A DNA stretch of 64,000 nucleotides from Acuticoccus yangtzensis (lineage in GTDB: Bacteria; Pseudomonadota; Alphaproteobacteria; Rhizobiales; Amorphaceae): the NCBI RefSeq assembly GCF_001927245.1, contig NZ_MJUX01000004.1:186001-250000 (forward strand). Reading direction: 5' to 3'. The position numbers were made by a program, and so were the translations under genes. Each line of letters begins with the position of its first letter. Within the stretch, counting starts at the first letter, position 1. Shown here piece after piece: positions 1 to 64,000 of the stretch. The notes under the pieces are model-generated. The model made no database searches, had not been told where the DNA came from, and was given only the letters and a program-made list of their open reading frames with translations.

Positions 1-555
1 GAGCAGCCGCTTGGCCTCGTCCTGGCCCACCTCGTCACGCACGGTAACGAGGTTCTTGGACGTCATCAGCTCACGAATCGGCTGGGACGGGTCGCTGGCG
101 AACCGCACGTCGCGGTTGGTGAGGACGCCGACCAGACGGCCGCGGATGTGGCCGCCGAGGCCTCCATTCTCCACCACCGGGATGCCGGAAATCTTGTGCT
201 GGTCCATGAGAGCCAGCGCGTCGCCGAGGGTGGCGTCGGGGCCGATCACCAGCGGGTCGACGATCATGCCACTTTCGTACTTCTTCACGCGGCGGACCAT
301 GGCGGCCTGCTCGATCGGCGTGAGGTTGCGGTGGATGGTGCCGATGCCGCCGGCCTGAGCCATGGCGATGGCGAGTTCCGCCTCGGTGACCGTGTCCATC
401 GCAGACGATAGGATCGGGATGTTGAGCGGCAGCTCGCGCGTGACGTGGGTGGCCACGTTGGTCTCACCCGGCAGGACTTCGGAAAGCCCCGGCATCAATA
501 GAACGTCGTCGAACGTGAGCGCCTCGATCGTCCCGAGGCTCACAAACTCTGCCAT
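1..555 (-). CDS. guaB: IMP dehydrogenase, N-terminal part (cut by window edge)
   Basis: IMP dehydrogenase oxidises IMP to XMP, the committed step of GMP synthesis, in the cytoplasm. The first 185 codons are present, starting at an ATG at 555. The N-terminus carries the family hallmark FDDVLLMPG, then SSAMDTVTEAELAIAMAQAGG (start of the barrel around the IMP/NAD site) and IGTIHRNL. From about residue 95 a CBS-pair region follows (DPLVIGPDATLGDAL, then ISGIPVVE and VGVLTNRDVRF). The catalytic cysteine loop lies beyond the edge. A purine-rich stretch precedes the ATG. A helicase gene lies upstream on the same strand, but a separate promoter is visible between them, so guaB is probably transcribed on its own. 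Confidence 0.96.
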   Translation of the reverse strand, partial: MAEFVSLGTIEALTFDDVLLMPGLSEVLPGETNVATHVTRELPLNIPILSSAMDTVTEAELAIAMAQAGGIGTIHRNLTPIEQAAMVRRVKKYESGMIVDPLVIGPDATLGDALALMDQHKISGIPVVENGGLGGHIRGRLVGVLTNRDVRFASDPSQPIRELMTSKNLVTVRDEVGQDEAKRLL

Positions 556-592
556 GTCTCGTCCCCCTTCCCCCGGCACCGTCGCACGGGGC

Positions 593-610
593 CGGCGGAC
601 GGGTCCGCCG
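593..610 (-). other. Hairpin in the guaB leader
   Basis: CGGCGGA (593-599) and TCCGCCG (604-610) form a perfect 7-bp stem with a 4-base loop. It sits at or next to the predicted 5' end of the guaB transcript. It could stabilise the message, or act as a terminator for the upstream helicase, although it has no T tract. Confidence 0.4.
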
Positions 611-616
611 TCCGTC

Positions 617-645
617 CCCATAACGGCAGGCCGCGCGAACTTCAA
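617..645 (-). promoter_or_regulatory. Candidate guaB promoter
   Basis: On the minus strand a TTGAAG -35 element (640-645) and a TATGGG -10 element (617-622) are separated by exactly 17 bases. They lie in the gap between the helicase stop and guaB. The predicted start of transcription, near 609-610, coincides with the hairpin at 593-610. Found by eye against the general sigma-70 consensus. Confidence 0.4.
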
Positions 646-675
646 CGCACCAAAGTTGCAGATGTAACGGGGGAG

Positions 676-2211
676 CTATGCAGCCTTGGCGGTATCGACG
701 GGTTTGGCGCCGGTGAGATCGTCCACGCTGAGGGGCTGGGTGGGGCGCGACAGGCGGGCGAAGACCACCCAATGCAGCCGTTCCTGGGCGCGGGTCAGCG
801 CCACATAGGCGAGGCGCTTCCACAGCGGCATGCCGCCGTCGACGATGCCGGCGCGGGCCGCGGCCTTGAGGTCAGGCGCGAACACCTGAACGTCCGGCCA
901 CTGCGATCCTTGCGCCTTGTGGATGGTCAGCGCCGCGCCGTGGAGGAAGGTCGCCCCCATGCGCGCGACGAAGGGGAACCACGGCTCCTCCTCCCCCACC
1001 CGCTCGATCTTCACGATGGAGGCGACGACGATGTTCGGCTCGTCCGCCCCGACGACGTGGATGCGCGACAGGCCCGGCTTCTTGCCGGGGCCGCGAAAGA
1101 TGACCTGGGCGCCGCGGATGAGGCCGCGAGCCTCCAGCTCGATGCGGTCGTTCTGCCGCTTGGCGGGAAGCTCGATACCGTCGCACAGGAGCGGCTCGCC
1201 GGGGAGAAGCTCGTCGTCCCCCGCCCCGTAGGCGCCGCGGAAGGCGGTGATGAGGCGGATGCGCGTCTGGTTGCGCCAGACGAGGACGGGCGAGCGGGCC
1301 ATCAGGTCGGAATTGACGCGCGGTGAGACGACGACGCGGTCGTCCCGCCGGGCAGCGTCCTCCACCATCGCCTCGAAGGCGGGGAAGGAAAGGTTCGGAT
1401 CGGCGAGCGCGTGGGCGAGGTCCAGAATCGGGCTGCCCGCCTCCTGGCGGTGGATCCGTTCCAGGCGCACCACCTCGCTTTCGGGCATCTTGTCGAACAC
1501 CATGTCGCCGCCCTTCACGGGGGCGAGCTGGGCCGGATCGCCGAACAGGATCAGCGTCGGAAACAGCTCCTTGAGGTCGGCGAGCTGCTGCTCGGACAGC
1601 ATCGACGCCTCGTCGACGAAGCCGATGTCCATCGTCTCGTCGCGCCGCGCCCAGCCGGTGATGAAGTCGGATCCGCGCAGGCCCGCCATGGCGAGCGCGC
1701 CCACGACGGACTTGTTGGTCTTGTAGAAGGCGGCGGCGCGCTGGAGGATCTCTTCGGAAAACCCTTCCGGCTTCTCTTCTTTCTCTCCGGCGATCCAGTC
1801 GACGAGGGCTTGATAATGATCGTCGAACACCGGGCGGTAGAGGAGCCGGTGGAGCGTGACGGCCGGGACACCGCGCTGGCGCAGCACGCTGGCGGCCTTG
1901 TTGGTGGGGGTGACGATGGCGAGGCTGCGGTCGGTGGCCTTGCGCTTCTTGCCGTCGTCGGGCGCGGCGATGTCGACACCGGCTTCGGTGAGGTCCTTCA
2001 CCAGTTGGGCGAGGACGTGGGTCTTGCCGGACCCGGCTTTGCCCACGACGGCGACGACCCCGGAGGCCGCGCCCGCCTCCTGCGTTCCGCCGTCGACGAT
2101 GTCGACACCGCGGCTCTTCAGAAGCGCCGCGACGCGCGACCAGGCCGCCGACTGGTCGGGCGCGAAGTCACCATGCGGGCACGCGTCGCTTGCCCCTTGC
2201 GCCTCCGCCAT
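676..2211 (-). CDS. RecD-like superfamily 1 ATP-dependent DNA helicase
   Basis: This 511-aa protein has the layout of RecD-like helicases. Walker A is GKAGSGKT (residues 57-64), followed by an STPTNKAA-type motif Ia, GFVDEASML (Walker B), a LFGDPAQLAPV motif III, and C-terminal UvrD-like motifs IHKAQGSQW and YVALTRAQERL. The start at 2211 is chosen because GAAGGGA lies 9-10 bases upstream; an in-frame ATG at 2238 has no good ribosome site. There is no RecB or RecC gene nearby, so it is a stand-alone helicase of unknown cellular role rather than part of RecBCD. It could also be annotated simply as an AAA-family ATPase. Confidence 0.85.
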   Translation of the reverse strand: MAEAQGASDACPHGDFAPDQSAAWSRVAALLKSRGVDIVDGGTQEAGAASGVVAVVGKAGSGKTHVLAQLVKDLTEAGVDIAAPDDGKKRKATDRSLAIVTPTNKAASVLRQRGVPAVTLHRLLYRPVFDDHYQALVDWIAGEKEEKPEGFSEEILQRAAAFYKTNKSVVGALAMAGLRGSDFITGWARRDETMDIGFVDEASMLSEQQLADLKELFPTLILFGDPAQLAPVKGGDMVFDKMPESEVVRLERIHRQEAGSPILDLAHALADPNLSFPAFEAMVEDAARRDDRVVVSPRVNSDLMARSPVLVWRNQTRIRLITAFRGAYGAGDDELLPGEPLLCDGIELPAKRQNDRIELEARGLIRGAQVIFRGPGKKPGLSRIHVVGADEPNIVVASIVKIERVGEEEPWFPFVARMGATFLHGAALTIHKAQGSQWPDVQVFAPDLKAAARAGIVDGGMPLWKRLAYVALTRAQERLHWVVFARLSRPTQPLSVDDLTGAKPVDTAKAA

Positions 2212-2309
2212 AATGTTCCGTCCCTTCGAATCGACCATGCCCTACCATAGCCGAAAGGTCCGGCCGACTTCGACCATTGTGATGGGCGCGCGCCGGCCGC
2301 ACGCCGACG

Positions 2310-4733
2310 TCATGCCCCGTCCAGCGGTTGATAGCCAAGGATTTGCAGCAGCCGCTCGACCATCTCGCCCTGGACCGGGGAGTCGTGCTCGGCCTCCACA
2401 TTATAGTATGGCCGGCCGTCGTTCAGGACGACGTGGTTGGAGAATGAGCAGTCGCTGTTCTGCCGCGTCACCTTCTCGTAGACGACGCCGAGGCCGGCGC
2501 CGTTGAGCCGCACGCGCAGGGCCGATGCTGCGCGATCCTGCGCCAACGGCCCCTGACCGGCGATATAGATGAGATTGTCCGCATCGCCGAAGCGGCCGCT
2601 GGTGATCGGGTAGCCCTGTTCCTTGTCGGTCCAGACATCGGCGGTGATGCCTCCGCCGTCGGTGTTGTTGTGGGTGGAGAAGATGTGCGGGCGCCCGTCA
2701 TAAAGGCCCATCACGAACGCGGTGTAGTTGGGCATGGGATCGGTGATGGCGCAGGGGCGGGCGTCGGCGGCGGTGGCGGCGAACATCCGGTTGAGATCGG
2801 CGCCCATGGCGAGCCGCTCCTCGTTCGCCTGGGCGGCGACGAGACGGCCGCCGTAGCGGGTGACGGCGCGAAGGGCCGCGTCGAAGGCTTCGTCCTCGTC
2901 GTCGTGGGGAAGATACCAGATCGGGCCTTCCGGCGCCGCACGGTTCTCGACCGAGACGAAGGCGAAGGTGGCACCGTTTTCCGGAAGCTGGACGTGGGTG
3001 ATGCAAAGGCCCGCAGCGTCGATCCTCGCCGCGTTGCGGACGAGGTCGGGATCGGTCTCGCCGGAGACGGGGCGGCACCCGGCGCGCTCCCCCGGCGCTG
3101 TACCGCGCAACGTGGCGTCCTCCTGCCCGGCCTTGTGGTCCGCAGGCCGTTGGTCCGCCGCCGGAAGGGGTGCGAAACGGGCGCGCGAGGCCGCGGCGCG
3201 CGGGTTGGGCCGGGGAAACCACGCGACGTCTGGGCGTTTGTCCGCTGCGGCGGCATCGAGGGCGGCGGGGCCGGCTTCCGTCGCGCTCGTTTGGGTGATG
3301 TTTTCCGCGGGAGGTGACGCGGCGGATACCGGTGCGGCGGCGTCAGGATCGGACGCGCCGCCCGCACCCGGCACGGCGTCATGGCTGGCCGCCACCGGAT
3401 CGGATCCTGCACTTTCGAGCGACGCGGGTGTGGGCGCAGCGGGCGTGGTGGTGGCGCTCTGGGTGGTGGCAGGCGCGTTCGTGGCGAACGGCACCTGAGC
3501 GGGTGTCGTCGTAGCGGGTGTAGTGGCGGCGGGCATGGTGGTGGCGGCCCGCGCCAAAGCGGGTGTCGTCGGGGCGGGTGTAGCGGCGGCAGGCGGCGCG
3601 GCATCCGCAAATTTGGCGATCAGCGCGGCGCGGGCGAGGTCTCGCGGCGTGGTCGATTGAGGCGCCCTCTCTTGCTGCGCGCTAGGCTGCCGCGCACTCT
3701 CCTGCTGCGCGCTCGACTTCTGGGCGCTCGAGTGCTGTGCCGTGACGGGTCCGGGCCTGGGGCGCGGCACGGGTGTGCCGTTGATGAAGACGGCCGGACC
3801 GGGCGCGACATTCACCGCCGCCCCAGGTGGAGCGGACGATGAGGGCGATGGAACGGGTTCCGCCGAAGCCGGATCGTCCCCCTCTTCGAGCCATCGGAGC
3901 GTCGCGCCGGGTGCTGGCGCGCCGGGTACCGCCATGGTCGCCGCCATGGCCATGATCCGGGCTTGGTGGACAGAATCGGTGTCGGCGCCACGTTCCGGTT
4001 CGGCCTTCCGTTCAGCGTCCGGCCGGGCGCCATCCCGAAGAGTGTGCGCGCCCGCCGCTTGCACGAACGCCTGTGCGGTGTCGGCTTGTGGCACCGGACC
4101 CTCCGGCCGGGCGGAACCGGCGGCGGGCGCGCTCGGCGCCATCGCGCGGTCGGTTTTCGCGGCCGCCGCCGTCGGCGGTGCGCGGCCGGACGACGAGGCG
4201 AACGCCATTTCGCCTTCCGCGGGGATGGCCGCACCGCCGGGACCGAGCGGCGCCAGCACCGTCCCCGACGCACCCGGCACCACCTCTGCGCCCGACAACG
4301 CCGGCGCGCCCGTCAGCGTGCCGGCGCCCCCGGACAGGCGGCGCTTCACGAAGGCGCGTGTGAACACCTCATCGCGCATCGTCGACGGGTTGGCTTCGAG
4401 GTCGCGGGCAAGCGCGTCCAACAGCGCGTCGGGATATGCGCCGCTCGCGGTGTTGAAGGGGCGCACCTCCGCCAGATAGGCGGCGCGGGCGCTGCGTCCG
4501 TCGTCGAAATCCGCCCCGCTCAGCCGCCCCAGACGCAGCAGAGATACGCGCACGAGGCATTCACGCAGCCCCACCTCGGGCCGGTCGCGCAGGATCTGCG
4601 CCAGCACCTCGTTGTTGGTGAGCGCACGGATCTCCCTGCAGTTCTCACGGTCATAGGCGGCCACGCCGGTGATCGACCCGAGGCCGAATGCCAACGCCGC
4701 CGCGATCCCGGCCATCTGCACGATGAGGCGCAT
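2310..4733 (-). CDS. Secreted low-complexity protein of unknown function
   Basis: I do not recognise a named family for this 807-aa protein. Residues 1-26 form a signal peptide (MRLIVQMAGIAAALAFG...GVAAYD). Residues 27-135 look folded, with C33 in NCREIRALTNNEV and C59 in GLRECLV. Residues about 135-550 are Ala/Pro/Thr-rich and probably disordered. They include a pentapeptide repeat built on SAQ(Q/K) near 330-355 and Ala-Thr-Pro repeats near 380-415. The last 240 residues look globular, with cysteines in AGCRPVSG, GLCITHV, RPCAITD and SDCSFSN, and segments such as HIFSTHNNTDGGGITADVW. It is divergent from the GH3 gene at 5160. A cell-envelope role is inferred from export only. Confidence 0.75.
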   Translation of the reverse strand: MRLIVQMAGIAAALAFGLGSITGVAAYDRENCREIRALTNNEVLAQILRDRPEVGLRECLVRVSLLRLGRLSGADFDDGRSARAAYLAEVRPFNTASGAYPDALLDALARDLEANPSTMRDEVFTRAFVKRRLSGGAGTLTGAPALSGAEVVPGASGTVLAPLGPGGAAIPAEGEMAFASSSGRAPPTAAAAKTDRAMAPSAPAAGSARPEGPVPQADTAQAFVQAAGAHTLRDGARPDAERKAEPERGADTDSVHQARIMAMAATMAVPGAPAPGATLRWLEEGDDPASAEPVPSPSSSAPPGAAVNVAPGPAVFINGTPVPRPRPGPVTAQHSSAQKSSAQQESARQPSAQQERAPQSTTPRDLARAALIAKFADAAPPAAATPAPTTPALARAATTMPAATTPATTTPAQVPFATNAPATTQSATTTPAAPTPASLESAGSDPVAASHDAVPGAGGASDPDAAAPVSAASPPAENITQTSATEAGPAALDAAAADKRPDVAWFPRPNPRAAASRARFAPLPAADQRPADHKAGQEDATLRGTAPGERAGCRPVSGETDPDLVRNAARIDAAGLCITHVQLPENGATFAFVSVENRAAPEGPIWYLPHDDEDEAFDAALRAVTRYGGRLVAAQANEERLAMGADLNRMFAATAADARPCAITDPMPNYTAFVMGLYDGRPHIFSTHNNTDGGGITADVWTDKEQGYPITSGRFGDADNLIYIAGQGPLAQDRAASALRVRLNGAGLGVVYEKVTRQNSDCSFSNHVVLNDGRPYYNVEAEHDSPVQGEMVERLLQILGYQPLDGA
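3671..3745 (-). repeat. 15-nt in-frame tandem repeat
   Basis: About five imperfect 15-base units (3671-3685, 3686-3700, 3701-3715, 3716-3730, 3731-3745) encode SAQ-type pentapeptides inside the secreted protein. A further imperfect direct repeat of about 36 bases (3498-3533 and 3558-3593) lies at a 60-base period in the same gene. Confidence 0.65.
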
Positions 4734-5159
4734 CGCCCCTCTCCGCTGCCATCCTCGGTCGCAAAAGACTGGGAGCGGGAGGTGCGCTTGGTCAACCCCT
4801 GGTTAGAGTCGCTGCTTGCAGCAACCGTCGGGAGACGTCACCGACGCCGCACTTTGCCGGGCCGGACCAAGGCGCTGCACGGATGCACGAATCGATCTCC
4901 CGGCGCTTCGGCGCAAGCCCGGAGACAGCGTGCCCCGCCCGTCGAGACACGCGGCCCGAGCGCAAGGGAGCGCGAGTTCTAGGCTCGCGCCCGCCGATCC
5001 GTGCCCAAAAGGCAACGGCCGGCCGTAAAAGACGCCCCAGCCGGTCCCCCAGCTCGGCCCGCGCACCGCCGCGGTGGAACTTGCCCGTCCCGTCCGGCAT
5101 CACCAAGCCATGGACCGCATCGCCCGTCGCCCCGCCCCCCGCATCTGCGCGAGAGATCA
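4734..5159. other. Divergent intergenic region, no gene seen
   Basis: This 426-bp spacer lies between the divergent starts of the secreted protein and the GH3 enzyme and should hold both promoters. The only structure I see is the short inverted repeat GCTGC/GCAGC at 4811-4822. Open frames here look like GC-driven shadows. Confidence 0.5.
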
Positions 5160-6476
5160 ATGATCCGACGCACGTTCCAATTCGGCCTCATCGCGGCCGT
5201 TGTCGCGGGCGTCATCGCGGCGAAGGCGACGGAACCGCGCCAGGAGCTGGATACCGGGCCGAACGCCGCGATGCACGTTCCTGCGCTGGCGGGCGACCCA
5301 CTCACATCAACGGCTGCTCTCGCCCTCACCGGCAACAAATCGGGGGACCTCGGCCTGACCGACGGCGGCGTCCGCTCCGCATTCCCGCGCCGCCGTCCGG
5401 ACCTTGCGCGGGCAACGCCCGTCCCCGCCGACGGGTCCGACCCGGCGTTCGAGGTCATGGCCGGGCAGATGCTGATGGTCGGCTTCCAGGGCGACGATGT
5501 CGACCAGGCCGGACCGCTGCGCGTGGCGCGCCAGATCGAGGCCGGGCGCCTCGGCGGTGTCATCTTCTTCCGCCAGAACGTGAAGTCCGAGGCGGCGGTG
5601 AAGCGGTTGACGGCGCTGTTTCGCCGATCCGCTCCGCCGGGACTGCCGGTGCTGATCGCCGTCGACCAGGAAGGCGGCAAGGTGCAGCGGCTGACCACCA
5701 AGGTCGGGTTCGCCAGCACACCGTCCGCCCGCCGCGTCGCCGACGATGGCGAGGAGGCGGCCACCCGCATTTATGGCGACCTTGCTCGCGCGCTGGCCGA
5801 CTGGGGCTTCAACGTCAACCTCGCCCCTGTGGTGGACCTCGGTGCGGATCGCGACAATCCGATCATCGCCCGCCTCGGCCGCGCTTTTTCGGGCGATCCC
5901 GCCACCGTCGCCGCGCTGGCGGGCCGCTTCGTCGCCGCGCACCGGGCCGCCGGGATCCTCACGTCCCTCAAGCACTTTCCCGGCCACGGCTCGTCCGACG
6001 GCGACACGCACAAGGGCTTCGTGGACGTCTCGCTGTCCTGGCGCGAGATCGAGCTTGCGCCCTTCCGCACCCTCATCGCCGAGGGGCTCGCCGACATGGT
6101 GATGGTCGCGCACGTCCACCTCAGCCCCTATGGAACAGAGGGCCAGCCCGCATCGCTGTCGCGCGACCTCATCCAGGGCCTCCTGCGGGACACGCTGGGG
6201 TTCGAGGGTGTCGTGATCTCGGACGATATGGAGATGGGCGCCGTCACCCGTCTGGGCGACCCGATCGACCTTGCGGCCGAGGCGGTGGCCGCGGGCAACG
6301 ACATCATCGTCTATGCCGGGGGCGCGGCCGGGCAGGACGATATCGTCGACGCCTTGCAGACGAGCCTTGCCGGTGCCGCGGCGGCGGATCCCGTCCTTCA
6401 CGGCCGGGTCGCGCAGAGTTTCCGCCGCGTGATGGCGATGAAGGCGGACCGCCTCGCGCCTCGTCCTGCGCGCTGA
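5160..6476 (+). CDS. Exported GH3 beta-N-acetylhexosaminidase-like protein
   Basis: Glycoside hydrolase family 3 enzymes of the NagZ type remove N-acetylglucosamine from peptidoglycan fragments. This 438-aa protein has the barrel signatures GQMLMVGFQG, IAVDQEGGKVQRL, NLAPVVDLG and LKHFPGHGSSDGDTHKG (the His/Asp loop), and the nucleophile motif VISDDMEM with Asp355. The start at 5160 follows GAGAG and begins MIRRTFQFGLIAAVVAGVIA, a signal sequence or membrane anchor. Classical NagZ is cytoplasmic and about 340 aa, so the N-terminal 90 residues are extra. A second exported GH3 protein of the same length lies at 53966. The substrate is inferred from the family. Confidence 0.85.
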   Translation: MIRRTFQFGLIAAVVAGVIAAKATEPRQELDTGPNAAMHVPALAGDPLTSTAALALTGNKSGDLGLTDGGVRSAFPRRRPDLARATPVPADGSDPAFEVMAGQMLMVGFQGDDVDQAGPLRVARQIEAGRLGGVIFFRQNVKSEAAVKRLTALFRRSAPPGLPVLIAVDQEGGKVQRLTTKVGFASTPSARRVADDGEEAATRIYGDLARALADWGFNVNLAPVVDLGADRDNPIIARLGRAFSGDPATVAALAGRFVAAHRAAGILTSLKHFPGHGSSDGDTHKGFVDVSLSWREIELAPFRTLIAEGLADMVMVAHVHLSPYGTEGQPASLSRDLIQGLLRDTLGFEGVVISDDMEMGAVTRLGDPIDLAAEAVAAGNDIIVYAGGAAGQDDIVDALQTSLAGAAAADPVLHGRVAQSFRRVMAMKADRLAPRPAR

Positions 6477-6876
6477 GGAACCGCGGCGGCGCGTCGTCAG
6501 GCGCCCTCACCTTGCCGCGATCCGATCCATCCCGAGCCGCATCGACGACGATTCCGTGAGCGCCGGAGCGACCGCTGCCGCCTATTTTGGCCGGATGAAG
6601 AGCCGCCGAGGCACCTTTTGCGGCGTTTCGGGGCGGTTCGAGCGGCTACAACCGACCCGCAGGGTTAATTTACGTCTAATGGAAATGCGAACACAATCCT
6701 ATCTTAACCAACCGTCCGCTGCCTTAGAAGTAAATCTCGGTTTAACTTAGTGTAACGCGACTTCAAATCACCCTGCGATCACAGGCGATTGCATGCCATG
6801 TCTGGGACCCCAATTTTCCCTTGGGAATGGCTGGTTTGGCGTCCCGATCTGATCTGTCTCAAGCATGGTGAACGGC

Positions 6877-6900
6877 CCTGTGTTGTCCAAAAAACACAGG
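6877..6900. repeat. Inverted repeat in RTX upstream region
   Basis: CCTGTGTT (6877-6884) and AACACAGG (6893-6900) form a perfect 8-bp stem with an 8-base loop. Confidence 0.65.
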
Positions 6901-6931
6901 CGCGCAGCGGCACTTTCCCATTTGGGGCTGC

Positions 6932-6970
6932 TTCATAAGTGCATGTTTCAATTTACATGCATTTTATGAA
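6932..6970. repeat. Nested 39-bp AT-rich inverted repeat
   Basis: The outer arms TTCATAA (6932-6938) and TTATGAA (6964-6970) enclose the inner arms TGCATGT (6940-6946) and ACATGCA (6955-6961). All 14 paired positions match, with only small bulges between the two tiers and an 8-base loop. This could be an operator for a dimeric regulator or an RNA hairpin. Confidence 0.7.
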
Positions 6971-7020
6971 ATGGACTGCGACGAGTGCAACATTTTCGCA
7001 ATCTTTTTCAACCAAAGGAT

Positions 7021-7030
7021 GCAAATTTGC
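7021..7030. repeat. 10-bp perfect palindrome
   Basis: GCAAATTTGC is its own reverse complement. It may be a regulator-binding site upstream of the RTX gene. Confidence 0.5.
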
Positions 7031-7139
7031 GTCAGAGATTTCGCGGTTTTTGCGACGGTGATTTCTGGAAAAACTGAATGCTTGACTACTTAAGCTAGGT
7101 CTTCCAGAACGGCTGCGGACTGGATTCTCAGCTGCGTAT

Positions 7140-7193
7140 GTCATTCGGCAATTCGATCAAACGAAAAGCCTCAGTCTGGCGCCGAATGACTGA
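7140..7193 (+). promoter_or_regulatory. Structured leader with alternative hairpins before the RTX gene
   Basis: GTCATTCGGC (7140-7149) pairs perfectly over 10 bp with GCCGAATGAC (7181-7190). An inner TTCG/CGAA hairpin lies at 7152-7165. The competing stem TCAGTC (7171-7176) with GACTGA (7188-7193) shares bases 7188-7190 with the long stem, so the two cannot form together. The region ends about 70 bases before the RTX start codon. Confidence 0.5.
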
Positions 7194-7264
7194 AGCGGGG
7201 GTGGCACACCATCCCTTCGAGGGCCGGTCGACATATAGCGCGATCGCATGAGAAGGAATGCCGG

Positions 7265-8350
7265 ATGGCTATTAGGTTTGGTACGAGCGTCGGAGACAGA
7301 CTCCGCGGTTCCAATGGCACTGATCTGATCCGTGGTTACGAAGGCGACGACCTTCTGATCGGTGACGACGACGTCGACTCCGGCAACGATCTGATGATCG
7401 GTGACGAAGGCAACGACACGTTCTACGGCGGTGTTTACGACGACTCCGGTGAGACCGCGGTCTCCTCCGACTCCGGCAGCGACACCATGCTGGGCGGCGA
7501 AGGCGACGACGTCTTCCACAGCGGCGGCGGTGCCGACCTGATCGACGGCGGCGACGGCTACGACATGGCCTACATCGACCGCTCCGACCTCGACGGCGGC
7601 ATGTCCGTGTTCGGCAACGGCTTCGGCGGCCGTGTCCGTTCGATCGGCTCCAGCAACTCGATGACGATCAGCGACGGCTCCGTCGTCGGCGACGTCGAGG
7701 GTCTCGAGCTCACCGGCACCGACTTCAACGACACCATCTTCCTCGCCAACAACTACGCGCTGGAAGACGTGACCGTGTACGGTGGTCAGGGCAACGACAA
7801 CATCGTCACCGGTGACAGCGAAGACGTCATCGAAGGCGGCGAAGGTCGTGACATCATCAGCATGGGTGCTGGCGACGACACCGCCGACGGCGGCGAGGGC
7901 CGTGACATCATCGACGGTGGCGCGGGCAACGACTCCATCATCGGCGGCGGCAACAACGACATCCTGTCCGGCGGTGAAGGCGAGGACGTTCTGCTCGGTG
8001 GTTCGGGCGAAGACGTCCTCATCGGCGGCGCGGGCGCCGACGAGCTCGACGGCGGCGAAGGCTTCGACACTTACACCGGCGGTGAAGGTGCGGACAGCTT
8101 CCTGATGGCCTGGGGCGAGATGGAATACGACCTCGTCACCGACTACGACTCGGTCAACGACACCATCACCGTGTCGTTCGGCGAGGGCATCACGGAAGAG
8201 GACGTGCTCATCTCGGTGCTCTCCGAGGAGTATGGCCTGGTCTCCGTCCAGGTGACCGGCGAGGACGATTTCGTCACCACCGAGTACTTCATCGCGCAGG
8301 GCGTGCTTGAAGCGTCCGACATCGACACCTCGTTCGTGCCGCTCGGCTAA
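7265..8350 (+). CDS. RTX (hemolysin-type calcium-binding repeat) protein
   Basis: This 361-aa acidic protein contains glycine-aspartate nonapeptides of the GGxGxDxLx type, which bind calcium as a parallel beta-roll after secretion. One block covers about residues 15-105; the main block, about 165-278, includes GGEGRDIIDGGAGNDSIIGG and GGEGEDVLLGGSGEDVLIGG. The last 80 residues (LVTDYDSVNDTITVSF...) resemble C-terminal type I secretion signals. There is no N-terminal signal peptide and no catalytic domain that I recognise. The start has AAGGAA 7 bases upstream. No type I transporter genes are in the window. Codon use leans to GGT/CGT and other codons typical of highly expressed genes. Secretion is inferred from the family. 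Confidence 0.88.
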   Translation: MAIRFGTSVGDRLRGSNGTDLIRGYEGDDLLIGDDDVDSGNDLMIGDEGNDTFYGGVYDDSGETAVSSDSGSDTMLGGEGDDVFHSGGGADLIDGGDGYDMAYIDRSDLDGGMSVFGNGFGGRVRSIGSSNSMTISDGSVVGDVEGLELTGTDFNDTIFLANNYALEDVTVYGGQGNDNIVTGDSEDVIEGGEGRDIISMGAGDDTADGGEGRDIIDGGAGNDSIIGGGNNDILSGGEGEDVLLGGSGEDVLIGGAGADELDGGEGFDTYTGGEGADSFLMAWGEMEYDLVTDYDSVNDTITVSFGEGITEEDVLISVLSEEYGLVSVQVTGEDDFVTTEYFIAQGVLEASDIDTSFVPLG

Positions 8351-8358
8351 TCGGCGAC

Positions 8359-8386
8359 GCGGGGACGCTCCGGCCGTCCCCGCTTT
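8359..8386 (+). terminator. First of two terminators after the RTX gene
   Basis: GCGGGGACG (8359-8367) and CGTCCCCGC (8375-8383) make a perfect 9-bp stem with a 7-base loop and are followed by TTT. The stem begins 8 bases after the stop codon. Confidence 0.75.
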
Positions 8387-8396
8387 GCCGAACGAC

Positions 8397-8427
8397 AAAT
8401 GCGCCCCTCGGGGCGCATTTTTTGTTT
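8397..8427 (+). terminator. Second, strong rho-independent terminator after the RTX gene
   Basis: AAATGCGCCCC (8397-8407) and GGGGCGCATTT (8410-8420) form a perfect stem around a very short loop, followed by a T-rich tail (TTTGTTT). The complement also ends in a run of A/T, so it may work in both directions. Confidence 0.88.
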
Positions 8428-8927
8428 GGGGGGCAGCGCGGCGCCTCGGGCCGGCCACAAGGAGACCGCTCGCGCCCGCCGGGTCCCATCCCCTCACCGC
8501 CTTCGTCGTCGCCCGTTGCGTGCCCTGAGGTGCCCTTGCGCGCCCCGTGCCGGCCACATGCGCTTGCCTGCGCCGCAGGACAGCGCTCCGGCCGCCGAGA
8601 CGGCGCAGGCCCAGCGTCGGACGTGACTCGCCGAGCACCGCCCTTGAGCCGCCTCTTGCGACGAGGCCCCTCCCAATCGCATTCTCGCGCCACCTGCGCG
8701 CTTATGACACCCGTGCCACCCGTCCTCCCTGCCGCATGGGCTGCCATGAGGGTAACGATGAGAGAGACGCGGCTTTCGCGCCCCTTGCGCATCGGATACA
8801 TGCACGCCGAGATCCGACCACCCGGTGTGCCTCGCCCGGCCGCCGCGGGACGCTATGTGTCATCCCAGACCGGCAGGGCGCTCCGCCGCGGAGCCGCCAC
8901 CATGAGGTTTGCCCGAGGAGCGCCACC
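8428..8927. other. Intergenic region before the ATP synthase operon
   Basis: About 500 bp of GC-rich DNA with no credible gene. It must contain the atp operon promoter, but no convincing -35/-10 pair stood out. The only small hairpin I noticed is CCTGCG/CGCAGG-like near 8570. Open frames here run into atpI and look spurious. Confidence 0.45.
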
Positions 8928-9293
8928 ATGACCCCACCCCCGGCAGGCCCGGATTCCGGCGCGGATGACGACTATGCCGCCCGCCACGCCCGCCTGCGCG
9001 CCCAGTTGACCGAGCGCGAAGAAGCCGAGCGCGCGGAGAATGAGCGAATCGAGAAACGCGCCCGCTCGACCACCGGCTATGCTGTCGCCTTCCGCCTCTC
9101 CACCGAGTTCGTCAGCGCCGTGGTGGTGGGTCTGGCCATCGGATGGGGGCTCGATTGGGTCGCCGGGACGCTGCCGCTCTTCATGGTGATCTTCCTTCTG
9201 CTCGGATTTGCGGCGGGCGTCCTCAACGTTTTACGCTCGGCGGGCTTGATTCAAACGCCAGAGCCGGGCAAGAGACGCCCCGGCGGACGATGA
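8928..9293 (+). CDS. atpI: ATP synthase-associated protein I
   Basis: AtpI helps assemble the c-ring of the F0 rotor in the inner membrane. This 121-aa protein has a charged N-terminal helix (residues about 20-45, rich in [17 protein letters not shown]) and two membrane segments ([20 protein letters not shown] and [19 protein letters not shown]). This is the AtpI/AtpR-like layout known in alphaproteobacterial atp operons. GAGGAG lies 8 bases before the ATG at 8928, which rules against the longer upstream frame. It is the first gene of the F0 operon. Confidence 0.85.
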
Positions 9294-9354
9294 ATCGCCC
9301 GCCACAATAGTACACTTCCGCCGGATCGGCGGGCCAACCGGGACTTCTCTTCAC

Positions 9355-10122
9355 GTGGCAACGGCTGAAGGCGGCGGGCTCGACCCCATTCATCAGTTCG
9401 AAGTGCATCCGCTGTTCGACATCGAAGTCGGCGGCGTCGATCTCTCGTTCACGAACGTTTCGCTCTACATGGTGGCGACGGTGGCGGTCACCATCGCCCT
9501 CATGCTCCTGCCCACCTCGCGCCGCGCCTTGGTGCCCGGCCGGTGGCAGAACCTTGCCGAGATGAGCTACGAATTCGCGGGCAACATGCTGCGCTCCTCC
9601 ACGGGCGCCGGCGGCATGAAGTTCTTCCCGCTCGTGTTCTCTCTCTTCATGTTCATCGTGGTCGCGAACTTCATCGGCATGTTCCCGTATTTCTATACGG
9701 TGACGAGCCAGCTGATCGTGACATTCGCTCTCGCCCTCCTCGTCATCCTCGTGGTGGTGATCGCGGGCATCCGCCAGCACGGGCTGGCCTTCTTCGGGGT
9801 GTTCGTTCCGTCCGGCGTTCCGGGCTACATCGTCCCCCTGGTGTCGACGATCGAGGTCATCTCGTTCCTGTCGCGCCCCATTTCGCTGTCGGTTCGTTTG
9901 TTCGCCAACATGCTGGCCGGCCACATCATGCTGAAAGTGTTCGCAGCCTTCGTCATTCAGATGTCGGCTCTGGGCGCGATCGGCGTCATCGGCGCGGTGC
10001 TGCCGCTCGGAATGGCCGTGGCGATCACGGCTCTGGAATTCCTGGTGGCGGGTCTGCAGGCCTACGTCTTCGCGGTGTTGACCTGCATCTACCTCAACGA
10101 CGCCGTTCATCCTAACCACTGA
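9355..10122 (+). CDS. atpB: F0F1 ATP synthase subunit a
   Basis: Subunit a forms the proton half-channels against the c-ring in the inner membrane. The 255-aa protein has several hydrophobic helices. The hallmark fourth-helix segment [19 protein letters not shown] contains the essential arginine (SVRLFAN), and the C-terminal [21 protein letters not shown] is typical of the family. The start is a GTG at 9355 with only a weak ribosome site; no better start was found. It lies 61 bp after atpI and 50 bp before atpE. Confidence 0.96.
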
Positions 10123-10172
10123 CCCTAACCCGCGCTGCACAACCTTATTTGAGCGCACACAAGGAGCCCCCC

Positions 10173-10400
10173 ATGGAAGCGGAAGCTGCCCGTTATCTTG
10201 GTGCCGGCATCGCCTGTTTCGGTCTCGCCGGAACCGCGATGGGCCTCGGCAACATGTTCGCCCAGTACCTGTCGGGCGCCCTGCGCAACCCGTCCGCTGC
10301 CGATGGCCAGTTCGGCCGCCTCATCTTCGGCTTCGCGGTGACCGAAGCGCTCGGCATCTTCTCGCTGCTGATCGCACTGCTGCTGCTCTTCGCGGTCTAA
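10173..10400 (+). CDS. atpE: F0F1 ATP synthase subunit c
   Basis: The rotor-ring proteolipid, 75 aa, has two membrane helices joined by the polar loop ALRNPSAADGQFGR. The proton-binding acidic residue is Glu in helix 2 (GFAVTEALGIFSLL), as is usual for subunit c. The ATG at 10173 is chosen because AAGGAG lies 6-7 bases upstream; a TTG at 10149 is in frame but has no ribosome site. The strong ribosome site fits the high copy number of subunit c. Confidence 0.97.
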   Translation: MEAEAARYLGAGIACFGLAGTAMGLGNMFAQYLSGALRNPSAADGQFGRLIFGFAVTEALGIFSLLIALLLLFAV

Positions 10401-10406
10401 TCGGTA

Positions 10407-11048
10407 ATGTCGAAGCTCGAACTGGCCCAGGTTAATGTCGGGCCGGAGGAGGACGTTCACGTGGGTGACGTCGTGGACACCGGGACGACCGGGGAACACA
10501 TCACGCATCCGGAAGGGTCGGTCGTTCAGCCGATCCACGGGGGCGAGGACAGTGTGTTCCCTCCGTTCGACTTCGACGCCTTCCCGTCTCACCTCTTCTG
10601 GCTGCTGATCTCGTTCGGCATCCTCTATTTCTTCGTCAACAAGGTCATCATGCCTAAAGTTGGCGGGATCCTGGAGGATCGCCGTGACCGGATCGCCAGC
10701 GATCTCGGCGAAGCCTCACGGCTTTCGCGCGAGACGGACGAGGTGATCGCGGCCTATGAGCGCGAGCTGACGGAGGCCCGCCAGCGGGCCTACGCCATCG
10801 CGCACGAACGCCGCGAGGAGATCAAGGCCGAACAGGCGCGCCAGCAGGCCGAGACCGAAGAGGCGCTGAACACGCGCATCTCCGAGGCCGAGGCGGAAAT
10901 CGCGGCTCGCCGTGACGCCGCCCTCGCCGACGTCAACGCCATCGCCACGGACGCGGCCCAGGCCATCGTCCAGAAGCTGACCGGCGTTGCCGTTCCGTCC
11001 GAAGACGCCAGCGCGGCGGTGAGCCAGGCGGAGGGGTCCCGTGCTTAA
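10407..11048 (+). CDS. atpF2: F0F1 ATP synthase subunit b'
   Basis: The b' subunit pairs with b to form the peripheral stalk in alphaproteobacteria and cyanobacteria. The 213-aa protein has an acidic, probably flexible N-terminus (about 50 residues), one membrane segment (LFWLLISFGILYFFVNKVIMP), then a long charged coiled coil (about residues 90-190). It starts 6 bp after atpE with a weak ribosome site, so it probably depends on translational coupling. Its end overlaps atpF by 8 bases. It is also called atpG or atpX in some genomes. Confidence 0.92.
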   Translation: MSKLELAQVNVGPEEDVHVGDVVDTGTTGEHITHPEGSVVQPIHGGEDSVFPPFDFDAFPSHLFWLLISFGILYFFVNKVIMPKVGGILEDRRDRIASDLGEASRLSRETDEVIAAYERELTEARQRAYAIAHERREEIKAEQARQQAETEEALNTRISEAEAEIAARRDAALADVNAIATDAAQAIVQKLTGVAVPSEDASAAVSQAEGSRA

Positions 11049-11526
11049 CAGTGATACCTTCTGGGCGCTCGTCGCGCTGATCATCTTCGTCGGGATCATC
11101 ATCGCCGTCGGCGGGCCGGGCATGATTGCGCGCGCCCTCGATGGGCGGACGAACCGGATCCGCACCGAACTCGACGAGGCGCGCAAAGCGCGTGAGGAGG
11201 CCCAGGCTCTCCTCGCCGAATATCAGCGTCGCCGACGGGATGCGGAAGCGGAAGCCCAGTCCATCGTCGAGGAGGCGCGCAAGGAAGCCCGCCGCCTGAC
11301 GGAGGAGGCGAACGAAAAGCTGCGCGACATGGTCGAGCGGCGCACGAAATCGGCGGAGGCGAAAATCGCCCAGGCCGAAGCCCACGCCACGGCGGAAATC
11401 CGTGGCCGGGCGTCCGAGCTCGCCATCGCGGCGGCGACCGATATCCTGAAGGCGCGCGTTGCCGGTGCGACCGCCGACCGCCTCGTCAGCGATTCGATCG
11501 AAACCGTGCGGCAGCGGCTCAATTGA
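11041..11526 (+). CDS. atpF: F0F1 ATP synthase subunit b
   Basis: This 161-aa stalk subunit has an N-terminal membrane helix (FWALVALIIFVGIIIAVGGP) followed by an uninterrupted charged coiled coil (RTELDEARKAREEAQALLAEY and onwards). The GTG start at 11041 lies inside the end of the b' gene, so translation is coupled. It is the last F0 gene and is followed by a strong terminator. The F1 genes are not in the window, as is usual for alphaproteobacteria. Confidence 0.94.
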   Translation: MLNSDTFWALVALIIFVGIIIAVGGPGMIARALDGRTNRIRTELDEARKAREEAQALLAEYQRRRRDAEAEAQSIVEEARKEARRLTEEANEKLRDMVERRTKSAEAKIAQAEAHATAEIRGRASELAIAAATDILKARVAGATADRLVSDSIETVRQRLN

Positions 11527-11554
11527 TGGGACCATCCCATCTGTGACACCATCC

Positions 11555-11584
11555 AAGCGGTCGCTCCGGCGGCCGCTTTTTTTT
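11555..11584 (+). terminator. Rho-independent terminator of the F0 operon
   Basis: AAGCGGTCGC (11555-11564) pairs with GCGGCCGCTT (11569-11578) over 10 bp (one G-T wobble) around the loop TCCG, followed by a run of T to 11584. It lies 28 bases after atpF. Confidence 0.9.
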
Positions 11585-11643
11585 GCCCTTGCGCCCGCCG
11601 CGCCGTCGCCTGAACGGCCGGAGGCGCTCCAAGGAGCCCGGCG

Positions 11644-12255
11644 ATGAAACTCTACGGTATGCTGGATTCGCCCTACGTGCGGCGCGTCGCCATCGCCCTC
11701 AAATGCCTCGATCTGCCGTTCGAGATCGACCAGGTTTCGGTGTTCCGCCATTTCGACCGGTTCGCCGCCATCAACCCCGTCGTGAAGGCGCCGACCTTGA
11801 TCACGGATGACGGCACCGTCCTCATGGACTCCACGCTCATCCTCCAACACATCGAGGACGTGGCGGGGCCGGGGCGGACGCTGCGCCCTCACGACCCGGC
11901 CGCGCGCGTGAGGGGGCTGCGTCTGACCGGCCTGGCGCTGGCCGCCGGCGAGAAGACGGTTCAGATCGTCTACGAGCACCAATTGAGGCCGCAGGAGAAG
12001 CGGCATGACCCGTGGCTGGAGCGCGTCGACGGCCAGTTAAAGGCCGCCTATGATGCGCTGGAGGAGATGGTGGATCCGGACGGCTGGCAATGCGGGGAAA
12101 CGCTGTGCGAGCCGGACATCACCCTGGCCGTGGTGTGGCGCTTCACCCACTACATGCTGCCGGGGCGGGTGGACACGTCCGACTATCCGCGTCTGACCGC
12201 CTTCGGCCTGCGCGCCGAATCGCTGCCGGCCTTCATCGCGACACCGCTGGACTGA
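11644..12255 (+). CDS. Glutathione S-transferase family protein
   Basis: This 203-aa cytoplasmic protein has the thioredoxin-like GST N-domain (MKLYGMLDSPYVRRVAIAL, with Ser9 in the SPYVRRV active-site turn, then the cis-proline segment VVKAPTLITDDG and the DSTLILQHIE glutathione-binding motif). An all-helical C-domain follows (about residues 85-200). AAGGAG lies 7 bases before the ATG. It sits right after the atp terminator as its own unit. The substrate is unknown. The beta-strand and DS motifs make the family call firm, but glutathione transfer activity is inferred. Confidence 0.88.
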   Translation: MKLYGMLDSPYVRRVAIALKCLDLPFEIDQVSVFRHFDRFAAINPVVKAPTLITDDGTVLMDSTLILQHIEDVAGPGRTLRPHDPAARVRGLRLTGLALAAGEKTVQIVYEHQLRPQEKRHDPWLERVDGQLKAAYDALEEMVDPDGWQCGETLCEPDITLAVVWRFTHYMLPGRVDTSDYPRLTAFGLRAESLPAFIATPLD

Positions 12256-12422
12256 TACCGCCGCGAGCAGTCCGCGCCGGTGCCAATGCCCGCCGAGCCG
12301 GCGCCCGAGGACGGCAGCCCGAGCGCGCGGCAGAGCGCGCCAGCGGCATGGCGGCCCCCTCGCCTCCTCACTTGCCGCCGCCGGTGAACGGCGCGACAAG
12401 GGGGCGCGAAAAGGGAGACACC

Positions 12423-13289
12423 ATGGTCACGCGCGCCTTCGCCACCCTCGGGGTGGGCGACGAATATGAGACGATCGCCGAGCGGATGATCGCCGTCTTG
12501 GATGTGCTGGTGGACGAGGGAGAGCCCATCCTCTCCGCCTATCGGCCGGAGCAGGACGGCGAATGGCTGATCGACATCATGTTCGTCGACAAGGACCCCG
12601 AGGCCCGTGCGCGGTGGCTGGCCGAGGCGCGCAACCTGTTGCCGGAGCTCCCCCCCTTCGAGGAGGACCCGGTGGCCGAGCGCGACTGGGTGGCCGAGAG
12701 CCAACGCCAGCTCCACCCGATCTATGCCGGGCGCTTCATGGTGTTCGGATCGCACGACCGCGCGAAGATGCAGCCGACCCAGTGGCGGATCGAGATCGAC
12801 GCGGGGCGCGCCTTCGGCACCGCGCATCACGCATCGACGCGCGGCTGCCTCATCGCGCTGGAGGCGCTGGCCAAGAGGCGGCCTCTGACCACGGTGGCGG
12901 ATGTTGGAACGGGCACCGGCATTCTCGCCGTCGCCGCCGACCGGCTGGGCGCGCGGGCCGTCATGGCGGGCGATATCGATCCGGTCTCTGTAGAGGTGGC
13001 CCGCCGTAACATCGCCGCCAACCGGACGCATAGACCCATACCGGTCGTGGTGAAGGCGGGACCGTTCGCGATCGCCGAGACGACGATCGCGAACATTCTG
13101 GCGCGACCCTTGATCGCGATGGCCCATGAGCTGGCCCTGGCCACAGGCCGTACGCTCATTCTGTCAGGGCTTCGGACGGCGCATGTCCGCCCGGTGAAGG
13201 CCGCCTACCTTGCCCAAGGCTTCGTGGTGGCGGACCAGATCATAATCGAGGACTGGGCGACCTTGACGCTGCACCGGCCTCTGAGATGA
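12423..13289 (+). CDS. prmA: Ribosomal protein L11 methyltransferase
   Basis: PrmA trimethylates ribosomal protein L11 using S-adenosylmethionine. The 288-aa protein has an N-terminal substrate-recognition domain (about 1-110), a linker with PTQWRIEIDAGRAFGTAHHAST, the SAM-binding motif VADVGTGTGILAVAA followed by the acidic GDIDPVSVEVARRN, and ANILARPLIAMA in place of the usual ANILA-P motif. The start at 12423 follows GGGAG; the longer frame upstream has no support. The length is normal for the family. Confidence 0.9.
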   Translation: MVTRAFATLGVGDEYETIAERMIAVLDVLVDEGEPILSAYRPEQDGEWLIDIMFVDKDPEARARWLAEARNLLPELPPFEEDPVAERDWVAESQRQLHPIYAGRFMVFGSHDRAKMQPTQWRIEIDAGRAFGTAHHASTRGCLIALEALAKRRPLTTVADVGTGTGILAVAADRLGARAVMAGDIDPVSVEVARRNIAANRTHRPIPVVVKAGPFAIAETTIANILARPLIAMAHELALATGRTLILSGLRTAHVRPVKAAYLAQGFVVADQIIIEDWATLTLHRPLR

Positions 13290-13324
13290 AGCCGGGCATG
13301 GTCATCAGGGCCGCCCGTCGTCGC

Positions 13325-13346
13325 AGCGGCGCCGCTCGGAGCGCCG
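13325..13346. terminator. Hairpin between convergent prmA and DUF1127 gene
   Basis: GCGGCGC (13325-13331) and GCGCCGC (13340-13346) form a 7-bp stem with an 8-base loop in the short gap between convergent genes. There is no T tract, so its terminator role is tentative. Confidence 0.4.
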
Positions 13347-13354
13347 CGCGCAGA

Positions 13355-13576
13355 TTAGACGAAGGGGTAGCCGCGCGGATCGCGCTTGGCGATCTCGTTG
13401 CGCTCGTAGCCGAGCTTGGTCAGCGTGGCATCGTCGAGGCTCAGAAGGTAGGCGGCAACCGCACGGTCGGCCTGACGCTTGCGCGACTCCATGACCTTGT
13501 CGCCGATCCGGGCCAGGAAGCCCTTGGAGGCGGGAGCACGGTCCTGAGCGAAATCTTGAGTAGCGGTGATGGCCAT
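13355..13576 (-). CDS. DUF1127 family small protein
   Basis: This 73-aa basic protein has the YjiS/DUF1127 layout: an arginine/lysine-rich helix (KVMESRKRQADRAVAAYL) followed by LSLDDATLTKLGYERNEIAKR. Small DUF1127 proteins in alphaproteobacteria have been linked to RNA metabolism and nutrient stress. Here that role is only family knowledge. AGGGAT precedes the ATG at 13576. An 8-bp inverted repeat lies in its leader (13597-13633). Confidence 0.8.
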   Translation of the reverse strand: MAITATQDFAQDRAPASKGFLARIGDKVMESRKRQADRAVAAYLLSLDDATLTKLGYERNEIAKRDPRGYPFV

Positions 13577-13596
13577 GTGATGAATCCCTGGTTTGT

Positions 13597-13633
13597 GCGC
13601 CGCAACAACTTACGAACTCTTTCACTGCGGCGC
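13597..13633 (-). promoter_or_regulatory. Inverted repeat in the leader of the DUF1127 gene
   Basis: GCGCCGCA (13597-13604) and TGCGGCGC (13626-13633) are perfect reverse complements 21 bases apart, 20-57 bases upstream of the start codon at 13576. Confidence 0.4.
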
Positions 13634-13681
13634 GTGACACCACGGAAGGTACGAGAGTCCGCCGCAATCTCAATGCACAGA

Positions 13682-13722
13682 CCTGCATGGCTGGCACCGC
13701 GTGGTGCAACGCAAAATGCAGG
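13682..13722 (+). other. Two-tier hairpin upstream of the aminopeptidase P gene
   Basis: The outer arms CCTGCAT (13682-13688) and ATGCAGG (13716-13722) enclose the inner arms GCACC (13694-13698) and GGTGC (13702-13706) around the loop GCGT. It ends 60 bases before the start codon at 13783 and may be a leader structure. Confidence 0.45.
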
Positions 13723-13782
13723 GCTCGCTGCGCCCATGCCGAACAACACATCCTTCAGCTTATCGACGAACGCGGGGCCTCA

Positions 13783-15573
13783 ATGAGCTTCCAGACCTTC
13801 CACGCCGCTTCCACACCTGCCGCCGAAATCGAAAAGCGCGTTCAAAATCTGAGGGATAGCTTTGACGCCCTCGGCGTCGACGGCGTCGTCATCCCGCACG
13901 AGGACGCCTACCAGAGCGAGTACCTTCCACCGTCCGAGGACCGCCTGCAGTACATGACGGGCTTCACGGGTTCTTCTGGTCGCGCCTTTGTTTTGCGGGA
14001 CGCTGCCATGTTTGTGACGGATGGCCGTTACACTTTGCAAGCTCAGTCCCAGGTTCCGCCGCTCTTCCACATTGTTTCGGAGCAGGCGGATGCGGCCCTA
14101 TGGGCGCGCGAGGCGCTGGCGGGAAAGCGCATCGGCGTCGATCCGCACCTTCACACCCGGGCCGACCTCACCCGAATCGGCGCGCTGGCCGAAGGGCTGA
14201 CCGTGGTGCCGCTGGAGCGCAACCCGGTGGACCCCGTGTGGCCGGACCGCCCGGCCCCGCCGCGCGGACGTGTGCGCGCCCACCCCGAGGCGCTTGCCGG
14301 ACGCACCATGGCGCAGAAGATCGCCGACATACGCGCCGCCATGGAGGGCGACGCCCTTTATATTGCCGACAGCGACACGGTGAGCTGGCTCCTCAACTGG
14401 CGCGGGGCCGACGTCGCCCACACACCTCTCGTCCTCTCCCGCGCCTTCGTCCCGCGCGAGGGTGAGGTGACCGTCTTCGTCGACCCCGAGAAGGTGCCGA
14501 ACGATCTCGCGGGCGCCCTTGCCGGCACGGCCACCCTTGCGGCCGAGGACACGATGCTCGCCCGCCTCGCCGCCCTGTCGGCCGGTATCAAGGTGATGGC
14601 CGATCCCGCCCGCGCGTCGGACGCGGCGCTGTCGGCGATCGAGAGCGAGGGCACGCTGCTCCCCCGCACCGACCCGGTTCAGCGGCTGAAGGCGATCAAG
14701 AACGCCGCCGAGATCGCCGGGATGCGCGCCGCCCACCAGCGCGACGGCGTGGCCGTGGTGCGCTTCTTCGCCTGGTGCGAGGGGAACGCCGTGGGGGCCA
14801 CCGAGATCGACCTCGTGCGCCAGCTCGAAGCCTTCCGGCGCGAGGCGGGGGCGACGGACGTCTCGTTCGATACGATTTCCGGGTCCGGCCCCAACGGCGC
14901 CATCGTGCATTATAGAGTGGACGAGAGCACCAACCGCACCATCGGCGCGGGCGAGCCGGTGCTGATCGATTGCGGCGGCCAGTTCGAGGACGGCACCACC
15001 GACATCACCCGCACCTTCGTCGCCGGCGGCGGCGCGGGCGAGGACGACTTCCGCGTCCACTATACGCGTGTCCTCAAGGGGCACATCGCCGTCGCCCGGC
15101 AGCTGTTCCCGGCCGGGGCGATGGGATCAGACATCGACCCCCTCGCCCGCGCCGCCCTGTGGCGCTCAGGCGACGACTTCAAGCACGGGACGGGCCACGG
15201 CGTCGGCGCGGCGCTCGCGGTGCACGAGGGGCCGGCCAGCATCTCGCGCCGCGGCCGGGTGCCGCTGGAGCCGGGCATGATCCTCTCCAACGAGCCGGGC
15301 TACTACCGCACCGGCGCCTACGGCATCCGCATCGAGAATCTGTGTCTGGTGCGCGAGGCGCGCATTCCCTCAGGCGGCGGCGAGGCGATGCACTGGTTCG
15401 AGACGATCACGCTGGCGCCGATCGACACGCGGCCGATCATCCCGACCATGATGACGGCGGACGAGATCGGCTGGCTGGACAGCTACCACGCCCGCGTGCG
15501 CGGCGCTCTGGTGGGCGACCTGAACGCCGCCGAGCGCGACTGGCTCGCCGCGCGGACCTGCCCGCTCGCCTGA
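13783..15573 (+). CDS. pepP: Aminopeptidase P family (Xaa-Pro aminopeptidase) protein
   Basis: A 596-aa cytoplasmic M24B metallopeptidase that removes N-terminal residues preceding proline. It has two creatinase-like N-terminal domains and a C-terminal pita-bread domain with metal ligands in LIDCGGQFEDGTTDITRTF (two Asp), GTGHGVGAALAVHEGP (His) and ILSNEPGYY (Glu). The length of about 600 aa matches the long, eukaryote-like aminopeptidase P subgroup rather than the 440-aa E. coli type. The start MSFQTFHAAS at 13783 is chosen over an in-frame ATG at 13687, whose N-terminus is Cys-rich and overlaps the upstream hairpin. Convergent with gcdH. Confidence 0.88.
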   Translation: MSFQTFHAASTPAAEIEKRVQNLRDSFDALGVDGVVIPHEDAYQSEYLPPSEDRLQYMTGFTGSSGRAFVLRDAAMFVTDGRYTLQAQSQVPPLFHIVSEQADAALWAREALAGKRIGVDPHLHTRADLTRIGALAEGLTVVPLERNPVDPVWPDRPAPPRGRVRAHPEALAGRTMAQKIADIRAAMEGDALYIADSDTVSWLLNWRGADVAHTPLVLSRAFVPREGEVTVFVDPEKVPNDLAGALAGTATLAAEDTMLARLAALSAGIKVMADPARASDAALSAIESEGTLLPRTDPVQRLKAIKNAAEIAGMRAAHQRDGVAVVRFFAWCEGNAVGATEIDLVRQLEAFRREAGATDVSFDTISGSGPNGAIVHYRVDESTNRTIGAGEPVLIDCGGQFEDGTTDITRTFVAGGGAGEDDFRVHYTRVLKGHIAVARQLFPAGAMGSDIDPLARAALWRSGDDFKHGTGHGVGAALAVHEGPASISRRGRVPLEPGMILSNEPGYYRTGAYGIRIENLCLVREARIPSGGGEAMHWFETITLAPIDTRPIIPTMMTADEIGWLDSYHARVRGALVGDLNAAERDWLAARTCPLA

Positions 15574-15611
15574 CGCTGCGGCGCGTCGCACGCCCCTTCC
15601 GTGGGGCGGAG

Positions 15612-15637
15612 GGCTGCGGCGCCGAAGCGCCGCAGCC
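15612..15637. terminator. Bidirectional hairpin between convergent pepP and gcdH
   Basis: GGCTGCGGCGC (15612-15622) and GCGCCGCAGCC (15627-15637) make a perfect 11-bp stem with the loop CGAA, centred between two convergent stop codons. There is no T tract. Confidence 0.6.
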
Positions 15638-15645
15638 GCGTGACA

Positions 15646-16860
<1,215 letters not shown>

Positions 16861-17049
16861 AGCGCTCCCTGACATGGTGTCGGCGTTGAATTTGATGGCA
16901 ACATAGGCGATCACGCCCATCTCGCCAAAGATGGGGGCATCGGGTACGGCCTGAATGCCTTAATGAAGCGAGGCGGCCTTGAAATCCAGGGCCGATTGCG
17001 CGCCCGCATTTCGCGGCAACGCGGAACGCCGATGGGAAGAGGATAAGCC

Positions 17050-19620
17050 ATGCGAACCGATACCGGGCAGACGGTCTATCTCAAAGACTATCAGCCGACG
17101 CCCTACCGCGCGCCGCACGTGTCGCTCATGTTCGCGCTGCACCCGACACGCACCGTCGTGCGCGCCACCACGGTGTTCGAGCCGGTGACGGGCGGCCCCC
17201 TGAAGCTCGTGGGCGACGGGCTCAACCTCGTCGGCGTGGAGATCGACGGCAAGAAGGCCCCGGCCAGCGCCTACGAGGCGACACCTGATTCGTTCGTGCT
17301 GAAGACGATCCCGAAGGGCGCCTTCTCGCTCACTCTCGTCACGGTGGTCTCGCCGGACGACAACACCGAGCTGATGGGCCTCTACCGCTCCAACGGCGTC
17401 TACTGCACCCAGTGCGAGGCGGAAGGCTACCGGCGCATCACCTACGCCTACGATCGGCCGGACGTCCTGTCGGTCTACGACGTCTACATCGTCGCCGATG
17501 CGGAAGGCGACACGCTGCTTTTGTCCAACGGCAACCTCGTGAAGCGCGAGGTGTCGGGCGGGCGCATGACGGCGCAGTGGCACGACCCCTTCCCCAAGCC
17601 GACCTACCTGTTCGCGCTCGTTGCCGGTGATCTCGGCGCGGTGTCGGACACGTTCACCACCAAGTCCGGCCGTAAGGTGGCGTTGAACATCTACGTCGAG
17701 AAGGGCAAGGAGCCGCGCGCGACCTATGCGATGGACGCGCTGAAGCGCTCCATGACGTGGGACGAGGTGCGCTTCGGCCGCGAATACGACCTCGACATCT
17801 TCAACATCGTCGCCGTCAGCGATTTCAACATGGGGGCGATGGAGAACAAGGGCCTCAACGTCTTCAACGACCGTTACGTGCTGGCCGACCCCGCAGTGGC
17901 GACGGACCAGGACTATTCGGGCATCGAGACCGTCATCGCCCACGAATATTTCCACAACTGGACCGGCAACCGCATCACCTGCCGCGACTGGTTCCAGCTC
18001 TGCCTGAAGGAAGGCCTCACCGTCTTCCGCGACCAGGAGTTCACCTCCGACGAACGCTCGCGCGGGGTGAAGCGCATCGCCGACGTGCGCCGCCTGCGCG
18101 CGGCGCAGTTCCCGGAGGACGCCTCGCCGCTGCGTCACTGTGTCCGCCCGTCCAAGTACGACGAGATTTCCAACCTCTACACGGCGACCGTCTACGACAA
18201 GGGCGCCGAGCTGATCCGCATGATCCACACCATGATCGGCGAGGCGGCCTTCCGCGTCGGCATGGACCTCTACTTCTTCAAGTATGACGGCACCGCGGCG
18301 ACGATCGAAGAGTTCATCGACTGCTTCCCCATCGCCGACAAAGCCGCCTTCCTGACCTGGTATCAGGAGCCCGGAACGCCGCGCGTGACGGTGACGGAAG
18401 AGTTCGCGGCCGGCACCTACACGCTGACGATGACGCAGACCCCGGCCGAAGGCGCCGGGCTGAAGCCGATCCCGGTGCGTCTCGCGCTGCTGTCCGGCAC
18501 GGAGTTCGTGGACCCGTCGACCGCCACCATCACCGGCGGCCAGGTCGGCCCCGGCCACATCATCCTGACCGACAAGGTGACGATCAGCGTGCCGAACCAG
18601 GCGACGGCGCCGGTCGCCTCGGTGATGCGCGGCTTCTCGGCCCCGGTGATCATCGAGCGCACGCCGGACACCGCGCGCGACCTCTTCCTGATCGCCCACG
18701 ACGACGACCCCTTCAACATCTGGGATGCCGCCCAGCGGATCGCACTCGCCGCCATGCGGGCGCGCTACGAGGGGACCGAGGCGGACGAGGCAGGGCTCGC
18801 CGAGGCGCTCTCCGCGCTCGCCACCAACCCGGACCAGGAACCGGCCTTCCGCGCCCTCACCCTCATCCTGCCGACGCGCCAGGCGCTGATCGAGGCGATC
18901 GGCAGCGACGTCGACCCGGTCCGCATCGAAGCGGCCCACCAGGGTCTCTCGGCGGCGATCGGCAGCCACATGAAGGACGTGCTGGAACGGCTGTTCGAAT
19001 CGCCGCTTCCGGCGCCGGACGACGTGTCGGCGGAGGCGGCCGGCCACAGGGCGCTGCGCAACGCGGCGCTGACGCTGTTGACCGCCGCCGGAGATAGCGG
19101 CCGCGCCGTCGACCAGGCCGCCAACGGCACGACGATGACGGACCGCCTCGCCGCGCTGGGTGCCCTCGCCTTCGCCAATGCCCCGGAGGCGGACGAGGCG
19201 CTGAAGTCCTTCGCCGCCGCCTATGACGGCGAACCTCTGGTGCTGGACAAATACTTCGCCCTTGAGGCGATGCGGCCGGACGACGGCGCCGAAGCGCGGG
19301 TGCGCGGGCTGATGAGCCACCCCAAGTTCAGCCTGAAGACGCCCAACCGCGTGCGCAGCCTGATCGGCGCCTTCGCGCAAAATGTCGGCGCCTTCCACAA
19401 GGCGGACGGGTCGGGCTATCGGCTGGTGGCGGAGGTCGCGACCGCGCTCGACAAGTCGAATCCCCAGGTGGCGGCGCGCCTCTTGACGTCCTTTTCCGAT
19501 GTCCGCCGGTTTGATTCGCAGCAACGTGAACAAGCCGCAGACGTGCTCGGCGGAGTGCTTCAATCGGCCACGTCTTCGGATGTCGTCGACATTGCGCGGC
19601 GGCTGACCGCCAAACAATAA
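17050..19620 (+). CDS. pepN: Aminopeptidase N (M1 family)
   Basis: A broad-specificity cytoplasmic zinc aminopeptidase, 856 aa, close to E. coli PepN (about 870). The exopeptidase motif GAMEN is at residues 262-266. The zinc site HEYFH is at 298-302, with Glu321 exactly 18 residues after (HExxH-x18-E). The helical C-terminal domain fills the last third. GAGGAT lies 5 bases before the ATG. A hairpin follows at 19664-19693 before the next gene. The antisense strand carries a very long open frame that I judge to be a GC artefact. Confidence 0.96.
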   Translation: MRTDTGQTVYLKDYQPTPYRAPHVSLMFALHPTRTVVRATTVFEPVTGGPLKLVGDGLNLVGVEIDGKKAPASAYEATPDSFVLKTIPKGAFSLTLVTVVSPDDNTELMGLYRSNGVYCTQCEAEGYRRITYAYDRPDVLSVYDVYIVADAEGDTLLLSNGNLVKREVSGGRMTAQWHDPFPKPTYLFALVAGDLGAVSDTFTTKSGRKVALNIYVEKGKEPRATYAMDALKRSMTWDEVRFGREYDLDIFNIVAVSDFNMGAMENKGLNVFNDRYVLADPAVATDQDYSGIETVIAHEYFHNWTGNRITCRDWFQLCLKEGLTVFRDQEFTSDERSRGVKRIADVRRLRAAQFPEDASPLRHCVRPSKYDEISNLYTATVYDKGAELIRMIHTMIGEAAFRVGMDLYFFKYDGTAATIEEFIDCFPIADKAAFLTWYQEPGTPRVTVTEEFAAGTYTLTMTQTPAEGAGLKPIPVRLALLSGTEFVDPSTATITGGQVGPGHIILTDKVTISVPNQATAPVASVMRGFSAPVIIERTPDTARDLFLIAHDDDPFNIWDAAQRIALAAMRARYEGTEADEAGLAEALSALATNPDQEPAFRALTLILPTRQALIEAIGSDVDPVRIEAAHQGLSAAIGSHMKDVLERLFESPLPAPDDVSAEAAGHRALRNAALTLLTAAGDSGRAVDQAANGTTMTDRLAALGALAFANAPEADEALKSFAAAYDGEPLVLDKYFALEAMRPDDGAEARVRGLMSHPKFSLKTPNRVRSLIGAFAQNVGAFHKADGSGYRLVAEVATALDKSNPQVAARLLTSFSDVRRFDSQQREQAADVLGGVLQSATSSDVVDIARRLTAKQ

Positions 19621-19663
19621 GCCGGGACAGGCAGGAACGAAGCCTTAACTCGACTTGGAGATG

Positions 19664-19693
19664 CTCGGGCGGGCGCTTACACTCCCGCCCGAG
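19664..19693 (+). terminator. Hairpin between pepN and the PleC-like kinase
   Basis: CTCGGGCGGG (19664-19673) and CCCGCCCGAG (19684-19693) form a perfect 10-bp stem with a 10-base loop and no T tract. It could terminate pepN or lie in the leader of the kinase gene at 19716. Confidence 0.45.
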
Positions 19694-19715
19694 TCGGGCA
19701 ACCAGTCGGGGCAGA

Positions 19716-22658
19716 ATGGCAACGCGGCCGCAATCAGCCGAAAGCGGGCAACGATCTTCGGTATCGCCCGCCGCCACGCCGGCGGCGGCCGATGCCGCGC
19801 GCCCTGGCGCCGAAGCGGCTCCCCGTCCGGCCCCAGCCGCTCGCCCGGCCCCCGCCGCGCGGCCGCGCCCCGCCTCCACCGCCGGCAGCGCGCCGCCGCG
19901 GACCGCCAAGACCGCCGTGCCGCGCCCCGGCGCCACGCCGTCCGCACCGGCGAAACCCTCACAAAGTGCCGCGTCTGGTCCATCGCGCACGCCATCCTCA
20001 CGTTCCGCCACCGCTGCGCCCGTGAGTCCCCCCAAGGCCGCGACCAGGAAATCGGGCACCGCCAAATCGAGCGCTGCCAAATCAAGTGCCGGTAAGCCAC
20101 GCGCTGGCTCCAGGCCGCATGAAGTCCTCGTGCGGATGGGCGAGGACGCCATGGCCGACCACGACGCGGCGGACCGTGATGGGGCCGCCCGCAACCTGTC
20201 CGACCGTGATATGTCCGACGATGGCTTGTCCGAGGGCGTGATGGACGGCACCGAGCGCGACGATGATCACGACGACTTCGACGGGCCGCAGGACGAGCGC
20301 CCGTCCGCAGCCGCGCCACGCTCTGCCGCTGAGCGGGCCGAACCGGCGCACGCGGACGGCGCCCGCGCCGACGGTGGGCGGGCCGCACCGCGCCGCCGCA
20401 GCGATGCCAGCCGCGCCCGCCGGTCCGAGATGAACGGCCACGTCCAGCTTCTCGCCGCCCCCGGCTACGGCCAGCTTCTGGCGCGTGAGCCGCTGCTGCG
20501 CCGCGCCATTCCGCTTCTCACCATCATCTTCGTCCTCGTCATCGCCGCCTACCGCATCGCCATCACGCTGGACCACAAGGCGCGTGACGAGGCGCAGGCA
20601 CAGGGTGAGATCACCCTCGTCGCCTCCGCGCTGGCGTCGGAAATGGGCCGCCGCGCCGAGACGTCGGACCAACCCTTGTCGGACATCTTCGCCCTCAGCC
20701 TGCCGGACGGCGCGACCCAGGACGGCCGCCTCGTCGCGCTTCTGGAAGGCGGGCGGATCACCGCCACCTCCCCCTTCCGCACCGACCTCATCGGCGAGCC
20801 GGCGGCCTTCCTGCTGGGCGAAAACCAGCCGATGACCACATTCGGCCGGCGCGCCGGGGTGATGGAGGTGAACTCGGCGCTCGGCACCCAGTTCGCCACA
20901 GTCCACCACATCAGCGATCAGACGGCGTCCGTCGCCGTCACCCAATCGAAACAGCGCGTGCTCACCGCCTGGCGGGACGAGATGAGCACCAACGCCGTCC
21001 TCTTCATGACCACGGCGGGAGTGATCATCGTCGTCGTCTACGCCTTCTATGCCCAGTCGGCGCGGGCGCAGACGGCCGACCACATCTACGGCGCGACGTC
21101 CGAGCGGATCGACACCGCCCTGTCGCGCGGCCGCTGCGGCCTGTTCGACTGGGACGTCGCGCGCGGGCGCATGTTCTGGACCCCTTCCATGTTCGAGGTT
21201 TTGGGCATGGAACCGCGGGACGAGCTGATCGGCTTCCGCGAAGTCGCCGCGCTGGTCCACCCGGCGGACGGCGGCCTTTACGAGATCGCCGAGCGGCAAC
21301 TCAACTCCAACATGAAGGTGCTCGACCGCACGCTGCGCATGCGCCACGCGGACGGCCGCTGGATCTGGATGCGGTTCCGCGCTGAGCTGGTGCACGACGA
21401 CGAGCTGGGGCGCCCCCACCTCATCGGCGTCGCGCTGGACACCACCGAGCAGAAGCGCCTGCAGGAGCTCAGCGCCACCGCCGACATGCGCCTTCGCGAC
21501 GCGATCGAGACCGTGTCCGAAGCCTTCGTCCTGTGGGACGCGCAGAACCGCCTCGTCATGTGCAACACCAAGTATCAGGAGATGCACAACCTGCCGGACG
21601 AGGCCGTGGCGCCCGGCACGCCCTACACGGTCGTCATCAACGCCGCGCGTCAGCCGGTGGTGTCCAGCCACATGATTTCGCGCTCCGACGGGCCGGACAC
21701 CGAGCGGTCCTACGAGGCCGAACTCGCCGGCGGGCGCTGGCTGCAGATCAACGAGCGCCGCACCAAGGACGGCGGCTTCGTCTCGGTCGGCACCGACATC
21801 ACCACGCTGAAGACCCATGAGGAACGCCTCATGGAATCGGAGAAGCGGCTGAAGGCCAACGTCGTCGAGCTGAAGTCCGCCCGCCGCACCGCCGAGAATC
21901 AGACGCGCCAGCTCGCCGAACTCGCCGAAAAGTATGCCGAGGAGAAGAACCGCGCCGAGGACGCCAACAAGGCGAAGTCGGAATTCCTCGCCAACATGTC
22001 GCACGAGCTCAGAACGCCGCTGAACGCCATCATCGGCTTCTCGGAGATCATGAAGAGCGAGATGTTCGGCTCACTCGGCGCGCCGAAATACGTGGAGTAT
22101 ACGCAGGACATCCACCACTCGGGCAGCTACCTGCTGGGCGTCATCAACGACATCCTGGACATGAGCCGCATCGAGGCGGGTCAGGTGGATCTCTCCATGG
22201 AGCTGGTCGACCTGCCGGAGCTGTTCAACGAGGCGACGCGCATCATGACGCCGATCGCTGCGGAGAAGTCGATCAACCTCGTCACCGAGATCGCCGAGGA
22301 CATGCGCATCGAGGTCGACCGCCGGGCGATGAAGCAGATCCTTCTCAACCTGATGTCCAACGCGGTGAAGTTCACCCCGAACGACGGCCGCGTCACCACC
22401 CGCGCCAAGCTGGAGAAGGACGCCGTCGTGGTCGCGGTGGAGGACAACGGCATCGGCATCCCGGCGCGCGAGCTGGCGCGCCTCGGCCAACCCTTCGTGC
22501 AGGTGGAGACCCAGCTCACCAAGACCTATCAGGGCTCGGGCCTCGGCCTTGCCATCGCCCGCTCGCTGACCGAGCTGCACCGCGGCAAGATGGTGATCGA
22601 ATCCGAAGTCGGCGAAGGCACCACGGTGACCGTCCGCCTGCCGCGCAAGGTGGCCTGA
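19716..22658 (+). CDS. PAS-domain sensor histidine kinase, PleC-like
   Basis: A 980-aa inner-membrane histidine kinase. Residues 1-250 are Ala/Pro-rich and acidic, probably disordered and cytoplasmic. Membrane segments lie at about 264-286 and 425-446, flanking a 140-residue periplasmic sensor. Two PAS-like regions follow (about 465-590 and 600-710), then a coiled coil and HisKA with NMSHELRTPLNAIIGF (His near 762). HATPase motifs end with DNGIGI and GSGLGLAIA. The kinase core strongly resembles PleC/DivJ family proteins, which control DivK phosphorylation and cell polarity in alphaproteobacteria; the assignment to PleC itself is inferred from similarity and from the nearby glnE. The ATG at 19716 has only a weak ribosome site, so the long N-terminus is uncertain. 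Confidence 0.82.
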   Translation: MATRPQSAESGQRSSVSPAATPAAADAARPGAEAAPRPAPAARPAPAARPRPASTAGSAPPRTAKTAVPRPGATPSAPAKPSQSAASGPSRTPSSRSATAAPVSPPKAATRKSGTAKSSAAKSSAGKPRAGSRPHEVLVRMGEDAMADHDAADRDGAARNLSDRDMSDDGLSEGVMDGTERDDDHDDFDGPQDERPSAAAPRSAAERAEPAHADGARADGGRAAPRRRSDASRARRSEMNGHVQLLAAPGYGQLLAREPLLRRAIPLLTIIFVLVIAAYRIAITLDHKARDEAQAQGEITLVASALASEMGRRAETSDQPLSDIFALSLPDGATQDGRLVALLEGGRITATSPFRTDLIGEPAAFLLGENQPMTTFGRRAGVMEVNSALGTQFATVHHISDQTASVAVTQSKQRVLTAWRDEMSTNAVLFMTTAGVIIVVVYAFYAQSARAQTADHIYGATSERIDTALSRGRCGLFDWDVARGRMFWTPSMFEVLGMEPRDELIGFREVAALVHPADGGLYEIAERQLNSNMKVLDRTLRMRHADGRWIWMRFRAELVHDDELGRPHLIGVALDTTEQKRLQELSATADMRLRDAIETVSEAFVLWDAQNRLVMCNTKYQEMHNLPDEAVAPGTPYTVVINAARQPVVSSHMISRSDGPDTERSYEAELAGGRWLQINERRTKDGGFVSVGTDITTLKTHEERLMESEKRLKANVVELKSARRTAENQTRQLAELAEKYAEEKNRAEDANKAKSEFLANMSHELRTPLNAIIGFSEIMKSEMFGSLGAPKYVEYTQDIHHSGSYLLGVINDILDMSRIEAGQVDLSMELVDLPELFNEATRIMTPIAAEKSINLVTEIAEDMRIEVDRRAMKQILLNLMSNAVKFTPNDGRVTTRAKLEKDAVVVAVEDNGIGIPARELARLGQPFVQVETQLTKTYQGSGLGLAIARSLTELHRGKMVIESEVGEGTTVTVRLPRKVA

Positions 22659-22675
22659 CGGCGCAACGGGCCTGA

Positions 22676-22696
22676 GGCGGGGCCGGTCGCCCCGCC
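22676..22696. terminator. Hairpin between convergent kinase and aldolase genes
   Basis: GGCGGGG (22676-22682) and CCCCGCC (22690-22696) form a 7-bp stem with a 7-base loop between the two convergent stop codons. There is no T tract. Confidence 0.4.
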
Positions 22697-22726
22697 GCTC
22701 TCACCACCGGGCGGCGGCGCCCGGCG

Positions 22727-23491
22727 CTACCCCTTCCAGTGGGAGACGAGGCCGAGTGCGCCCTGCCGCAACACGTGCTGGTCGATGCCGACGGCGATGA
22801 AGTTCGCCCCCGCGTCGGCCACCTCCTGCGCATAGCCGGTGTCGGGGCTGAGGAAGCCGGCCGGCTTGCCGGCGGCACGGATCCGCCGCACCGCGTCCTT
22901 CACCACGGCGCGCACCTCCGGGTGGCCCGGCTCACCGAGATAGCCCAGCGACGCGGCAAGGTCCGCCGGGCCGACGAAGACGGCGTCCACACCCGGCGTC
23001 GCGCAGATGTCGTCCAGATCGTCCAGCGCGGACTGGGTCTCGATCTGCACGATGAGGCAGATCTCGTCCCGCGCGCGGGCAAAATAGTTCGGGATGGTGC
23101 CGTAGCGGGCGCCGCGCGAGAGGCCGGCCATGCCGCGGATGCCCTGCGGCGCATACGCGACCGCCTCGGCTGCCTGGCGCGCCTCGTCGGCGTTCTGCAC
23201 GAAGGGCACCAGCAGAGTCTGCACGCCGCCGTCCATCAGCTTCTTCATCTCGGCCGGGTCGAGCGATCCGGGGCGCACCACCATCGACACCGGATAGGCC
23301 GCCGCGGCGTGAAGCAGCGGCACGACGCTGCGGTGATTGATGGGCGAATGCTCGGTGTCGATCATCAGCCAGTCGAAACCCGCCCCGGCCAGAAGTTCGA
23401 TGCCGCCGGGATCGGCCATCTGGCACCAGAAGCCGATCTGCCGCTCGCCCTTCGCGAGCGCGGCCTTGAAGCGGTTGACGGGAAGGTCCAT
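22727..23491 (-). CDS. HpcH/HpaI family aldolase
   Basis: A 254-aa class II (metal-dependent) pyruvate aldolase of the 4-hydroxy-2-oxoheptanedioate / 2-dehydro-3-deoxyglucarate type, which cleaves 4-hydroxy-2-oxo acids into pyruvate and an aldehyde. Visible motifs are FDWLMIDTEHSP (catalytic His), MVVRPG, GVQTLLVPFVQNADEA, GIRGMAGLSRGARY, IVQIETQSAL (metal-binding Glu) and VDAVFVGPADLAASLG (Asp). GAGGAT precedes the ATG. It stands alone between the kinase and glnE with no catabolic partner nearby, so the exact substrate cannot be named. Confidence 0.87.
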   Translation of the reverse strand: MDLPVNRFKAALAKGERQIGFWCQMADPGGIELLAGAGFDWLMIDTEHSPINHRSVVPLLHAAAAYPVSMVVRPGSLDPAEMKKLMDGGVQTLLVPFVQNADEARQAAEAVAYAPQGIRGMAGLSRGARYGTIPNYFARARDEICLIVQIETQSALDDLDDICATPGVDAVFVGPADLAASLGYLGEPGHPEVRAVVKDAVRRIRAAGKPAGFLSPDTGYAQEVADAGANFIAVGIDQHVLRQGALGLVSHWKG

Positions 23492-23710
23492 CGGCGATCC
23501 TCGCGCGTTTCTTTGATGCGTTTATTGTCAGCCAGGTGACGCCACCTGCGCCGCCCACCATGATGGCCGCCCGGCCGCCAGCGCAAGCTTTTCCCGCCGC
23601 CTCGCCCCGGCCGCCCTGCCCCAAGCTTCCTCGGGCCGGGCCGGCGTCATCGTCGAAGCCTGCCCCAAACGGAGCGCGTCACCGCTAAAGCGCGCCGCCG
23701 GCGGGACGGG

Positions 23711-26542
23711 TCAGGCTGGAAGCGGCGTCTTCTCGTCGTGGACGGCGGGGAGCGGGGCCACGAGACGCTCGAACAGGGCGCGGACCGCCGCCTGCCGCTC
23801 GGCCAGGTCGGCGATGAGGAACGAAATATCCGGCGCCTCCCCCGCGCGGATGAGGATGCGCTGCAGCGCCAGAGGTGCGTCCTCCAGCTTCAGCGCCGTC
23901 TCCGACGCGATCGCGAGGACCTGCGAGAGGCGCTGGTAGAGCGCGCTCGCCGCCAGAAGCACCTCCGCATCGTCACCGGCTATCACGCCCGCCTCGCGCG
24001 CCCGCACCAGCGCGGCGGCAGTGGACGTGTCGCCACCGACGTCGCAGACGCCGTGGCGAAGCTGGAGATATTGGGCGAGGAAGTCGATGTCGACCTGCCC
24101 GCCGGTCATGTGCTTCAGCCCGTCCGTATGCGCCTCGGCCATGCGCGCACGCATCGCGGCGACGTCTTCGGCCAGCGTCTCGCGCGCCGCGTCGGCGGCC
24201 AGCGCGGCGCGAATGGTCGAAAGCGCCGCCTCGCCCAATGCGTCGTCCCCGGCGACCACGCGCGCGCGCGTCAGCGCCATGTGCTCCCACACCCACGAGC
24301 TTTCGGCGTGGTAGGTGTCGAAGGAGCGGATGTGCGTCGCGATCGGCCCGGCGCGGCCGGCGGGTCGCAGCCGCAAATCCACCTCGTAGAGCATGCCCTT
24401 GGCGGTCGGCGCCGAGAGGGCCGCGATCAGACGCTGGGCCAGGCGGGTATAATAATGGCCGGGGGACAGGCTGCGGCGTCCGTCCGACCCGCCCGCATCC
24501 TCGGCGCAGCCGTAGAGGAAGACGAGGTCGAGGTCGCTGGTGGCTGTCATCTCGGCGCTGCCGAACTTGCCAAGCGCGACAAGCGCCACCGCACCGCCCT
24601 TCAGCCGCCCGTGCGCTTCGGCAAAGGCGTCCGCGGCGACGGCGAGGGCATGGCGGGTCACCACCTGGGCCAAAAGGCTCAGCGCATGGGACGCATCCGG
24701 GCCGATCAGCGACCCGGTGAGGATGCGCACGTCGATCAAGAGCGCCTGCTCCTGGCCGAAGGTGCGCATCGCATCGAGCTTGGCCTCGTAGTCGTCCTCG
24801 GCGGAGAGCGCGGCGGCAAGCCCCTGCTCCAGCTCCTCGGCATTGGGCAGGCGGCCGAAGAAGGTGGGGTCGATCAACACGTCCAGCAGGTGCGAGCGGC
24901 GGGCGAGCTCACCCGCCAGACGCGGCGCGGAGGCAACGATGAGCACCAGCACCGGGATCAGCTCGCGGTGCGCGTCGAGCCTTGCCAGAAACTCCACCCC
25001 GCGCGGCAGACGCGCCAGGAAATCGTCGAACGCCTCGATGGTGTGGGCGGGATCGACGGTGTCCGCCAGCGCCGCCTTCAGCGCGGGGGCGAGCGTCGTG
25101 AGGAGCTTCTGCGCCTGCTCGCTGCGCAGCGCGCCGTAGCGATCGGACGTCCAATCCCCCATCTTCGCGGCGAACGCCTCGGCCACCCGGTCCGGCACCT
25201 GGGGCGAGTTCACCATCCCCTTCAGCAGCGGATTGGTCTGGCCGATGGTGCCGGACAGCTCGCCGAAACGCCGGTGGACGGTGGCGAAGACGGCCGCCAG
25301 CTCGCCCTTCAGGTCGTCGCTGCGCATCATCCGGGCGATGGCGGGTAGGCGGTCCTCCGGCGGCAGCTCGTGGGTCTGCTCGTCGGCCACCATCTGCACC
25401 CGGTGCTCCACCCGGCGCAGCACCTCGTAGGCCTCGGTCAGCTCCTGCGCGGCCTCTGCGGAGAGCCAGCCGGAACGGGCGAGTGCGGCCAGCATCGCCA
25501 CCGTGGAGCGGCCGCGCAGCCGCCTGTCGCGCGCGCCGGCGATCCGCTGCAGGCTCTGCACCACGAACTCGATCTCGCGGATGCCGCCGCGGCCGAGCTT
25601 CACGTTGTGGCCCGGCACAGTCAACGTGCCCGCCCCGCGCACGGCGGCGATCTGCTCGCGCATCGCCATCGTGTCGTCGATGATGGTGAAGTCGTAGGCC
25701 GCGCGCCAGGTGGACGGGGCGACGGCAGAGAGGTAGGCGGTGCCGGCGCGCCGGTCGCCCGCCACCTGCCGCGCCTTGATCATCGCCTGCCGCTCCCACG
25801 AGCGGGCGCGCGTCTGGAAATAGGCGATCGCGGCCCAGGTGGAGACGGCGACGGGCGTCGCGCCGGGGTCCGGCCGCAGCCTGAGGTCGACGCGGAAGAC
25901 GTACCCGTCCGCCGTGCGCTCCTGCAGCAGCTTGGCCATGCCCTGGATGAGGCGAACGGCGCGCTTCTGGTCGATCCCCGCAGGCTCAGCCCGATCCGGG
26001 TCGACCAGCGCGACGAGGTCCACGTCGCTGGAATAGTTGAGCTCACATCCGCCGAGCTTGCCGAGGCCGAGGACGATGAGCCCGCTCGTCTCCTGGTCCG
26101 GCTTCACCCCGTGGCGCCCGGCCTCCAAAAGGACGCTCGCCAGCGCCGTGTCGATGGCGCGGTCGGCCGTCTGGCTGAGCGCGGCGGTGACGGTGGCGAC
26201 GTCCGCCCCCGCCAGAAGGTCCGCGAGAGCGACGGCGAGCGATATGCGCCGCTTGGCCGCCCTCAGCGCCGCGCCGACCGCCGCGAGATCGGCCGACGGA
26301 GGCACCAGCATGGCGTCCACCGTGGAGGCCAGAGGCGCGTCCAGCACGGCCAGAAGGTCGGCTGGGTGAGACAGCATGAGGTGCTTCAGGTAAGGCGAGA
26401 CCGAGGCGACGGTGGAGAGCGCGGCCTTGACGTCCTCCGGAAGCGCGGCGACGGGGGTGGCGCGGATCGTTTCGTCGAACTGCGCGTCGCCGGGGCCGGG
26501 AAGCGGCGTGAGCTGACCGCCGAGCGCCGCGTCAGCGCGCAT
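23711..26542 (-). CDS. glnE: Bifunctional glutamine synthetase adenylyltransferase/deadenylase
   Basis: GlnE attaches AMP to glutamine synthetase and removes it, under PII control, tuning nitrogen assimilation. The 943-aa protein has two nucleotidyltransferase domains: the N-terminal deadenylase with GLGKLGGCELNYSSDVDLVAL and the C-terminal adenylylase with ALGKFGSAEMTATSDLDLVFLY. Each is followed by an RLRP-type segment (VDLRLRPDPGA and VDLRLRPAGRAG). The start at 26542 (MRADAALGGQL) overlaps the histidine kinase stop by 11 bases, which implies translational coupling. The in-frame ATG at 26593 would overlap more and adds a Cys/Arg-rich leader. Confidence 0.94.
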   Translation of the reverse strand: MRADAALGGQLTPLPGPGDAQFDETIRATPVAALPEDVKAALSTVASVSPYLKHLMLSHPADLLAVLDAPLASTVDAMLVPPSADLAAVGAALRAAKRRISLAVALADLLAGADVATVTAALSQTADRAIDTALASVLLEAGRHGVKPDQETSGLIVLGLGKLGGCELNYSSDVDLVALVDPDRAEPAGIDQKRAVRLIQGMAKLLQERTADGYVFRVDLRLRPDPGATPVAVSTWAAIAYFQTRARSWERQAMIKARQVAGDRRAGTAYLSAVAPSTWRAAYDFTIIDDTMAMREQIAAVRGAGTLTVPGHNVKLGRGGIREIEFVVQSLQRIAGARDRRLRGRSTVAMLAALARSGWLSAEAAQELTEAYEVLRRVEHRVQMVADEQTHELPPEDRLPAIARMMRSDDLKGELAAVFATVHRRFGELSGTIGQTNPLLKGMVNSPQVPDRVAEAFAAKMGDWTSDRYGALRSEQAQKLLTTLAPALKAALADTVDPAHTIEAFDDFLARLPRGVEFLARLDAHRELIPVLVLIVASAPRLAGELARRSHLLDVLIDPTFFGRLPNAEELEQGLAAALSAEDDYEAKLDAMRTFGQEQALLIDVRILTGSLIGPDASHALSLLAQVVTRHALAVAADAFAEAHGRLKGGAVALVALGKFGSAEMTATSDLDLVFLYGCAEDAGGSDGRRSLSPGHYYTRLAQRLIAALSAPTAKGMLYEVDLRLRPAGRAGPIATHIRSFDTYHAESSWVWEHMALTRARVVAGDDALGEAALSTIRAALAADAARETLAEDVAAMRARMAEAHTDGLKHMTGGQVDIDFLAQYLQLRHGVCDVGGDTSTAAALVRAREAGVIAGDDAEVLLAASALYQRLSQVLAIASETALKLEDAPLALQRILIRAGEAPDISFLIADLAERQAAVRALFERLVAPLPAVHDEKTPLPA

Positions 26543-28037
26543 CTGCACCCGCCAGAGGCAGAGTGATCCGCACCGCAAGGCCCGGCGCCGCATCCTGCAG
26601 CGCCAACTGGCCGCCGTGGTGGCCGACGATCGCCTTCACCATCGACAGGCCGAGCCCTGCGCCGGGCTTGGAACGCGCGGCATCCATCCGCACGAATCGG
26701 TCGGTCAGGCGCGCGCGGTCGCGGTCGCCGACGCCCTGGCCGTGGTCGCGCACGGTCAACACCGCCCAGTCGCCCTCGCGCGCCAGGGTCAGGTCGACGA
26801 CGTTGGTCGGGCTGGTGCCGTATTTCATAGCATTGTCGAGCAAGTTCGCGATCATCGTGCGCAGCAGTGTGGGCTCTCCGGGGATACGAAGTCCAGGTGC
26901 AAATTTTGTCACCAGGGACATGCCCGCATCTTCGGCAGCAGGTTCGTAGAACTCCGCCATGTCCGCCACCACCGCCGACAGGTCCGTCGGCTCCAGCGCC
27001 ACCGCCGTGGTGTGGCTCTCCACCCGCGCGATGGTCAACAGCGCGTCGAAGGTGCGGATGAGCTGGTCGCACTCCTCCACCGTGGCCGCCAGCATCGCCT
27101 CGCGCTCCTCGCCTTCGGGAGCGGAGCGCATCATCTCGTCCAGCCGGTTGCGCACCCGCGTCAGCGGCGTCTTCAGGTCGTGGGCGATGTTCTGCGACAC
27201 CTCCTGCAGCCCAGCGTGCAGACGCTCGATCTCGTCCAGCATGGTGTTGACGCCGGCAGCGAGGCGGTCGAACTCGTCGCCCGACCCGTCCGTCGGCAGG
27301 CGGCGCGACAGGTCACCCGCGACGATCTGGCGGGTGGAGCCGGCGATGGCGTCCACCTTGCGCAGCACCACGCGGGAGATGAACGCCCAGGAGAGCAGCG
27401 CCAGAACCGCCACCACCACCATCGCGCCGCGGATCGCGCGCGAGATGATGCCCGAAAACTCGATGCGGTCCTCCACATCCCGGCCGACGAGAAGGCGGTA
27501 GTTGCCGCCCAGAACCGAAAGGCGGGCGAGCGCGCGGTGGGTGCGCCCCTCCGCCCCCTCGGACGGGACGAGGCGGGTATAGAGCACCGGAAACGCCGCG
27601 CCAGGCGTCGCCTTGGAGGGGTCGTAAAGCAGCTCGGCGACGTTGCCGGCGATCGGATTGCCGCTGAAATCGGTGATCAGGTAGAGATTGGCGTCCGGCC
27701 GCATGGAGCGCTGCTCGACGATGCGCATCAGCCGGAACAGTCCGGCGCGGCGGTACTCGTTGTCGAGTTCCACCGTCTCGCCTTCGATCGCCGATTCGAG
27801 CTGGCGGTCGATGATGTCCTTGGTGGTGTTCGAGATGTAGGCGATGAGGCCGAGCGCCAGCCCGCCGAAGACGAGAAGATAGACGATCGTCAGCTTGAAG
27901 GCGGTCGTGCGCACCAGCCGCGCGCGGCGCAGGCTCTTGGCGCGTCTGCCGTCGCTGCTGGGGGAGGTGTCGCCGCCCCGTGCCGCCCGGTCGGCGCGGC
28001 GGGGCGCAGTCGCCTCCGGGGCCGTCGTCTCGCTCAC
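26532..28037 (-). CDS. Two-component sensor histidine kinase
   Basis: A 501-aa inner-membrane kinase with the classical EnvZ-like order: TM1 at about 45-68, a periplasmic domain at about 69-200, TM2 at about 202-224, HAMP at about 222-275, HisKA with His286 in NIAHDLKTPLTRVRNRL, then HATPase with NLLDNAMKYG, VRDHGQGVG and GAGLGLSMV. The GTG start at 28037 has GGAG 6 bases upstream. It follows the response regulator gene by 42 bp and overlaps glnE by 11 bp, so the three genes are one transcription unit. The signal is unknown; the adjacent degP suggests envelope stress, but this is only context. Confidence 0.9.
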   Translation of the reverse strand: MSETTAPEATAPRRADRAARGGDTSPSSDGRRAKSLRRARLVRTTAFKLTIVYLLVFGGLALGLIAYISNTTKDIIDRQLESAIEGETVELDNEYRRAGLFRLMRIVEQRSMRPDANLYLITDFSGNPIAGNVAELLYDPSKATPGAAFPVLYTRLVPSEGAEGRTHRALARLSVLGGNYRLLVGRDVEDRIEFSGIISRAIRGAMVVVAVLALLSWAFISRVVLRKVDAIAGSTRQIVAGDLSRRLPTDGSGDEFDRLAAGVNTMLDEIERLHAGLQEVSQNIAHDLKTPLTRVRNRLDEMMRSAPEGEEREAMLAATVEECDQLIRTFDALLTIARVESHTTAVALEPTDLSAVVADMAEFYEPAAEDAGMSLVTKFAPGLRIPGEPTLLRTMIANLLDNAMKYGTSPTNVVDLTLAREGDWAVLTVRDHGQGVGDRDRARLTDRFVRMDAARSKPGAGLGLSMVKAIVGHHGGQLALQDAAPGLAVRITLPLAGADAR

Positions 28038-28079
28038 TCGTCTCTCCCTCGGCGGCCGGATGGGTGGCGCGGCCGCCCG

Positions 28080-28760
28080 CTAATCCGCGTCGGCGCGGAT
28101 CACATAGCCCGCCCCGCGCACCGTGTGCACCAACGGACGGTCGAACGCCTTGTCGATCTTGCCGCGCAGGCGGGAAATGTGAACGTCGATCACGTTGGTC
28201 TGCGGGTCGAAATGATAGTCCCACACGTTCTCGAGCAGCATCGTGCGCGTCACCACCTGCCCGGCGTGGCGCATGAGATATTCCAGCAGGCGAAATTCGC
28301 GCGGCTGCAGGATGATCGACTTGCCGGCCCGCTGCACGGTGTGGGACAGCCGGTCCAACTCCAGATCGCCGACCTTGTAGACCGCCTCGAAATCGGCCGT
28401 CTGCTTGCGCCGCCCCAACGCCTCGATGCGCGCCAGAAGCTCGGTGAAGGCGTAGGGCTTGGTGAGATAGTCGTCGCCACCGGCGCGCAGGCCCTTCACC
28501 CGGTCGTCCACCTGGGCGAGCGCGGAGAGGACCAGGATCGGCACCTGCTTGTCGGTCTCGCGCAGCTTTTCGATGAGCGACAGGCCGTCCCGCTTGGGCA
28601 GCATGCGGTCGACGATGAGAACGTCGTAGTCCGCATCCAGCGCCATTTCGAGGCCGTCTTCGCCGTCCGCGGCGGTGTCGCAGGAATGACCTGCCTCGCC
28701 CAGACCGCGGGCCAGATAACGCGCCGCCTCCTGGTCGTCCTCAACGATCAGCACCTTCAT
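28080..28760 (-). CDS. OmpR/PhoB-family response regulator
   Basis: A 226-aa DNA-binding regulator. The receiver domain MKVLIVEDDQEAARYLARGL has the phospho-acceptor Asp51 (DVLIVDRMLP) and the KPYA lysine near residue 100. A winged-helix output domain follows (LQPREFRLLEYLMRHAGQVVTR...IDVHISRLRGKID, VHTVRGAGYVI). The start MKVLIVEDD at 28760 fits the beginning of the receiver fold; in-frame ATGs at 28775 and 28823 exist but lack good spacing. It is partnered with the kinase immediately downstream. Confidence 0.9.
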   Translation of the reverse strand: MKVLIVEDDQEAARYLARGLGEAGHSCDTAADGEDGLEMALDADYDVLIVDRMLPKRDGLSLIEKLRETDKQVPILVLSALAQVDDRVKGLRAGGDDYLTKPYAFTELLARIEALGRRKQTADFEAVYKVGDLELDRLSHTVQRAGKSIILQPREFRLLEYLMRHAGQVVTRTMLLENVWDYHFDPQTNVIDVHISRLRGKIDKAFDRPLVHTVRGAGYVIRADAD

Positions 28761-29004
28761 GGCAACGTCCAACATCCCTCTTGGCTCAACCCATTGCTGG
28801 GCCCGGCTCATCCGCATCATCACACGGGCTCTTGCGGCCCGCTCCTCGGTCTACATCGTCCGCCCGTCGCCGGCCGGCAATCGCCGCACCGCGGTTCCGG
28901 CCGAACCTTACGTCGCAGCGGACATGGAAACGGCCCCGGCCGGGCTCGCGGAACGCAATACTGAGGCCGCGAGGCCAGCCGGGACCGGTAAGTGTGCCAG
29001 GGAA

Positions 29005-29026
29005 GACGCCGGAACGGGCCGGCGTC
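29005..29026 (-). terminator. Candidate terminator downstream of degP
   Basis: GACGCCGG (29005-29012) and CCGGCGTC (29019-29026) form an 8-bp stem with a 6-base loop just past the degP stop. On the minus strand it is followed by TTCCC, so the tail is weak. Confidence 0.45.
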
Positions 29027-29041
29027 CCCCATGTGCGGGTG

Positions 29042-30595
29042 TCAGCCGCGGTCGGCCTCGGCCTCCTCGACCGGCACTGCGACGTAGCGCGCGTTCTCGC
29101 CGGACTGGATGCGCAGGAAGACGTTGCTGCGGCCTTCCTCACGGGCGATCGCCATGCCCTCCTCGAAATCGGAGCGGCTCGCGACATCCTCGCCGCTCGC
29201 CTGCATGATGATGTCACCGGAGCGAATGCCCGCCTCGGCCGCCGCGCTGTCCGGGTCGACGCTGATGACGGCGAGGCCGTCCGTGTCGAGGCCGGTCTGG
29301 CGGGCCGGAACCAGAGTCATGCCCAGAACCTGCGCGGTCTCCTGCGCCTCCTGGTTACGGTCGGGGCGGCGGTCGCTGTCGCGGCTCGCGGTCTGCGTCT
29401 CCGCCAGCGTACCGAGAGTCACCTCGACCTGCTGCTCCTTGCCGTCGCGCCACACGGTGATCGCCACCTTCGAGCCCGGCTGCTTGGCCGAGATGGTGCG
29501 GGCGAGGTCACGCGGGCTCTCCACCTGCTCACCGTCGACGGCCACGATCGCGTCGCCCGGCTCGATGCCGGCGTCGGCGGCGGGGCTGCCGTCCTGCGGT
29601 TCGGTCACCAGAGCGCCGGTGACGTTGTTGCGGCCGATCGATTCGGCGAGCTGCGGGGTGATCGACTGGATCTGCACGCCGAGCCAGCCGCGCGTCACAG
29701 AACCGTCGTCCTTCAGGTCGGCGATGACGTCCTCGGCGATGGAGGCCGGGATCGCGAAGCCGATGCCGACCGAGCCGCCGGACGGCGAGTAGATGGCGGT
29801 GTTCACGCCGACCACGTTGCCGTTGAGGTTGAAGGTCGGGCCGCCGGAGTTGCCGCGGTTGATCGGCGCGTCGATCTGCAGGAAGTCGTCGTAGGGGCCC
29901 GCGCCGATCTCACGGCCGCGCGCCGAGACGATGCCCGCCGTCACCGTGCCGCCGAGGCCGAACGGGTTGCCGACCGCCATCACCCAATCGCCCACGCGGG
30001 TTTCCTGGCTCGCGAAGGTCACGAAGGGGAAGTCGTGGTCGCCCTCGATCTTGACGAGCGCGAGGTCGGTCTTCTCGTCGACGCCGACGACGGTCGCCTC
30101 GTGGGTCTCACCATCGGAGAGGATGACGGTGACTTCCTCGGCATCGTCGACCACGTGGCCGTTGGTCACGACATAGCCGTCGCCGGAGATGATGAAGCCC
30201 GAACCCTGGCCCATCGAGAACTGGCGGCCGCGATTGCCGCGCTCACGGTTGCCGAACGGGTTGCGGTCGCCCCCTTCGTCGCGGCGGCCGAAGCGCTCGG
30301 AAAATTCTTCAAAGAAGTCGAAGGGCGAGCCTTCGCGGAAGTTGGAGAGGCGCGGGGCGACACGGCTCTTCACCTGGATCGACACGACGGCGGGGCTCAC
30401 CTTGTCGACGACGTCGGCAAAGCTCGGCGTGTTCTGTTGGACGGTGCCCGGAACCTGGGCGGAAAGGTTCTGCGCGTGGGCCGGCGTGGAGCCGACACCG
30501 TCCACCACCGCGGCACCGGCAGCACCCATCAGGAAGGTCCCGGCCATCAGCGCGGCGACGCGGCGCTTACCGGCGTTGGCGATGTTCAATCCCAT
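29042..30595 (-). CDS. degP: Periplasmic serine protease/chaperone DegP (Do family)
   Basis: DegP degrades and refolds misfolded envelope proteins. The 517-aa precursor has a signal peptide (cleavage near A41/Q42, after AHA). The trypsin-like domain has the triad His147 (TNGHVV), Asp177 (TDLALVKI) and Ser250 (RGNSGGP). A glycine/arginine-rich Q-linker-like insert (about 104-124) is followed by two PDZ domains (about 300-385 and 420-510). AGGAG lies 7 bases before the ATG. It precedes the response regulator on the same strand after a 281-bp gap containing a hairpin, so it is probably a separate unit. Confidence 0.94.
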   Translation of the reverse strand: MGLNIANAGKRRVAALMAGTFLMGAAGAAVVDGVGSTPAHAQNLSAQVPGTVQQNTPSFADVVDKVSPAVVSIQVKSRVAPRLSNFREGSPFDFFEEFSERFGRRDEGGDRNPFGNRERGNRGRQFSMGQGSGFIISGDGYVVTNGHVVDDAEEVTVILSDGETHEATVVGVDEKTDLALVKIEGDHDFPFVTFASQETRVGDWVMAVGNPFGLGGTVTAGIVSARGREIGAGPYDDFLQIDAPINRGNSGGPTFNLNGNVVGVNTAIYSPSGGSVGIGFAIPASIAEDVIADLKDDGSVTRGWLGVQIQSITPQLAESIGRNNVTGALVTEPQDGSPAADAGIEPGDAIVAVDGEQVESPRDLARTISAKQPGSKVAITVWRDGKEQQVEVTLGTLAETQTASRDSDRRPDRNQEAQETAQVLGMTLVPARQTGLDTDGLAVISVDPDSAAAEAGIRSGDIIMQASGEDVASRSDFEEGMAIAREEGRSNVFLRIQSGENARYVAVPVEEAEADRG

Positions 30596-30739
30596 TCAAA
30601 TCTCCTGTCGGATGGGGATCCTCGTCTTCGCCTATGAAGGTAGGAGAGGTGAGATTACGCGGCACTGTCCGCGGTGTGACAATTTGGTAAGCTCACAGCC
30701 TGTCCCCACCCTCGGGACAGAGCCTCGGTCCGCGCCGGC

Positions 30740-31972
30740 TCAGCCGCCCGCCGCCGCTTGGGTGGTGACGATGGCCGCCCCCCTGTGAAGCGTCAGGTGA
30801 ACCGGGCAGCGGTCGGCAATCTCCATGAGGCGCGGGCGATGCTGCGCGGGGGTTCCCGGACCGAAGGTGATGATGCGCCGGAAGCGGTCCACCTTGCCGC
30901 CCGGCCCCGGCTCCAGACCGACGCATTCGGCGCAGTCCGCCGCGTGCACCTTGTCGTGGTGGACATCGACGGTCGCGTCCACCACCCAGCCCTTGCGCGC
31001 GGCGTACATGCGCATCGTCATCAAGGTGCAGGCGGCGAGGGCCGAGGCGAGATAATCGTAAGGGGTCGGACCGCTGGCCTCGCCGCCGACGGACACCGGC
31101 TCGTCGGCCATCAGCGTGATGCCCCCGGCGGCGATCGCCGTGCGGAAGGCGCCGCCGGCATCGCTGGCGCGCACGCCGTCCTGCGGCGCGACCTCGGCTG
31201 TGTCCGGAGTGGCGGCGGCGCCGAGTGCGAATCGGCCCGCCCAGGCGGCGATCACGTCGGCGGCATAGGCGGCGTCGTCCGGCGCGCTGAGTAGATGGTC
31301 CGCATCGCCCAGTGAAACGAAGCTCTTCGGGTGCTTGGCGGCCACGAAGAGGCGCGTGGCGTTGTCGATCCCCACCTGCCCGTCGCGCGGGGCATGCATC
31401 ACGAGGAGCGCCGCCTTCAGCATCCGCGCCGCATCGGTGACTTTGTGTCCGCGAAGGTCGTCCAGAAAGCTGGAGCGGATGGTGAAGTGCCGGCCGCCCA
31501 GGGTCACCTCGGCCTCGCCGTCCTCTTCGATCCGGGCGAGATCGGCGCCGAATGTGTGCATCACGTGATCCGCATCGGACGGGGCGGCGATTGTGGCGAC
31601 CGCCTTCACCTCGGGGATGCGCGCGGCAGCCACCAGCACCGCAGCGCCGCCCAGCGAGTGACCGATGAGAAGCGTCGGCGCGCCGATGCCGCCACGCATC
31701 GCATCGGCCATGGCCACGAGGTCGGCGACGTTGGAGGAAAAGTCGGTGGAGGCGAAATCGCCTTCCGAGCTGCCGAGGCCGGTGAAGTCGAACCGCACCG
31801 CGGCGATCCCCTTCTCGGCGAGGCGCCGGGTGATGGTGCGCGCGGCGCGCACGTTCTTGCCGCAGGTGAAGCAGTGGGCGAAGAGCGCGACGCCGCGCAC
31901 CGGCCCCGCGGGCAGATCGACCGCCGCCGACAGCGTGGCGCCGTGGCTGCCCGTCACTTTCATTTCGCCCAT
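30740..31972 (-). CDS. Alpha/beta hydrolase-OsmC fusion protein
   Basis: A 410-aa two-domain protein. Residues about 1-255 form an alpha/beta hydrolase with the nucleophile elbow GHSLGG and a late catalytic-type His near LGDADHLLS. Residues about 275-405 form an OsmC/Ohr-like peroxidase domain with the two redox cysteines in ALAACTLMTMRMYA and ADRCPVHLTL. This fusion is a known architecture. OsmC domains reduce organic hydroperoxides; the substrate of the hydrolase half is unknown. The start at 31972 is chosen because GAGG lies about 9 bases upstream; ATGs at 31963 and 31993 are alternatives. It lies between degP and the ccm genes. Confidence 0.85.
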   Translation of the reverse strand: MGEMKVTGSHGATLSAAVDLPAGPVRGVALFAHCFTCGKNVRAARTITRRLAEKGIAAVRFDFTGLGSSEGDFASTDFSSNVADLVAMADAMRGGIGAPTLLIGHSLGGAAVLVAAARIPEVKAVATIAAPSDADHVMHTFGADLARIEEDGEAEVTLGGRHFTIRSSFLDDLRGHKVTDAARMLKAALLVMHAPRDGQVGIDNATRLFVAAKHPKSFVSLGDADHLLSAPDDAAYAADVIAAWAGRFALGAAATPDTAEVAPQDGVRASDAGGAFRTAIAAGGITLMADEPVSVGGEASGPTPYDYLASALAACTLMTMRMYAARKGWVVDATVDVHHDKVHAADCAECVGLEPGPGGKVDRFRRIITFGPGTPAQHRPRLMEIADRCPVHLTLHRGAAIVTTQAAAGG

Positions 31973-32083
31973 GGCAACCGCCTCTTCGTCCATCGCAACC
32001 GCTTCCGCCCGACGGCGAGCGATCCGCCGCGCGTTCCCTCACCCCGCCCGCGTCCGCATGTTCGCGGCTCGAGGCGGATCACT

Positions 32084-32617
32084 TCAGGCCGGATCGCTCG
32101 GCGGCGGCCCTTCCCTGGCGGCGCGCCGGGCGGCCAGCACGTCGGCCAGCGCAGCCTCCTCCTCGGCGGTGAGGCCCCGCTCGCCCACGGCAAGCTCCGG
32201 CCGGCGGCGCAGATAGACCGTCGCGGCGATGAGGCCGAGAACGAGAAGCAGCGCCGGCATCGCCCAAAGCGCCACGGTCGCGGCGTTGAAGGGCGGGCGC
32301 AGCAGCACGAAGTCGCCGTAGCGGTCGGTGAGGAAGGCGAGAACCTCCTCGTCGCTGTCGCCGGCCGTGATCCGCTCACGCACCAGAAGGCGCAGGTCGC
32401 GGGCGATGTCGGCATCCGAATCGTCGATCGTCTGGTTCTGGCAGACGACGCAGCGCAGCTCTTTCGACAATTCGCGCGCCCGCGCCTCCTGCGCCGGGTC
32501 GGCGAGCTGCTCGTCCGGGTTCACCGCCAGCGCCGGGCCCGCGAACGCCAGCAGCAGCACGAAAAGGGCGGCGATGCGCGCCCTCATGCCCCGGCCCATC
32601 ATGCCGCCGCCCGTCAT
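32084..32617 (-). CDS. ccmH: Cytochrome c maturation protein CcmH (CycL)
   Basis: CcmH is a membrane-anchored thiol-disulfide protein that keeps apocytochrome c reduced for haem ligation. The 177-aa protein has a signal peptide ending at GPALA-V, the redox motif LRCVVCQ with Cys56 and Cys59, and one C-terminal membrane segment ([27 protein letters not shown]). Its ATG overlaps the ccmF stop as ATGA, so the two are coupled. It is the short CcmH form; the TPR part found in E. coli CcmH is here the separate ccmI. Confidence 0.95.
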
Positions 32618-34599
32618 GCGCCCGCTCCCGCGGCGCCCTGCGGCACACGCCGCCGCGCCGGAGCGGGAAGGCCGATCCGCAACTTGCGGTCGGCCAGCGA
32701 GAGCACGCCCCCCAAGGCCGCGATCAACGCGCCGATCCAGATGAAGAGCACGAAGGGTTTGTAGAACAGGCGCACCACGACCTTGCCGTCCGCCACTTCG
32801 CCCAGCGTCACATAAAGCTGCGTCGGCCCCATGGTTTTAATCGCCGCTTCGGTGGTGGGCATGTTGCGCGCCGGATAATGCCGTTTGGCCGGCCGCAGGG
32901 TGTCGACCACCCGGCCGCCCCGCCGCACGTCGAACACGGCCACGGTGTCGGTATAGTTCGGTCCCTCCACCCGCTCGGCCCGCGCCAGGGTCAGCTCGTA
33001 CCCGGCGAGGGACGCGGTGTCCCCCGGCCCCATGTCGCGGATCACCTCGGTCTGGAACGCGGACAGGGCGGCGATGCCGATCACCGTGACGCCGACGCCG
33101 AGGTGGCCGAACGCCGTGCCCCACATCGCCCGCGGCAAACGCGGCAGGCGGGCAAGCCGCGCCCCCGCCGCACCGCGCCCGGTGCGCAGCCACAGCTCCG
33201 CCACGCTGCCGACGACGAGATAAAGGCCGATGCCGATGCCGAACGCCGCCGTGAGCGCCGTCTCCTCGCCCGCGAGCCAGGCCGACGCCGCCGCACCGAA
33301 CATCGCCACCACGATGGCCGGCAGCAGGCGCACCGCGGCGGCCGCCGCGTCGCCGCGCTTCCAGGCGAGCAGCGGCCCCGCGGGAAGCGCCAGGAAGAGC
33401 GGCACCATCAGCGGGATGAAGGTCATGTTGAAGTAGGGCGGGCCGACGGAGATCTTGCCGCCCGTCACCGTCTCCAGCACCAGCGGGTAGAGCGTGCCGA
33501 CGAGGACGGTGGCGCAGGCCGTCGTCAGGAAGACGTTGTTGAAGACGAGCGCCCCTTCACGGCTCATCGGCGCGAAGGCGCCGCCGGCCTTCAGCGTCCC
33601 CGCCCGCAGCGCGAAGAGGAGGAAGGCCCCGCCGATGAAGGCGGCGAGGATCATCAGGATGAAGAGCCCCCGCGTGGGGTCCGAGGCGAAGGCGTGCACC
33701 GACGTGAGAACGCCCGAGCGCACCAGGAATGTGCCGAGCAGCGACAGCGAGAAGGCGACGATGGCGAGAAGGATCGTCCACACCTTGAGCGCGTCGCGTT
33801 TTTCCATCACGGCTGCGGAATGAAGCAGCGCCGTGCCCGCCAGCCAGGGCATGAAGGAGGCGTTCTCGACCGGGTCCCAGAACCACCAGCCGCCCCAGCC
33901 GAGCTCATAATAGGCCCAGTAGGAGCCCATCGCGATGCCGAGCGTGAGGAAGATCCACGAGCCGAGGATCCACGGCCGCACCCAGCGCGCCCACGCCGCG
34001 TCGAGCCGCCCCTCGATCAAGGCGGCGATGGCGAAGGCGAAGACGATCGAGAAGCCGACATAGCCGACGTAAAGCAGCGGCGGGTGGATCGCGAGGCCGA
34101 TGTCCTGCAGCAGCGGATTGAGGTCCTGCCCCTCGAACGGCGCCGGAAAAAGCCGCTCGAACGGGTTGGAGGTGGCGAGGATGAAGGCGAGGAAGGCGGT
34201 CGACACCCACCCCTGCACCGAGACCACCGTGGCGCGCAGGCTGAGCGGCATGTTGCGGCCGAGCACGGCGGCGAGGAAGCCGAAGGTGGCGAGCACCAGC
34301 ACCCAGAGGAGCATCGACCCCTCGTGGTTCCCCCACACGCCGGAGATCTTGTAGACCATCGGCTTGGCGGAATGGGAATTCTCGAACACGTTGAGGACCG
34401 AGAAGTCGGAGCGGATATAGGCCACCGTCAACGCCGCGAAGGCGAAGGCGACGAGGGCGAACACGGCGCCTGCGGAGGGTGCCGCCGTCGCCATCAGCCG
34501 CGTGTCGCCCCGCTGCGCGCCGACGATCGGCAGAACCGACTGCACGAGCGCCATGGCGAGCGCCAGCACAAGGGCGAAGTGTCCGACTTCATTCAGCAT
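32614..34599 (-). CDS. ccmF: Haem lyase subunit CcmF (CycK)
   Basis: CcmF transfers haem from CcmE to apocytochrome c at the periplasmic face of the inner membrane. The 661-aa polytopic protein has the tryptophan-rich haem-handling motif WGGWWFWDP (residues 235-243), the following [19 protein letters not shown], and many membrane helices. The start at 34599 ([15 protein letters not shown]) has GAGG upstream and the typical CcmF beginning; an in-frame ATG at 34704 adds an unlikely basic leader. It is separated from ccmE by an unusually long 232-bp spacer. Confidence 0.95.
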
Positions 34600-34831
34600 C
34601 GCGCGTCCTCTTCGTGCCGTCGTCTCCGTCGCATGGGGCCGGCCTTGCCACAAGCGCCGGGCCGGCAGCGACAAGGTGGGCGCCGCGACGGATCTGCGGT
34701 GCACCTCGCGGTTCGATCCAAGCGGTTCGAACCCTAAGGGCTTTCGTCTGATGGATCAGCTCATCCAAACGTCTGATCGGCTCACTCGTGCGCCCGGATG
34801 TCGGCAGAGGGTCTTCGATGTTCGGTCCGAT
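34600..34831 (-). other. Repeat-bearing spacer between ccmE and ccmF
   Basis: Two copies of GCGGTTCGA (34708-34716, 34722-34730), a perfect 10-bp palindrome GGTTCGAACC (34724-34733), and two copies of CGTCTGAT (34745-34752, 34770-34777) lie in this gap. I see no gene. It may hold a promoter or operator for ccmF-ccmH. Confidence 0.5.
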
Positions 34832-35356
34832 TCACTGGGTTGCGGCCGAGCTCGTAACGGGGGCGGTGGCGCCCGGCGTCGTCGCGCGGCCTTCCATGCC
34901 GGTGCGCGCGCCCTCGCCTTCCTTCCAGCGCCCTTGCGCCTTGAGGGAATCGACGACCTCTTTGGGCATATAGTTCTCGTCATGGCGGGCAAGCACCGTG
35001 TCGGCCATCAGCGTGCCGGACGGGTCCATGACGCCTTCGGTGACGACGCCTTGCCCTTCGCGGAACAGGTCCGGCAGGATGCCCGTGTACCGGACGGGCA
35101 CGCGGTTGACGGTGTCGGTGACCGCGAAGGCGACGTCGCCGTCGGCACCGCGGACGAGTGACCCGTCCTCGACGAGGCCGCCGAGGCGGACGCGCACGCC
35201 CGCGGGGTGGACCTCGTCCTTCAGCTCGGTCGGCGTGGCGGCATAGGTGATCCTGTCGCCGAGGCCGACGAGGACCAAGGCTGCCGCCCCGGCGATGGCG
35301 AGGCCCGCCACGGCGATGAGGGCGAGGCGGCGTGCCTTGCGGCCGCGCCGGGTCAC
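34832..35356 (-). CDS. ccmE: Haem chaperone CcmE (CycJ)
   Basis: CcmE binds haem covalently in the periplasm and hands it to CcmF. The 174-aa protein has an N-terminal membrane anchor (LALIAVAGLAIAGAAALVLVGL), an OB-fold beta-barrel, and the haem-binding histidine His125 with Tyr129 in VLARHDENYMPKEV. The start is a GTG at 35356 with GGAGG about 6 bases upstream. The C-terminal 35 residues are a flexible Ala/Thr-rich tail. Confidence 0.95.
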   Translation of the reverse strand: MTRRGRKARRLALIAVAGLAIAGAAALVLVGLGDRITYAATPTELKDEVHPAGVRVRLGGLVEDGSLVRGADGDVAFAVTDTVNRVPVRYTGILPDLFREGQGVVTEGVMDPSGTLMADTVLARHDENYMPKEVVDSLKAQGRWKEGEGARTGMEGRATTPGATAPVTSSAATQ

Positions 35357-35496
35357 CGCGCGCCTCCAGCGGTAGGACCGCCCGTCGCCGGGCGCTTCGT
35401 CATCCCATTCGCGTCACGCGACCCTTGCGCCTGCACGTGCGTAGTCTCCCCCGGTTGTTGCGGCCGTCGCGGTCCTTGCCGCAGCATCGTCGCCAC

Positions 35497-36735
35497 TCAG
35501 TCTGCCCCGGCCTTTGGTGCGCCGGTAGCCCGCCGCGCCTCATTGCCCGCCTCGCCCGCCGTGTCGCGGATGGCGCTGTCGAAGGCTGACCTTTCGTCCC
35601 CCGTCAGTGCGGCACGGGCGGACTGGATCGCTGTCTCTGCCTCGTCGTCGCGGCCCATGACGCGGTAGGAGCGCACCAGCCGCGCCCACTCGGCCGCCGT
35701 GCCTCCGTCCGCCTCCAGCCGCGCGGCGAGGCCGTCGACCATCGCGCCGATCTGCGCCGCGCGCTCCGCGGCGGGAAGCGCGGCGATGGCGCCCATCGCG
35801 GCCGCGGGCGGCGCGAAATCAGGGCTGGCAGGATCGCCGGAGGGCGGAGTATTCGAGGGCGCATCGCCCGATGGCGTATCAGTTGAAGGCGCACCGCCGG
35901 AGGGCGTATCGCCGGATCGCGCCGTCTCGGCGGCCTGGATCTCGCCGATCTCGGCGCGCGCGATCGGCAGCCAGCTTTCGCTTCCGTCGCTGCCTTCCAG
36001 AAGCGCCCGCCAGCGCCGGGCTGCGGCGATCATGTCGCCCCGCTGCCGGTCGGACACGGCGAGGAAGACCTGCGGCGCGGCGGCATCCGGCTCGGTCGCC
36101 GCCGCCTGTTCGAACAGACCCCGCGCCTCGTCGGTCACGGTGCCGCCGGCGGCGAACATCAACGCCTGGCCGCGCCCGGTCAGGTAGCGCGCGTCCGGTC
36201 CCACCAGGGTGATGGCGCGCTGGTAGGCGTCCGCGGCATCGGCGAACCGGCGCATCCTGAGATAGACCGGCGCGATGGCGGCCCAGCCTTCGCCATCGCC
36301 CGGATCGGCGGTCAGGCGGCGCTCCGCATCGGCGACGAGGTTCGCCGCGTCGCCGGCTCCTGTCGCATCGCGCGAGGCGAGAGGGCGGTCACCATAGCCG
36401 GGCGAGCCGAGCGCGACGTAACCGGCGGCCGCCCCGGCCGGGACGATGAGCAACAGGAGCGCCGCCGTGAGCCACCGCCGCCCGCCGGACGACGGGGCGG
36501 CGCCGCCGCCGCGATGGGCCCGCAACAGGCGGCGCGCCACCTCGGCGCGCGCGGCCTCGGCCTCATCGTCCGGCAGCGTTCCACGGGCGCGATCGGCCTC
36601 GATCTCTTCGAGCTGAGCGGCGTAGATTACCTCGTCCGACCCGCCGAGGGACGGCGCGCCCCCCGCCAGCAAGGGGCGGCAAACAAAGGCCAAAGTGACG
36701 AGCGAGAGCCCGGCGAAGATGATCCACAACACCAT
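35497..36735 (-). CDS. ccmI: Cytochrome c biogenesis protein CcmI (CycH)
   Basis: CcmI chaperones apocytochrome c to the CcmF/CcmH ligation complex. The 412-aa protein has two membrane helices (about 2-24 and 87-109) with the cytoplasmic segment between them typical of the family (VIYAAQLEEIEADRARGTLPDDEAEAARAEVARRLL). A periplasmic TPR domain follows (about 130-265). A five-unit pentapeptide linker (SGDTP-type, about 273-298) precedes a C-terminal helical region. It is 140 bp upstream of ccmE, and the order I-E-F-H is the usual cycHJKL order. Confidence 0.92.
   Translation of the reverse strand: MVLWIIFAGLSLVTLAFVCRPLLAGGAPSLGGSDEVIYAAQLEEIEADRARGTLPDDEAEAARAEVARRLLRAHRGGGAAPSSGGRRWLTAALLLLIVPAGAAAGYVALGSPGYGDRPLASRDATGAGDAANLVADAERRLTADPGDGEGWAAIAPVYLRMRRFADAADAYQRAITLVGPDARYLTGRGQALMFAAGGTVTDEARGLFEQAAATEPDAAAPQVFLAVSDRQRGDMIAAARRWRALLEGSDGSESWLPIARAEIGEIQAAETARSGDTPSGGAPSTDTPSGDAPSNTPPSGDPASPDFAPPAAAMGAIAALPAAERAAQIGAMVDGLAARLEADGGTAAEWARLVRSYRVMGRDDEAETAIQSARAALTGDERSAFDSAIRDTAGEAGNEARRATGAPKAGAD
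35843..35917 (-). repeat. 15-nt tandem repeat inside ccmI
   Basis: Five 15-base units starting at 35843, 35858, 35873, 35888 and 35903 share the GGCGnATCnnCnGAn pattern. They encode pentapeptides such as SGDTP, SGGAP, STDTP and SGDAP in the periplasmic linker. Confidence 0.75.
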
Positions 36736-36915
36736 ACGACTCTACTGATTGGGCCGTCCGCCGAATGCAAGGCCGGATCGCATGAGACGATCCGGCAAAT
36801 TGTCGCCAACGGCCGCCCATCCCACGCCGTGACCCTGCCCGCGCTTCGACCCCGCTTGCGCGGCGACCCTTCCCGCGGGATCGGGCGAGCGCGCCCTACC
36901 GCGGCGGCGCGGCCG

Positions 36916-39681
36916 TCAGCGGCGGCCGGTGACCTTCTGGATCTCTTCGCGGACCAGCCGTTCGACGATGCCGTTGAGATTGGCGTCCAGCCACTCGCGC
37001 AGCATCGGGCGCATCGCCTCCTTCACGAGATCTTCGAGCGGGTTGGTGCCGCGGCTCGGCTCGGCCCCGTCGCGGGCCTGGAGCGAGCGTGACAGCTCCT
37101 CGAACGCGGCGCCGGCCGCAAGACGGGTGGTCTGGCTCATCAAATCGGTCGCCTCCATCGGGGGAGTCTGGTCGCGGGTGAAAGCCGTGTCTCGCAAAGG
37201 GGTCCGCTCCGGCGCGCGATCCTTGGGCGCCGGGCGTCTGGTGACCGGCGCTGCGGCGCGCCCGCCGAGCGGCGCTGGGCCCTGCGCGCCATGGCGCGAG
37301 GACGCGCCGCCCGCCGGCGCCTCGCCTGTCGAGGCCCGCGCCGCGGATGCGGCATTCTTCATCCGCTCCGCCATCGCCTGGAACGTCGGCCGCTGCGCCG
37401 CGTCGCGCACGCGGTCCCAACCGCCGGGCCGCTGCGGCTCCGCCTCCAGCGTGGACGTGGCGGCCGTCTGGCGCAGTTCGGCGGGCGGATGCGCGCGGTC
37501 CGCCTGCGCCGCGTCGCCGGCCTGCTGCCGCTCCCAGGACCGCTTCGCGCTCGGGCTTTCGGTGGCGGACGGGCGGGGTTGCGCGCCCGGGGCCGCGTCG
37601 GACCAGCGGTGGAACGCCGCGCGGGCCGATGGGCTCAGCATCTGCGGCCACACCTCTTGACCGCCCGTCCTCAGCGGCATCGGTGCCTCGGAGCGCCCCT
37701 CGTCATGTCTGTGCTGCGGCGCGGGCTGCGGCGGAGACTGCGCGGGAGCGGACGGCGCGGGCGATGACGCCACGGGGGCGGCCGGCAGGCGTCCGGCATC
37801 GGCGCGCACCGTGCGCGGGGCGAGAGAGCGCATGTCCGGCCAGATGCTGATGGCCTGAGCGAGCGGTGATGCGGTCTGTCCACGCGGCGCCGGGGCTTGT
37901 GCAGAGACCTCGTCCACCCGCTCCGCAGCCGCCGCCGGCCGCGGCAGGAATTCGTCCGCGAGGTCTTCCTCTTCGATGAGGCCGAGATGTTCGCTGAAGT
38001 CGGCGATGGCGATGGGCCCATAGGCGGTGCCGAGCGCGCCAGCGCGAGGATCCTCACCGTCGATCATGCCATCCGCCGCAGCGCCGCCGCCAACCCCTTC
38101 GCTTGGGCTCTGTTCCTCGCCGAGGCTCATGTCCTCGCCGGGTTCCAAATCTTCCCCGATCGAGAGATGCTCGCGGGTCGTCAGGTCCCCGCGGGTCGCC
38201 CCGTCCTCGCTGAGGGCCAGGTCCTCGCCGAGCGCCAGCTTCTCGCCCTGCAAAACCGGAGCGTGCGTGTCCGTCGAGAGGCTGGGCGTGGCGGCGGTGT
38301 CCGCGAAGGCGCTCGCCTCCTCGCCGGCAGCACCGCTCTCGCAGGCTGCGGCGTCTTTATTGGCGCGCGAAGGGGGGGCCGGTTCGCTCACCACGGTCCC
38401 GCTCGTCCCTTCATCGGCGGGCGGAACGGATGCGACGCTCGGCATGGGCGCACCGCGACGCGGCGGAATATCGGCGACGTCGAATTCCGGTTCGGCCTTG
38501 GCCGCGCGGGCGCTGCTCCTCAAGGCGTCGGCGATGCGGCGGGCGGCGACGGTCAGCGGCAGCTTGCGTTGCGGCTGGGGCGGCAGTTCGGCGATGTCCG
38601 GCTCGGACAGAACGCCGTCCGCGCCCTCATCGCCAGCTTCCTCCACCGCTTCAACGGGGCGAACGCGCGGCGTCTCATCGGCGTGGGCGGTCCAGCCGCT
38701 GTCGTCTGCGCTCTCCGGCGCCTCACCGTTCGGCGAATCGAACGCCGCAGGCTCTTCGTCGGCCTCGTCGGCGCGGACATCTTCGTTTTCCGCGGTGTCA
38801 GCCGCCGCCCACGGCGCGTACCAGCCCTCATCGGCCTCGTCCGCGGGTCCGTCGTCCTCGGCCGCCATGTATTCGGCCACCTCGTCGTCGGTCACGGCAT
38901 CATCGGGAAAGCTATCATCGGAAAAGCAATCGTCGGGCAACGGATCGTCAGGGAAGGTCTCGTCGGCGGCCTCGGCTTCGCCCCAGACGGCGGCCTCGTC
39001 GTCGGCCTCGGGTGCGGGCAAGGCGCGCAAACGCGGCGGGGACTGCACGCTCTGGCGCGAGCCGGGGCCGGAAAGCGCCAACGGGCTACGCACCTCGAGA
39101 TCGTCGAGGCCGTCGTCGCCGCTTGCCCAATCGGGCCCGCTGCTCTCGGGCGGGCAGATGAGCGGACCGGCATCATCGCCGTCCTCGGCCGGCACCCGCG
39201 CCCCCTCGCGCCCACCGGCCGCGTGCCAATAGGCGGCGCCGTCGCGCCCGGTCGCGGTCTCCGCGCCATCGCCGAAATCCGCCTCGAAAAGGGGCGACGC
39301 CTCCTCGGTGTCACACTGGTCGATCGCCGCGGCGAAGGCCATGCGGGTCGCCTCGGCGATCGCCTTGTCGGCCTCGGACAACGTCATCTCCGCGGCGGGC
39401 TCTGGCCGGCCCGCACGAGGCGCCGTCCGCCCAGCGTCGGCCCCAGCACTCGCCGGTGCCCTGCCCGCATTGGCGAGCGCGGTGCGGAAGGACCGCTCGA
39501 CGAGCTCCGGCGTCGGATCGAGTGTCTTCACCCGCTTCTTCATGCGCGGCAGCGGCGTGTCGTCGTCGGTCCCGGCCACGTCGTCCGGCGCGGCGTCCTC
39601 GCGGCCTTCCGCGCGACCATGCGCCGTCCGCGGCTCATCGTCGGCGATGATCCTGCGTATAGAGGCCAAGAGGTCATCCAT
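36916..39681 (-). CDS. popZ: Giant PopZ-like polar organising protein (DUF2497)
   Basis: The 921-aa protein has PopZ/DUF2497 signatures at both ends. The N-terminus is MDDLLASIRRIIADDEP, a short helix that recruits partner proteins in Caulobacter PopZ. The C-terminus is LEDLVKEAMRPMLREWLDAN followed by LNGIVERLVREEIQKV, the oligomerisation helices. Between them lie about 800 residues of acidic, Ala/Pro-rich, presumably disordered sequence with pentapeptide (PDD) and hexapeptide (LxxGED) repeats. Caulobacter PopZ is about 177 aa, so the linker is several times longer than usual. The start has a GGGAGAGAG ribosome site. PopZ forms a polar matrix that anchors the chromosome origin and cell-cycle kinases; the assignment rests on the two terminal motifs. 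Confidence 0.8.
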   Translation of the reverse strand: MDDLLASIRRIIADDEPRTAHGRAEGREDAAPDDVAGTDDDTPLPRMKKRVKTLDPTPELVERSFRTALANAGRAPASAGADAGRTAPRAGRPEPAAEMTLSEADKAIAEATRMAFAAAIDQCDTEEASPLFEADFGDGAETATGRDGAAYWHAAGGREGARVPAEDGDDAGPLICPPESSGPDWASGDDGLDDLEVRSPLALSGPGSRQSVQSPPRLRALPAPEADDEAAVWGEAEAADETFPDDPLPDDCFSDDSFPDDAVTDDEVAEYMAAEDDGPADEADEGWYAPWAAADTAENEDVRADEADEEPAAFDSPNGEAPESADDSGWTAHADETPRVRPVEAVEEAGDEGADGVLSEPDIAELPPQPQRKLPLTVAARRIADALRSSARAAKAEPEFDVADIPPRRGAPMPSVASVPPADEGTSGTVVSEPAPPSRANKDAAACESGAAGEEASAFADTAATPSLSTDTHAPVLQGEKLALGEDLALSEDGATRGDLTTREHLSIGEDLEPGEDMSLGEEQSPSEGVGGGAAADGMIDGEDPRAGALGTAYGPIAIADFSEHLGLIEEEDLADEFLPRPAAAAERVDEVSAQAPAPRGQTASPLAQAISIWPDMRSLAPRTVRADAGRLPAAPVASSPAPSAPAQSPPQPAPQHRHDEGRSEAPMPLRTGGQEVWPQMLSPSARAAFHRWSDAAPGAQPRPSATESPSAKRSWERQQAGDAAQADRAHPPAELRQTAATSTLEAEPQRPGGWDRVRDAAQRPTFQAMAERMKNAASAARASTGEAPAGGASSRHGAQGPAPLGGRAAAPVTRRPAPKDRAPERTPLRDTAFTRDQTPPMEATDLMSQTTRLAAGAAFEELSRSLQARDGAEPSRGTNPLEDLVKEAMRPMLREWLDANLNGIVERLVREEIQKVTGRR
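38111..38236 (-). repeat. 18-nt tandem repeat inside the popZ-like gene
   Basis: About seven 18-base units from 38111 to 38236 encode hexapeptides of the type LALGED, LALSED, LSIGED, LEPGED, MSLGEE (residues about 482-524). The two units nearest 38236 are almost identical in DNA. Confidence 0.7.
38881..38970 (-). repeat. 15-nt tandem repeat inside the popZ-like gene
   Basis: Six imperfect 15-base units (starting 38881, 38896, 38911, 38926, 38941, 38956) share an (A/T)TCGTCGG-like core. They encode the acidic pentapeptides FPDDP, LPDDC, FSDDS, FPDDA and VTDDE. Confidence 0.75.
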
Positions 39682-39891
39682 CGCGCTCTCTCCCTGCCAC
39701 GACCAGAAGTGTCACGACGCCGCGGCCGCGAATCGGGGTTACGAACGGAAAGGTAACAGTTGCGTTGCCGCCACTGGGCCGGACTGTCGCGATCGGGCGG
39801 TTTCATTCACAGTTCCGTGGCGCGGCGGCGCTACCGCAGATTGACCCGGTTCGCGCCGCCACGCTCCGATCCACCGCCACGGGAGGCCGCC

Positions 39892-40767
39892 TTGTTCGAC
39901 CTGCGAGACGCCGAGATGCTGCGGGAGGTTGTGCGCGCGGGCGGCTTCCGCGCCGCGGCCGACGCGCTCGGCCTCTCCCAGTCCGCCGTCTCCAACCGCA
40001 TCGCCGCGCTGGAGCGCCGGCTCGGCGTCCTCCTCTTCGACCGCTCGCGGCGGCAGGCCAGCCTCACCCTCGTCGGCCGCCGCATGCTGGAGGAGTGCGA
40101 GCGCCTGATCGCCCTGCGCGACCAGATCGCGGAAGGGATCAGCGGCGCCTCCATCGCCGGGACGCTGCGCCTCGGCGTCGCCGAAACGATCGTCCACACG
40201 CGCCTGCGCAAGATCGTCAAGGTGCTGGGCGAGGCGGCGCCTGCGCTCAGGATCGAGCTGTCGGTCGAGGTGTCGGAGCGCCTCGCCGCCATGCTGGTGG
40301 GCGACGAGATCGACCTTGCGGTGATGCTGCGCCAGTCGGTCCCCGCGGGCGCCACCGGAGGGCCGATCGGCAAGACTTCGCTCGGCTGGTACGCAGCGCC
40401 CGGTCTCGCCCTCGGCAGCGAGCCGCTGAGCCTCGCCGCCCTCGCCCGCCACCCCATCGTCAGCTTCTCGCGCGGGACGCCGCCTTATCGGGAGGTGGAG
40501 CGGCTCTTCGCCCAGCCCGAGATCGACCCGCCCATCCTCCACGGCAGCGCCTCTCTCGCCACCGTTCTGTCGCTGGTGGAGGACGGCCTCGGCATCGGCA
40601 CCCTGCCGGCCGAGATGGTGGCGCGCGACGTCGCCGCCGGGCGCATCGTGCCCGTCGCCGTGGAGCCCGCGCTCGCGCCGTCGGACCTCCACTTCGCGCT
40701 GTGCCGGATGAAGAGCTTGGGGGCCACGCTGGACGGTGCCGTGGCCTCGCTGTGCGAGCCCGAATGA
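39892..40767 (+). CDS. LysR-family transcriptional regulator
   Basis: A 291-aa regulator with an N-terminal winged helix-turn-helix (LREVVRAGGFRAAADALGLSQSAVSNRIAALERRLGVLLFDR) and a periplasmic-binding-like effector domain (about 90-290). The start is a TTG at 39892, supported by a perfect GGGAGG 5 bases upstream and by a normal LysR length; longer frames upstream have no support. A palindrome with a T-N11-A core overlaps its stop codon and precedes the hydro-lyase gene. This suggests it controls the downstream transport/catabolic genes, unusually from a co-directional position. Confidence 0.9.
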   Translation: MFDLRDAEMLREVVRAGGFRAAADALGLSQSAVSNRIAALERRLGVLLFDRSRRQASLTLVGRRMLEECERLIALRDQIAEGISGASIAGTLRLGVAETIVHTRLRKIVKVLGEAAPALRIELSVEVSERLAAMLVGDEIDLAVMLRQSVPAGATGGPIGKTSLGWYAAPGLALGSEPLSLAALARHPIVSFSRGTPPYREVERLFAQPEIDPPILHGSASLATVLSLVEDGLGIGTLPAEMVARDVAAGRIVPVAVEPALAPSDLHFALCRMKSLGATLDGAVASLCEPE

Positions 40768-40783
40768 TCACTTCAAGTGATCA
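40765..40783. promoter_or_regulatory. Palindromic operator candidate (LysR box)
   Basis: TGATCACTT-C-AAGTGATCA is a 19-bp palindrome with perfect 9-bp arms around one central base. It contains the T-N11-A core expected of LysR sites, overlaps the LysR stop codon and lies 56 bp upstream of the hydro-lyase start. A TTGACA follows at 40805-40810, but I see no good -10 at standard spacing. Confidence 0.6.
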
Positions 40784-40839
40784 ATTAGCGGGTCATTTCA
40801 TCCGTTGACAGCATCGGGTATCTATCCAAAGCTCCCCTT

Positions 40840-41739
40840 ATGAACGTCGCTGTGAATGGTCCCTCCGCCGATCCGCATCGGCCTTTCTTCGCCGACCCGG
40901 CGGTGCTTCGCCGCGCCTGCCGCAGCGGCGCCTTCACCGGCCAGACCGCGGGACAATGCCCCGGCGCGCTCCAGGCCAACCTCGTCATGCTGCCCAAGGA
41001 GGCGGCGGACGAGTTCCTCGCCTTCGCCGCGCGCAACGCCAAGCCGTGTCCGTTGGTGGGCGTGTCGGACCCCGGCTCGCCGCACCTTCCCATGGTGGCG
41101 GACGATCTCGACCTGCGCACCGACGTGCCGCTCTACCGCGTCTTCCGCGACGGTGAGGCGGCCGGCGACGTCGCCGACATTACCCACCTGTGGCGGGACG
41201 ATCTCGTCACCTTCGCGCTCGGCTGCTCCTTCTCGTTCGAGGAGGCGCTGATCGCCGAAGGGCTGCCGGTGCGCCACAGCGCCGCCGGACGCAACGTGCC
41301 GATGTACGTGACCAACCGCGCCACCCAGCCCGCCGGCCGGTTCGAGGGGCCGATGGTCGTCTCCATGCGCGCGATGCCGCCGGAGGCCGCGATCCGCGCC
41401 GTCGTCCTCAGCGACCGCCAGCCGATGGCGCATGGCGCGCCTGTCCACATCGGCGATCCCGCCGCGCTCGGCATCGCCGACGTGACGGCGCCCGATTTCG
41501 GCGATCCGCCGGTCATCATGGACGGTGACATCTGCGTTTTCTGGGCCTGCGGGGTGACGCCGCAGCGCGCCCTCAAGGCCGCCAAGGTGCCCTTCGCGAT
41601 CACCCACGCGCCGGGCTTCATGCTGGTCACCGACCTCATCGCCGAGGGGCTGACCACCTTCCCCACCCCGACGAGCCGACGGATCACCCCACCACGCCAT
41701 CCCCCCAACGCGCCAACCTTAGGCCCACCAATCCCGTGA
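40840..41739 (+). CDS. DUF1445 putative hydro-lyase (D-glutamate cyclase-like)
   Basis: A 299-aa cytoplasmic protein of the DUF1445/YcsI family, annotated as putative hydro-lyase; some relatives act as D-glutamate cyclases. Family-like segments are TGQTAGQCPGALQANLVMLP, FALGCSFSFEEALI, VPMYVTNRATQPAGRF, MVVSMRAM and CVFWACGVTPQ followed by APGFMLVTDL. The last 25 residues are Pro-rich and look like an extension. It has no clear ribosome site. It lies 11 bp upstream of dctP, so it is probably co-transcribed with the TRAP transporter and may act on the imported compound. Confidence 0.82.
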   Translation: MNVAVNGPSADPHRPFFADPAVLRRACRSGAFTGQTAGQCPGALQANLVMLPKEAADEFLAFAARNAKPCPLVGVSDPGSPHLPMVADDLDLRTDVPLYRVFRDGEAAGDVADITHLWRDDLVTFALGCSFSFEEALIAEGLPVRHSAAGRNVPMYVTNRATQPAGRFEGPMVVSMRAMPPEAAIRAVVLSDRQPMAHGAPVHIGDPAALGIADVTAPDFGDPPVIMDGDICVFWACGVTPQRALKAAKVPFAITHAPGFMLVTDLIAEGLTTFPTPTSRRITPPRHPPNAPTLGPPIP

Positions 41740-41750
41740 GGAGCTTGCCC

Positions 41751-42821
41751 ATGACTGACCGCCTTGCCGCCTCCCTCCTGGCCGCCACCGCGCTCGGCGC
41801 CCTCGCCGCGGGGTCCGTGCCCGCCGCCGCGCAGGACATCGAGCCCGTCACCCTGTCGGTGGTCGGCTCCTGGTCCAGCCTGCCGCTCCACAAGTCGTTC
41901 GAGGCGCCCTTCTGGACCGAGACGCTGCCCGCCGCCTCCAACGGCGCCATCACCGTGGAGCTGACGACGTTCGACCAGATGGGCGTCGCCGGAAGCGACG
42001 TCTACCGCCTGCTCAGCGACGGCGTGTTCGACGTCGGCACCACGGTGGCCGACTACATCGTCGGCGACGCGCCGGCGCTGGAGGGGCTCGACGTGCCGCT
42101 GGTCGCCACCTCCGCCGAGGACGCGCGGGCGATGGTCGAGGCCGCCTGGCCGATGGTGGAGAAGATCGTCGCGGAGAAGTTCAACGCCAAGCTTCTCACC
42201 ATTTCGCCCTATCCGCCGCAGGTGGTGTTCTGCCGCGGCGAGGTCGCGAGCCTTGCCGATCTCGCCGGCAAGAAGGTCCGCGGCTCCGGCCGCATGACCA
42301 CGAAATTCCTCGACGCGCTTGGGGCGGAGGGCATCAACGTCGCATTCGGCGAGGTGCCGGGCGCCTTGGAACGCGGCGTCGTGGACTGCGCGATCACCGG
42401 TTCCGGCTCCGGCTACAATGCCGGCTGGTGGGAATCGGCCGATACCTTGATGACGCTGCCGCTGGGCGGTTGGGACCCGGTGATCTCGGCCATGAACCTC
42501 GACACCTGGAACGCCCTTCCCGAGGCCACGCAGGAGCTGATCGCAACGCTCGCCAAGGCCGAGCTGGAGACGAAGGCCTGGGAAGGCGCAGCGGCGGCGC
42601 TCGACGGTGACATCGCCTGCCTCACCGGCAACGGCGACTGCCCGATGGGCGACCCCGCCGCGATGACCCTGGTGGAGCCGTCAGACGAGGACATCGCCAC
42701 CGCCGAAGAGGTGCTGAAGACCGAGGTGCTCCCCGACTGGGCCGAGCGGGCCGGGCCGGACGCCACCGCCGCCTGGAACGCCAGCGTCGGCGATGTCGTC
42801 GGCGTCAAGCTCGGCGAATAA
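41751..42821 (+). CDS. TRAP transporter substrate-binding protein DctP (first system)
   Basis: A periplasmic binding protein of a tripartite ATP-independent transporter. The 356-aa precursor has a signal peptide (cleavage near A27/Q28). The mature part has the DctP fold, including SPYPPQVVFCRGEVASLADLAGKKVR-type elements and the arginine that usually salt-bridges a substrate carboxylate (KKVRGSGR). Its second half ends with a cysteine pair (IACLTGNGDCP). AGGAG lies 7 bases before the ATG. It is followed directly by dctQ and dctM. The ligand is unknown; an organic acid is likely from the family. Confidence 0.9.
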   Translation: MTDRLAASLLAATALGALAAGSVPAAAQDIEPVTLSVVGSWSSLPLHKSFEAPFWTETLPAASNGAITVELTTFDQMGVAGSDVYRLLSDGVFDVGTTVADYIVGDAPALEGLDVPLVATSAEDARAMVEAAWPMVEKIVAEKFNAKLLTISPYPPQVVFCRGEVASLADLAGKKVRGSGRMTTKFLDALGAEGINVAFGEVPGALERGVVDCAITGSGSGYNAGWWESADTLMTLPLGGWDPVISAMNLDTWNALPEATQELIATLAKAELETKAWEGAAAALDGDIACLTGNGDCPMGDPAAMTLVEPSDEDIATAEEVLKTEVLPDWAERAGPDATAAWNASVGDVVGVKLGE

Positions 42822-42824
42822 GAG

Positions 42825-43403
42825 TTGGCGTCGCGCGGGCCCACCACGGATGGCGTGGTCCGCGCCGTCCACCTCCTGCAACGGACCAACCGGGCGATGG
42901 CCGTCCTCCTCGGCATCGCCCTCCTCGCCACCGCCGCGCTGATCCTTGCCGAGGTGACGATGCGCGCCACCTCCGCCGGCATGCTCGGCGGCACCGACGA
43001 GATTTCCGGCTACGTGATGGCCGGTGTCGCCGCGTGGGGCTTCGCCTACGCGCTGCTGGAGCGGGCGCACGTGCGCATCGACATCCTGCACCGCCGTCTG
43101 CCGCCGCGGGGTCGCGCCGCGCTCGACCTTCTGTCCATCGCCTCGCTCGCGACCGTCGCCGGCCTCGTCGCCTTCCACGGCTGGGGCGTGCTCGCCAAGA
43201 CGATCGCCCGAAGCAGCCGCTCCAACACCGCGCTGGAGGTGCCGCTGTGGATCCCGCAGTCCATCTGGCTCGGCGGCTGGGTGTGGTTCACACTGTCCGC
43301 GCTGGCGCTTCTCGTGGCGGCCTCCGTGCTGGTCGCGGCGGGTGAGCGAGAGGCGGCAGAGCGCGCCGTCGGCCTCGTCACCGAGGCGGAGGAGCTGGCA
43401 TGA
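42825..43403 (+). CDS. TRAP transporter small permease DctQ (first system)
   Basis: A 192-aa membrane protein with the four-helix DctQ layout (helices around 26-44, 62-80, 100-120 and 145-167, including ISGYVMAGVAAWGFAYALLERAHVRIDIL). The start is a TTG at 42825, three bases after the dctP stop, with AAGAG overlapping that stop codon. Its own stop overlaps the dctM ATG as ATGA. It stabilises the permease complex. Confidence 0.87.
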   Translation: MASRGPTTDGVVRAVHLLQRTNRAMAVLLGIALLATAALILAEVTMRATSAGMLGGTDEISGYVMAGVAAWGFAYALLERAHVRIDILHRRLPPRGRAALDLLSIASLATVAGLVAFHGWGVLAKTIARSSRSNTALEVPLWIPQSIWLGGWVWFTLSALALLVAASVLVAAGEREAAERAVGLVTEAEELA

Positions 43404-44674
43404 TCGGCGGCGTCACCGCGGGCCTCTTCGCGCTCCTCGCGTTGTCGCTGCCGGTCGGCGTCGTCCTCTTCCTGCTCGGCGTCGGGGTGGACCAGTTCGG
43501 CTCGGCCTTCCCGCTCATCCGTGGTCTCGGCCAGGTGGTGTGGTCGGCGATGAACTCGTCCCTCCTCATCGCCATCCCCTTCTTCATCCTCCTCGGCGAA
43601 GTGCTCGTCCATGCCGGCGTCGCGGAGCGCACCTACAGGGCGCTCAACGCCTGGCTCTCGTGGCTTCCCGGCGGGCTCATCCACGCCAATATCGGCACCG
43701 CGACGATGTTTTCTGCCACGTCCGGCTCGTCGGTCGCCACCGCCGCGACGGTTGCGACCGTGGCGATGCCGCAGGCCGAAAAGCTCGGCTACGACCAGCG
43801 CCTGTTCGCCGGGTCGATCGCCGCGGGCGGCACGCTCGGCATCATGATCCCGCCGTCGATCAACCTCATCGTCTACGGCTTCCTGACAGAGACATCGATC
43901 CCGCGCCTTTTCCTCGCGGGGCTCGTCCCCGGCCTGCTGCTGGCGCTTGGCTTCATCGTCCTGACCGCGATCATCTGCACGCTGCGGCCGGAGCTCGGCG
44001 GCCCGGCCACGAAGGCGACATGGGGTGAGCGGCTGCGCGGCCTCACCGCGCTGGGGCCGATCGTCGTCCTCTTCGGCGCCGTAGTCGGCTCGATCTATGC
44101 CGGATGGGCGACACCTACGGAGGCGGCGGCGCTCGGCGTCGCGATGGCCTTCCTCATCGCCGCCGTGCAATCCGGCATCCGCTGGGGCTGGGTGCGCCAG
44201 GCGCTTCTCGGCACGGTGAAGGTGACGGCGATGCTGGTCTTCGTCATCGCCGCGGCGTCCTTCCTCAATTATTGCCTGGCCGCGGCGGGGCTGGGGCGGC
44301 AGCTCAGCGCCATGCTGACGGGGCTGGAATTCGGCCCGCTCGCCACCCTTCTCGTCATCGTCGCCCTCTACATCGTCCTCGGCTTCTTCATCGAGACGCT
44401 GTCTCTGATGGTGGCGACGATCCCCATCGTGGTGCCGATCATCGCCGGGTTCGGCTACGACACGGTGTGGTTCGGCATCCTCCTCATCCTCCTCATCGAG
44501 ATGGCGCTGATCACGCCGCCGGTCGGCCTCAACCTCTACGTCGTCCACGGCGCCCGCAAATCGGGGCGATTGTCGGACGTGATGGTGGGGGCCTTCCCCT
44601 ACGTTCTCGTCATGCTGGCGATGGCGGGGCTTCTCATCGCGGTGCCGGGCCTTGCCCTCTGGCTGCCGGGGTGA
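43400..44674 (+). CDS. TRAP transporter large permease DctM (first system)
   Basis: A 424-aa polytopic permease with the elevator-type DctM fold. It has AIPFFILLGEVLVHAGVAER, SATSGSSVATAATVATVAMP, the conserved GTLGIMIPPSINLIVYG loop, and a mirrored second half ending in EMALITPPVGLNLYVVHG. It is translationally coupled to dctQ. It moves solute with a sodium or proton gradient. Confidence 0.94.
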   Translation: MIGGVTAGLFALLALSLPVGVVLFLLGVGVDQFGSAFPLIRGLGQVVWSAMNSSLLIAIPFFILLGEVLVHAGVAERTYRALNAWLSWLPGGLIHANIGTATMFSATSGSSVATAATVATVAMPQAEKLGYDQRLFAGSIAAGGTLGIMIPPSINLIVYGFLTETSIPRLFLAGLVPGLLLALGFIVLTAIICTLRPELGGPATKATWGERLRGLTALGPIVVLFGAVVGSIYAGWATPTEAAALGVAMAFLIAAVQSGIRWGWVRQALLGTVKVTAMLVFVIAAASFLNYCLAAAGLGRQLSAMLTGLEFGPLATLLVIVALYIVLGFFIETLSLMVATIPIVVPIIAGFGYDTVWFGILLILLIEMALITPPVGLNLYVVHGARKSGRLSDVMVGAFPYVLVMLAMAGLLIAVPGLALWLPG

Positions 44675-44814
44675 TGCGCCGGCGATCCCTAGCGTCCTTC
44701 ATCCGCATCTGCCGCATCTGTGCGCATGCCACATCTTCGTGCGAACGCGGTTGACGCAAGGGGCCGCGCCGTAAAGGTTTGGCATCCCATTCCCCTCGCA
44801 CCGGGACACTCGAT

Positions 44815-45792
44815 GTGACGACCCTCATTCTGGGCGGGGCCGGCTTCGTCGGCCTCAACATCGCCGAATCGTTGATGGCGGCCGGCCGCAAAGCCGTGCT
44901 GTTCGACCGCAGCGCCCCGCCGCCGGCCTTCATGGAGGCACACCGCGGCAGTGACCTCCTCTCGGTGATCGAGGGCGACGCGACGGAGGCGACCGCCGTC
45001 CGCGCCGCCGCCAAGGGCTGCGATACGCTGGTCCATGGGGCGGCGATCACCGCCGGCCCGGCGCGCGAGGCGAGCGACCCCGGCCTGATCCTCGCGGTCA
45101 ACAACGGCTCGCTGGTGCCCGCCCTTGAGGCGGCGCGGGACGAGGGGATGAGCCGCGCGGTCATTCTGTCGTCGGGCGCTGCGTTCGGCGAGGCCGGGTT
45201 CACCCACGACGAACTCTTCGAGGACACGCCCTGCGACCCGGTGGCGCTCTACCCCATCACCAAATACGCGTCCGAGCGGATCGCCCGGCGCCTCGGCGAC
45301 CTTTGGTCGCTGGACGTGCGCGTCGTTCGCCTGTCCGCCGTGTTCGGCCCCTGGGAGCGCGACACCGGCGTCCGCGACACCTTGAGTGCGCATTTCAAGA
45401 CGCTGCAGGCATTGTCGCGCGGTGAGCCGCTGATCCTCGACCGCGCGGCGGTGCGCGATTGGATTTATGCACCGGACGTCGGCGATGCGATCGCCGCGCT
45501 GACCAACCATCCGGCGCCGCAATTCCCGCTCTATCACATCTCCACCGGCCAAACCTGGACCGTTCTCGACTTCGCCGAGCGGATTGCCGCGGCCCATGGC
45601 ACGACCGCGCGCCTCGCCAAGCCCGGCGAGACGGCGACGATCGTCGTATCCGAGGCCCGCGACCGTGCACCGATGAACATCGACCGCATGACGGCCGACC
45701 TGCCGCGCGCCGCCCGGTCGAGCGCTCCGGCATCGGCGGCCGCCTACGCGCAATGGTGGAAGACCTACGGCGCAGCGGTCAGCGGCAAGTAG
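44815..45792 (+). CDS. NAD-dependent epimerase/dehydratase family protein
   Basis: A 325-aa extended short-chain dehydrogenase. The Rossmann motif MTTLILGGAGFVGLN begins the protein. The catalytic YPITKYASE supplies the Tyr-xxx-Lys pair and SSGAAFG the serine. C-terminal segments include RDWIYAPDVGDAI and YHISTGQTWTV, which resemble sugar-nucleotide or sugar-acid epimerases. The GTG at 44815 is chosen because it starts right at the Rossmann strand with CGGGA 8 bases upstream; a TTG at 44779 is in frame. Its place between two TRAP systems suggests it processes an imported sugar acid, which is inference. Confidence 0.85.
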   Translation: MTTLILGGAGFVGLNIAESLMAAGRKAVLFDRSAPPPAFMEAHRGSDLLSVIEGDATEATAVRAAAKGCDTLVHGAAITAGPAREASDPGLILAVNNGSLVPALEAARDEGMSRAVILSSGAAFGEAGFTHDELFEDTPCDPVALYPITKYASERIARRLGDLWSLDVRVVRLSAVFGPWERDTGVRDTLSAHFKTLQALSRGEPLILDRAAVRDWIYAPDVGDAIAALTNHPAPQFPLYHISTGQTWTVLDFAERIAAAHGTTARLAKPGETATIVVSEARDRAPMNIDRMTADLPRAARSSAPASAAAYAQWWKTYGAAVSGK

Positions 45793-45810
45793 CTTTTGAG
45801 AAAGGCAATT

Positions 45811-45826
45811 TGGCATGCCGGTTGCT
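45811..45826 (+). promoter_or_regulatory. Candidate sigma-54 (-24/-12) promoter for the second TRAP system
   Basis: TGGCATG-CCGG-TTGCT matches the RpoN consensus TGGCACG-N4-TTGCW at the invariant GG and GC with exact spacing; only one base differs in the -24 element. The predicted start near 45837 lies about 20 bases before the dctP start codon at 45859. Confidence 0.6.
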
Positions 45827-45858
45827 TTGAAATTTCACTGATCATGTCAGGAGATCCC

Positions 45859-46872
45859 ATGCTCAAGTCCGCGCTCCTTGCTTCGGCCGTCTTCGTCGCG
45901 GCCGCCCTTCCGGCCTCGGCCCAGGAGGTGACGATCCGCCTCCACTCCTTCTCGTCCCCCACCGCGCTCGACCACACCATGCACCTCGACCGCTGGGCCG
46001 AGGCGGTCGAGGCGGAGTCGGACGGGCGCATCGACGTTCAGGTCTTCCCGGCGATGCAGCTCGGCGGCGCGCCCGCCGATCTCGTCCAGCAGCTCGAAGA
46101 CGGCGTGGTCGACATGATCTGGACCGTCTCCGGCTTCACCCCCGGCCGCTTCACCGGCACGCAGGGGCTGGAGCTGCCGTTCATGCACACCGGAAAGTCG
46201 GCGACGATGAGCCCGGCGGCGATGGAATTCATCGAGGCCAACCTCGCCAAGGAGATGGAGGGCATCAAGGTGATCGCCGTCCACGCCACCGACGGCGCGC
46301 TGTTCCACACCAAGGGCTGCATCGCCTCCATGGACGATCTCGCCGGCAAGCAGATCCGCGTGTCGGGAAAATATATCGGCGAGGCGGTGAAGGCGCTCGG
46401 CGGCACCCCGGTCGGCATCGCGTTGCCCGGCGTCTACGAGGCGACGGCGCGCGGCCAGGTGGACGGCATGCTGCTGAACTGGGCGATCACCAAGCCGTAC
46501 AAGTTCACCGAGGTGACCGACTGCCACACCGAGCCCTCGCTCTATCAGACCATGCTGATGACGCTGATGAGTCAGGACAGCTACGACGCGATGCCGGACG
46601 ACCTGAAGGCGGTGATCGACGCCAATTCGGGCATCGAATATGCCAAGAAGATGGGCGAAATCTGGGACAGCCAGACCGAGCCTGCGCGCAACGTCGCGAT
46701 CGAGGTCGGCAACGAGATCGTCACCTTGTCGCCCGAAGAGCTCGCCAAGTGGAAGGAGACGGTGAAGCCCGTCTACCAGATGTGGGCCGACGAGATGACC
46801 GAGCGCGGCTATGACGGTGACGCGCTGCTGGCGTCCCTCCTCGAAATCACCGCGAAATACGGCCGCGAATAA
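45859..46872 (+). CDS. TRAP transporter substrate-binding protein DctP (second system)
   Basis: A 337-aa periplasmic binding protein with a signal peptide cleaved near A21/Q22. It has the DctP signatures QVFPAMQLGGAPADLVQQLEDGVVDM, LFHTKGCIASMDDLAGKQIR (substrate carboxylate arginine) and GTPVGIALPGVYEATARGQVDGM. AGGAG lies 6 bases before the ATG at 45859; earlier in-frame ATGs are rejected. It is clearly diverged from the first DctP, so the two systems probably take up different compounds. Confidence 0.92.
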   Translation: MLKSALLASAVFVAAALPASAQEVTIRLHSFSSPTALDHTMHLDRWAEAVEAESDGRIDVQVFPAMQLGGAPADLVQQLEDGVVDMIWTVSGFTPGRFTGTQGLELPFMHTGKSATMSPAAMEFIEANLAKEMEGIKVIAVHATDGALFHTKGCIASMDDLAGKQIRVSGKYIGEAVKALGGTPVGIALPGVYEATARGQVDGMLLNWAITKPYKFTEVTDCHTEPSLYQTMLMTLMSQDSYDAMPDDLKAVIDANSGIEYAKKMGEIWDSQTEPARNVAIEVGNEIVTLSPEELAKWKETVKPVYQMWADEMTERGYDGDALLASLLEITAKYGRE

Positions 46873-46875
46873 ACC

Positions 46876-47457
46876 ATGCGGCGGACGCTCACGGCCGTCT
46901 CAGAGGCCTTCGCACTCCTTGGCGGCCTGATCGTCTGCGCCGCCATCGTCGTGACCGTGGTCGCGGTGGTGGCGGCCCGGCTCGGCAGTCCCATCCTCGG
47001 CCATAACGAGATCGTCGAGCTTCTCGTCGGGGTGGCGATCGCCTTTTTCCTCCCCTGGTGCCAGATCCGCGGGGCCAACGTGGTGGTGGACTTCTTCACC
47101 GCCCGCTTCCCCGCGCGGCTGCGCGATGGGCTGGACGCGGTGATGGCCTTCGCCTTCGCGGTGGTCGTCGCGGTGCTGGCCTGGCGGCTGGTGCTGGGCG
47201 GCATCACCGCGTTCGAGCGGGGCCGCACCTCGATGTTCCTGACGCTGCCGCAGTGGTGGGGCTATGCGCCGGCGGCGCTCGCCATGGTGCTGTGGTCGGC
47301 GGTCTGCCTGATGAGCGCGGTGGAGGCCGCCTTCGGGCGCTTCGTCCAGGGCGAGCGGGCGGTGGCCCTGAACGAGATCGGCGCCCTCGACGAAATCGGC
47401 GGCGGGCAACCGGCGGGCGGCCTCTCCCGCGATGACACAAGCGGCAGGAGCCAATGA
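46876..47457 (+). CDS. TRAP transporter small permease DctQ (second system)
   Basis: A 193-aa membrane protein with four hydrophobic helices (AFALLGGLIVCAAIVVTVVAVVAA, EIVELLVGVAIAFFLPWCQI, AVMAFAFAVVVAVLAWRLVLG, YAPAALAMVLWSAVCL) and the DctQ motif GANVVVDFFTARFPARLRDGLDA. It starts 3 bases after the dctP stop and ends overlapping the dctM ATG. Confidence 0.88.
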   Translation: MRRTLTAVSEAFALLGGLIVCAAIVVTVVAVVAARLGSPILGHNEIVELLVGVAIAFFLPWCQIRGANVVVDFFTARFPARLRDGLDAVMAFAFAVVVAVLAWRLVLGGITAFERGRTSMFLTLPQWWGYAPAALAMVLWSAVCLMSAVEAAFGRFVQGERAVALNEIGALDEIGGGQPAGGLSRDDTSGRSQ

Positions 47458-48770
47458 GTTCGTTCGATATCGGTGTCGCGATGTTCGCCGGCGCCGTCAT
47501 CCTCATCATGCTGAGGATGCCCGTGGGGGTGGCGATGCTGGTCGCCGGCATCCTCGGCTACGCATCGCTGATCGGCTGGTCGCCGCTCCTCAACACGCTG
47601 AAGACGATGACCTTCAGCCGGTTCTCGAGCTACACCCTGTGCGTCATCCCGTTCTTCCTGCTGATGGGCGAGCTCGCCACCAAGGGGGGCATGTCGGCGG
47701 CGCTGTTCCATGCGGCGCGGGGCTTCGTCGGGCATCGACGAGGCGGGCTCGGCGTCGCCACCATCCTCGGCTGCGCGGCGTTCGGGGCAATCTGCGGCTC
47801 CTCGCTCGCCACCGCCGCCACCATGACCAAGGTGGCCGAGCCGGAGATGCGCGCCGGCGGCTATTCCGGCGCGCTGATGACGGGGACGCTCGCCGCGGGC
47901 GGCACGCTCGGCATCCTCATCCCGCCGTCCGTGATCCTCGTGATCTACGCGATCTATACCGAGCAATCGATCGGCGCCCTCTTCTTCGCCGCAGCGATAC
48001 CGGGGCTTCTGGCCGCGTTCGGCTATGTCGCCGTCATCTGGATCTACACGCTCGTCGCGCCGGGCGCAGCGCCCCGGGCCGAGCGCGTCGGCTGGGCCGA
48101 ACGGTGGCGCCGCACGCGCACCGTGTGGCCGTCGGCGGGCGTCTTTCTGCTCGTCGTGTGCGGCATCAATTTCGGCTGGTTCTCGCCCACCGAGGGCGCG
48201 GCGGTCGGCGCCTTCGCGGTCGGCGTCATCGCGGTGGCGTCCGGCGGCCTCACCTTGCCCGACTTCTTCGACGCGCTGCGGGCGACGGCCGAGATCAGCG
48301 CGATGGTCTTCCTCATCCTGCTCGGCGCCGAACTCTTCTCCGCCGCGCTCGCTCTGTCGCAGATGCCGCAGGAGCTGTCGCGCCAGGTGGCCGAGCTGCC
48401 GCTCCCGCCGCTCGCCATCGTCATCATCATCGTCGCGATCTATCTGGTGCTCGGCTGCGCGATGGAATCGCTCGCCATGGTGCTCCTCACGCTGCCGGTG
48501 TTCGTGCCGGTGATGCTGCAGCTCGACCTCGGCATGGACCCGACGCAGACGCTGGTGTGGTTCGGCATCCTCGTCCTCGTCGCCGTGGAGGTGGGGATGA
48601 TCTCGCCCCCCTTCGGCCTCAACCTCTTCGTCATCAACGGATTGGCGCCGCAGGTCCCGCTCGGCCAGACCTACAAGGGTGTAGCGGGTTTCTGCCTGTC
48701 GGATGCGGTCCGCCTCGCGCTCCTCATCGCCTTCCCCGGCATCAGCCTCTGGCTTCCAGGACTATGGTAG
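47454..48770 (+). CDS. TRAP transporter large permease DctM (second system)
   Basis: A 438-aa polytopic permease with the DctM signatures VIPFFLLMGELATKGGMSAALF, GAICGSSLATAATMTKVAEPEM, GTLGILIPPSVILVIYAIYTEQ and EVGMISPPFGLNLFVINGLAPQ. It is coupled to dctQ by ATGA overlap at its start. Its last bases overlap the start of the FAD-dependent oxidoreductase. Confidence 0.94.
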   Translation: MSSFDIGVAMFAGAVILIMLRMPVGVAMLVAGILGYASLIGWSPLLNTLKTMTFSRFSSYTLCVIPFFLLMGELATKGGMSAALFHAARGFVGHRRGGLGVATILGCAAFGAICGSSLATAATMTKVAEPEMRAGGYSGALMTGTLAAGGTLGILIPPSVILVIYAIYTEQSIGALFFAAAIPGLLAAFGYVAVIWIYTLVAPGAAPRAERVGWAERWRRTRTVWPSAGVFLLVVCGINFGWFSPTEGAAVGAFAVGVIAVASGGLTLPDFFDALRATAEISAMVFLILLGAELFSAALALSQMPQELSRQVAELPLPPLAIVIIIVAIYLVLGCAMESLAMVLLTLPVFVPVMLQLDLGMDPTQTLVWFGILVLVAVEVGMISPPFGLNLFVINGLAPQVPLGQTYKGVAGFCLSDAVRLALLIAFPGISLWLPGLW

Positions 48771-50206
48771 ATATGGACCCCCTCGCCCGGCTCGAAGCCG
48801 ATGTTCGCCGCGACCTGAACCTCATCGCCCATCCGCGCCTTCCGTGGGTGAAGCCCATCACCGCGCCGGACGGTGCCCCGGCGCTCGACGTCCTCGTGGT
48901 CGGCGCCGGTCAGGGCGGGATCGCCGCCGCCTTCGGGCTGAAGCGCGCGAAGGTCGAGAACGTTCTGGTGATCGACAAGGAGGCGGAGGGCGACGAGGGG
49001 CCGTGGCGCACCTATGCGCGCATGCCGACCCTCAGGAGCCCCAAGGACTATACCGGCCCCGATCTCGACGTGCCGAGCCTCACCTATCAATCCTGGCACA
49101 CGGCCAAATATGGTGCCGCGGCATGGGAGGCGCTGGAGCTGATCGACCGGATCGACTGGGCCGATTATCTCCTGTGGGTCCGCAAGATGACCGGCGCACG
49201 CGTCGAAAACGGCGTCACCTTGACCGGGATCGCCGATGCGGACGGGCTGCTGGCGGCGACCGTCCGGGACGCCTCGGGCGAGCGGGTGATCTACGCGCGG
49301 CGCATCATCCTGGCGACGGGTCAGGAGAGCGCCGGGGCGTGGACGCTGCCGCCGGAGGTCGCGGCGCTGCCCGGCCATCTGCGCGCCCATACCTGCGAGG
49401 ACATCGATTTCGCCGCGCTGAAGGGCAAGACGGTGTTCGTGCTCGGCGCCGGTGCCTCGGCCTTCGACAATGCGGCGACGGCGCTGGAGGCGGGCGCAGA
49501 GGTTCACCTCTTCACCCGGCGCGACAGGGTACAGGTGATCCAGCCCTACCGCGCGATCACCTTCGCCGGGTTCATGCGCCACCTCGCCGACCTCGACGAT
49601 GCGTGGCGCTGGCGCATCATGAACCACGTGTTGTCGCTGCGCGAAGGATTTCCGCAGCACACCTACGACCGGTGCGCGCGCCACGCTGGGTTCCACCTCC
49701 ACGTCGGTGCGCCGTGGCTGTCGGTGGCTGAGGCGGACGGCGGCGTGGTGGTGACGACGCCGCGCGGGCCGATGAAGGCGGACTACGTGATCGCCGGGAC
49801 GGGGGTCGACATGGACTTCGCCGGGCGGCCGGAGCTTGCCGGGTTCGCGCACAACATCGCGACCTGGGCCGACCGCTACACCCCGCCCGAAGAAGAGGCC
49901 AACCCGCGTCTCGGCCGTTTCCCCTATCTGGGCGGCGACTTCGCATTTCAGGAGAAGGTGCCGGGGGTGACGCCGCTGGTGTCGCGCATCCACCTCTTCG
50001 GCATCGCGGCGACGATGAGCTTCGGCCCGTCCGGGTCGTCGATCAACGCGATGACGACGGCGGTGCCGCGGCTCGTCTCCGGCGTCACGCGCGGCCTGTT
50101 CCGCGAGGACGCGGCGGCGCACTACGCCGATATCGTCGCCTATGACGTGCCGCAGGCGGTGGTGCCTGAAAGCGCCGTCATCGACCATGGCCGGGTGAAG
50201 GTCTGA
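48764..50206 (+). CDS. FAD/NAD(P)-binding oxidoreductase (flavin monooxygenase-like)
   Basis: A 480-aa flavoprotein with an N-terminal FAD-binding Rossmann motif (VVGAGQGGIAAAFG, about residues 45-58), RIILATGQESAGAW closing the first domain, and a second dinucleotide fold (KTVFVLGAGASAFDNAATALEAGAEVHLFTRR) typical of NADPH binding in flavin-containing monooxygenases and related enzymes. The start may be the ATG at 48764, overlapping dctM by 7 bases, or the ATG at 48773; ribosome-site spacing does not decide. It is probably in the same operon as the second TRAP system and may attack its substrate. Confidence 0.83.
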   Translation: MVDMDPLARLEADVRRDLNLIAHPRLPWVKPITAPDGAPALDVLVVGAGQGGIAAAFGLKRAKVENVLVIDKEAEGDEGPWRTYARMPTLRSPKDYTGPDLDVPSLTYQSWHTAKYGAAAWEALELIDRIDWADYLLWVRKMTGARVENGVTLTGIADADGLLAATVRDASGERVIYARRIILATGQESAGAWTLPPEVAALPGHLRAHTCEDIDFAALKGKTVFVLGAGASAFDNAATALEAGAEVHLFTRRDRVQVIQPYRAITFAGFMRHLADLDDAWRWRIMNHVLSLREGFPQHTYDRCARHAGFHLHVGAPWLSVAEADGGVVVTTPRGPMKADYVIAGTGVDMDFAGRPELAGFAHNIATWADRYTPPEEEANPRLGRFPYLGGDFAFQEKVPGVTPLVSRIHLFGIAATMSFGPSGSSINAMTTAVPRLVSGVTRGLFREDAAAHYADIVAYDVPQAVVPESAVIDHGRVKV

Positions 50207-50402
50207 GGCTGCGTTCGAGCTGTCAGGCCGCGTGGTCCGGGCCGCGGCGGAGCTGTGCGCGAATTGATCCTGATGGCGCGGCCGCCCTTGTGGATCGCGC
50301 GCACTGTGTGATACCGGACTTTCAGTGATCGGCAGTTGCCTCTCGTGCCTGTGGCCAGCCACTTCAGGCAGATACGGTGGCAGTTCCCCTGCCGGTTCGA
50401 GC

Positions 50403-50492
50403 GGAGCCGTGGGTGAGTGGCTGAAACCAGCGGTTTGCTAAACCGTCAGGCGGGGTCAACCCGTCTCGAGGGTTCGAATCCCTCCGGCTCCG
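50403..50492 (+). tRNA. tRNA-Ser (anticodon GCU)
   Basis: The acceptor arms GGAGCCG (50403-50409) and CGGCTCC (50485-50491) pair perfectly. The anticodon loop TTGCTAA holds GCT at 50437-50439. A long variable arm (GGCGGGGTCAACCCGTC-like) marks it as a class II serine tRNA, and the T arm contains GGTTCGAATCC. G at 50492 is the discriminator; CCA is encoded at 50493-50495. It reads AGC and AGU codons. Confidence 0.95.
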
Positions 50493-50495
50493 CCA

Positions 50496-50760
50496 GACTT
50501 TTCTCGAGGACGGGCTGATCCACCGCCGCCGGTGCCTTCTGCGGGTACGCGCCGCGTTCGGCCCGGCGTTGCAGAGGCCCCGCGACAGCGTGCGCGCCCG
50601 GAGCAGGTCGCGTACGGGGCAAATTGCGGGGCCCCATTGCATCGGCGAGGTGGTTTCCCTGATATAGGGCCGTCAACGAGTGAGGGTCCCGTGAACCCGG
50701 TGCGGTGCGGCGGCCGGCCTTCATCAGCGTATAAGCTTCATCAGCGCGTAAGGAAGTGTG
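50496..50760. other. Spacer after tRNA-Ser
   Basis: About 265 bp with no credible gene and no repeat of the tRNA 3' end. It ends with the ribosome site of the hydroxylase gene. Confidence 0.4.
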
Positions 50761-51459
50761 ATGACGGACCAACGGGCGGTGACCGACGATCGCGGCGTGA
50801 AACTCTCCACGGCCCCCCGCACCCGCACATTGATCGACCTGCTGAAGTATAAGACCACCTCCAAGCTGGTGAAGCTGTGGGTGCCCTATTGGCTCGCCGT
50901 CGGCGCCGCCGCCGTCTGGCTCGCGGGTGGCCCGCTGGAGCTGGTGCTCGGCGCCGCATGGGGCGTCCTCGTCTACAGCCTGGTCGAATATCTCATGCAC
51001 CGCTTCCTGTACCATTGGGAGCCGGAGAACACGTTCATCCGCTTCATCACAGCGGATGTCGGGCGCCACCACATGCGCCATCACCGCGAGCCGTCCGACT
51101 ATAAGGCCGCCATCAACGCGGTGCAGACGCCGGTGATCCTGCTCTGCTCGGGGCTGGCGCTCCTCGTCTTCATCATGCCCGAGGGGTTGAAGGCGGCCTG
51201 GCTCGCCTCCTGCGTGGCGGGGTCGATGAACTATATCGCCCAGGAGCTGATCCATTTCGGCACCCACCACATGCCGATGAACAACCGCGTCCTCAACATC
51301 GTCAAGCGTCACCACATGCTGCACCACTATCGCAGCGAGGACGCCAATTTCGGCCTGTTCTGGACCTTCTGGGACCGCCTCCTCGGCACCTCCTACGAAC
51401 AGGTGGCCAAGAAAGCGAAGACCTCCGCCGCCAAAGAGCCGTCCACCGAGACACGCTGA
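50761..51459 (+). CDS. Fatty acid hydroxylase / sterol desaturase family membrane protein
   Basis: A 232-aa membrane di-iron enzyme candidate. Histidine clusters sit in the pattern of the fatty acid hydroxylase superfamily: His80 and His85 (HRFLYH), His103/104/107/108 (GRHHMRHH), then HFGTHH and KRHHMLHH near the C-terminus. Hydrophobic segments cover about 40-75 and 122-155. AAGGA precedes the ATG at 50761; a GTG one codon earlier is also possible. Such enzymes hydroxylate or desaturate lipids or carotenoids; the substrate here is unknown. It stands alone between tRNA-Ser and parE. Confidence 0.85.
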   Translation: MTDQRAVTDDRGVKLSTAPRTRTLIDLLKYKTTSKLVKLWVPYWLAVGAAAVWLAGGPLELVLGAAWGVLVYSLVEYLMHRFLYHWEPENTFIRFITADVGRHHMRHHREPSDYKAAINAVQTPVILLCSGLALLVFIMPEGLKAAWLASCVAGSMNYIAQELIHFGTHHMPMNNRVLNIVKRHHMLHHYRSEDANFGLFWTFWDRLLGTSYEQVAKKAKTSAAKEPSTETR

Positions 51460-51674
51460 CCGGCACCGCCGCGCGTTCACGGCGCACGCTCCGCGCCCCG
51501 CCAATGGACGATGCACCGGGCGCGGATCGGGGCGCGAGACGGGGCGCGCATCGCCGCCGGTGCGGCACCACCTGCCCCTTTCCTGGGGTGAACCTGCGGG
51601 CAGCCATCGCAACAGGCCGCCCGCTCATGTAGTTTTGCCGGCGCGTAGTGGGTGCCGACGACGAGGGGACACGG

Positions 51675-53753
<2,079 letters not shown>

Positions 53754-53965
53754 CCCGCGCGGCGACCCACCGCTCGGCACCTCGCCATCAGGCGCCGAGC
53801 CTCGGCCGGAGCGCAGCCGGGCGCAATCTTGGCGCGAAGTTCGCAGATGATGCGACTGGCCATCGGCGGCACAATGTGTTGAGGGTCACCGCGGCGGGGT
53901 AGACCATGCGTCCCCGCCAGCCGATCATCTGATTTGCGTCAGACGTGTCGACAGGGAGTTGCCCC

Positions 53966-55282
53966 ATGGCCCGAACCGTCCCGCACGGTTTCAACCGTTC
54001 CGCGCGCCGCTGTGCCGCCGCCCCGGCGGTCTCCCTCGCGCTTTGTGTTTGCCTTGCCGTCCCCGCCGCCGCGCAGGAGGACGAGTTGATCACCCGGCCG
54101 GCCGGGTGGCAGCCCCTCCCCGTTGCCAAACCGTCGATCAGCGAGTCTTTCGCCTCGACCTGCCAGCCGGTAGACCCCGAGCTTGCCTGGTTCCGCCTGC
54201 CGCAGCAGTTCCGCAGCGCCACCGTTGAGGAGATGATCGGCCAGCTCCTCGTCGTCAGCTACGGCGGCACGCGGCCGGACGATGCGGGGGTTGCCGCGGC
54301 GCGCGATGCCATCGCCCGATCGCGCATCGGCGGCGTGTTGACCTTCCGCCATAACATCGCCTCGGCGGGGGACATCGCCGCCGTCAACCGCTCCTTCATG
54401 GAGGCGCGGCCGGACCTTCCGCCGATCATCGCCGTCGACCAGGAGGGTGGCCTCGTCATGCGGGTGAAGCCGTCCGAAGGGGCACCCTCCACACCCGCCG
54501 CCGCCGACATCGCCGCCGGGTCCGAGGACGAGGCCCGCGCCGCCTATGACGACATGGCCGCCGCCCTCGCCACGCTGGGCTTCAACGCCAATTTCGGCCC
54601 CGTCGTGGACCTCGCCAGCAATCCTGACAATCCCGTCATTGCCCGCTTCGGCCGCAGCTTCGGAGCCGATCCGGCCACGGTGACCGACTATGCCACCGTC
54701 TTCGCCGAGGCTCACCGCGCCGCCGGGATCGGCACCGCGCTGAAGCACTTCCCCGGCCACGGCTCATCCACCGACGACAGCCACGAAGGCGCCATCGACT
54801 TGACCGCCACATGGTCGCGCCAGGAGATGCTGCCCTTCCGCGACATGATCGCCAGCGGCGAGGCCGACATGTTGATGGCCGGCCACCTCACGCTGAAGGG
54901 CGTCACCGAAGCCGACATCCCCGCCTCGCTGTCGCAGTCCGCGATCACCGGCTTCCTGCGCGAAACGCTCTGCTACGACGGCGTGGTGGTGTCGGACGAT
55001 CTCGCCATGGACGCCGTGTCCTCGCGGTGGGACGCGGTGGAGGCGGTCACCATGATGGTCGAGGCCGGGGGCGACCTCGCCCTCCTGTCGCTCGGCACCG
55101 GGCAGGGTTACGAGGTGATCGACGCCATCTCGTCCGCCTTGGCCGAACATGCGCGCCAATCGCCGGAGTTCGCGGCGAAGATCCGCCAGGCCTATGCGCG
55201 CATCGCAAATCTGAAACTGGACCTGACGGAGTGGCGGCCCAGCCCCCTTTCGACTGAGATCGACACCGCCGGCCTGCCATGA
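53966..55282 (+). CDS. Exported GH3 beta-N-acetylhexosaminidase-like protein (second copy)
   Basis: A 438-aa GH3 protein with a signal peptide (MARTVPHGFNRSARRCAAAP...VPAAAQED). Signatures are GQLLVVSYGG, IIAVDQEGGLVMRV, NFGPVVDLASNPDNPVIARFG, LKHFPGHGSSTDDSHEGA and VVVSDDLAMD (nucleophile Asp). GGGAG lies 7 bases before the ATG at 53966. It is the same length as the GH3 protein at 5160 but clearly diverged, with cysteines (FASTCQP and ETLCYD) that the other lacks. An exported enzyme acting on GlcNAc-containing polymers or peptidoglycan turnover products is likely; the substrate is inferred. Confidence 0.86.
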   Translation: MARTVPHGFNRSARRCAAAPAVSLALCVCLAVPAAAQEDELITRPAGWQPLPVAKPSISESFASTCQPVDPELAWFRLPQQFRSATVEEMIGQLLVVSYGGTRPDDAGVAAARDAIARSRIGGVLTFRHNIASAGDIAAVNRSFMEARPDLPPIIAVDQEGGLVMRVKPSEGAPSTPAAADIAAGSEDEARAAYDDMAAALATLGFNANFGPVVDLASNPDNPVIARFGRSFGADPATVTDYATVFAEAHRAAGIGTALKHFPGHGSSTDDSHEGAIDLTATWSRQEMLPFRDMIASGEADMLMAGHLTLKGVTEADIPASLSQSAITGFLRETLCYDGVVVSDDLAMDAVSSRWDAVEAVTMMVEAGGDLALLSLGTGQGYEVIDAISSALAEHARQSPEFAAKIRQAYARIANLKLDLTEWRPSPLSTEIDTAGLP

Positions 55283-55364
55283 CGGACTGAACGGTCCCGT
55301 CTCAAGGTCCGGCCAAGCTGGATCGCGCACTCTCTCACCACCGGTAGGAGGGTGAGACGTTACT

Positions 55365-56867
55365 ATGTCGAAAGGTTTCTTCAGCAAAGCGCTGTCCGGC
55401 AGTGCCCGCCAGGTTCTTCTCGAAGGACTGACGGCAGCCAACGTCCAGCTCCTGCTCGACGGCAACTATAAGATCGTCGAATGCAACGAGAATACGCTCG
55501 ATGTTCTCGGTTACAATCCCGTCGGCAAGCCCTTCTTCGACGTGTTCACGCCGACCGGTGACGCTGCCGCCGCGGAGAAGGCGATCCTCGAACACGTCAA
55601 GAAGTCGCAATTCGCGATCCGCCTGGGGCAGATGAGGACGAAGTCCGGCGATACGCGCCAAATCAACATCCGCTGGTATGGTGTCGAGGCCGCGCGCTAC
55701 AAGATCAAGCACGTCGTCATGGCGACGGACATGACCGCGGCCTACGCCGAGGAGGCGGCCCGCCTCGCCCGCGTGAAGGCGATCAACCGCGCCTACGCCG
55801 TGATCGAGTTCGACACGGCCGGAAAGATCATCGAAGCCAACGACGTCTTCTGCAAGGCGATCGGCTACCGCAAGGACGAGCTGCCGGGGAAACATCACCG
55901 GATGTTCGTGCCCCAGCACGTCATGTCGGACAGCGACTACAAGAACTTCTGGGCCGACTTGCTGAACAACCAAGTGAAGGCGGGCGAGTTCGAGCGGCTG
56001 CGCAAGGACGGCTCGCCGCTCTTCCTGGAGGCGAGCTACTCCCCGGTGCTGGACCTCAACGGCCGCCCCTTCAAGGTCGTCAAAATCGCGACCGACATCA
56101 CCGACAAGGTGTTGCTGCGCAAGAACTCCGCCACCGTCGCGACCCAGGTGGACAAGAAGCTCGGCGAGATCGTCGAGGCGGTCTCCAGCGCCAACGACCG
56201 CTCGACGTCCGCCTCCTCGACGGCCACGCAGACCTCGCAGATGGTCCGCCAGGTCGCCGACGCGGTGCAGGATTTCGAGGCCACCACCCGGCGCATCGCC
56301 GACGCGATGGTGAAGTCCCGCTCGGCCGTCGGCCACGTGAACTCGCAGGCGGAGACCGCCGACAGGCACATCTCCGCCCTCTCCGAGGCGGCCAACTCGA
56401 TGACGTCGATCGTCGAGATCATCTCCAAGGTGGCTGGGCAGATCAATCTTCTGGCGCTGAACGCCACGATCGAAGCGGCGCGTGCGGGCGAAGCGGGCAA
56501 GGGCTTCGCGGTCGTGGCGTCCGAGGTGAAGTCGCTCGCTGATCAGGTGGAGAAGTCCACCAACCAGATCGGCGCGGACATCGACCGGGTGCAGTCCGTC
56601 GCCGGAGACGTCGTGTCGGTGCTGAAGGGCATCGCCGGTGCGATCGAGGACGTGGAAGAAAGCGTCAACGTGGCGGCGGAGGCGGTCGAGGAGCAGACCA
56701 CCGCCGCGCGCGACATCGCCGCCGGAATGAACCAGGCCGCAGCCTCGGTGCACGGGATCACGGACGACCTCAGCCGCATTTCCACGGCGGTGGCGAGCGC
56801 CAACGGCTACGCGCGCGAAGGCAGCGAGATGTACAGGTCCATCAAGGTGTCCGACGCGGTCCATTGA
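55365..56867 (+). CDS. Soluble PAS-domain methyl-accepting chemotaxis protein
   Basis: A 500-aa chemoreceptor with no membrane segment. Two PAS domains (about 25-125 and 140-245; [22 protein letters not shown] and [22 protein letters not shown]) are followed by the receptor coiled coil. The conserved hairpin tip [35 protein letters not shown] lies at about 351-383. The layout resembles Aer-like energy sensors without an anchor; PAS domains may bind haem or flavin, but no diagnostic residue can be named. There is no C-terminal CheR-docking pentapeptide. A strong AGGAGGG is present but about 13 bases from the ATG. A terminator follows. No other che genes are nearby. Confidence 0.9.
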
Positions 56868-56884
56868 GGATCGCGCCGAAGACG

Positions 56885-56911
56885 ATCCGCGCGGCGCAGC
56901 CCCGCGCGGAT
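56885..56911 (+). other. Hairpin after the chemoreceptor gene
   Basis: ATCCGCGCGG (56885-56894) and CCGCGCGGAT (56902-56911) form a perfect 10-bp stem with a 7-base loop, without a T tract, just ahead of the terminator. Confidence 0.5.
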
Positions 56912-56930
56912 GCCGATGATGACGCAGACG

Positions 56931-56961
56931 GGCGCCGGCGAGCGATCGCCCGGCGCCTTTT
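56931..56961 (+). terminator. Rho-independent terminator after the chemoreceptor gene
   Basis: GGCGCCGG (56931-56938) and CCGGCGCC (56950-56957) form an 8-bp stem followed by TTTT. It lies between convergent genes and may serve both. Confidence 0.7.
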
Positions 56962-57009
56962 CGTGTTCGGCGCGCGCGCCGGGTGCTCGGCGTGCGGCGT
57001 CCGGCGCGT

Positions 57010-57624
57010 TTAGGGATAGAGGCGCTGCACCGTGAAGCCGCCGTTCTCCAGCCGGTAGACGAATCGGTTGTGGAGGCGGAATTCGCCATCCACCCAAAAT
57101 TCGATCGTCTCCGGGGTGACGCGGTAGCCGCCCCAGTGAGGCGGGCGCGGCGGGTTATCCCCAAATTCGGCTTCGCGCGCGGCGACCCGCGCGACGAGCT
57201 CGTCGCGGTTCGCAGCCGGCCGCGACTGGTCCGACGCCCACGCGCCGATCCGGCTGCCGAGGGGGCGGGAGCGGTAGTAGGCGTCCGATTCGGCGTCCGT
57301 CACCAGGCTGACGGCCCCGCGAATCCGGACCTGCCGGCGCAGCGTCTTCCAGTGGAACAGCAGCGCCGCCCGCGGATTTGCCTTCAGTTCCAGCCCCTTG
57401 GTGCTTTCACGATTGGTGTAGAATACGAAGCCGTCGTGGTCGTGCCCTTTCAACAGGACGATGCGGGCATCGGGCAGGCCCGCGCCATCCACCGTCGCCA
57501 ACGTCATCGCGGTGGGGTCGTTGGGCTCGGTCTGGCTCGCTTCCTGCAGCCACACGGTGAACAGATCGAACGGGTCGGGCGTTTGCCCCGCTGCGATCAC
57601 TTCGTCGGTAAGGCTAGAGGTCAC
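57010..57624 (-). CDS. pdxH: Pyridoxamine 5'-phosphate oxidase
   Basis: PdxH uses FMN and oxygen to make pyridoxal 5'-phosphate from the pyridoxamine or pyridoxine phosphates. The 204-aa protein shows family signatures: RIVLLKGHDHDGFVFYTN, ANPRAALLFHWKTLRRQVRI, YYRSRPLGSRIGAWAS, PPHWGGYRVTPETIEFW and the C-terminal HNRFVYR...WTVQRLYP-like ending (FTVQRLYP). The start is uncertain: GTG at 57624 or TTG at 57630, neither with a ribosome site. A promoter candidate ends only about 10 bases upstream, so the message may be nearly leaderless. Divergent from the DnaJ gene. Confidence 0.92.
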   Translation of the reverse strand: MTSSLTDEVIAAGQTPDPFDLFTVWLQEASQTEPNDPTAMTLATVDGAGLPDARIVLLKGHDHDGFVFYTNRESTKGLELKANPRAALLFHWKTLRRQVRIRGAVSLVTDAESDAYYRSRPLGSRIGAWASDQSRPAANRDELVARVAAREAEFGDNPPRPPHWGGYRVTPETIEFWVDGEFRLHNRFVYRLENGGFTVQRLYP

Positions 57625-57639
57625 GACCAAGCCGCACTA

Positions 57640-57669
57640 CATATGGGTGTCTTCATGACAGCACCTCAA
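57640..57669 (-). promoter_or_regulatory. Candidate pdxH promoter
   Basis: On the minus strand TTGAGG (57664-57669) and CATATG (57640-57645) are separated by 18 bases. Transcription would start about 57633, within a few bases of the pdxH start codon. Confidence 0.3.
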
Positions 57670-57718
57670 ATGGATGGAGAGGCGCCGGACCGCCGGTGCC
57701 GCTAAGATTGGACCAGTG

Positions 57719-58744
57719 ATGGCGCGCGACCCCTATACCGTGCTTGGCATATCGAAGTCAGCCTCGGAGAGCGAGATCAAGTCCGCTTTCCGCAGGCTGG
57801 CCAAGCGCTACCATCCTGACACGAATTCGAGTGACCCGAAGGCGCAGGAGCGCTTTTCGGAGGTCAATGCCGCGTACGAGATCCTCGGCGACAAGGACAA
57901 ACGCGCCAAGTTCGACCGCGGCGAGATCGACGCGGCGGGACAGCCGCGCTTCCACGCCGGGTTCGGCTCCGGCGCGTCCTCGGGCGATCCCTTCGCCGGA
58001 TTCGGCGGATTCTCCGGCTTCGGGCGCGGCGGATCGCAGAACACCGGCGGCAGCGGGCGCACGTGGCGCTTCTCCTCCGGCGGCGGCGGTGAAGGCGCGG
58101 CCGGGGTCGACGAGATCCTGCGCGAGTTCATGGGCGGAGCCGCACGGGGCGAGCGCGGCGGCGCAGGGGGCGGCGCAGGCGGTTTCGGCGCGGGCTTCGG
58201 CGGCGCCGGTGCGGCTGAACGCGGCCAGGACCTCGACGTCGTCGTCACCGTCACCCTGGACGATCTCGCGAGCGACGAGAAGCTGCGCGTGTCGCTGCCC
58301 ACCGGCCGCACGGTGGACGTGAAAATTCCGGCGGGCGCGGAGCAGGACCAGCAGATCCGTCTGCGCGGGCTGGGGCACGAGAGCCCCGGCGGCGGGAGCC
58401 CCGGCGACGCGATCCTCACCCTGCGCATCGCGGCGCATCCGATCTTCCAGCGCGAGGGGCAGAATCTGCGCCTCGACCTTCCGGTGACGCTCTATGACGC
58501 GGCATTGGGAGCGAAGGTGCGGGCGCCGACGCTGAACGGGTCGGTCAACATCACCGTCCCGCCGGGCTCCTCCGGCGGCAAGACGTTGCGGCTGCGCGGG
58601 CTCGGCCTCCCCACCAAGTCGGGCGGACGAGGCGACCTTCTGGTGACGTTGCAGATCGATCTGCCGGACGACCTGCCCGAGGACTTCCTCGACATGATGC
58701 GCCGCTGGCGTGAGGACGCCCCCTACCAACCCCGCAGCGGCTGA
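57719..58744 (+). CDS. DnaJ-class co-chaperone, CbpA type
   Basis: A 341-aa Hsp40. The J domain begins DPYTVLGISKSASESEIKSAF, with HPD at residues 32-34. A long Gly/Phe-rich linker follows (about 75-170). There is no CxxCxGxG zinc finger, then two C-terminal substrate-binding beta domains (DLDVVVTVTLDDLASDEKLRV and NLRLDLPVTLYDAALGAKVRAPTLNG). Lack of the zinc finger makes it type II (CbpA/DjlA-class) rather than DnaJ itself. It stimulates DnaK. The start at 57719 begins the J domain; the ribosome site is weak. Confidence 0.92.
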   Translation: MARDPYTVLGISKSASESEIKSAFRRLAKRYHPDTNSSDPKAQERFSEVNAAYEILGDKDKRAKFDRGEIDAAGQPRFHAGFGSGASSGDPFAGFGGFSGFGRGGSQNTGGSGRTWRFSSGGGGEGAAGVDEILREFMGGAARGERGGAGGGAGGFGAGFGGAGAAERGQDLDVVVTVTLDDLASDEKLRVSLPTGRTVDVKIPAGAEQDQQIRLRGLGHESPGGGSPGDAILTLRIAAHPIFQREGQNLRLDLPVTLYDAALGAKVRAPTLNGSVNITVPPGSSGGKTLRLRGLGLPTKSGGRGDLLVTLQIDLPDDLPEDFLDMMRRWREDAPYQPRSG

Positions 58745-58819
58745 CGCCTCAGCGGCTGGCCCCTCGGCGGCTGCCTTAGCCGCTGACCGGATACACGTCC
58801 GCGGCGCGCAGGCGCCCGC

Positions 58820-59410
58820 TCACGCTGTGGCGGGGACGGCCTTGCGCGTGTCGTGGCGCAAAATGTCCATCACCTCGGTGATCAGCCAGCGGGCGTGGCG
58901 CACAAGCCCCGCATCGCTGAGCGGGCCGCGCGGCGTCGTCATCGGCACATGGACGAAGAGAACCTTCGGGTTGCCCGCCAGCGCCGCGCCCAGCCCGGCG
59001 TTGCACACATAGTCCCCCGCGCTGTGGCTGAGGCGCACGGGAAAGCCCGCCGCCCGCGCCTCGCGCACCAGCTCCGGAACGTCGAACATGGTGTAGCGGT
59101 GGCGCGCCAGGCGGCCGGGGCGCTTGCCCGCCGCATCCGGCTTGTCGCACGCATAGGGCGTCGCCACGCGCTCGTAGCGAATCATCGTCTCGCCGCCCGC
59201 GACGCCGAACATCAGCACCGCGTCGTAACGCGCGGCGAGCGGCGGCAGCGTCTCGCTCACGCTCCACAGCGTGTCGAGCCGCAGGGTGTCCACCCCGGCG
59301 GGCGGCGCCTCGGCCAGCGTTGTCACCAGCCGCTCGGTCGGGTTCTGCGGCATCCCCGGAAAGGAGCCGAACCCGGTCACCAGAAGGCGCGGGCGCAGCG
59401 TGACGATCAT
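58820..59410 (-). CDS. Pyroglutamyl-peptidase I-like protein (peptidase C15)
   Basis: A 196-aa cytoplasmic cysteine peptidase of family C15, which removes N-terminal pyroglutamate. The characteristic VTGFGSFPGMPQNPTERLV opens the protein. The triad is visible as Glu80 (MIRYERVA), Cys136 (SAGDYVCNAG) and His154 (LFVHVP), in the order and spacing of known enzymes. Its ATG overlaps the stop of the MBL-fold gene (ATGA), so the two are co-translated. Substrate specificity is inferred from the family. Confidence 0.87.
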   Translation of the reverse strand: MIVTLRPRLLVTGFGSFPGMPQNPTERLVTTLAEAPPAGVDTLRLDTLWSVSETLPPLAARYDAVLMFGVAGGETMIRYERVATPYACDKPDAAGKRPGRLARHRYTMFDVPELVREARAAGFPVRLSHSAGDYVCNAGLGAALAGNPKVLFVHVPMTTPRGPLSDAGLVRHARWLITEVMDILRHDTRKAVPATA

Positions 59411-60348
59411 GCCGCCACCGGCCGCCAGCGGGCCGAGCGGCCGTAGCCGTCCGCGAACACGCGGCCCTCCTCCAGCAGCATCTCCAAGTGCGCCTGCACC
59501 GACATCGCCGCGGCGTCGAACAGGCGCTTGTCGATCGACGCATAGAGGCTGGAGACGATGTCGCTGATCGTGCGGTCCCCCTCGGCGAGGCGCTGCAGGA
59601 TCGCCCGCTCGCGCATCAGCCGGTGGCTGCGGATGCCTGACACGATACGCGAAGGGTCCTCGATGATGTCGCCATGGCCGGGCATGTAGCGGGTGTGGCC
59701 CATGGGGATGAGCTTTTCCAGCGACGCCACGTAAGCGCGCATCGACCCCTCTGGCGGCGACACGACCGTGGTCGACCAGCCCATCACGTGGTCGCCGCTG
59801 AAGAAGTCGTCGCCGTAACCGAAGGCGACGTGGTCGGGCGCGTGGCCGGGCGTCGTCACCGCGGTGAGGCTGACTTCGCCGTTGTCCACCACGTCGCCGT
59901 CGGAAACGACGATGTCGATCGGGAACAGGCGGTCCTGGTAGCCCGGCGTCGGGTCATCCTCGCCCGGATGAAGCGCACGCCCCAGCCGCGCAGGCCCTTC
60001 CGCGACGATCGGCGCGCCGGTCATCTCCCGCACCGGTGCGAGCCCGGCGATGTGGTCACGGTGGGAGTGGGTGACGAGGATGTGTGACACGGTGCGCCCA
60101 CCGATGGCGCGGTCCAGCGCGGCCAGATGCTCGGGCAGATGCGGGCCGGGGTCGATCAGCATCAGCCGGTCCCGGCCGACGAGGTAGGTGTTGGTTCCCG
60201 CCCCGGTATAGGGGCCGGGATTGGCCGCCGTGATGCGCACGATGCCGTTGCCGAGGTCGACGGCCTCGCCATGGCGCGGGTCAAAACTCAAGCGTCGTAT
60301 CCTCCGGCTCTGTGGCATCCGGCGTTGTTGCATCCGGCTCTCTTGCAT
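59407..60348 (-). CDS. MBL-fold metallo-hydrolase (LACTB2-like)
   Basis: A 313-aa metallo-beta-lactamase-fold protein with the zinc motif THSHRDHIAG (His94, His96, Asp98, His99), further ligands in TTPGHAPDHVAF and FSGDHVMGW, and a C-terminal winged-helix-like domain (about 240-310), as in LACTB2-type hydrolases. The N-terminus is ambiguous: three tandem 15-nt repeats each begin with an in-frame ATG (60348, 60333, 60318), and none has a strong ribosome site. The family fold starts at about residue 20. It is coupled to the C15 peptidase gene. Its substrate is unknown; thioesters and RNA are both known for relatives. Confidence 0.85.
   Translation of the reverse strand: MQESRMQQRRMPQSRRIRRLSFDPRHGEAVDLGNGIVRITAANPGPYTGAGTNTYLVGRDRLMLIDPGPHLPEHLAALDRAIGGRTVSHILVTHSHRDHIAGLAPVREMTGAPIVAEGPARLGRALHPGEDDPTPGYQDRLFPIDIVVSDGDVVDNGEVSLTAVTTPGHAPDHVAFGYGDDFFSGDHVMGWSTTVVSPPEGSMRAYVASLEKLIPMGHTRYMPGHGDIIEDPSRIVSGIRSHRLMRERAILQRLAEGDRTISDIVSSLYASIDKRLFDAAAMSVQAHLEMLLEEGRVFADGYGRSARWRPVAA
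60304..60348 (-). repeat. Triplicated 15-nt repeat carrying three start codons
   Basis: Three 15-base units (60304-60318, 60319-60333, 60334-60348) read on the minus strand as ATG followed by CAAGAGAGCCGG, CAACAACGCCGG or CCACAGAGCCGG. They encode MQESR, MQQRR and MPQSR. Confidence 0.8.
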
Positions 60349-60485
60349 GGTGCTCGCGATACACGTTCCATTCCAATCGTCGCCGGGACGGCGGTCCGTG
60401 ATGACATAGGCTCGCCATAGGCGGCACCCCGTGGCCGCCTATGGGTCGGCCCGAGGCGCCGCGCTTTGCGTCTACGCCCGCGGCG

Positions 60486-61913
60486 TCAGGCGAGCGCTGC
60501 GAAGTCCGGCACCGGGCGCGCCGTGTCGGCCGAGGCGGCGAAGTGGGCCTCCAGCGCTGCGGCGATCGCCATCACCTTGCGGTCCGCCCCGCGCGGGCCG
60601 ATCACCTGAAGGCCGAACGGCAGGCCATGCCCGTCGCGCCCGCAGGGAATGGCCGCCGCGCAGGCGAAGGCCATCGTCGGAATGTAGGTGATCGCGAGCC
60701 AGCGCATGTAGGTTTCCATCGGCGTCCCGTCGATCTCCTTCACGTAGAGCTCGCTGTGCGGGAAGGGCGACACGGCGGCCGCCGGGGCGATCAGCGCGTC
60801 GTAACGCTCGAAGAAGGCGACGAAGCGGCGATAGAGGGCGGCCTGCTCACGCTGCGCCCATGCGATCTCGACCGCCTTGAAGGTAAGGCCCCGCTCGGTG
60901 TTGTCGATCACGTTGCGGTCGAGGTCGCCGCGCTGGGTCATCACCCGGTCGTGGTGCTGCACCAGGAAGGCGATGCCGCGGGTGATCTCGAAGATCTCGT
61001 GGGCCGGCCCGAAGTCGGGCGAGGCCGCCTCCACGGTGAGACCCGCACCGGCGAGCCCTTCCGCCCGCGCGTTGAAGACGTCCTTGATCTCGCCCGCGAC
61101 AGGGGCGATGCCGAAGTCCGCCGAGGCGGCGAGGCGCACGCTGGCGAGGTCGACGGCGGGAATGTTCGGCTCCACCCCGTCGGCCGGGTGGGAGAAGGGA
61201 TCGCGCGGATCATAGCCCGCCTGCACCGAGAGGAGCAGCGCGGCATCGGCCATGGTGCGCGCCATCGGCCCGTTGACGCCCCAGGGGGAGAGATAGGCGC
61301 CCATGTCAGGCGACGGGGCGAGGCCCAGCGACGGGCGGAAGCCGGTCACACCGCAGAAGGCGGCCGGCGTTCTGAGGCTCCCGCCATAGTCCGACCCGGT
61401 GGCGAGCGGGCACATGCCGGCCGCCAACGCCGCCGCCGAGCCGCCCGACGATCCGGACGACGTCTTCGTCAGATCGAACGGGTTGCCGGTGGGGCCGAAC
61501 AGCCGGTTGGTGGTGTTCGCCCCGGCCGCGAATTCAGGCAGGTTGGACTTGGCGAACAGGATCGCCCCCTCGGCGCGCAGGCGCTGGCTGCCGAGGTCGT
61601 CCTCCGTCGCCACGTTGTCCTTGTAGAGCAGCGAGCCGTGGGTGGTCTTCATGCCCTTCACGTCGCGGTTGTCCTTCACCGCGATCGGCAGTCCGTGCAG
61701 CCGGCCGAGGGGCTTGCCTTCCATCACCGCCTTCTCGGCGGCCTTGGCGGCGGCGCGCGCCCCCTCCTCGTCGACGGTGACGAGGGCATTCACCTTCGGG
61801 TTGGTGGCGGCGATGCGGGCCAGGCAACTGTCGAGGAGCTCCACAGGCGACAAGGCTTTGGCACCAATGAGGCGGCGGGCCTCCGTGGCGTCGAGATCTG
61901 CGGGCTCAGTCAT
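60486..61913 (-). CDS. Amidase signature family protein
   Basis: A 475-aa amide hydrolase. The Lys/Ser/Ser triad is visible: Lys80 (GLPIAVKDN), the cis-serine near 155 (TSSGSSGGSAAALAAG), and the nucleophile Ser179 (ATGSDYGGSLRTPAAFCG). The Gly/Ser-rich signature is complete. AGGAG lies 9 bases before the ATG. GatA is unlikely because GatB and GatC are absent and the C-terminus differs. It may hydrolyse small amides; the substrate is unknown. It is near, and on the same strand as, the class IV aminotransferase (120-bp gap). Confidence 0.9.
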   Translation of the reverse strand: MTEPADLDATEARRLIGAKALSPVELLDSCLARIAATNPKVNALVTVDEEGARAAAKAAEKAVMEGKPLGRLHGLPIAVKDNRDVKGMKTTHGSLLYKDNVATEDDLGSQRLRAEGAILFAKSNLPEFAAGANTTNRLFGPTGNPFDLTKTSSGSSGGSAAALAAGMCPLATGSDYGGSLRTPAAFCGVTGFRPSLGLAPSPDMGAYLSPWGVNGPMARTMADAALLLSVQAGYDPRDPFSHPADGVEPNIPAVDLASVRLAASADFGIAPVAGEIKDVFNARAEGLAGAGLTVEAASPDFGPAHEIFEITRGIAFLVQHHDRVMTQRGDLDRNVIDNTERGLTFKAVEIAWAQREQAALYRRFVAFFERYDALIAPAAAVSPFPHSELYVKEIDGTPMETYMRWLAITYIPTMAFACAAAIPCGRDGHGLPFGLQVIGPRGADRKVMAIAAALEAHFAASADTARPVPDFAALA

Positions 61914-62033
61914 TGAAGGGTCTCCTGAAACGGGCCGGGATCATGGCGCCGCCTGCCCCACAGGGAAAGGGGCGGCATTCCATTTCATCGCTTTCGTTGC
62001 CGTCCGCCCCCGTCTCAGGCCGTGCGGCGCCCG

Positions 62034-62957
62034 TCAGGCCGCAGCGCTCGCCTCGGCCGCGGCGTAATCCACAGGCGTGGCGTGCCAGCCTTCGGCCCGT
62101 TTTTCCCAAAACCGCGCCTTCAGGGCGAGCGACACGGGGCCGGGACTGTCGTTGCCCAGCATGCGCCCGTCGATTCGCGAGGCCGGCATGATCCCGCCGG
62201 CGGTGGTGGAGAGGAAGATCTCGTCTGCCTCGCGGAACTCCTCCGCGGAAATGTCGCGCACCTCCAGCGGCAGGCCCATCTCCTCGCACAGCTCCATCAC
62301 CGACTTCTGCGTCACGCCCTCCAGCGTGCCGCGCGCGGGGGTGGCGACGCGCCCGTCCGTCACGCAGAAGACGTTGAAGCCTGCGCCCTCGGTGACGTTG
62401 CCGTCATGGTCGAGCAGCACGGCGAAGTCGGCCCCCGCCTCCTCCGCCTCGAACTGTCCGGCGGTGAGGTCGCCCCAGTGAAAATTCTTGCCGCGCGGGT
62501 CGACGCTCGTGGCCGGGATGCGCCGCACGGTGGGGATCATCAGCCGCACGCCGCGCTCCTGCACCTCGGGCGGGGCGACCCAGGCCCACGGCATCGCCAT
62601 CACCATGATGTAGGACGGGGCCTGCGAGGGCTGGCGCGGCGCACCCGGAGGCGGCGCGGCGCGTAGACAGTCCATCGCCACATAGGAGCGGGTGAGGCCG
62701 GACAGCGCCACCGTGCGGTGGACGATGGCGCGGATCTCGTCGTCGCTCTCCTTCGGCACCATGCGCATGCGCTCCATGGAGGCGCGGAAGCGGGCCAGGT
62801 GATCGTCGAGCCGGAAGAAGGCGCCGTCCCACACGCCGACCACGTCATAGGTCACGTCCGACCGCCGATAGCCCCAATGGGTGACGGGGATCTTCGCCTC
62901 GCTCAGCGGCATGTAGCTGCCGTCGATATAGGCGGCGCCTTTGGTGTAGTCGCTCAT
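62034..62957 (-). CDS. Class IV aminotransferase (D-amino acid / branched-chain type)
   Basis: A 307-aa PLP enzyme of fold type IV. The catalytic lysine is Lys157 (DPRGKNFHWGDLT). The PLP-anchoring Glu is in GNVTEGAGFNVF, and TLEGVTQKSVMELCEEMG and LSTTAGGIMPASRIDGR are typical. Relatives include D-alanine aminotransferase, branched-chain aminotransferase and (R)-amine transaminases; the motifs I can see do not choose among them. The start MSDYTKGAAYIDG at 62957 follows GAGAGGGAT; the in-frame ATG at 63020 encodes a His-rich leader without support. Confidence 0.86.
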   Translation of the reverse strand: MSDYTKGAAYIDGSYMPLSEAKIPVTHWGYRRSDVTYDVVGVWDGAFFRLDDHLARFRASMERMRMVPKESDDEIRAIVHRTVALSGLTRSYVAMDCLRAAPPPGAPRQPSQAPSYIMVMAMPWAWVAPPEVQERGVRLMIPTVRRIPATSVDPRGKNFHWGDLTAGQFEAEEAGADFAVLLDHDGNVTEGAGFNVFCVTDGRVATPARGTLEGVTQKSVMELCEEMGLPLEVRDISAEEFREADEIFLSTTAGGIMPASRIDGRMLGNDSPGPVSLALKARFWEKRAEGWHATPVDYAAAEASAAA

Positions 62958-63422
62958 CGGATCCCTCTCTTTCCAGTCCCGGCGGCCCGCATCGTCCCGC
63001 GGCGGCCCATGGTGGTGCATCGGCGCGCCCGTGTCATCGCCGGACTTCTCGCGGCCGGGCCGCGCCTCCGGCCTCGTTCTCGCTCATGCATGGTCCGTTC
63101 CGCCGGGCGTGCGGCGCGCATCCGGGTGCGGCAAATCGGCTCCCGTCAGCCGGCGTGACGGACGCGCCCCCGCCCTGTCCGGCTGGCCGCTGCCGCCGTC
63201 GCCCGTCCGTATGTCGGTGTGAGGGCGCCCTCCGCGACCCGACGCTTTGACTTGGAATGCATCTCTATTTCGGATCGTTACGAAGAGAAATTCACCTTAT
63301 AATCCCTCCAATTATAGATGAAGTGCCGGCGCTTGCCTTGGTCTCTGGACTGGAATAGTCCGCTTTTGCGGTGCCCTGCGTCGCAGCGGCGCCTTTCCAC
63401 TTTCCGGCCTGCGGACGATTGC
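62958..63422. other. Intergenic region before the ExbB-type operon
   Basis: About 465 bp with no credible gene. The first 280 bp are GC-rich. From 63240 to 63320 the sequence turns AT-rich and contains a perfect TATAAT (63298-63303) and the inverted repeat TATAAT/ATTATA (63298-63316), a likely promoter zone for the operon starting at 63423. Confidence 0.5.
63298..63316. promoter_or_regulatory. TATAAT inverted repeat, possible promoter
   Basis: TATAAT (63298-63303) and ATTATA (63311-63316) are separated by CCCTCCA. Each strand carries a perfect -10 hexamer. The -35 region 17 bases upstream on the plus strand is poor, so an activator may be needed. Confidence 0.35.
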
Positions 63423-63869
63423 ATGACCCTCATCTCAACGCGCCTCGCGGCGTCCTTCATCGTTGCGGCGATGCTTGCCGGTCCGGCGTGGGCCGAGACG
63501 GCCGCGCCGACGCCCGCAGCGCCCAATCTCGGCCTGTCGCTCAACAGCCTGCAGACCGAGGGGAGCGCCTGCCGCGTCACCTTCGTGGCCACCAACGCCA
63601 TGGGCGTGGAGGTCGACGATCTGGGCATCGAGGTCGCCATCTTCCGCAAAGGCGGCGCGCTGGAGCGGCTGATGCGGCTCAATCTCGGCCACTTCCTCGA
63701 CGGCAAGACGCGCGTGCGCCAGTTCGACCTCGCCGGCACCGACTGCACCGCCGTCGAAGCGATCCTCATCAACGACGTCACCGCGTGCGACGGCGACGGG
63801 CTCGACCCGCTGGTTTGCCTGCGCGCCATCACCGCCACCTCCAACACCGACACCGGATTCAGCCTGTGA
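63423..63869 (+). CDS. Exported protein of unknown function, upstream of exbB-like gene
   Basis: A 148-aa precursor with a signal peptide (MTLISTRLAASFIVAAMLAGPAWAE, cleavage near A23). The mature part has four cysteines (SACRVTF, GTDCTAV, VTACDGD, LVCLRAI), probably paired. I do not recognise a named family. Its stop codon overlaps the GTG start of the ExbB-like gene, so it belongs to that operon and probably works with the proton-channel complex. A longer in-frame start at 63318 lacks support. Confidence 0.75.
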   Translation: MTLISTRLAASFIVAAMLAGPAWAETAAPTPAAPNLGLSLNSLQTEGSACRVTFVATNAMGVEVDDLGIEVAIFRKGGALERLMRLNLGHFLDGKTRVRQFDLAGTDCTAVEAILINDVTACDGDGLDPLVCLRAITATSNTDTGFSL

Positions 63870-64000
63870 ACTTCGAAACGATCGTTCAGAGCCTCGTCGC
63901 CCGGCTCCAGGCCGAGGACGGCATCCTGTCCGTTCTCGCCCTCGGCGGGCCGGTGGTCATGCTGCTCGTCGCCCTGTCGGTGGTGATGATCGCGGTCAGC
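63866..64000 (+). CDS. MotA/TolQ/ExbB-type proton channel, N-terminal part (cut by window edge)
   Basis: The 45 codons present (starting MNFETIVQSLVARLQAEDG) lead into the first membrane helix (GGPVVMLLVALSVVMIAVS), as in TolQ/ExbB proteins that convert the proton gradient into work on the outer membrane. The GTG start overlaps the previous stop codon as GTGA. ExbD and TonB-like genes probably follow outside the window, but cannot be seen. Confidence 0.65.
   Translation, partial: MNFETIVQSLVARLQAEDGILSVLALGGPVVMLLVALSVVMIAVS

Follow-up and report, generated by a model that had tools for sequence, protein, structure and literature searches.

The locus examined here raises the question of whether a single long open frame in Acuticoccus yangtzensis, lying in the 64,000-nucleotide stretch of DNA that was analysed (the window), encodes a PopZ protein whose linker has grown far beyond its usual size, and what such a linker might do. 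In Caulobacter, the C-terminal helices of PopZ drive condensation and the linker tunes the fluidity of the condensate (PMC9512792); the N-terminal helix binds clients (PMC9512792, PMC11519897). When the Caulobacter linker is doubled, the condensate becomes too fluid and fitness falls, an effect offset by a pentavalent oligomeriser; natural long PopZ linkers are reported to carry a lower charge fraction (PMC9512792). Cells of A. yangtzensis JL1095T are oval with one end pointed (PMC5747140). An earlier note, made from the DNA alone, had described the frame as a PopZ several times the usual size with both termini intact, joined by about 800 residues of acidic disorder, and possibly a natural extreme of the Caulobacter design.

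Identity of the protein and integrity of the gene

The popZ orthologue (Table 1) encodes 921 residues, beginning with MDDLLASIRRIIADDEP and terminating with WLDANLNGIVERLVREEIQKVTGRR, and the ribosome-binding-like sequence GGGAGAGA stands immediately 5' of its ATG. The DUF2497 profile (PF10691) matches aa 846-918 with E=1.1e-21 and 77.4 bits, the curated cut-off being 27 bits, and in the AlphaFold2 (AF2) model this domain consists of helices 850-872 and 881-918. At the other end, a helix of the LASIRRII type is found in aa 1-17 and is predicted to span aa 2-14; all 17 residues are identical (17/17) in the orthologue of a sister species, G004, although 4 codons differ synonymously. The client-binding helix and the oligomerisation domain are both intact, as the earlier note had read them, and are present in one copy each. 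Extra copies of the oligomerisation domain, considered as a compensation for a long linker, were rejected, as there is only one DUF2497 stretch. Between the two ends lies a disordered linker with short predicted helices embedded in it, and the gene occupies the orthologous position upstream of ccmI, ccmE and ccmF. A DUF2497 search of the whole genome (5,043,263 bases in 29 contigs) gave this one match and no second PopZ, short or other. By domain, termini and locus, the 921-aa protein is PopZ.

The popZ frame looks coding from end to end. In fact, GC2 is the minimum in all its 100-codon blocks, linker included, and GC3 is the maximum in every block except aa 501-600, in which GC1 exceeds it. 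A 619-aa open frame antisense to popZ (37897-39756, plus strand) was judged to be a shadow frame of the kind expected of GC-rich DNA. In G004, the popZ gene is even longer (1154 aa), is in frame on a contig of 5.13 Mb, and carries linker islands collinear with those of the window; because this version shares in-frame conserved islands, an assembly error at the window popZ is unlikely.

Table 1. Positions of popZ, its parts and the neighbouring genes in the window (aa, residues of the 921-aa protein)
Feature	Position	Strand	Basis or property
popZ orthologue	36916..39681	-	ORF with ATG start, PF10691, codon-position bias, conserved neighbours
Helix H1, aa 1-17, MDDLLASIRRIIADDEP	39631..39681	-	matches client-binding element of Caulobacter PopZ
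Island aa 40-78, PxPRxKxRxxxxDPxPxxVERSxxxALANAxRA, predicted helix 59-72	39448..39564	-	score 114 vs 82
Predicted linker helix, aa 103-123	39313..39375	-	AF2; aligns with G004 and G003
First acidic linker block, aa 124-360	38602..39312	-	29.5% D/E, net charge per residue -0.25
Imperfect 15-bp tandem repeat, FPDD/FSDD-type pentapeptides	38899..38937	-	score 57
LSEPDI motif and predicted helix 378-392, aa 358-392	38506..38610	-	motif comparison, AF2
Second acidic linker block, aa 421-595	37897..38421	-	net charge per residue -0.18
Imperfect 18-bp tandem repeats, LGED/LSED-type hexapeptides	38172..38247	-	scores 50, 62
Neutral to slightly basic Pro/Ala-rich block, aa 596-845	37147..37896	-	net charge per residue +0.04
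Island aa 678-706, WPxxLSPSARAAFHRWSD	37564..37650	-	score 103 vs null maximum 82
Island aa 748-799, WxRxRxAAQRxTFxxMAxR, predicted helix 767-779	37285..37440	-	score 103 vs 82
DUF2497 oligomerisation domain, aa 846-918, single copy	36928..37146	-	Pfam, AF2
ccmI	35497..36735	-	Pfam TPR_CcmH_CycH; adjoins popZ in window and six relatives
ccmE	34832..35356	-	Pfam
ccmF	32614..34704	-	Pfam

Genomic neighbourhood

The order popZ-ccmI-ccmE-ccmF is kept in all 7 Acuticoccus members in which popZ was found. CcmI of the window has a repetitive Ser/Gly/Asp/Pro stretch of its own, SGDTPSGGAPSTDTPSGDAPSNTPPSGDPAS, which is perhaps another small linker expansion. In Caulobacter and Magnetospirillum the neighbours of popZ are valS and an outer membrane efflux gene (PMC6414705), and a TolC-type outer membrane efflux gene adjoins popZ in three short-form Acuticoccus, in the sister genus and in two Xanthobacteraceae. 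In the window tolC is not beside popZ; its place is taken, here as in G003 and G004, by genes for a LysR regulator, a D-glutamate cyclase-like protein and a TRAP transporter (39760-43403 in the window, divergent from popZ); in none of the other Acuticoccus members examined were these genes seen next to popZ. Because G006, whose PopZ is short, is also without the efflux gene there, this loss is not tied to a long PopZ. No DUF2497 match was obtained in a further Acuticoccus genome, G005 (91% complete, 290 contigs), where popZ may have been lost, relocated or caught in an assembly gap; translation inspected by eye places an apparent urease gamma subunit gene upstream of ccmI, at popZ's expected place (C41:14000-19958).

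Linker length in the class and in the genus

The linker of the window PopZ measures 827 aa, roughly a sixfold excess over the common length. Among 138 distinct alphaproteobacterial PopZs, a sample that over-represents Bradyrhizobium-like bacteria, the median linker is 139 aa (5-95% range 89-200), and the median length counted from the N-terminal motif is 230. In a class-wide listing ordered by domain score, the next-longest open frame after that of the window has 395 aa among the matches listed. The order-wide listing held a single larger open frame beyond Acuticoccus, one of 652 aa in another family (L029), and this was rejected since it consists of a PopZ of ~280 aa preceded by a spurious non-coding stretch.

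Within the genus, PopZ has 921 aa in the window, 1154 in G004, 525 in G003 and 298-357 in the four others. The protein is thus several times the usual size, but its description as a natural extreme holds across the survey and not within Acuticoccus, where G004 is longer and G003 intermediate. In this survey the greatly expanded linker is restricted to these three related marine species. The CcmF proteins of G003 and G004 are 87-88% identical to that of the window, as against 71-77% in the remaining members of the genus, and for this reason the long-PopZ species appear to belong to a single sub-lineage. A general inflation of linkers was also considered and rejected, as the long-PopZ species show no lengthening of the open frames for FtsZ and RNase E.

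Charge and composition of the linker

As a whole, the linker is 19% acidic and 11% proline, with a net charge per residue of -0.10; the corresponding sample medians are -0.10 for charge and 22% for proline. An unusually low charge density as a counterweight to length was accordingly rejected. The charge is not spread evenly: two acidic blocks, separated by a neutral stretch (aa 361-420), are followed by a neutral to slightly basic one, and a similar acidic-to-neutral order is seen in the linker of G004. Of the acidic disorder proposed earlier, the disorder is well borne out, with pLDDT below 50 at 747 of the 921 PopZ residues, but the acidity is partial, since the last block carries no net acidic charge. 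The linker does not resemble the Caulobacterales type (~93 aa, strongly acidic, proline-rich), a type not required of PopZ generally.

In the sample, whose sequences are not phylogenetically independent, the published trend of charge with length is seen again: as linkers lengthen, the acidic fraction falls (Spearman -0.35) and the net charge per residue rises (Spearman +0.45). Since the window PopZ has no added valency and its charge density lies at the sample median, the published counterweights to a long linker are not obviously applicable to it at sixfold length.

Conserved islands, predicted helices and repeats

AF2 places four helices in the linker (59-72, 103-123, 378-392 and 767-779), tentatively, as the alignment held only 7 sequences. 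Conservation was assessed from ungapped segments shared with G004 against a block-shuffle that keeps local composition (200 shuffles, null maximum 82), and three islands exceeded this null: aa 40-78, 678-706 and 748-799. At the position equivalent to the first, the sister genus carries LPDLIEQSIREAF. The LSEPDI motif, or a similar one, is present in most Acuticoccus members; the helix segment 378-392 on its own scores 47, under the shuffle null. The two distal islands have no clear copies in G003 and were not detected in the short Acuticoccus PopZs. Moreover, among ten family genomes ARAAFHRW is confined to the popZ of the window genome and of G004. The islands differ from those of G004 by 11 (aa 40-78) and 6 (aa 678-706) synonymous codons, and by 7 in the first 29 codons of aa 748-799, the part in which they were counted; these differences are consistent with selection on the peptide.

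Short tandem repeats occur in the window linker (Table 1), and the linker of G004 has several, one of 42 bp, which suggests that both grew partly by slippage. Structure and PDB sequence searches returned nothing useful as a solved-structure match to the window PopZ, and a scan of genome contigs by linker patterns gave no match.

A possible role for the long linker and alternative explanations

We consider it probable that the protein is a functional PopZ forming a looser condensate, with extra binding motifs embedded in its linker. As the single PopZ of the cell, it would act as a pole-organising scaffold, located at the pole, in which condensation follows from oligomerisation of the C-terminal helices and clients dock on the N-terminal helix. 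Within one Acuticoccus sub-lineage the linker would have expanded from roughly 200-270 to about 430-1060 aa, partly through slippage-like short tandem repeats and partly through retained or newly conserved short motifs. A very long linker of average charge density, with valency unchanged, would give a more dilute and more fluid condensate with clients wider apart, and the islands may supply additional weak sites for self- or client-binding, keeping it together. We advance only tentatively the stronger proposal that the linker is a functional innovation, having gained internal docking or self-association motifs, so that stickers rather than added oligomeriser helices would provide the escape from the trade-off between length, charge and valency.

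The main rival explanation is neutral expansion, in which the linker of this sub-lineage tolerates replication slippage and its length matters little to function. The more than twofold spread in length among three species sharing 87-88% CcmF identity agrees with it, as do the tandem repeats of the window and G004; the bulk of the linker is not alignable, and slippage drift could explain most of its length. Three islands conserved above the local-composition shuffle, the acidic-then-neutral order common to both long forms and the fitness cost of linker doubling in Caulobacter (PMC9512792) argue against it, and we regard it as possible rather than likely.

Somewhat more doubtful is the idea that the expanded linker is a second binding platform for partners elsewhere recruited by the N-terminal helix or by separate scaffolds. 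It would account for the conservation of WPxxLSPSARAAFHRWSD, restricted to these PopZs among the ten genomes, and of WxRxRxAAQRxTFxxMAxR, which coincides with a predicted helix; however, the distal islands occur in two species only, the first of these motifs is not predicted by AF2 to fold alone, and the partners are putative.

That an assembly or frame error has fused the PopZ ends over unrelated sequence, as a short-read assembly of 29 contigs (PMC5747140) and the long spurious frames of GC-rich DNA, such as that on the opposite strand, might lead one to suspect, deserves practically no credence, being ruled out by the continuous codon-position bias and by the independent G004 homologue with collinear islands in a different assembly, and contradicted also by a window that contains no N.

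Returning to the looser, motif-bearing condensate that we favour, the interest of the window PopZ for condensate researchers is that it offers a natural test of how the length of a linker governs the way protein droplets behave at cell poles. Closely related species keep linkers of ~430, 830 and 1060 aa with valency unchanged and a charge density that is only average, while other members of the genus have linkers of ordinary size. With this series one can ask whether confinement of material properties to a narrow range is a general rule, and by what means evolution keeps to that range.

Comparison with known PopZ proteins

PopZ of Caulobacter crescentus has 177 aa and a linker of 78 aa, so that the linker of the window is about ten times longer; both proteins have an N-terminal client helix, a disordered linker and C-terminal DUF2497 helices in a single copy. 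The window PopZ starts directly at the helix, whereas Caulobacter PopZ has a short leader ahead of it. Compared with that of Caulobacter, the linker has less proline, alternates acidic and neutral blocks and contains internal conserved islands, and its net charge per residue is -0.10 vs -0.28 (PMC9512792). Consequently the earlier suggestion of an extreme of the Caulobacter design stands for length only: being patterned, with conserved islands and a far lower charge density, the linker is more than an enlarged copy of the Caulobacter one.

Engineered Caulobacter IDR-156 (PMC9512792) likewise combines a lengthened linker with an unchanged oligomerisation domain, but it is merely of double length and highly charged, with over-fluid condensates and reduced fitness, whereas the form in the window is natural and maintained. 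There is also a close likeness to the short Acuticoccus PopZs (G001, G002, which is A. mangrovi, G006 and G007), which share the ccmI-side locus, a near-identical N-terminal start, an LSEPDI-like motif and the C-terminal domain, and are shorter by a factor of two and a half to three. In the PopZ papers searched we found no protein of this size, although such a length may already have been noticed, for instance in the alphaproteobacterial length distributions that accompany PMC9512792. The window PopZ is a protein of known type, and what sets it apart is the length of its linker, the pattern of that linker and the motifs embedded there.
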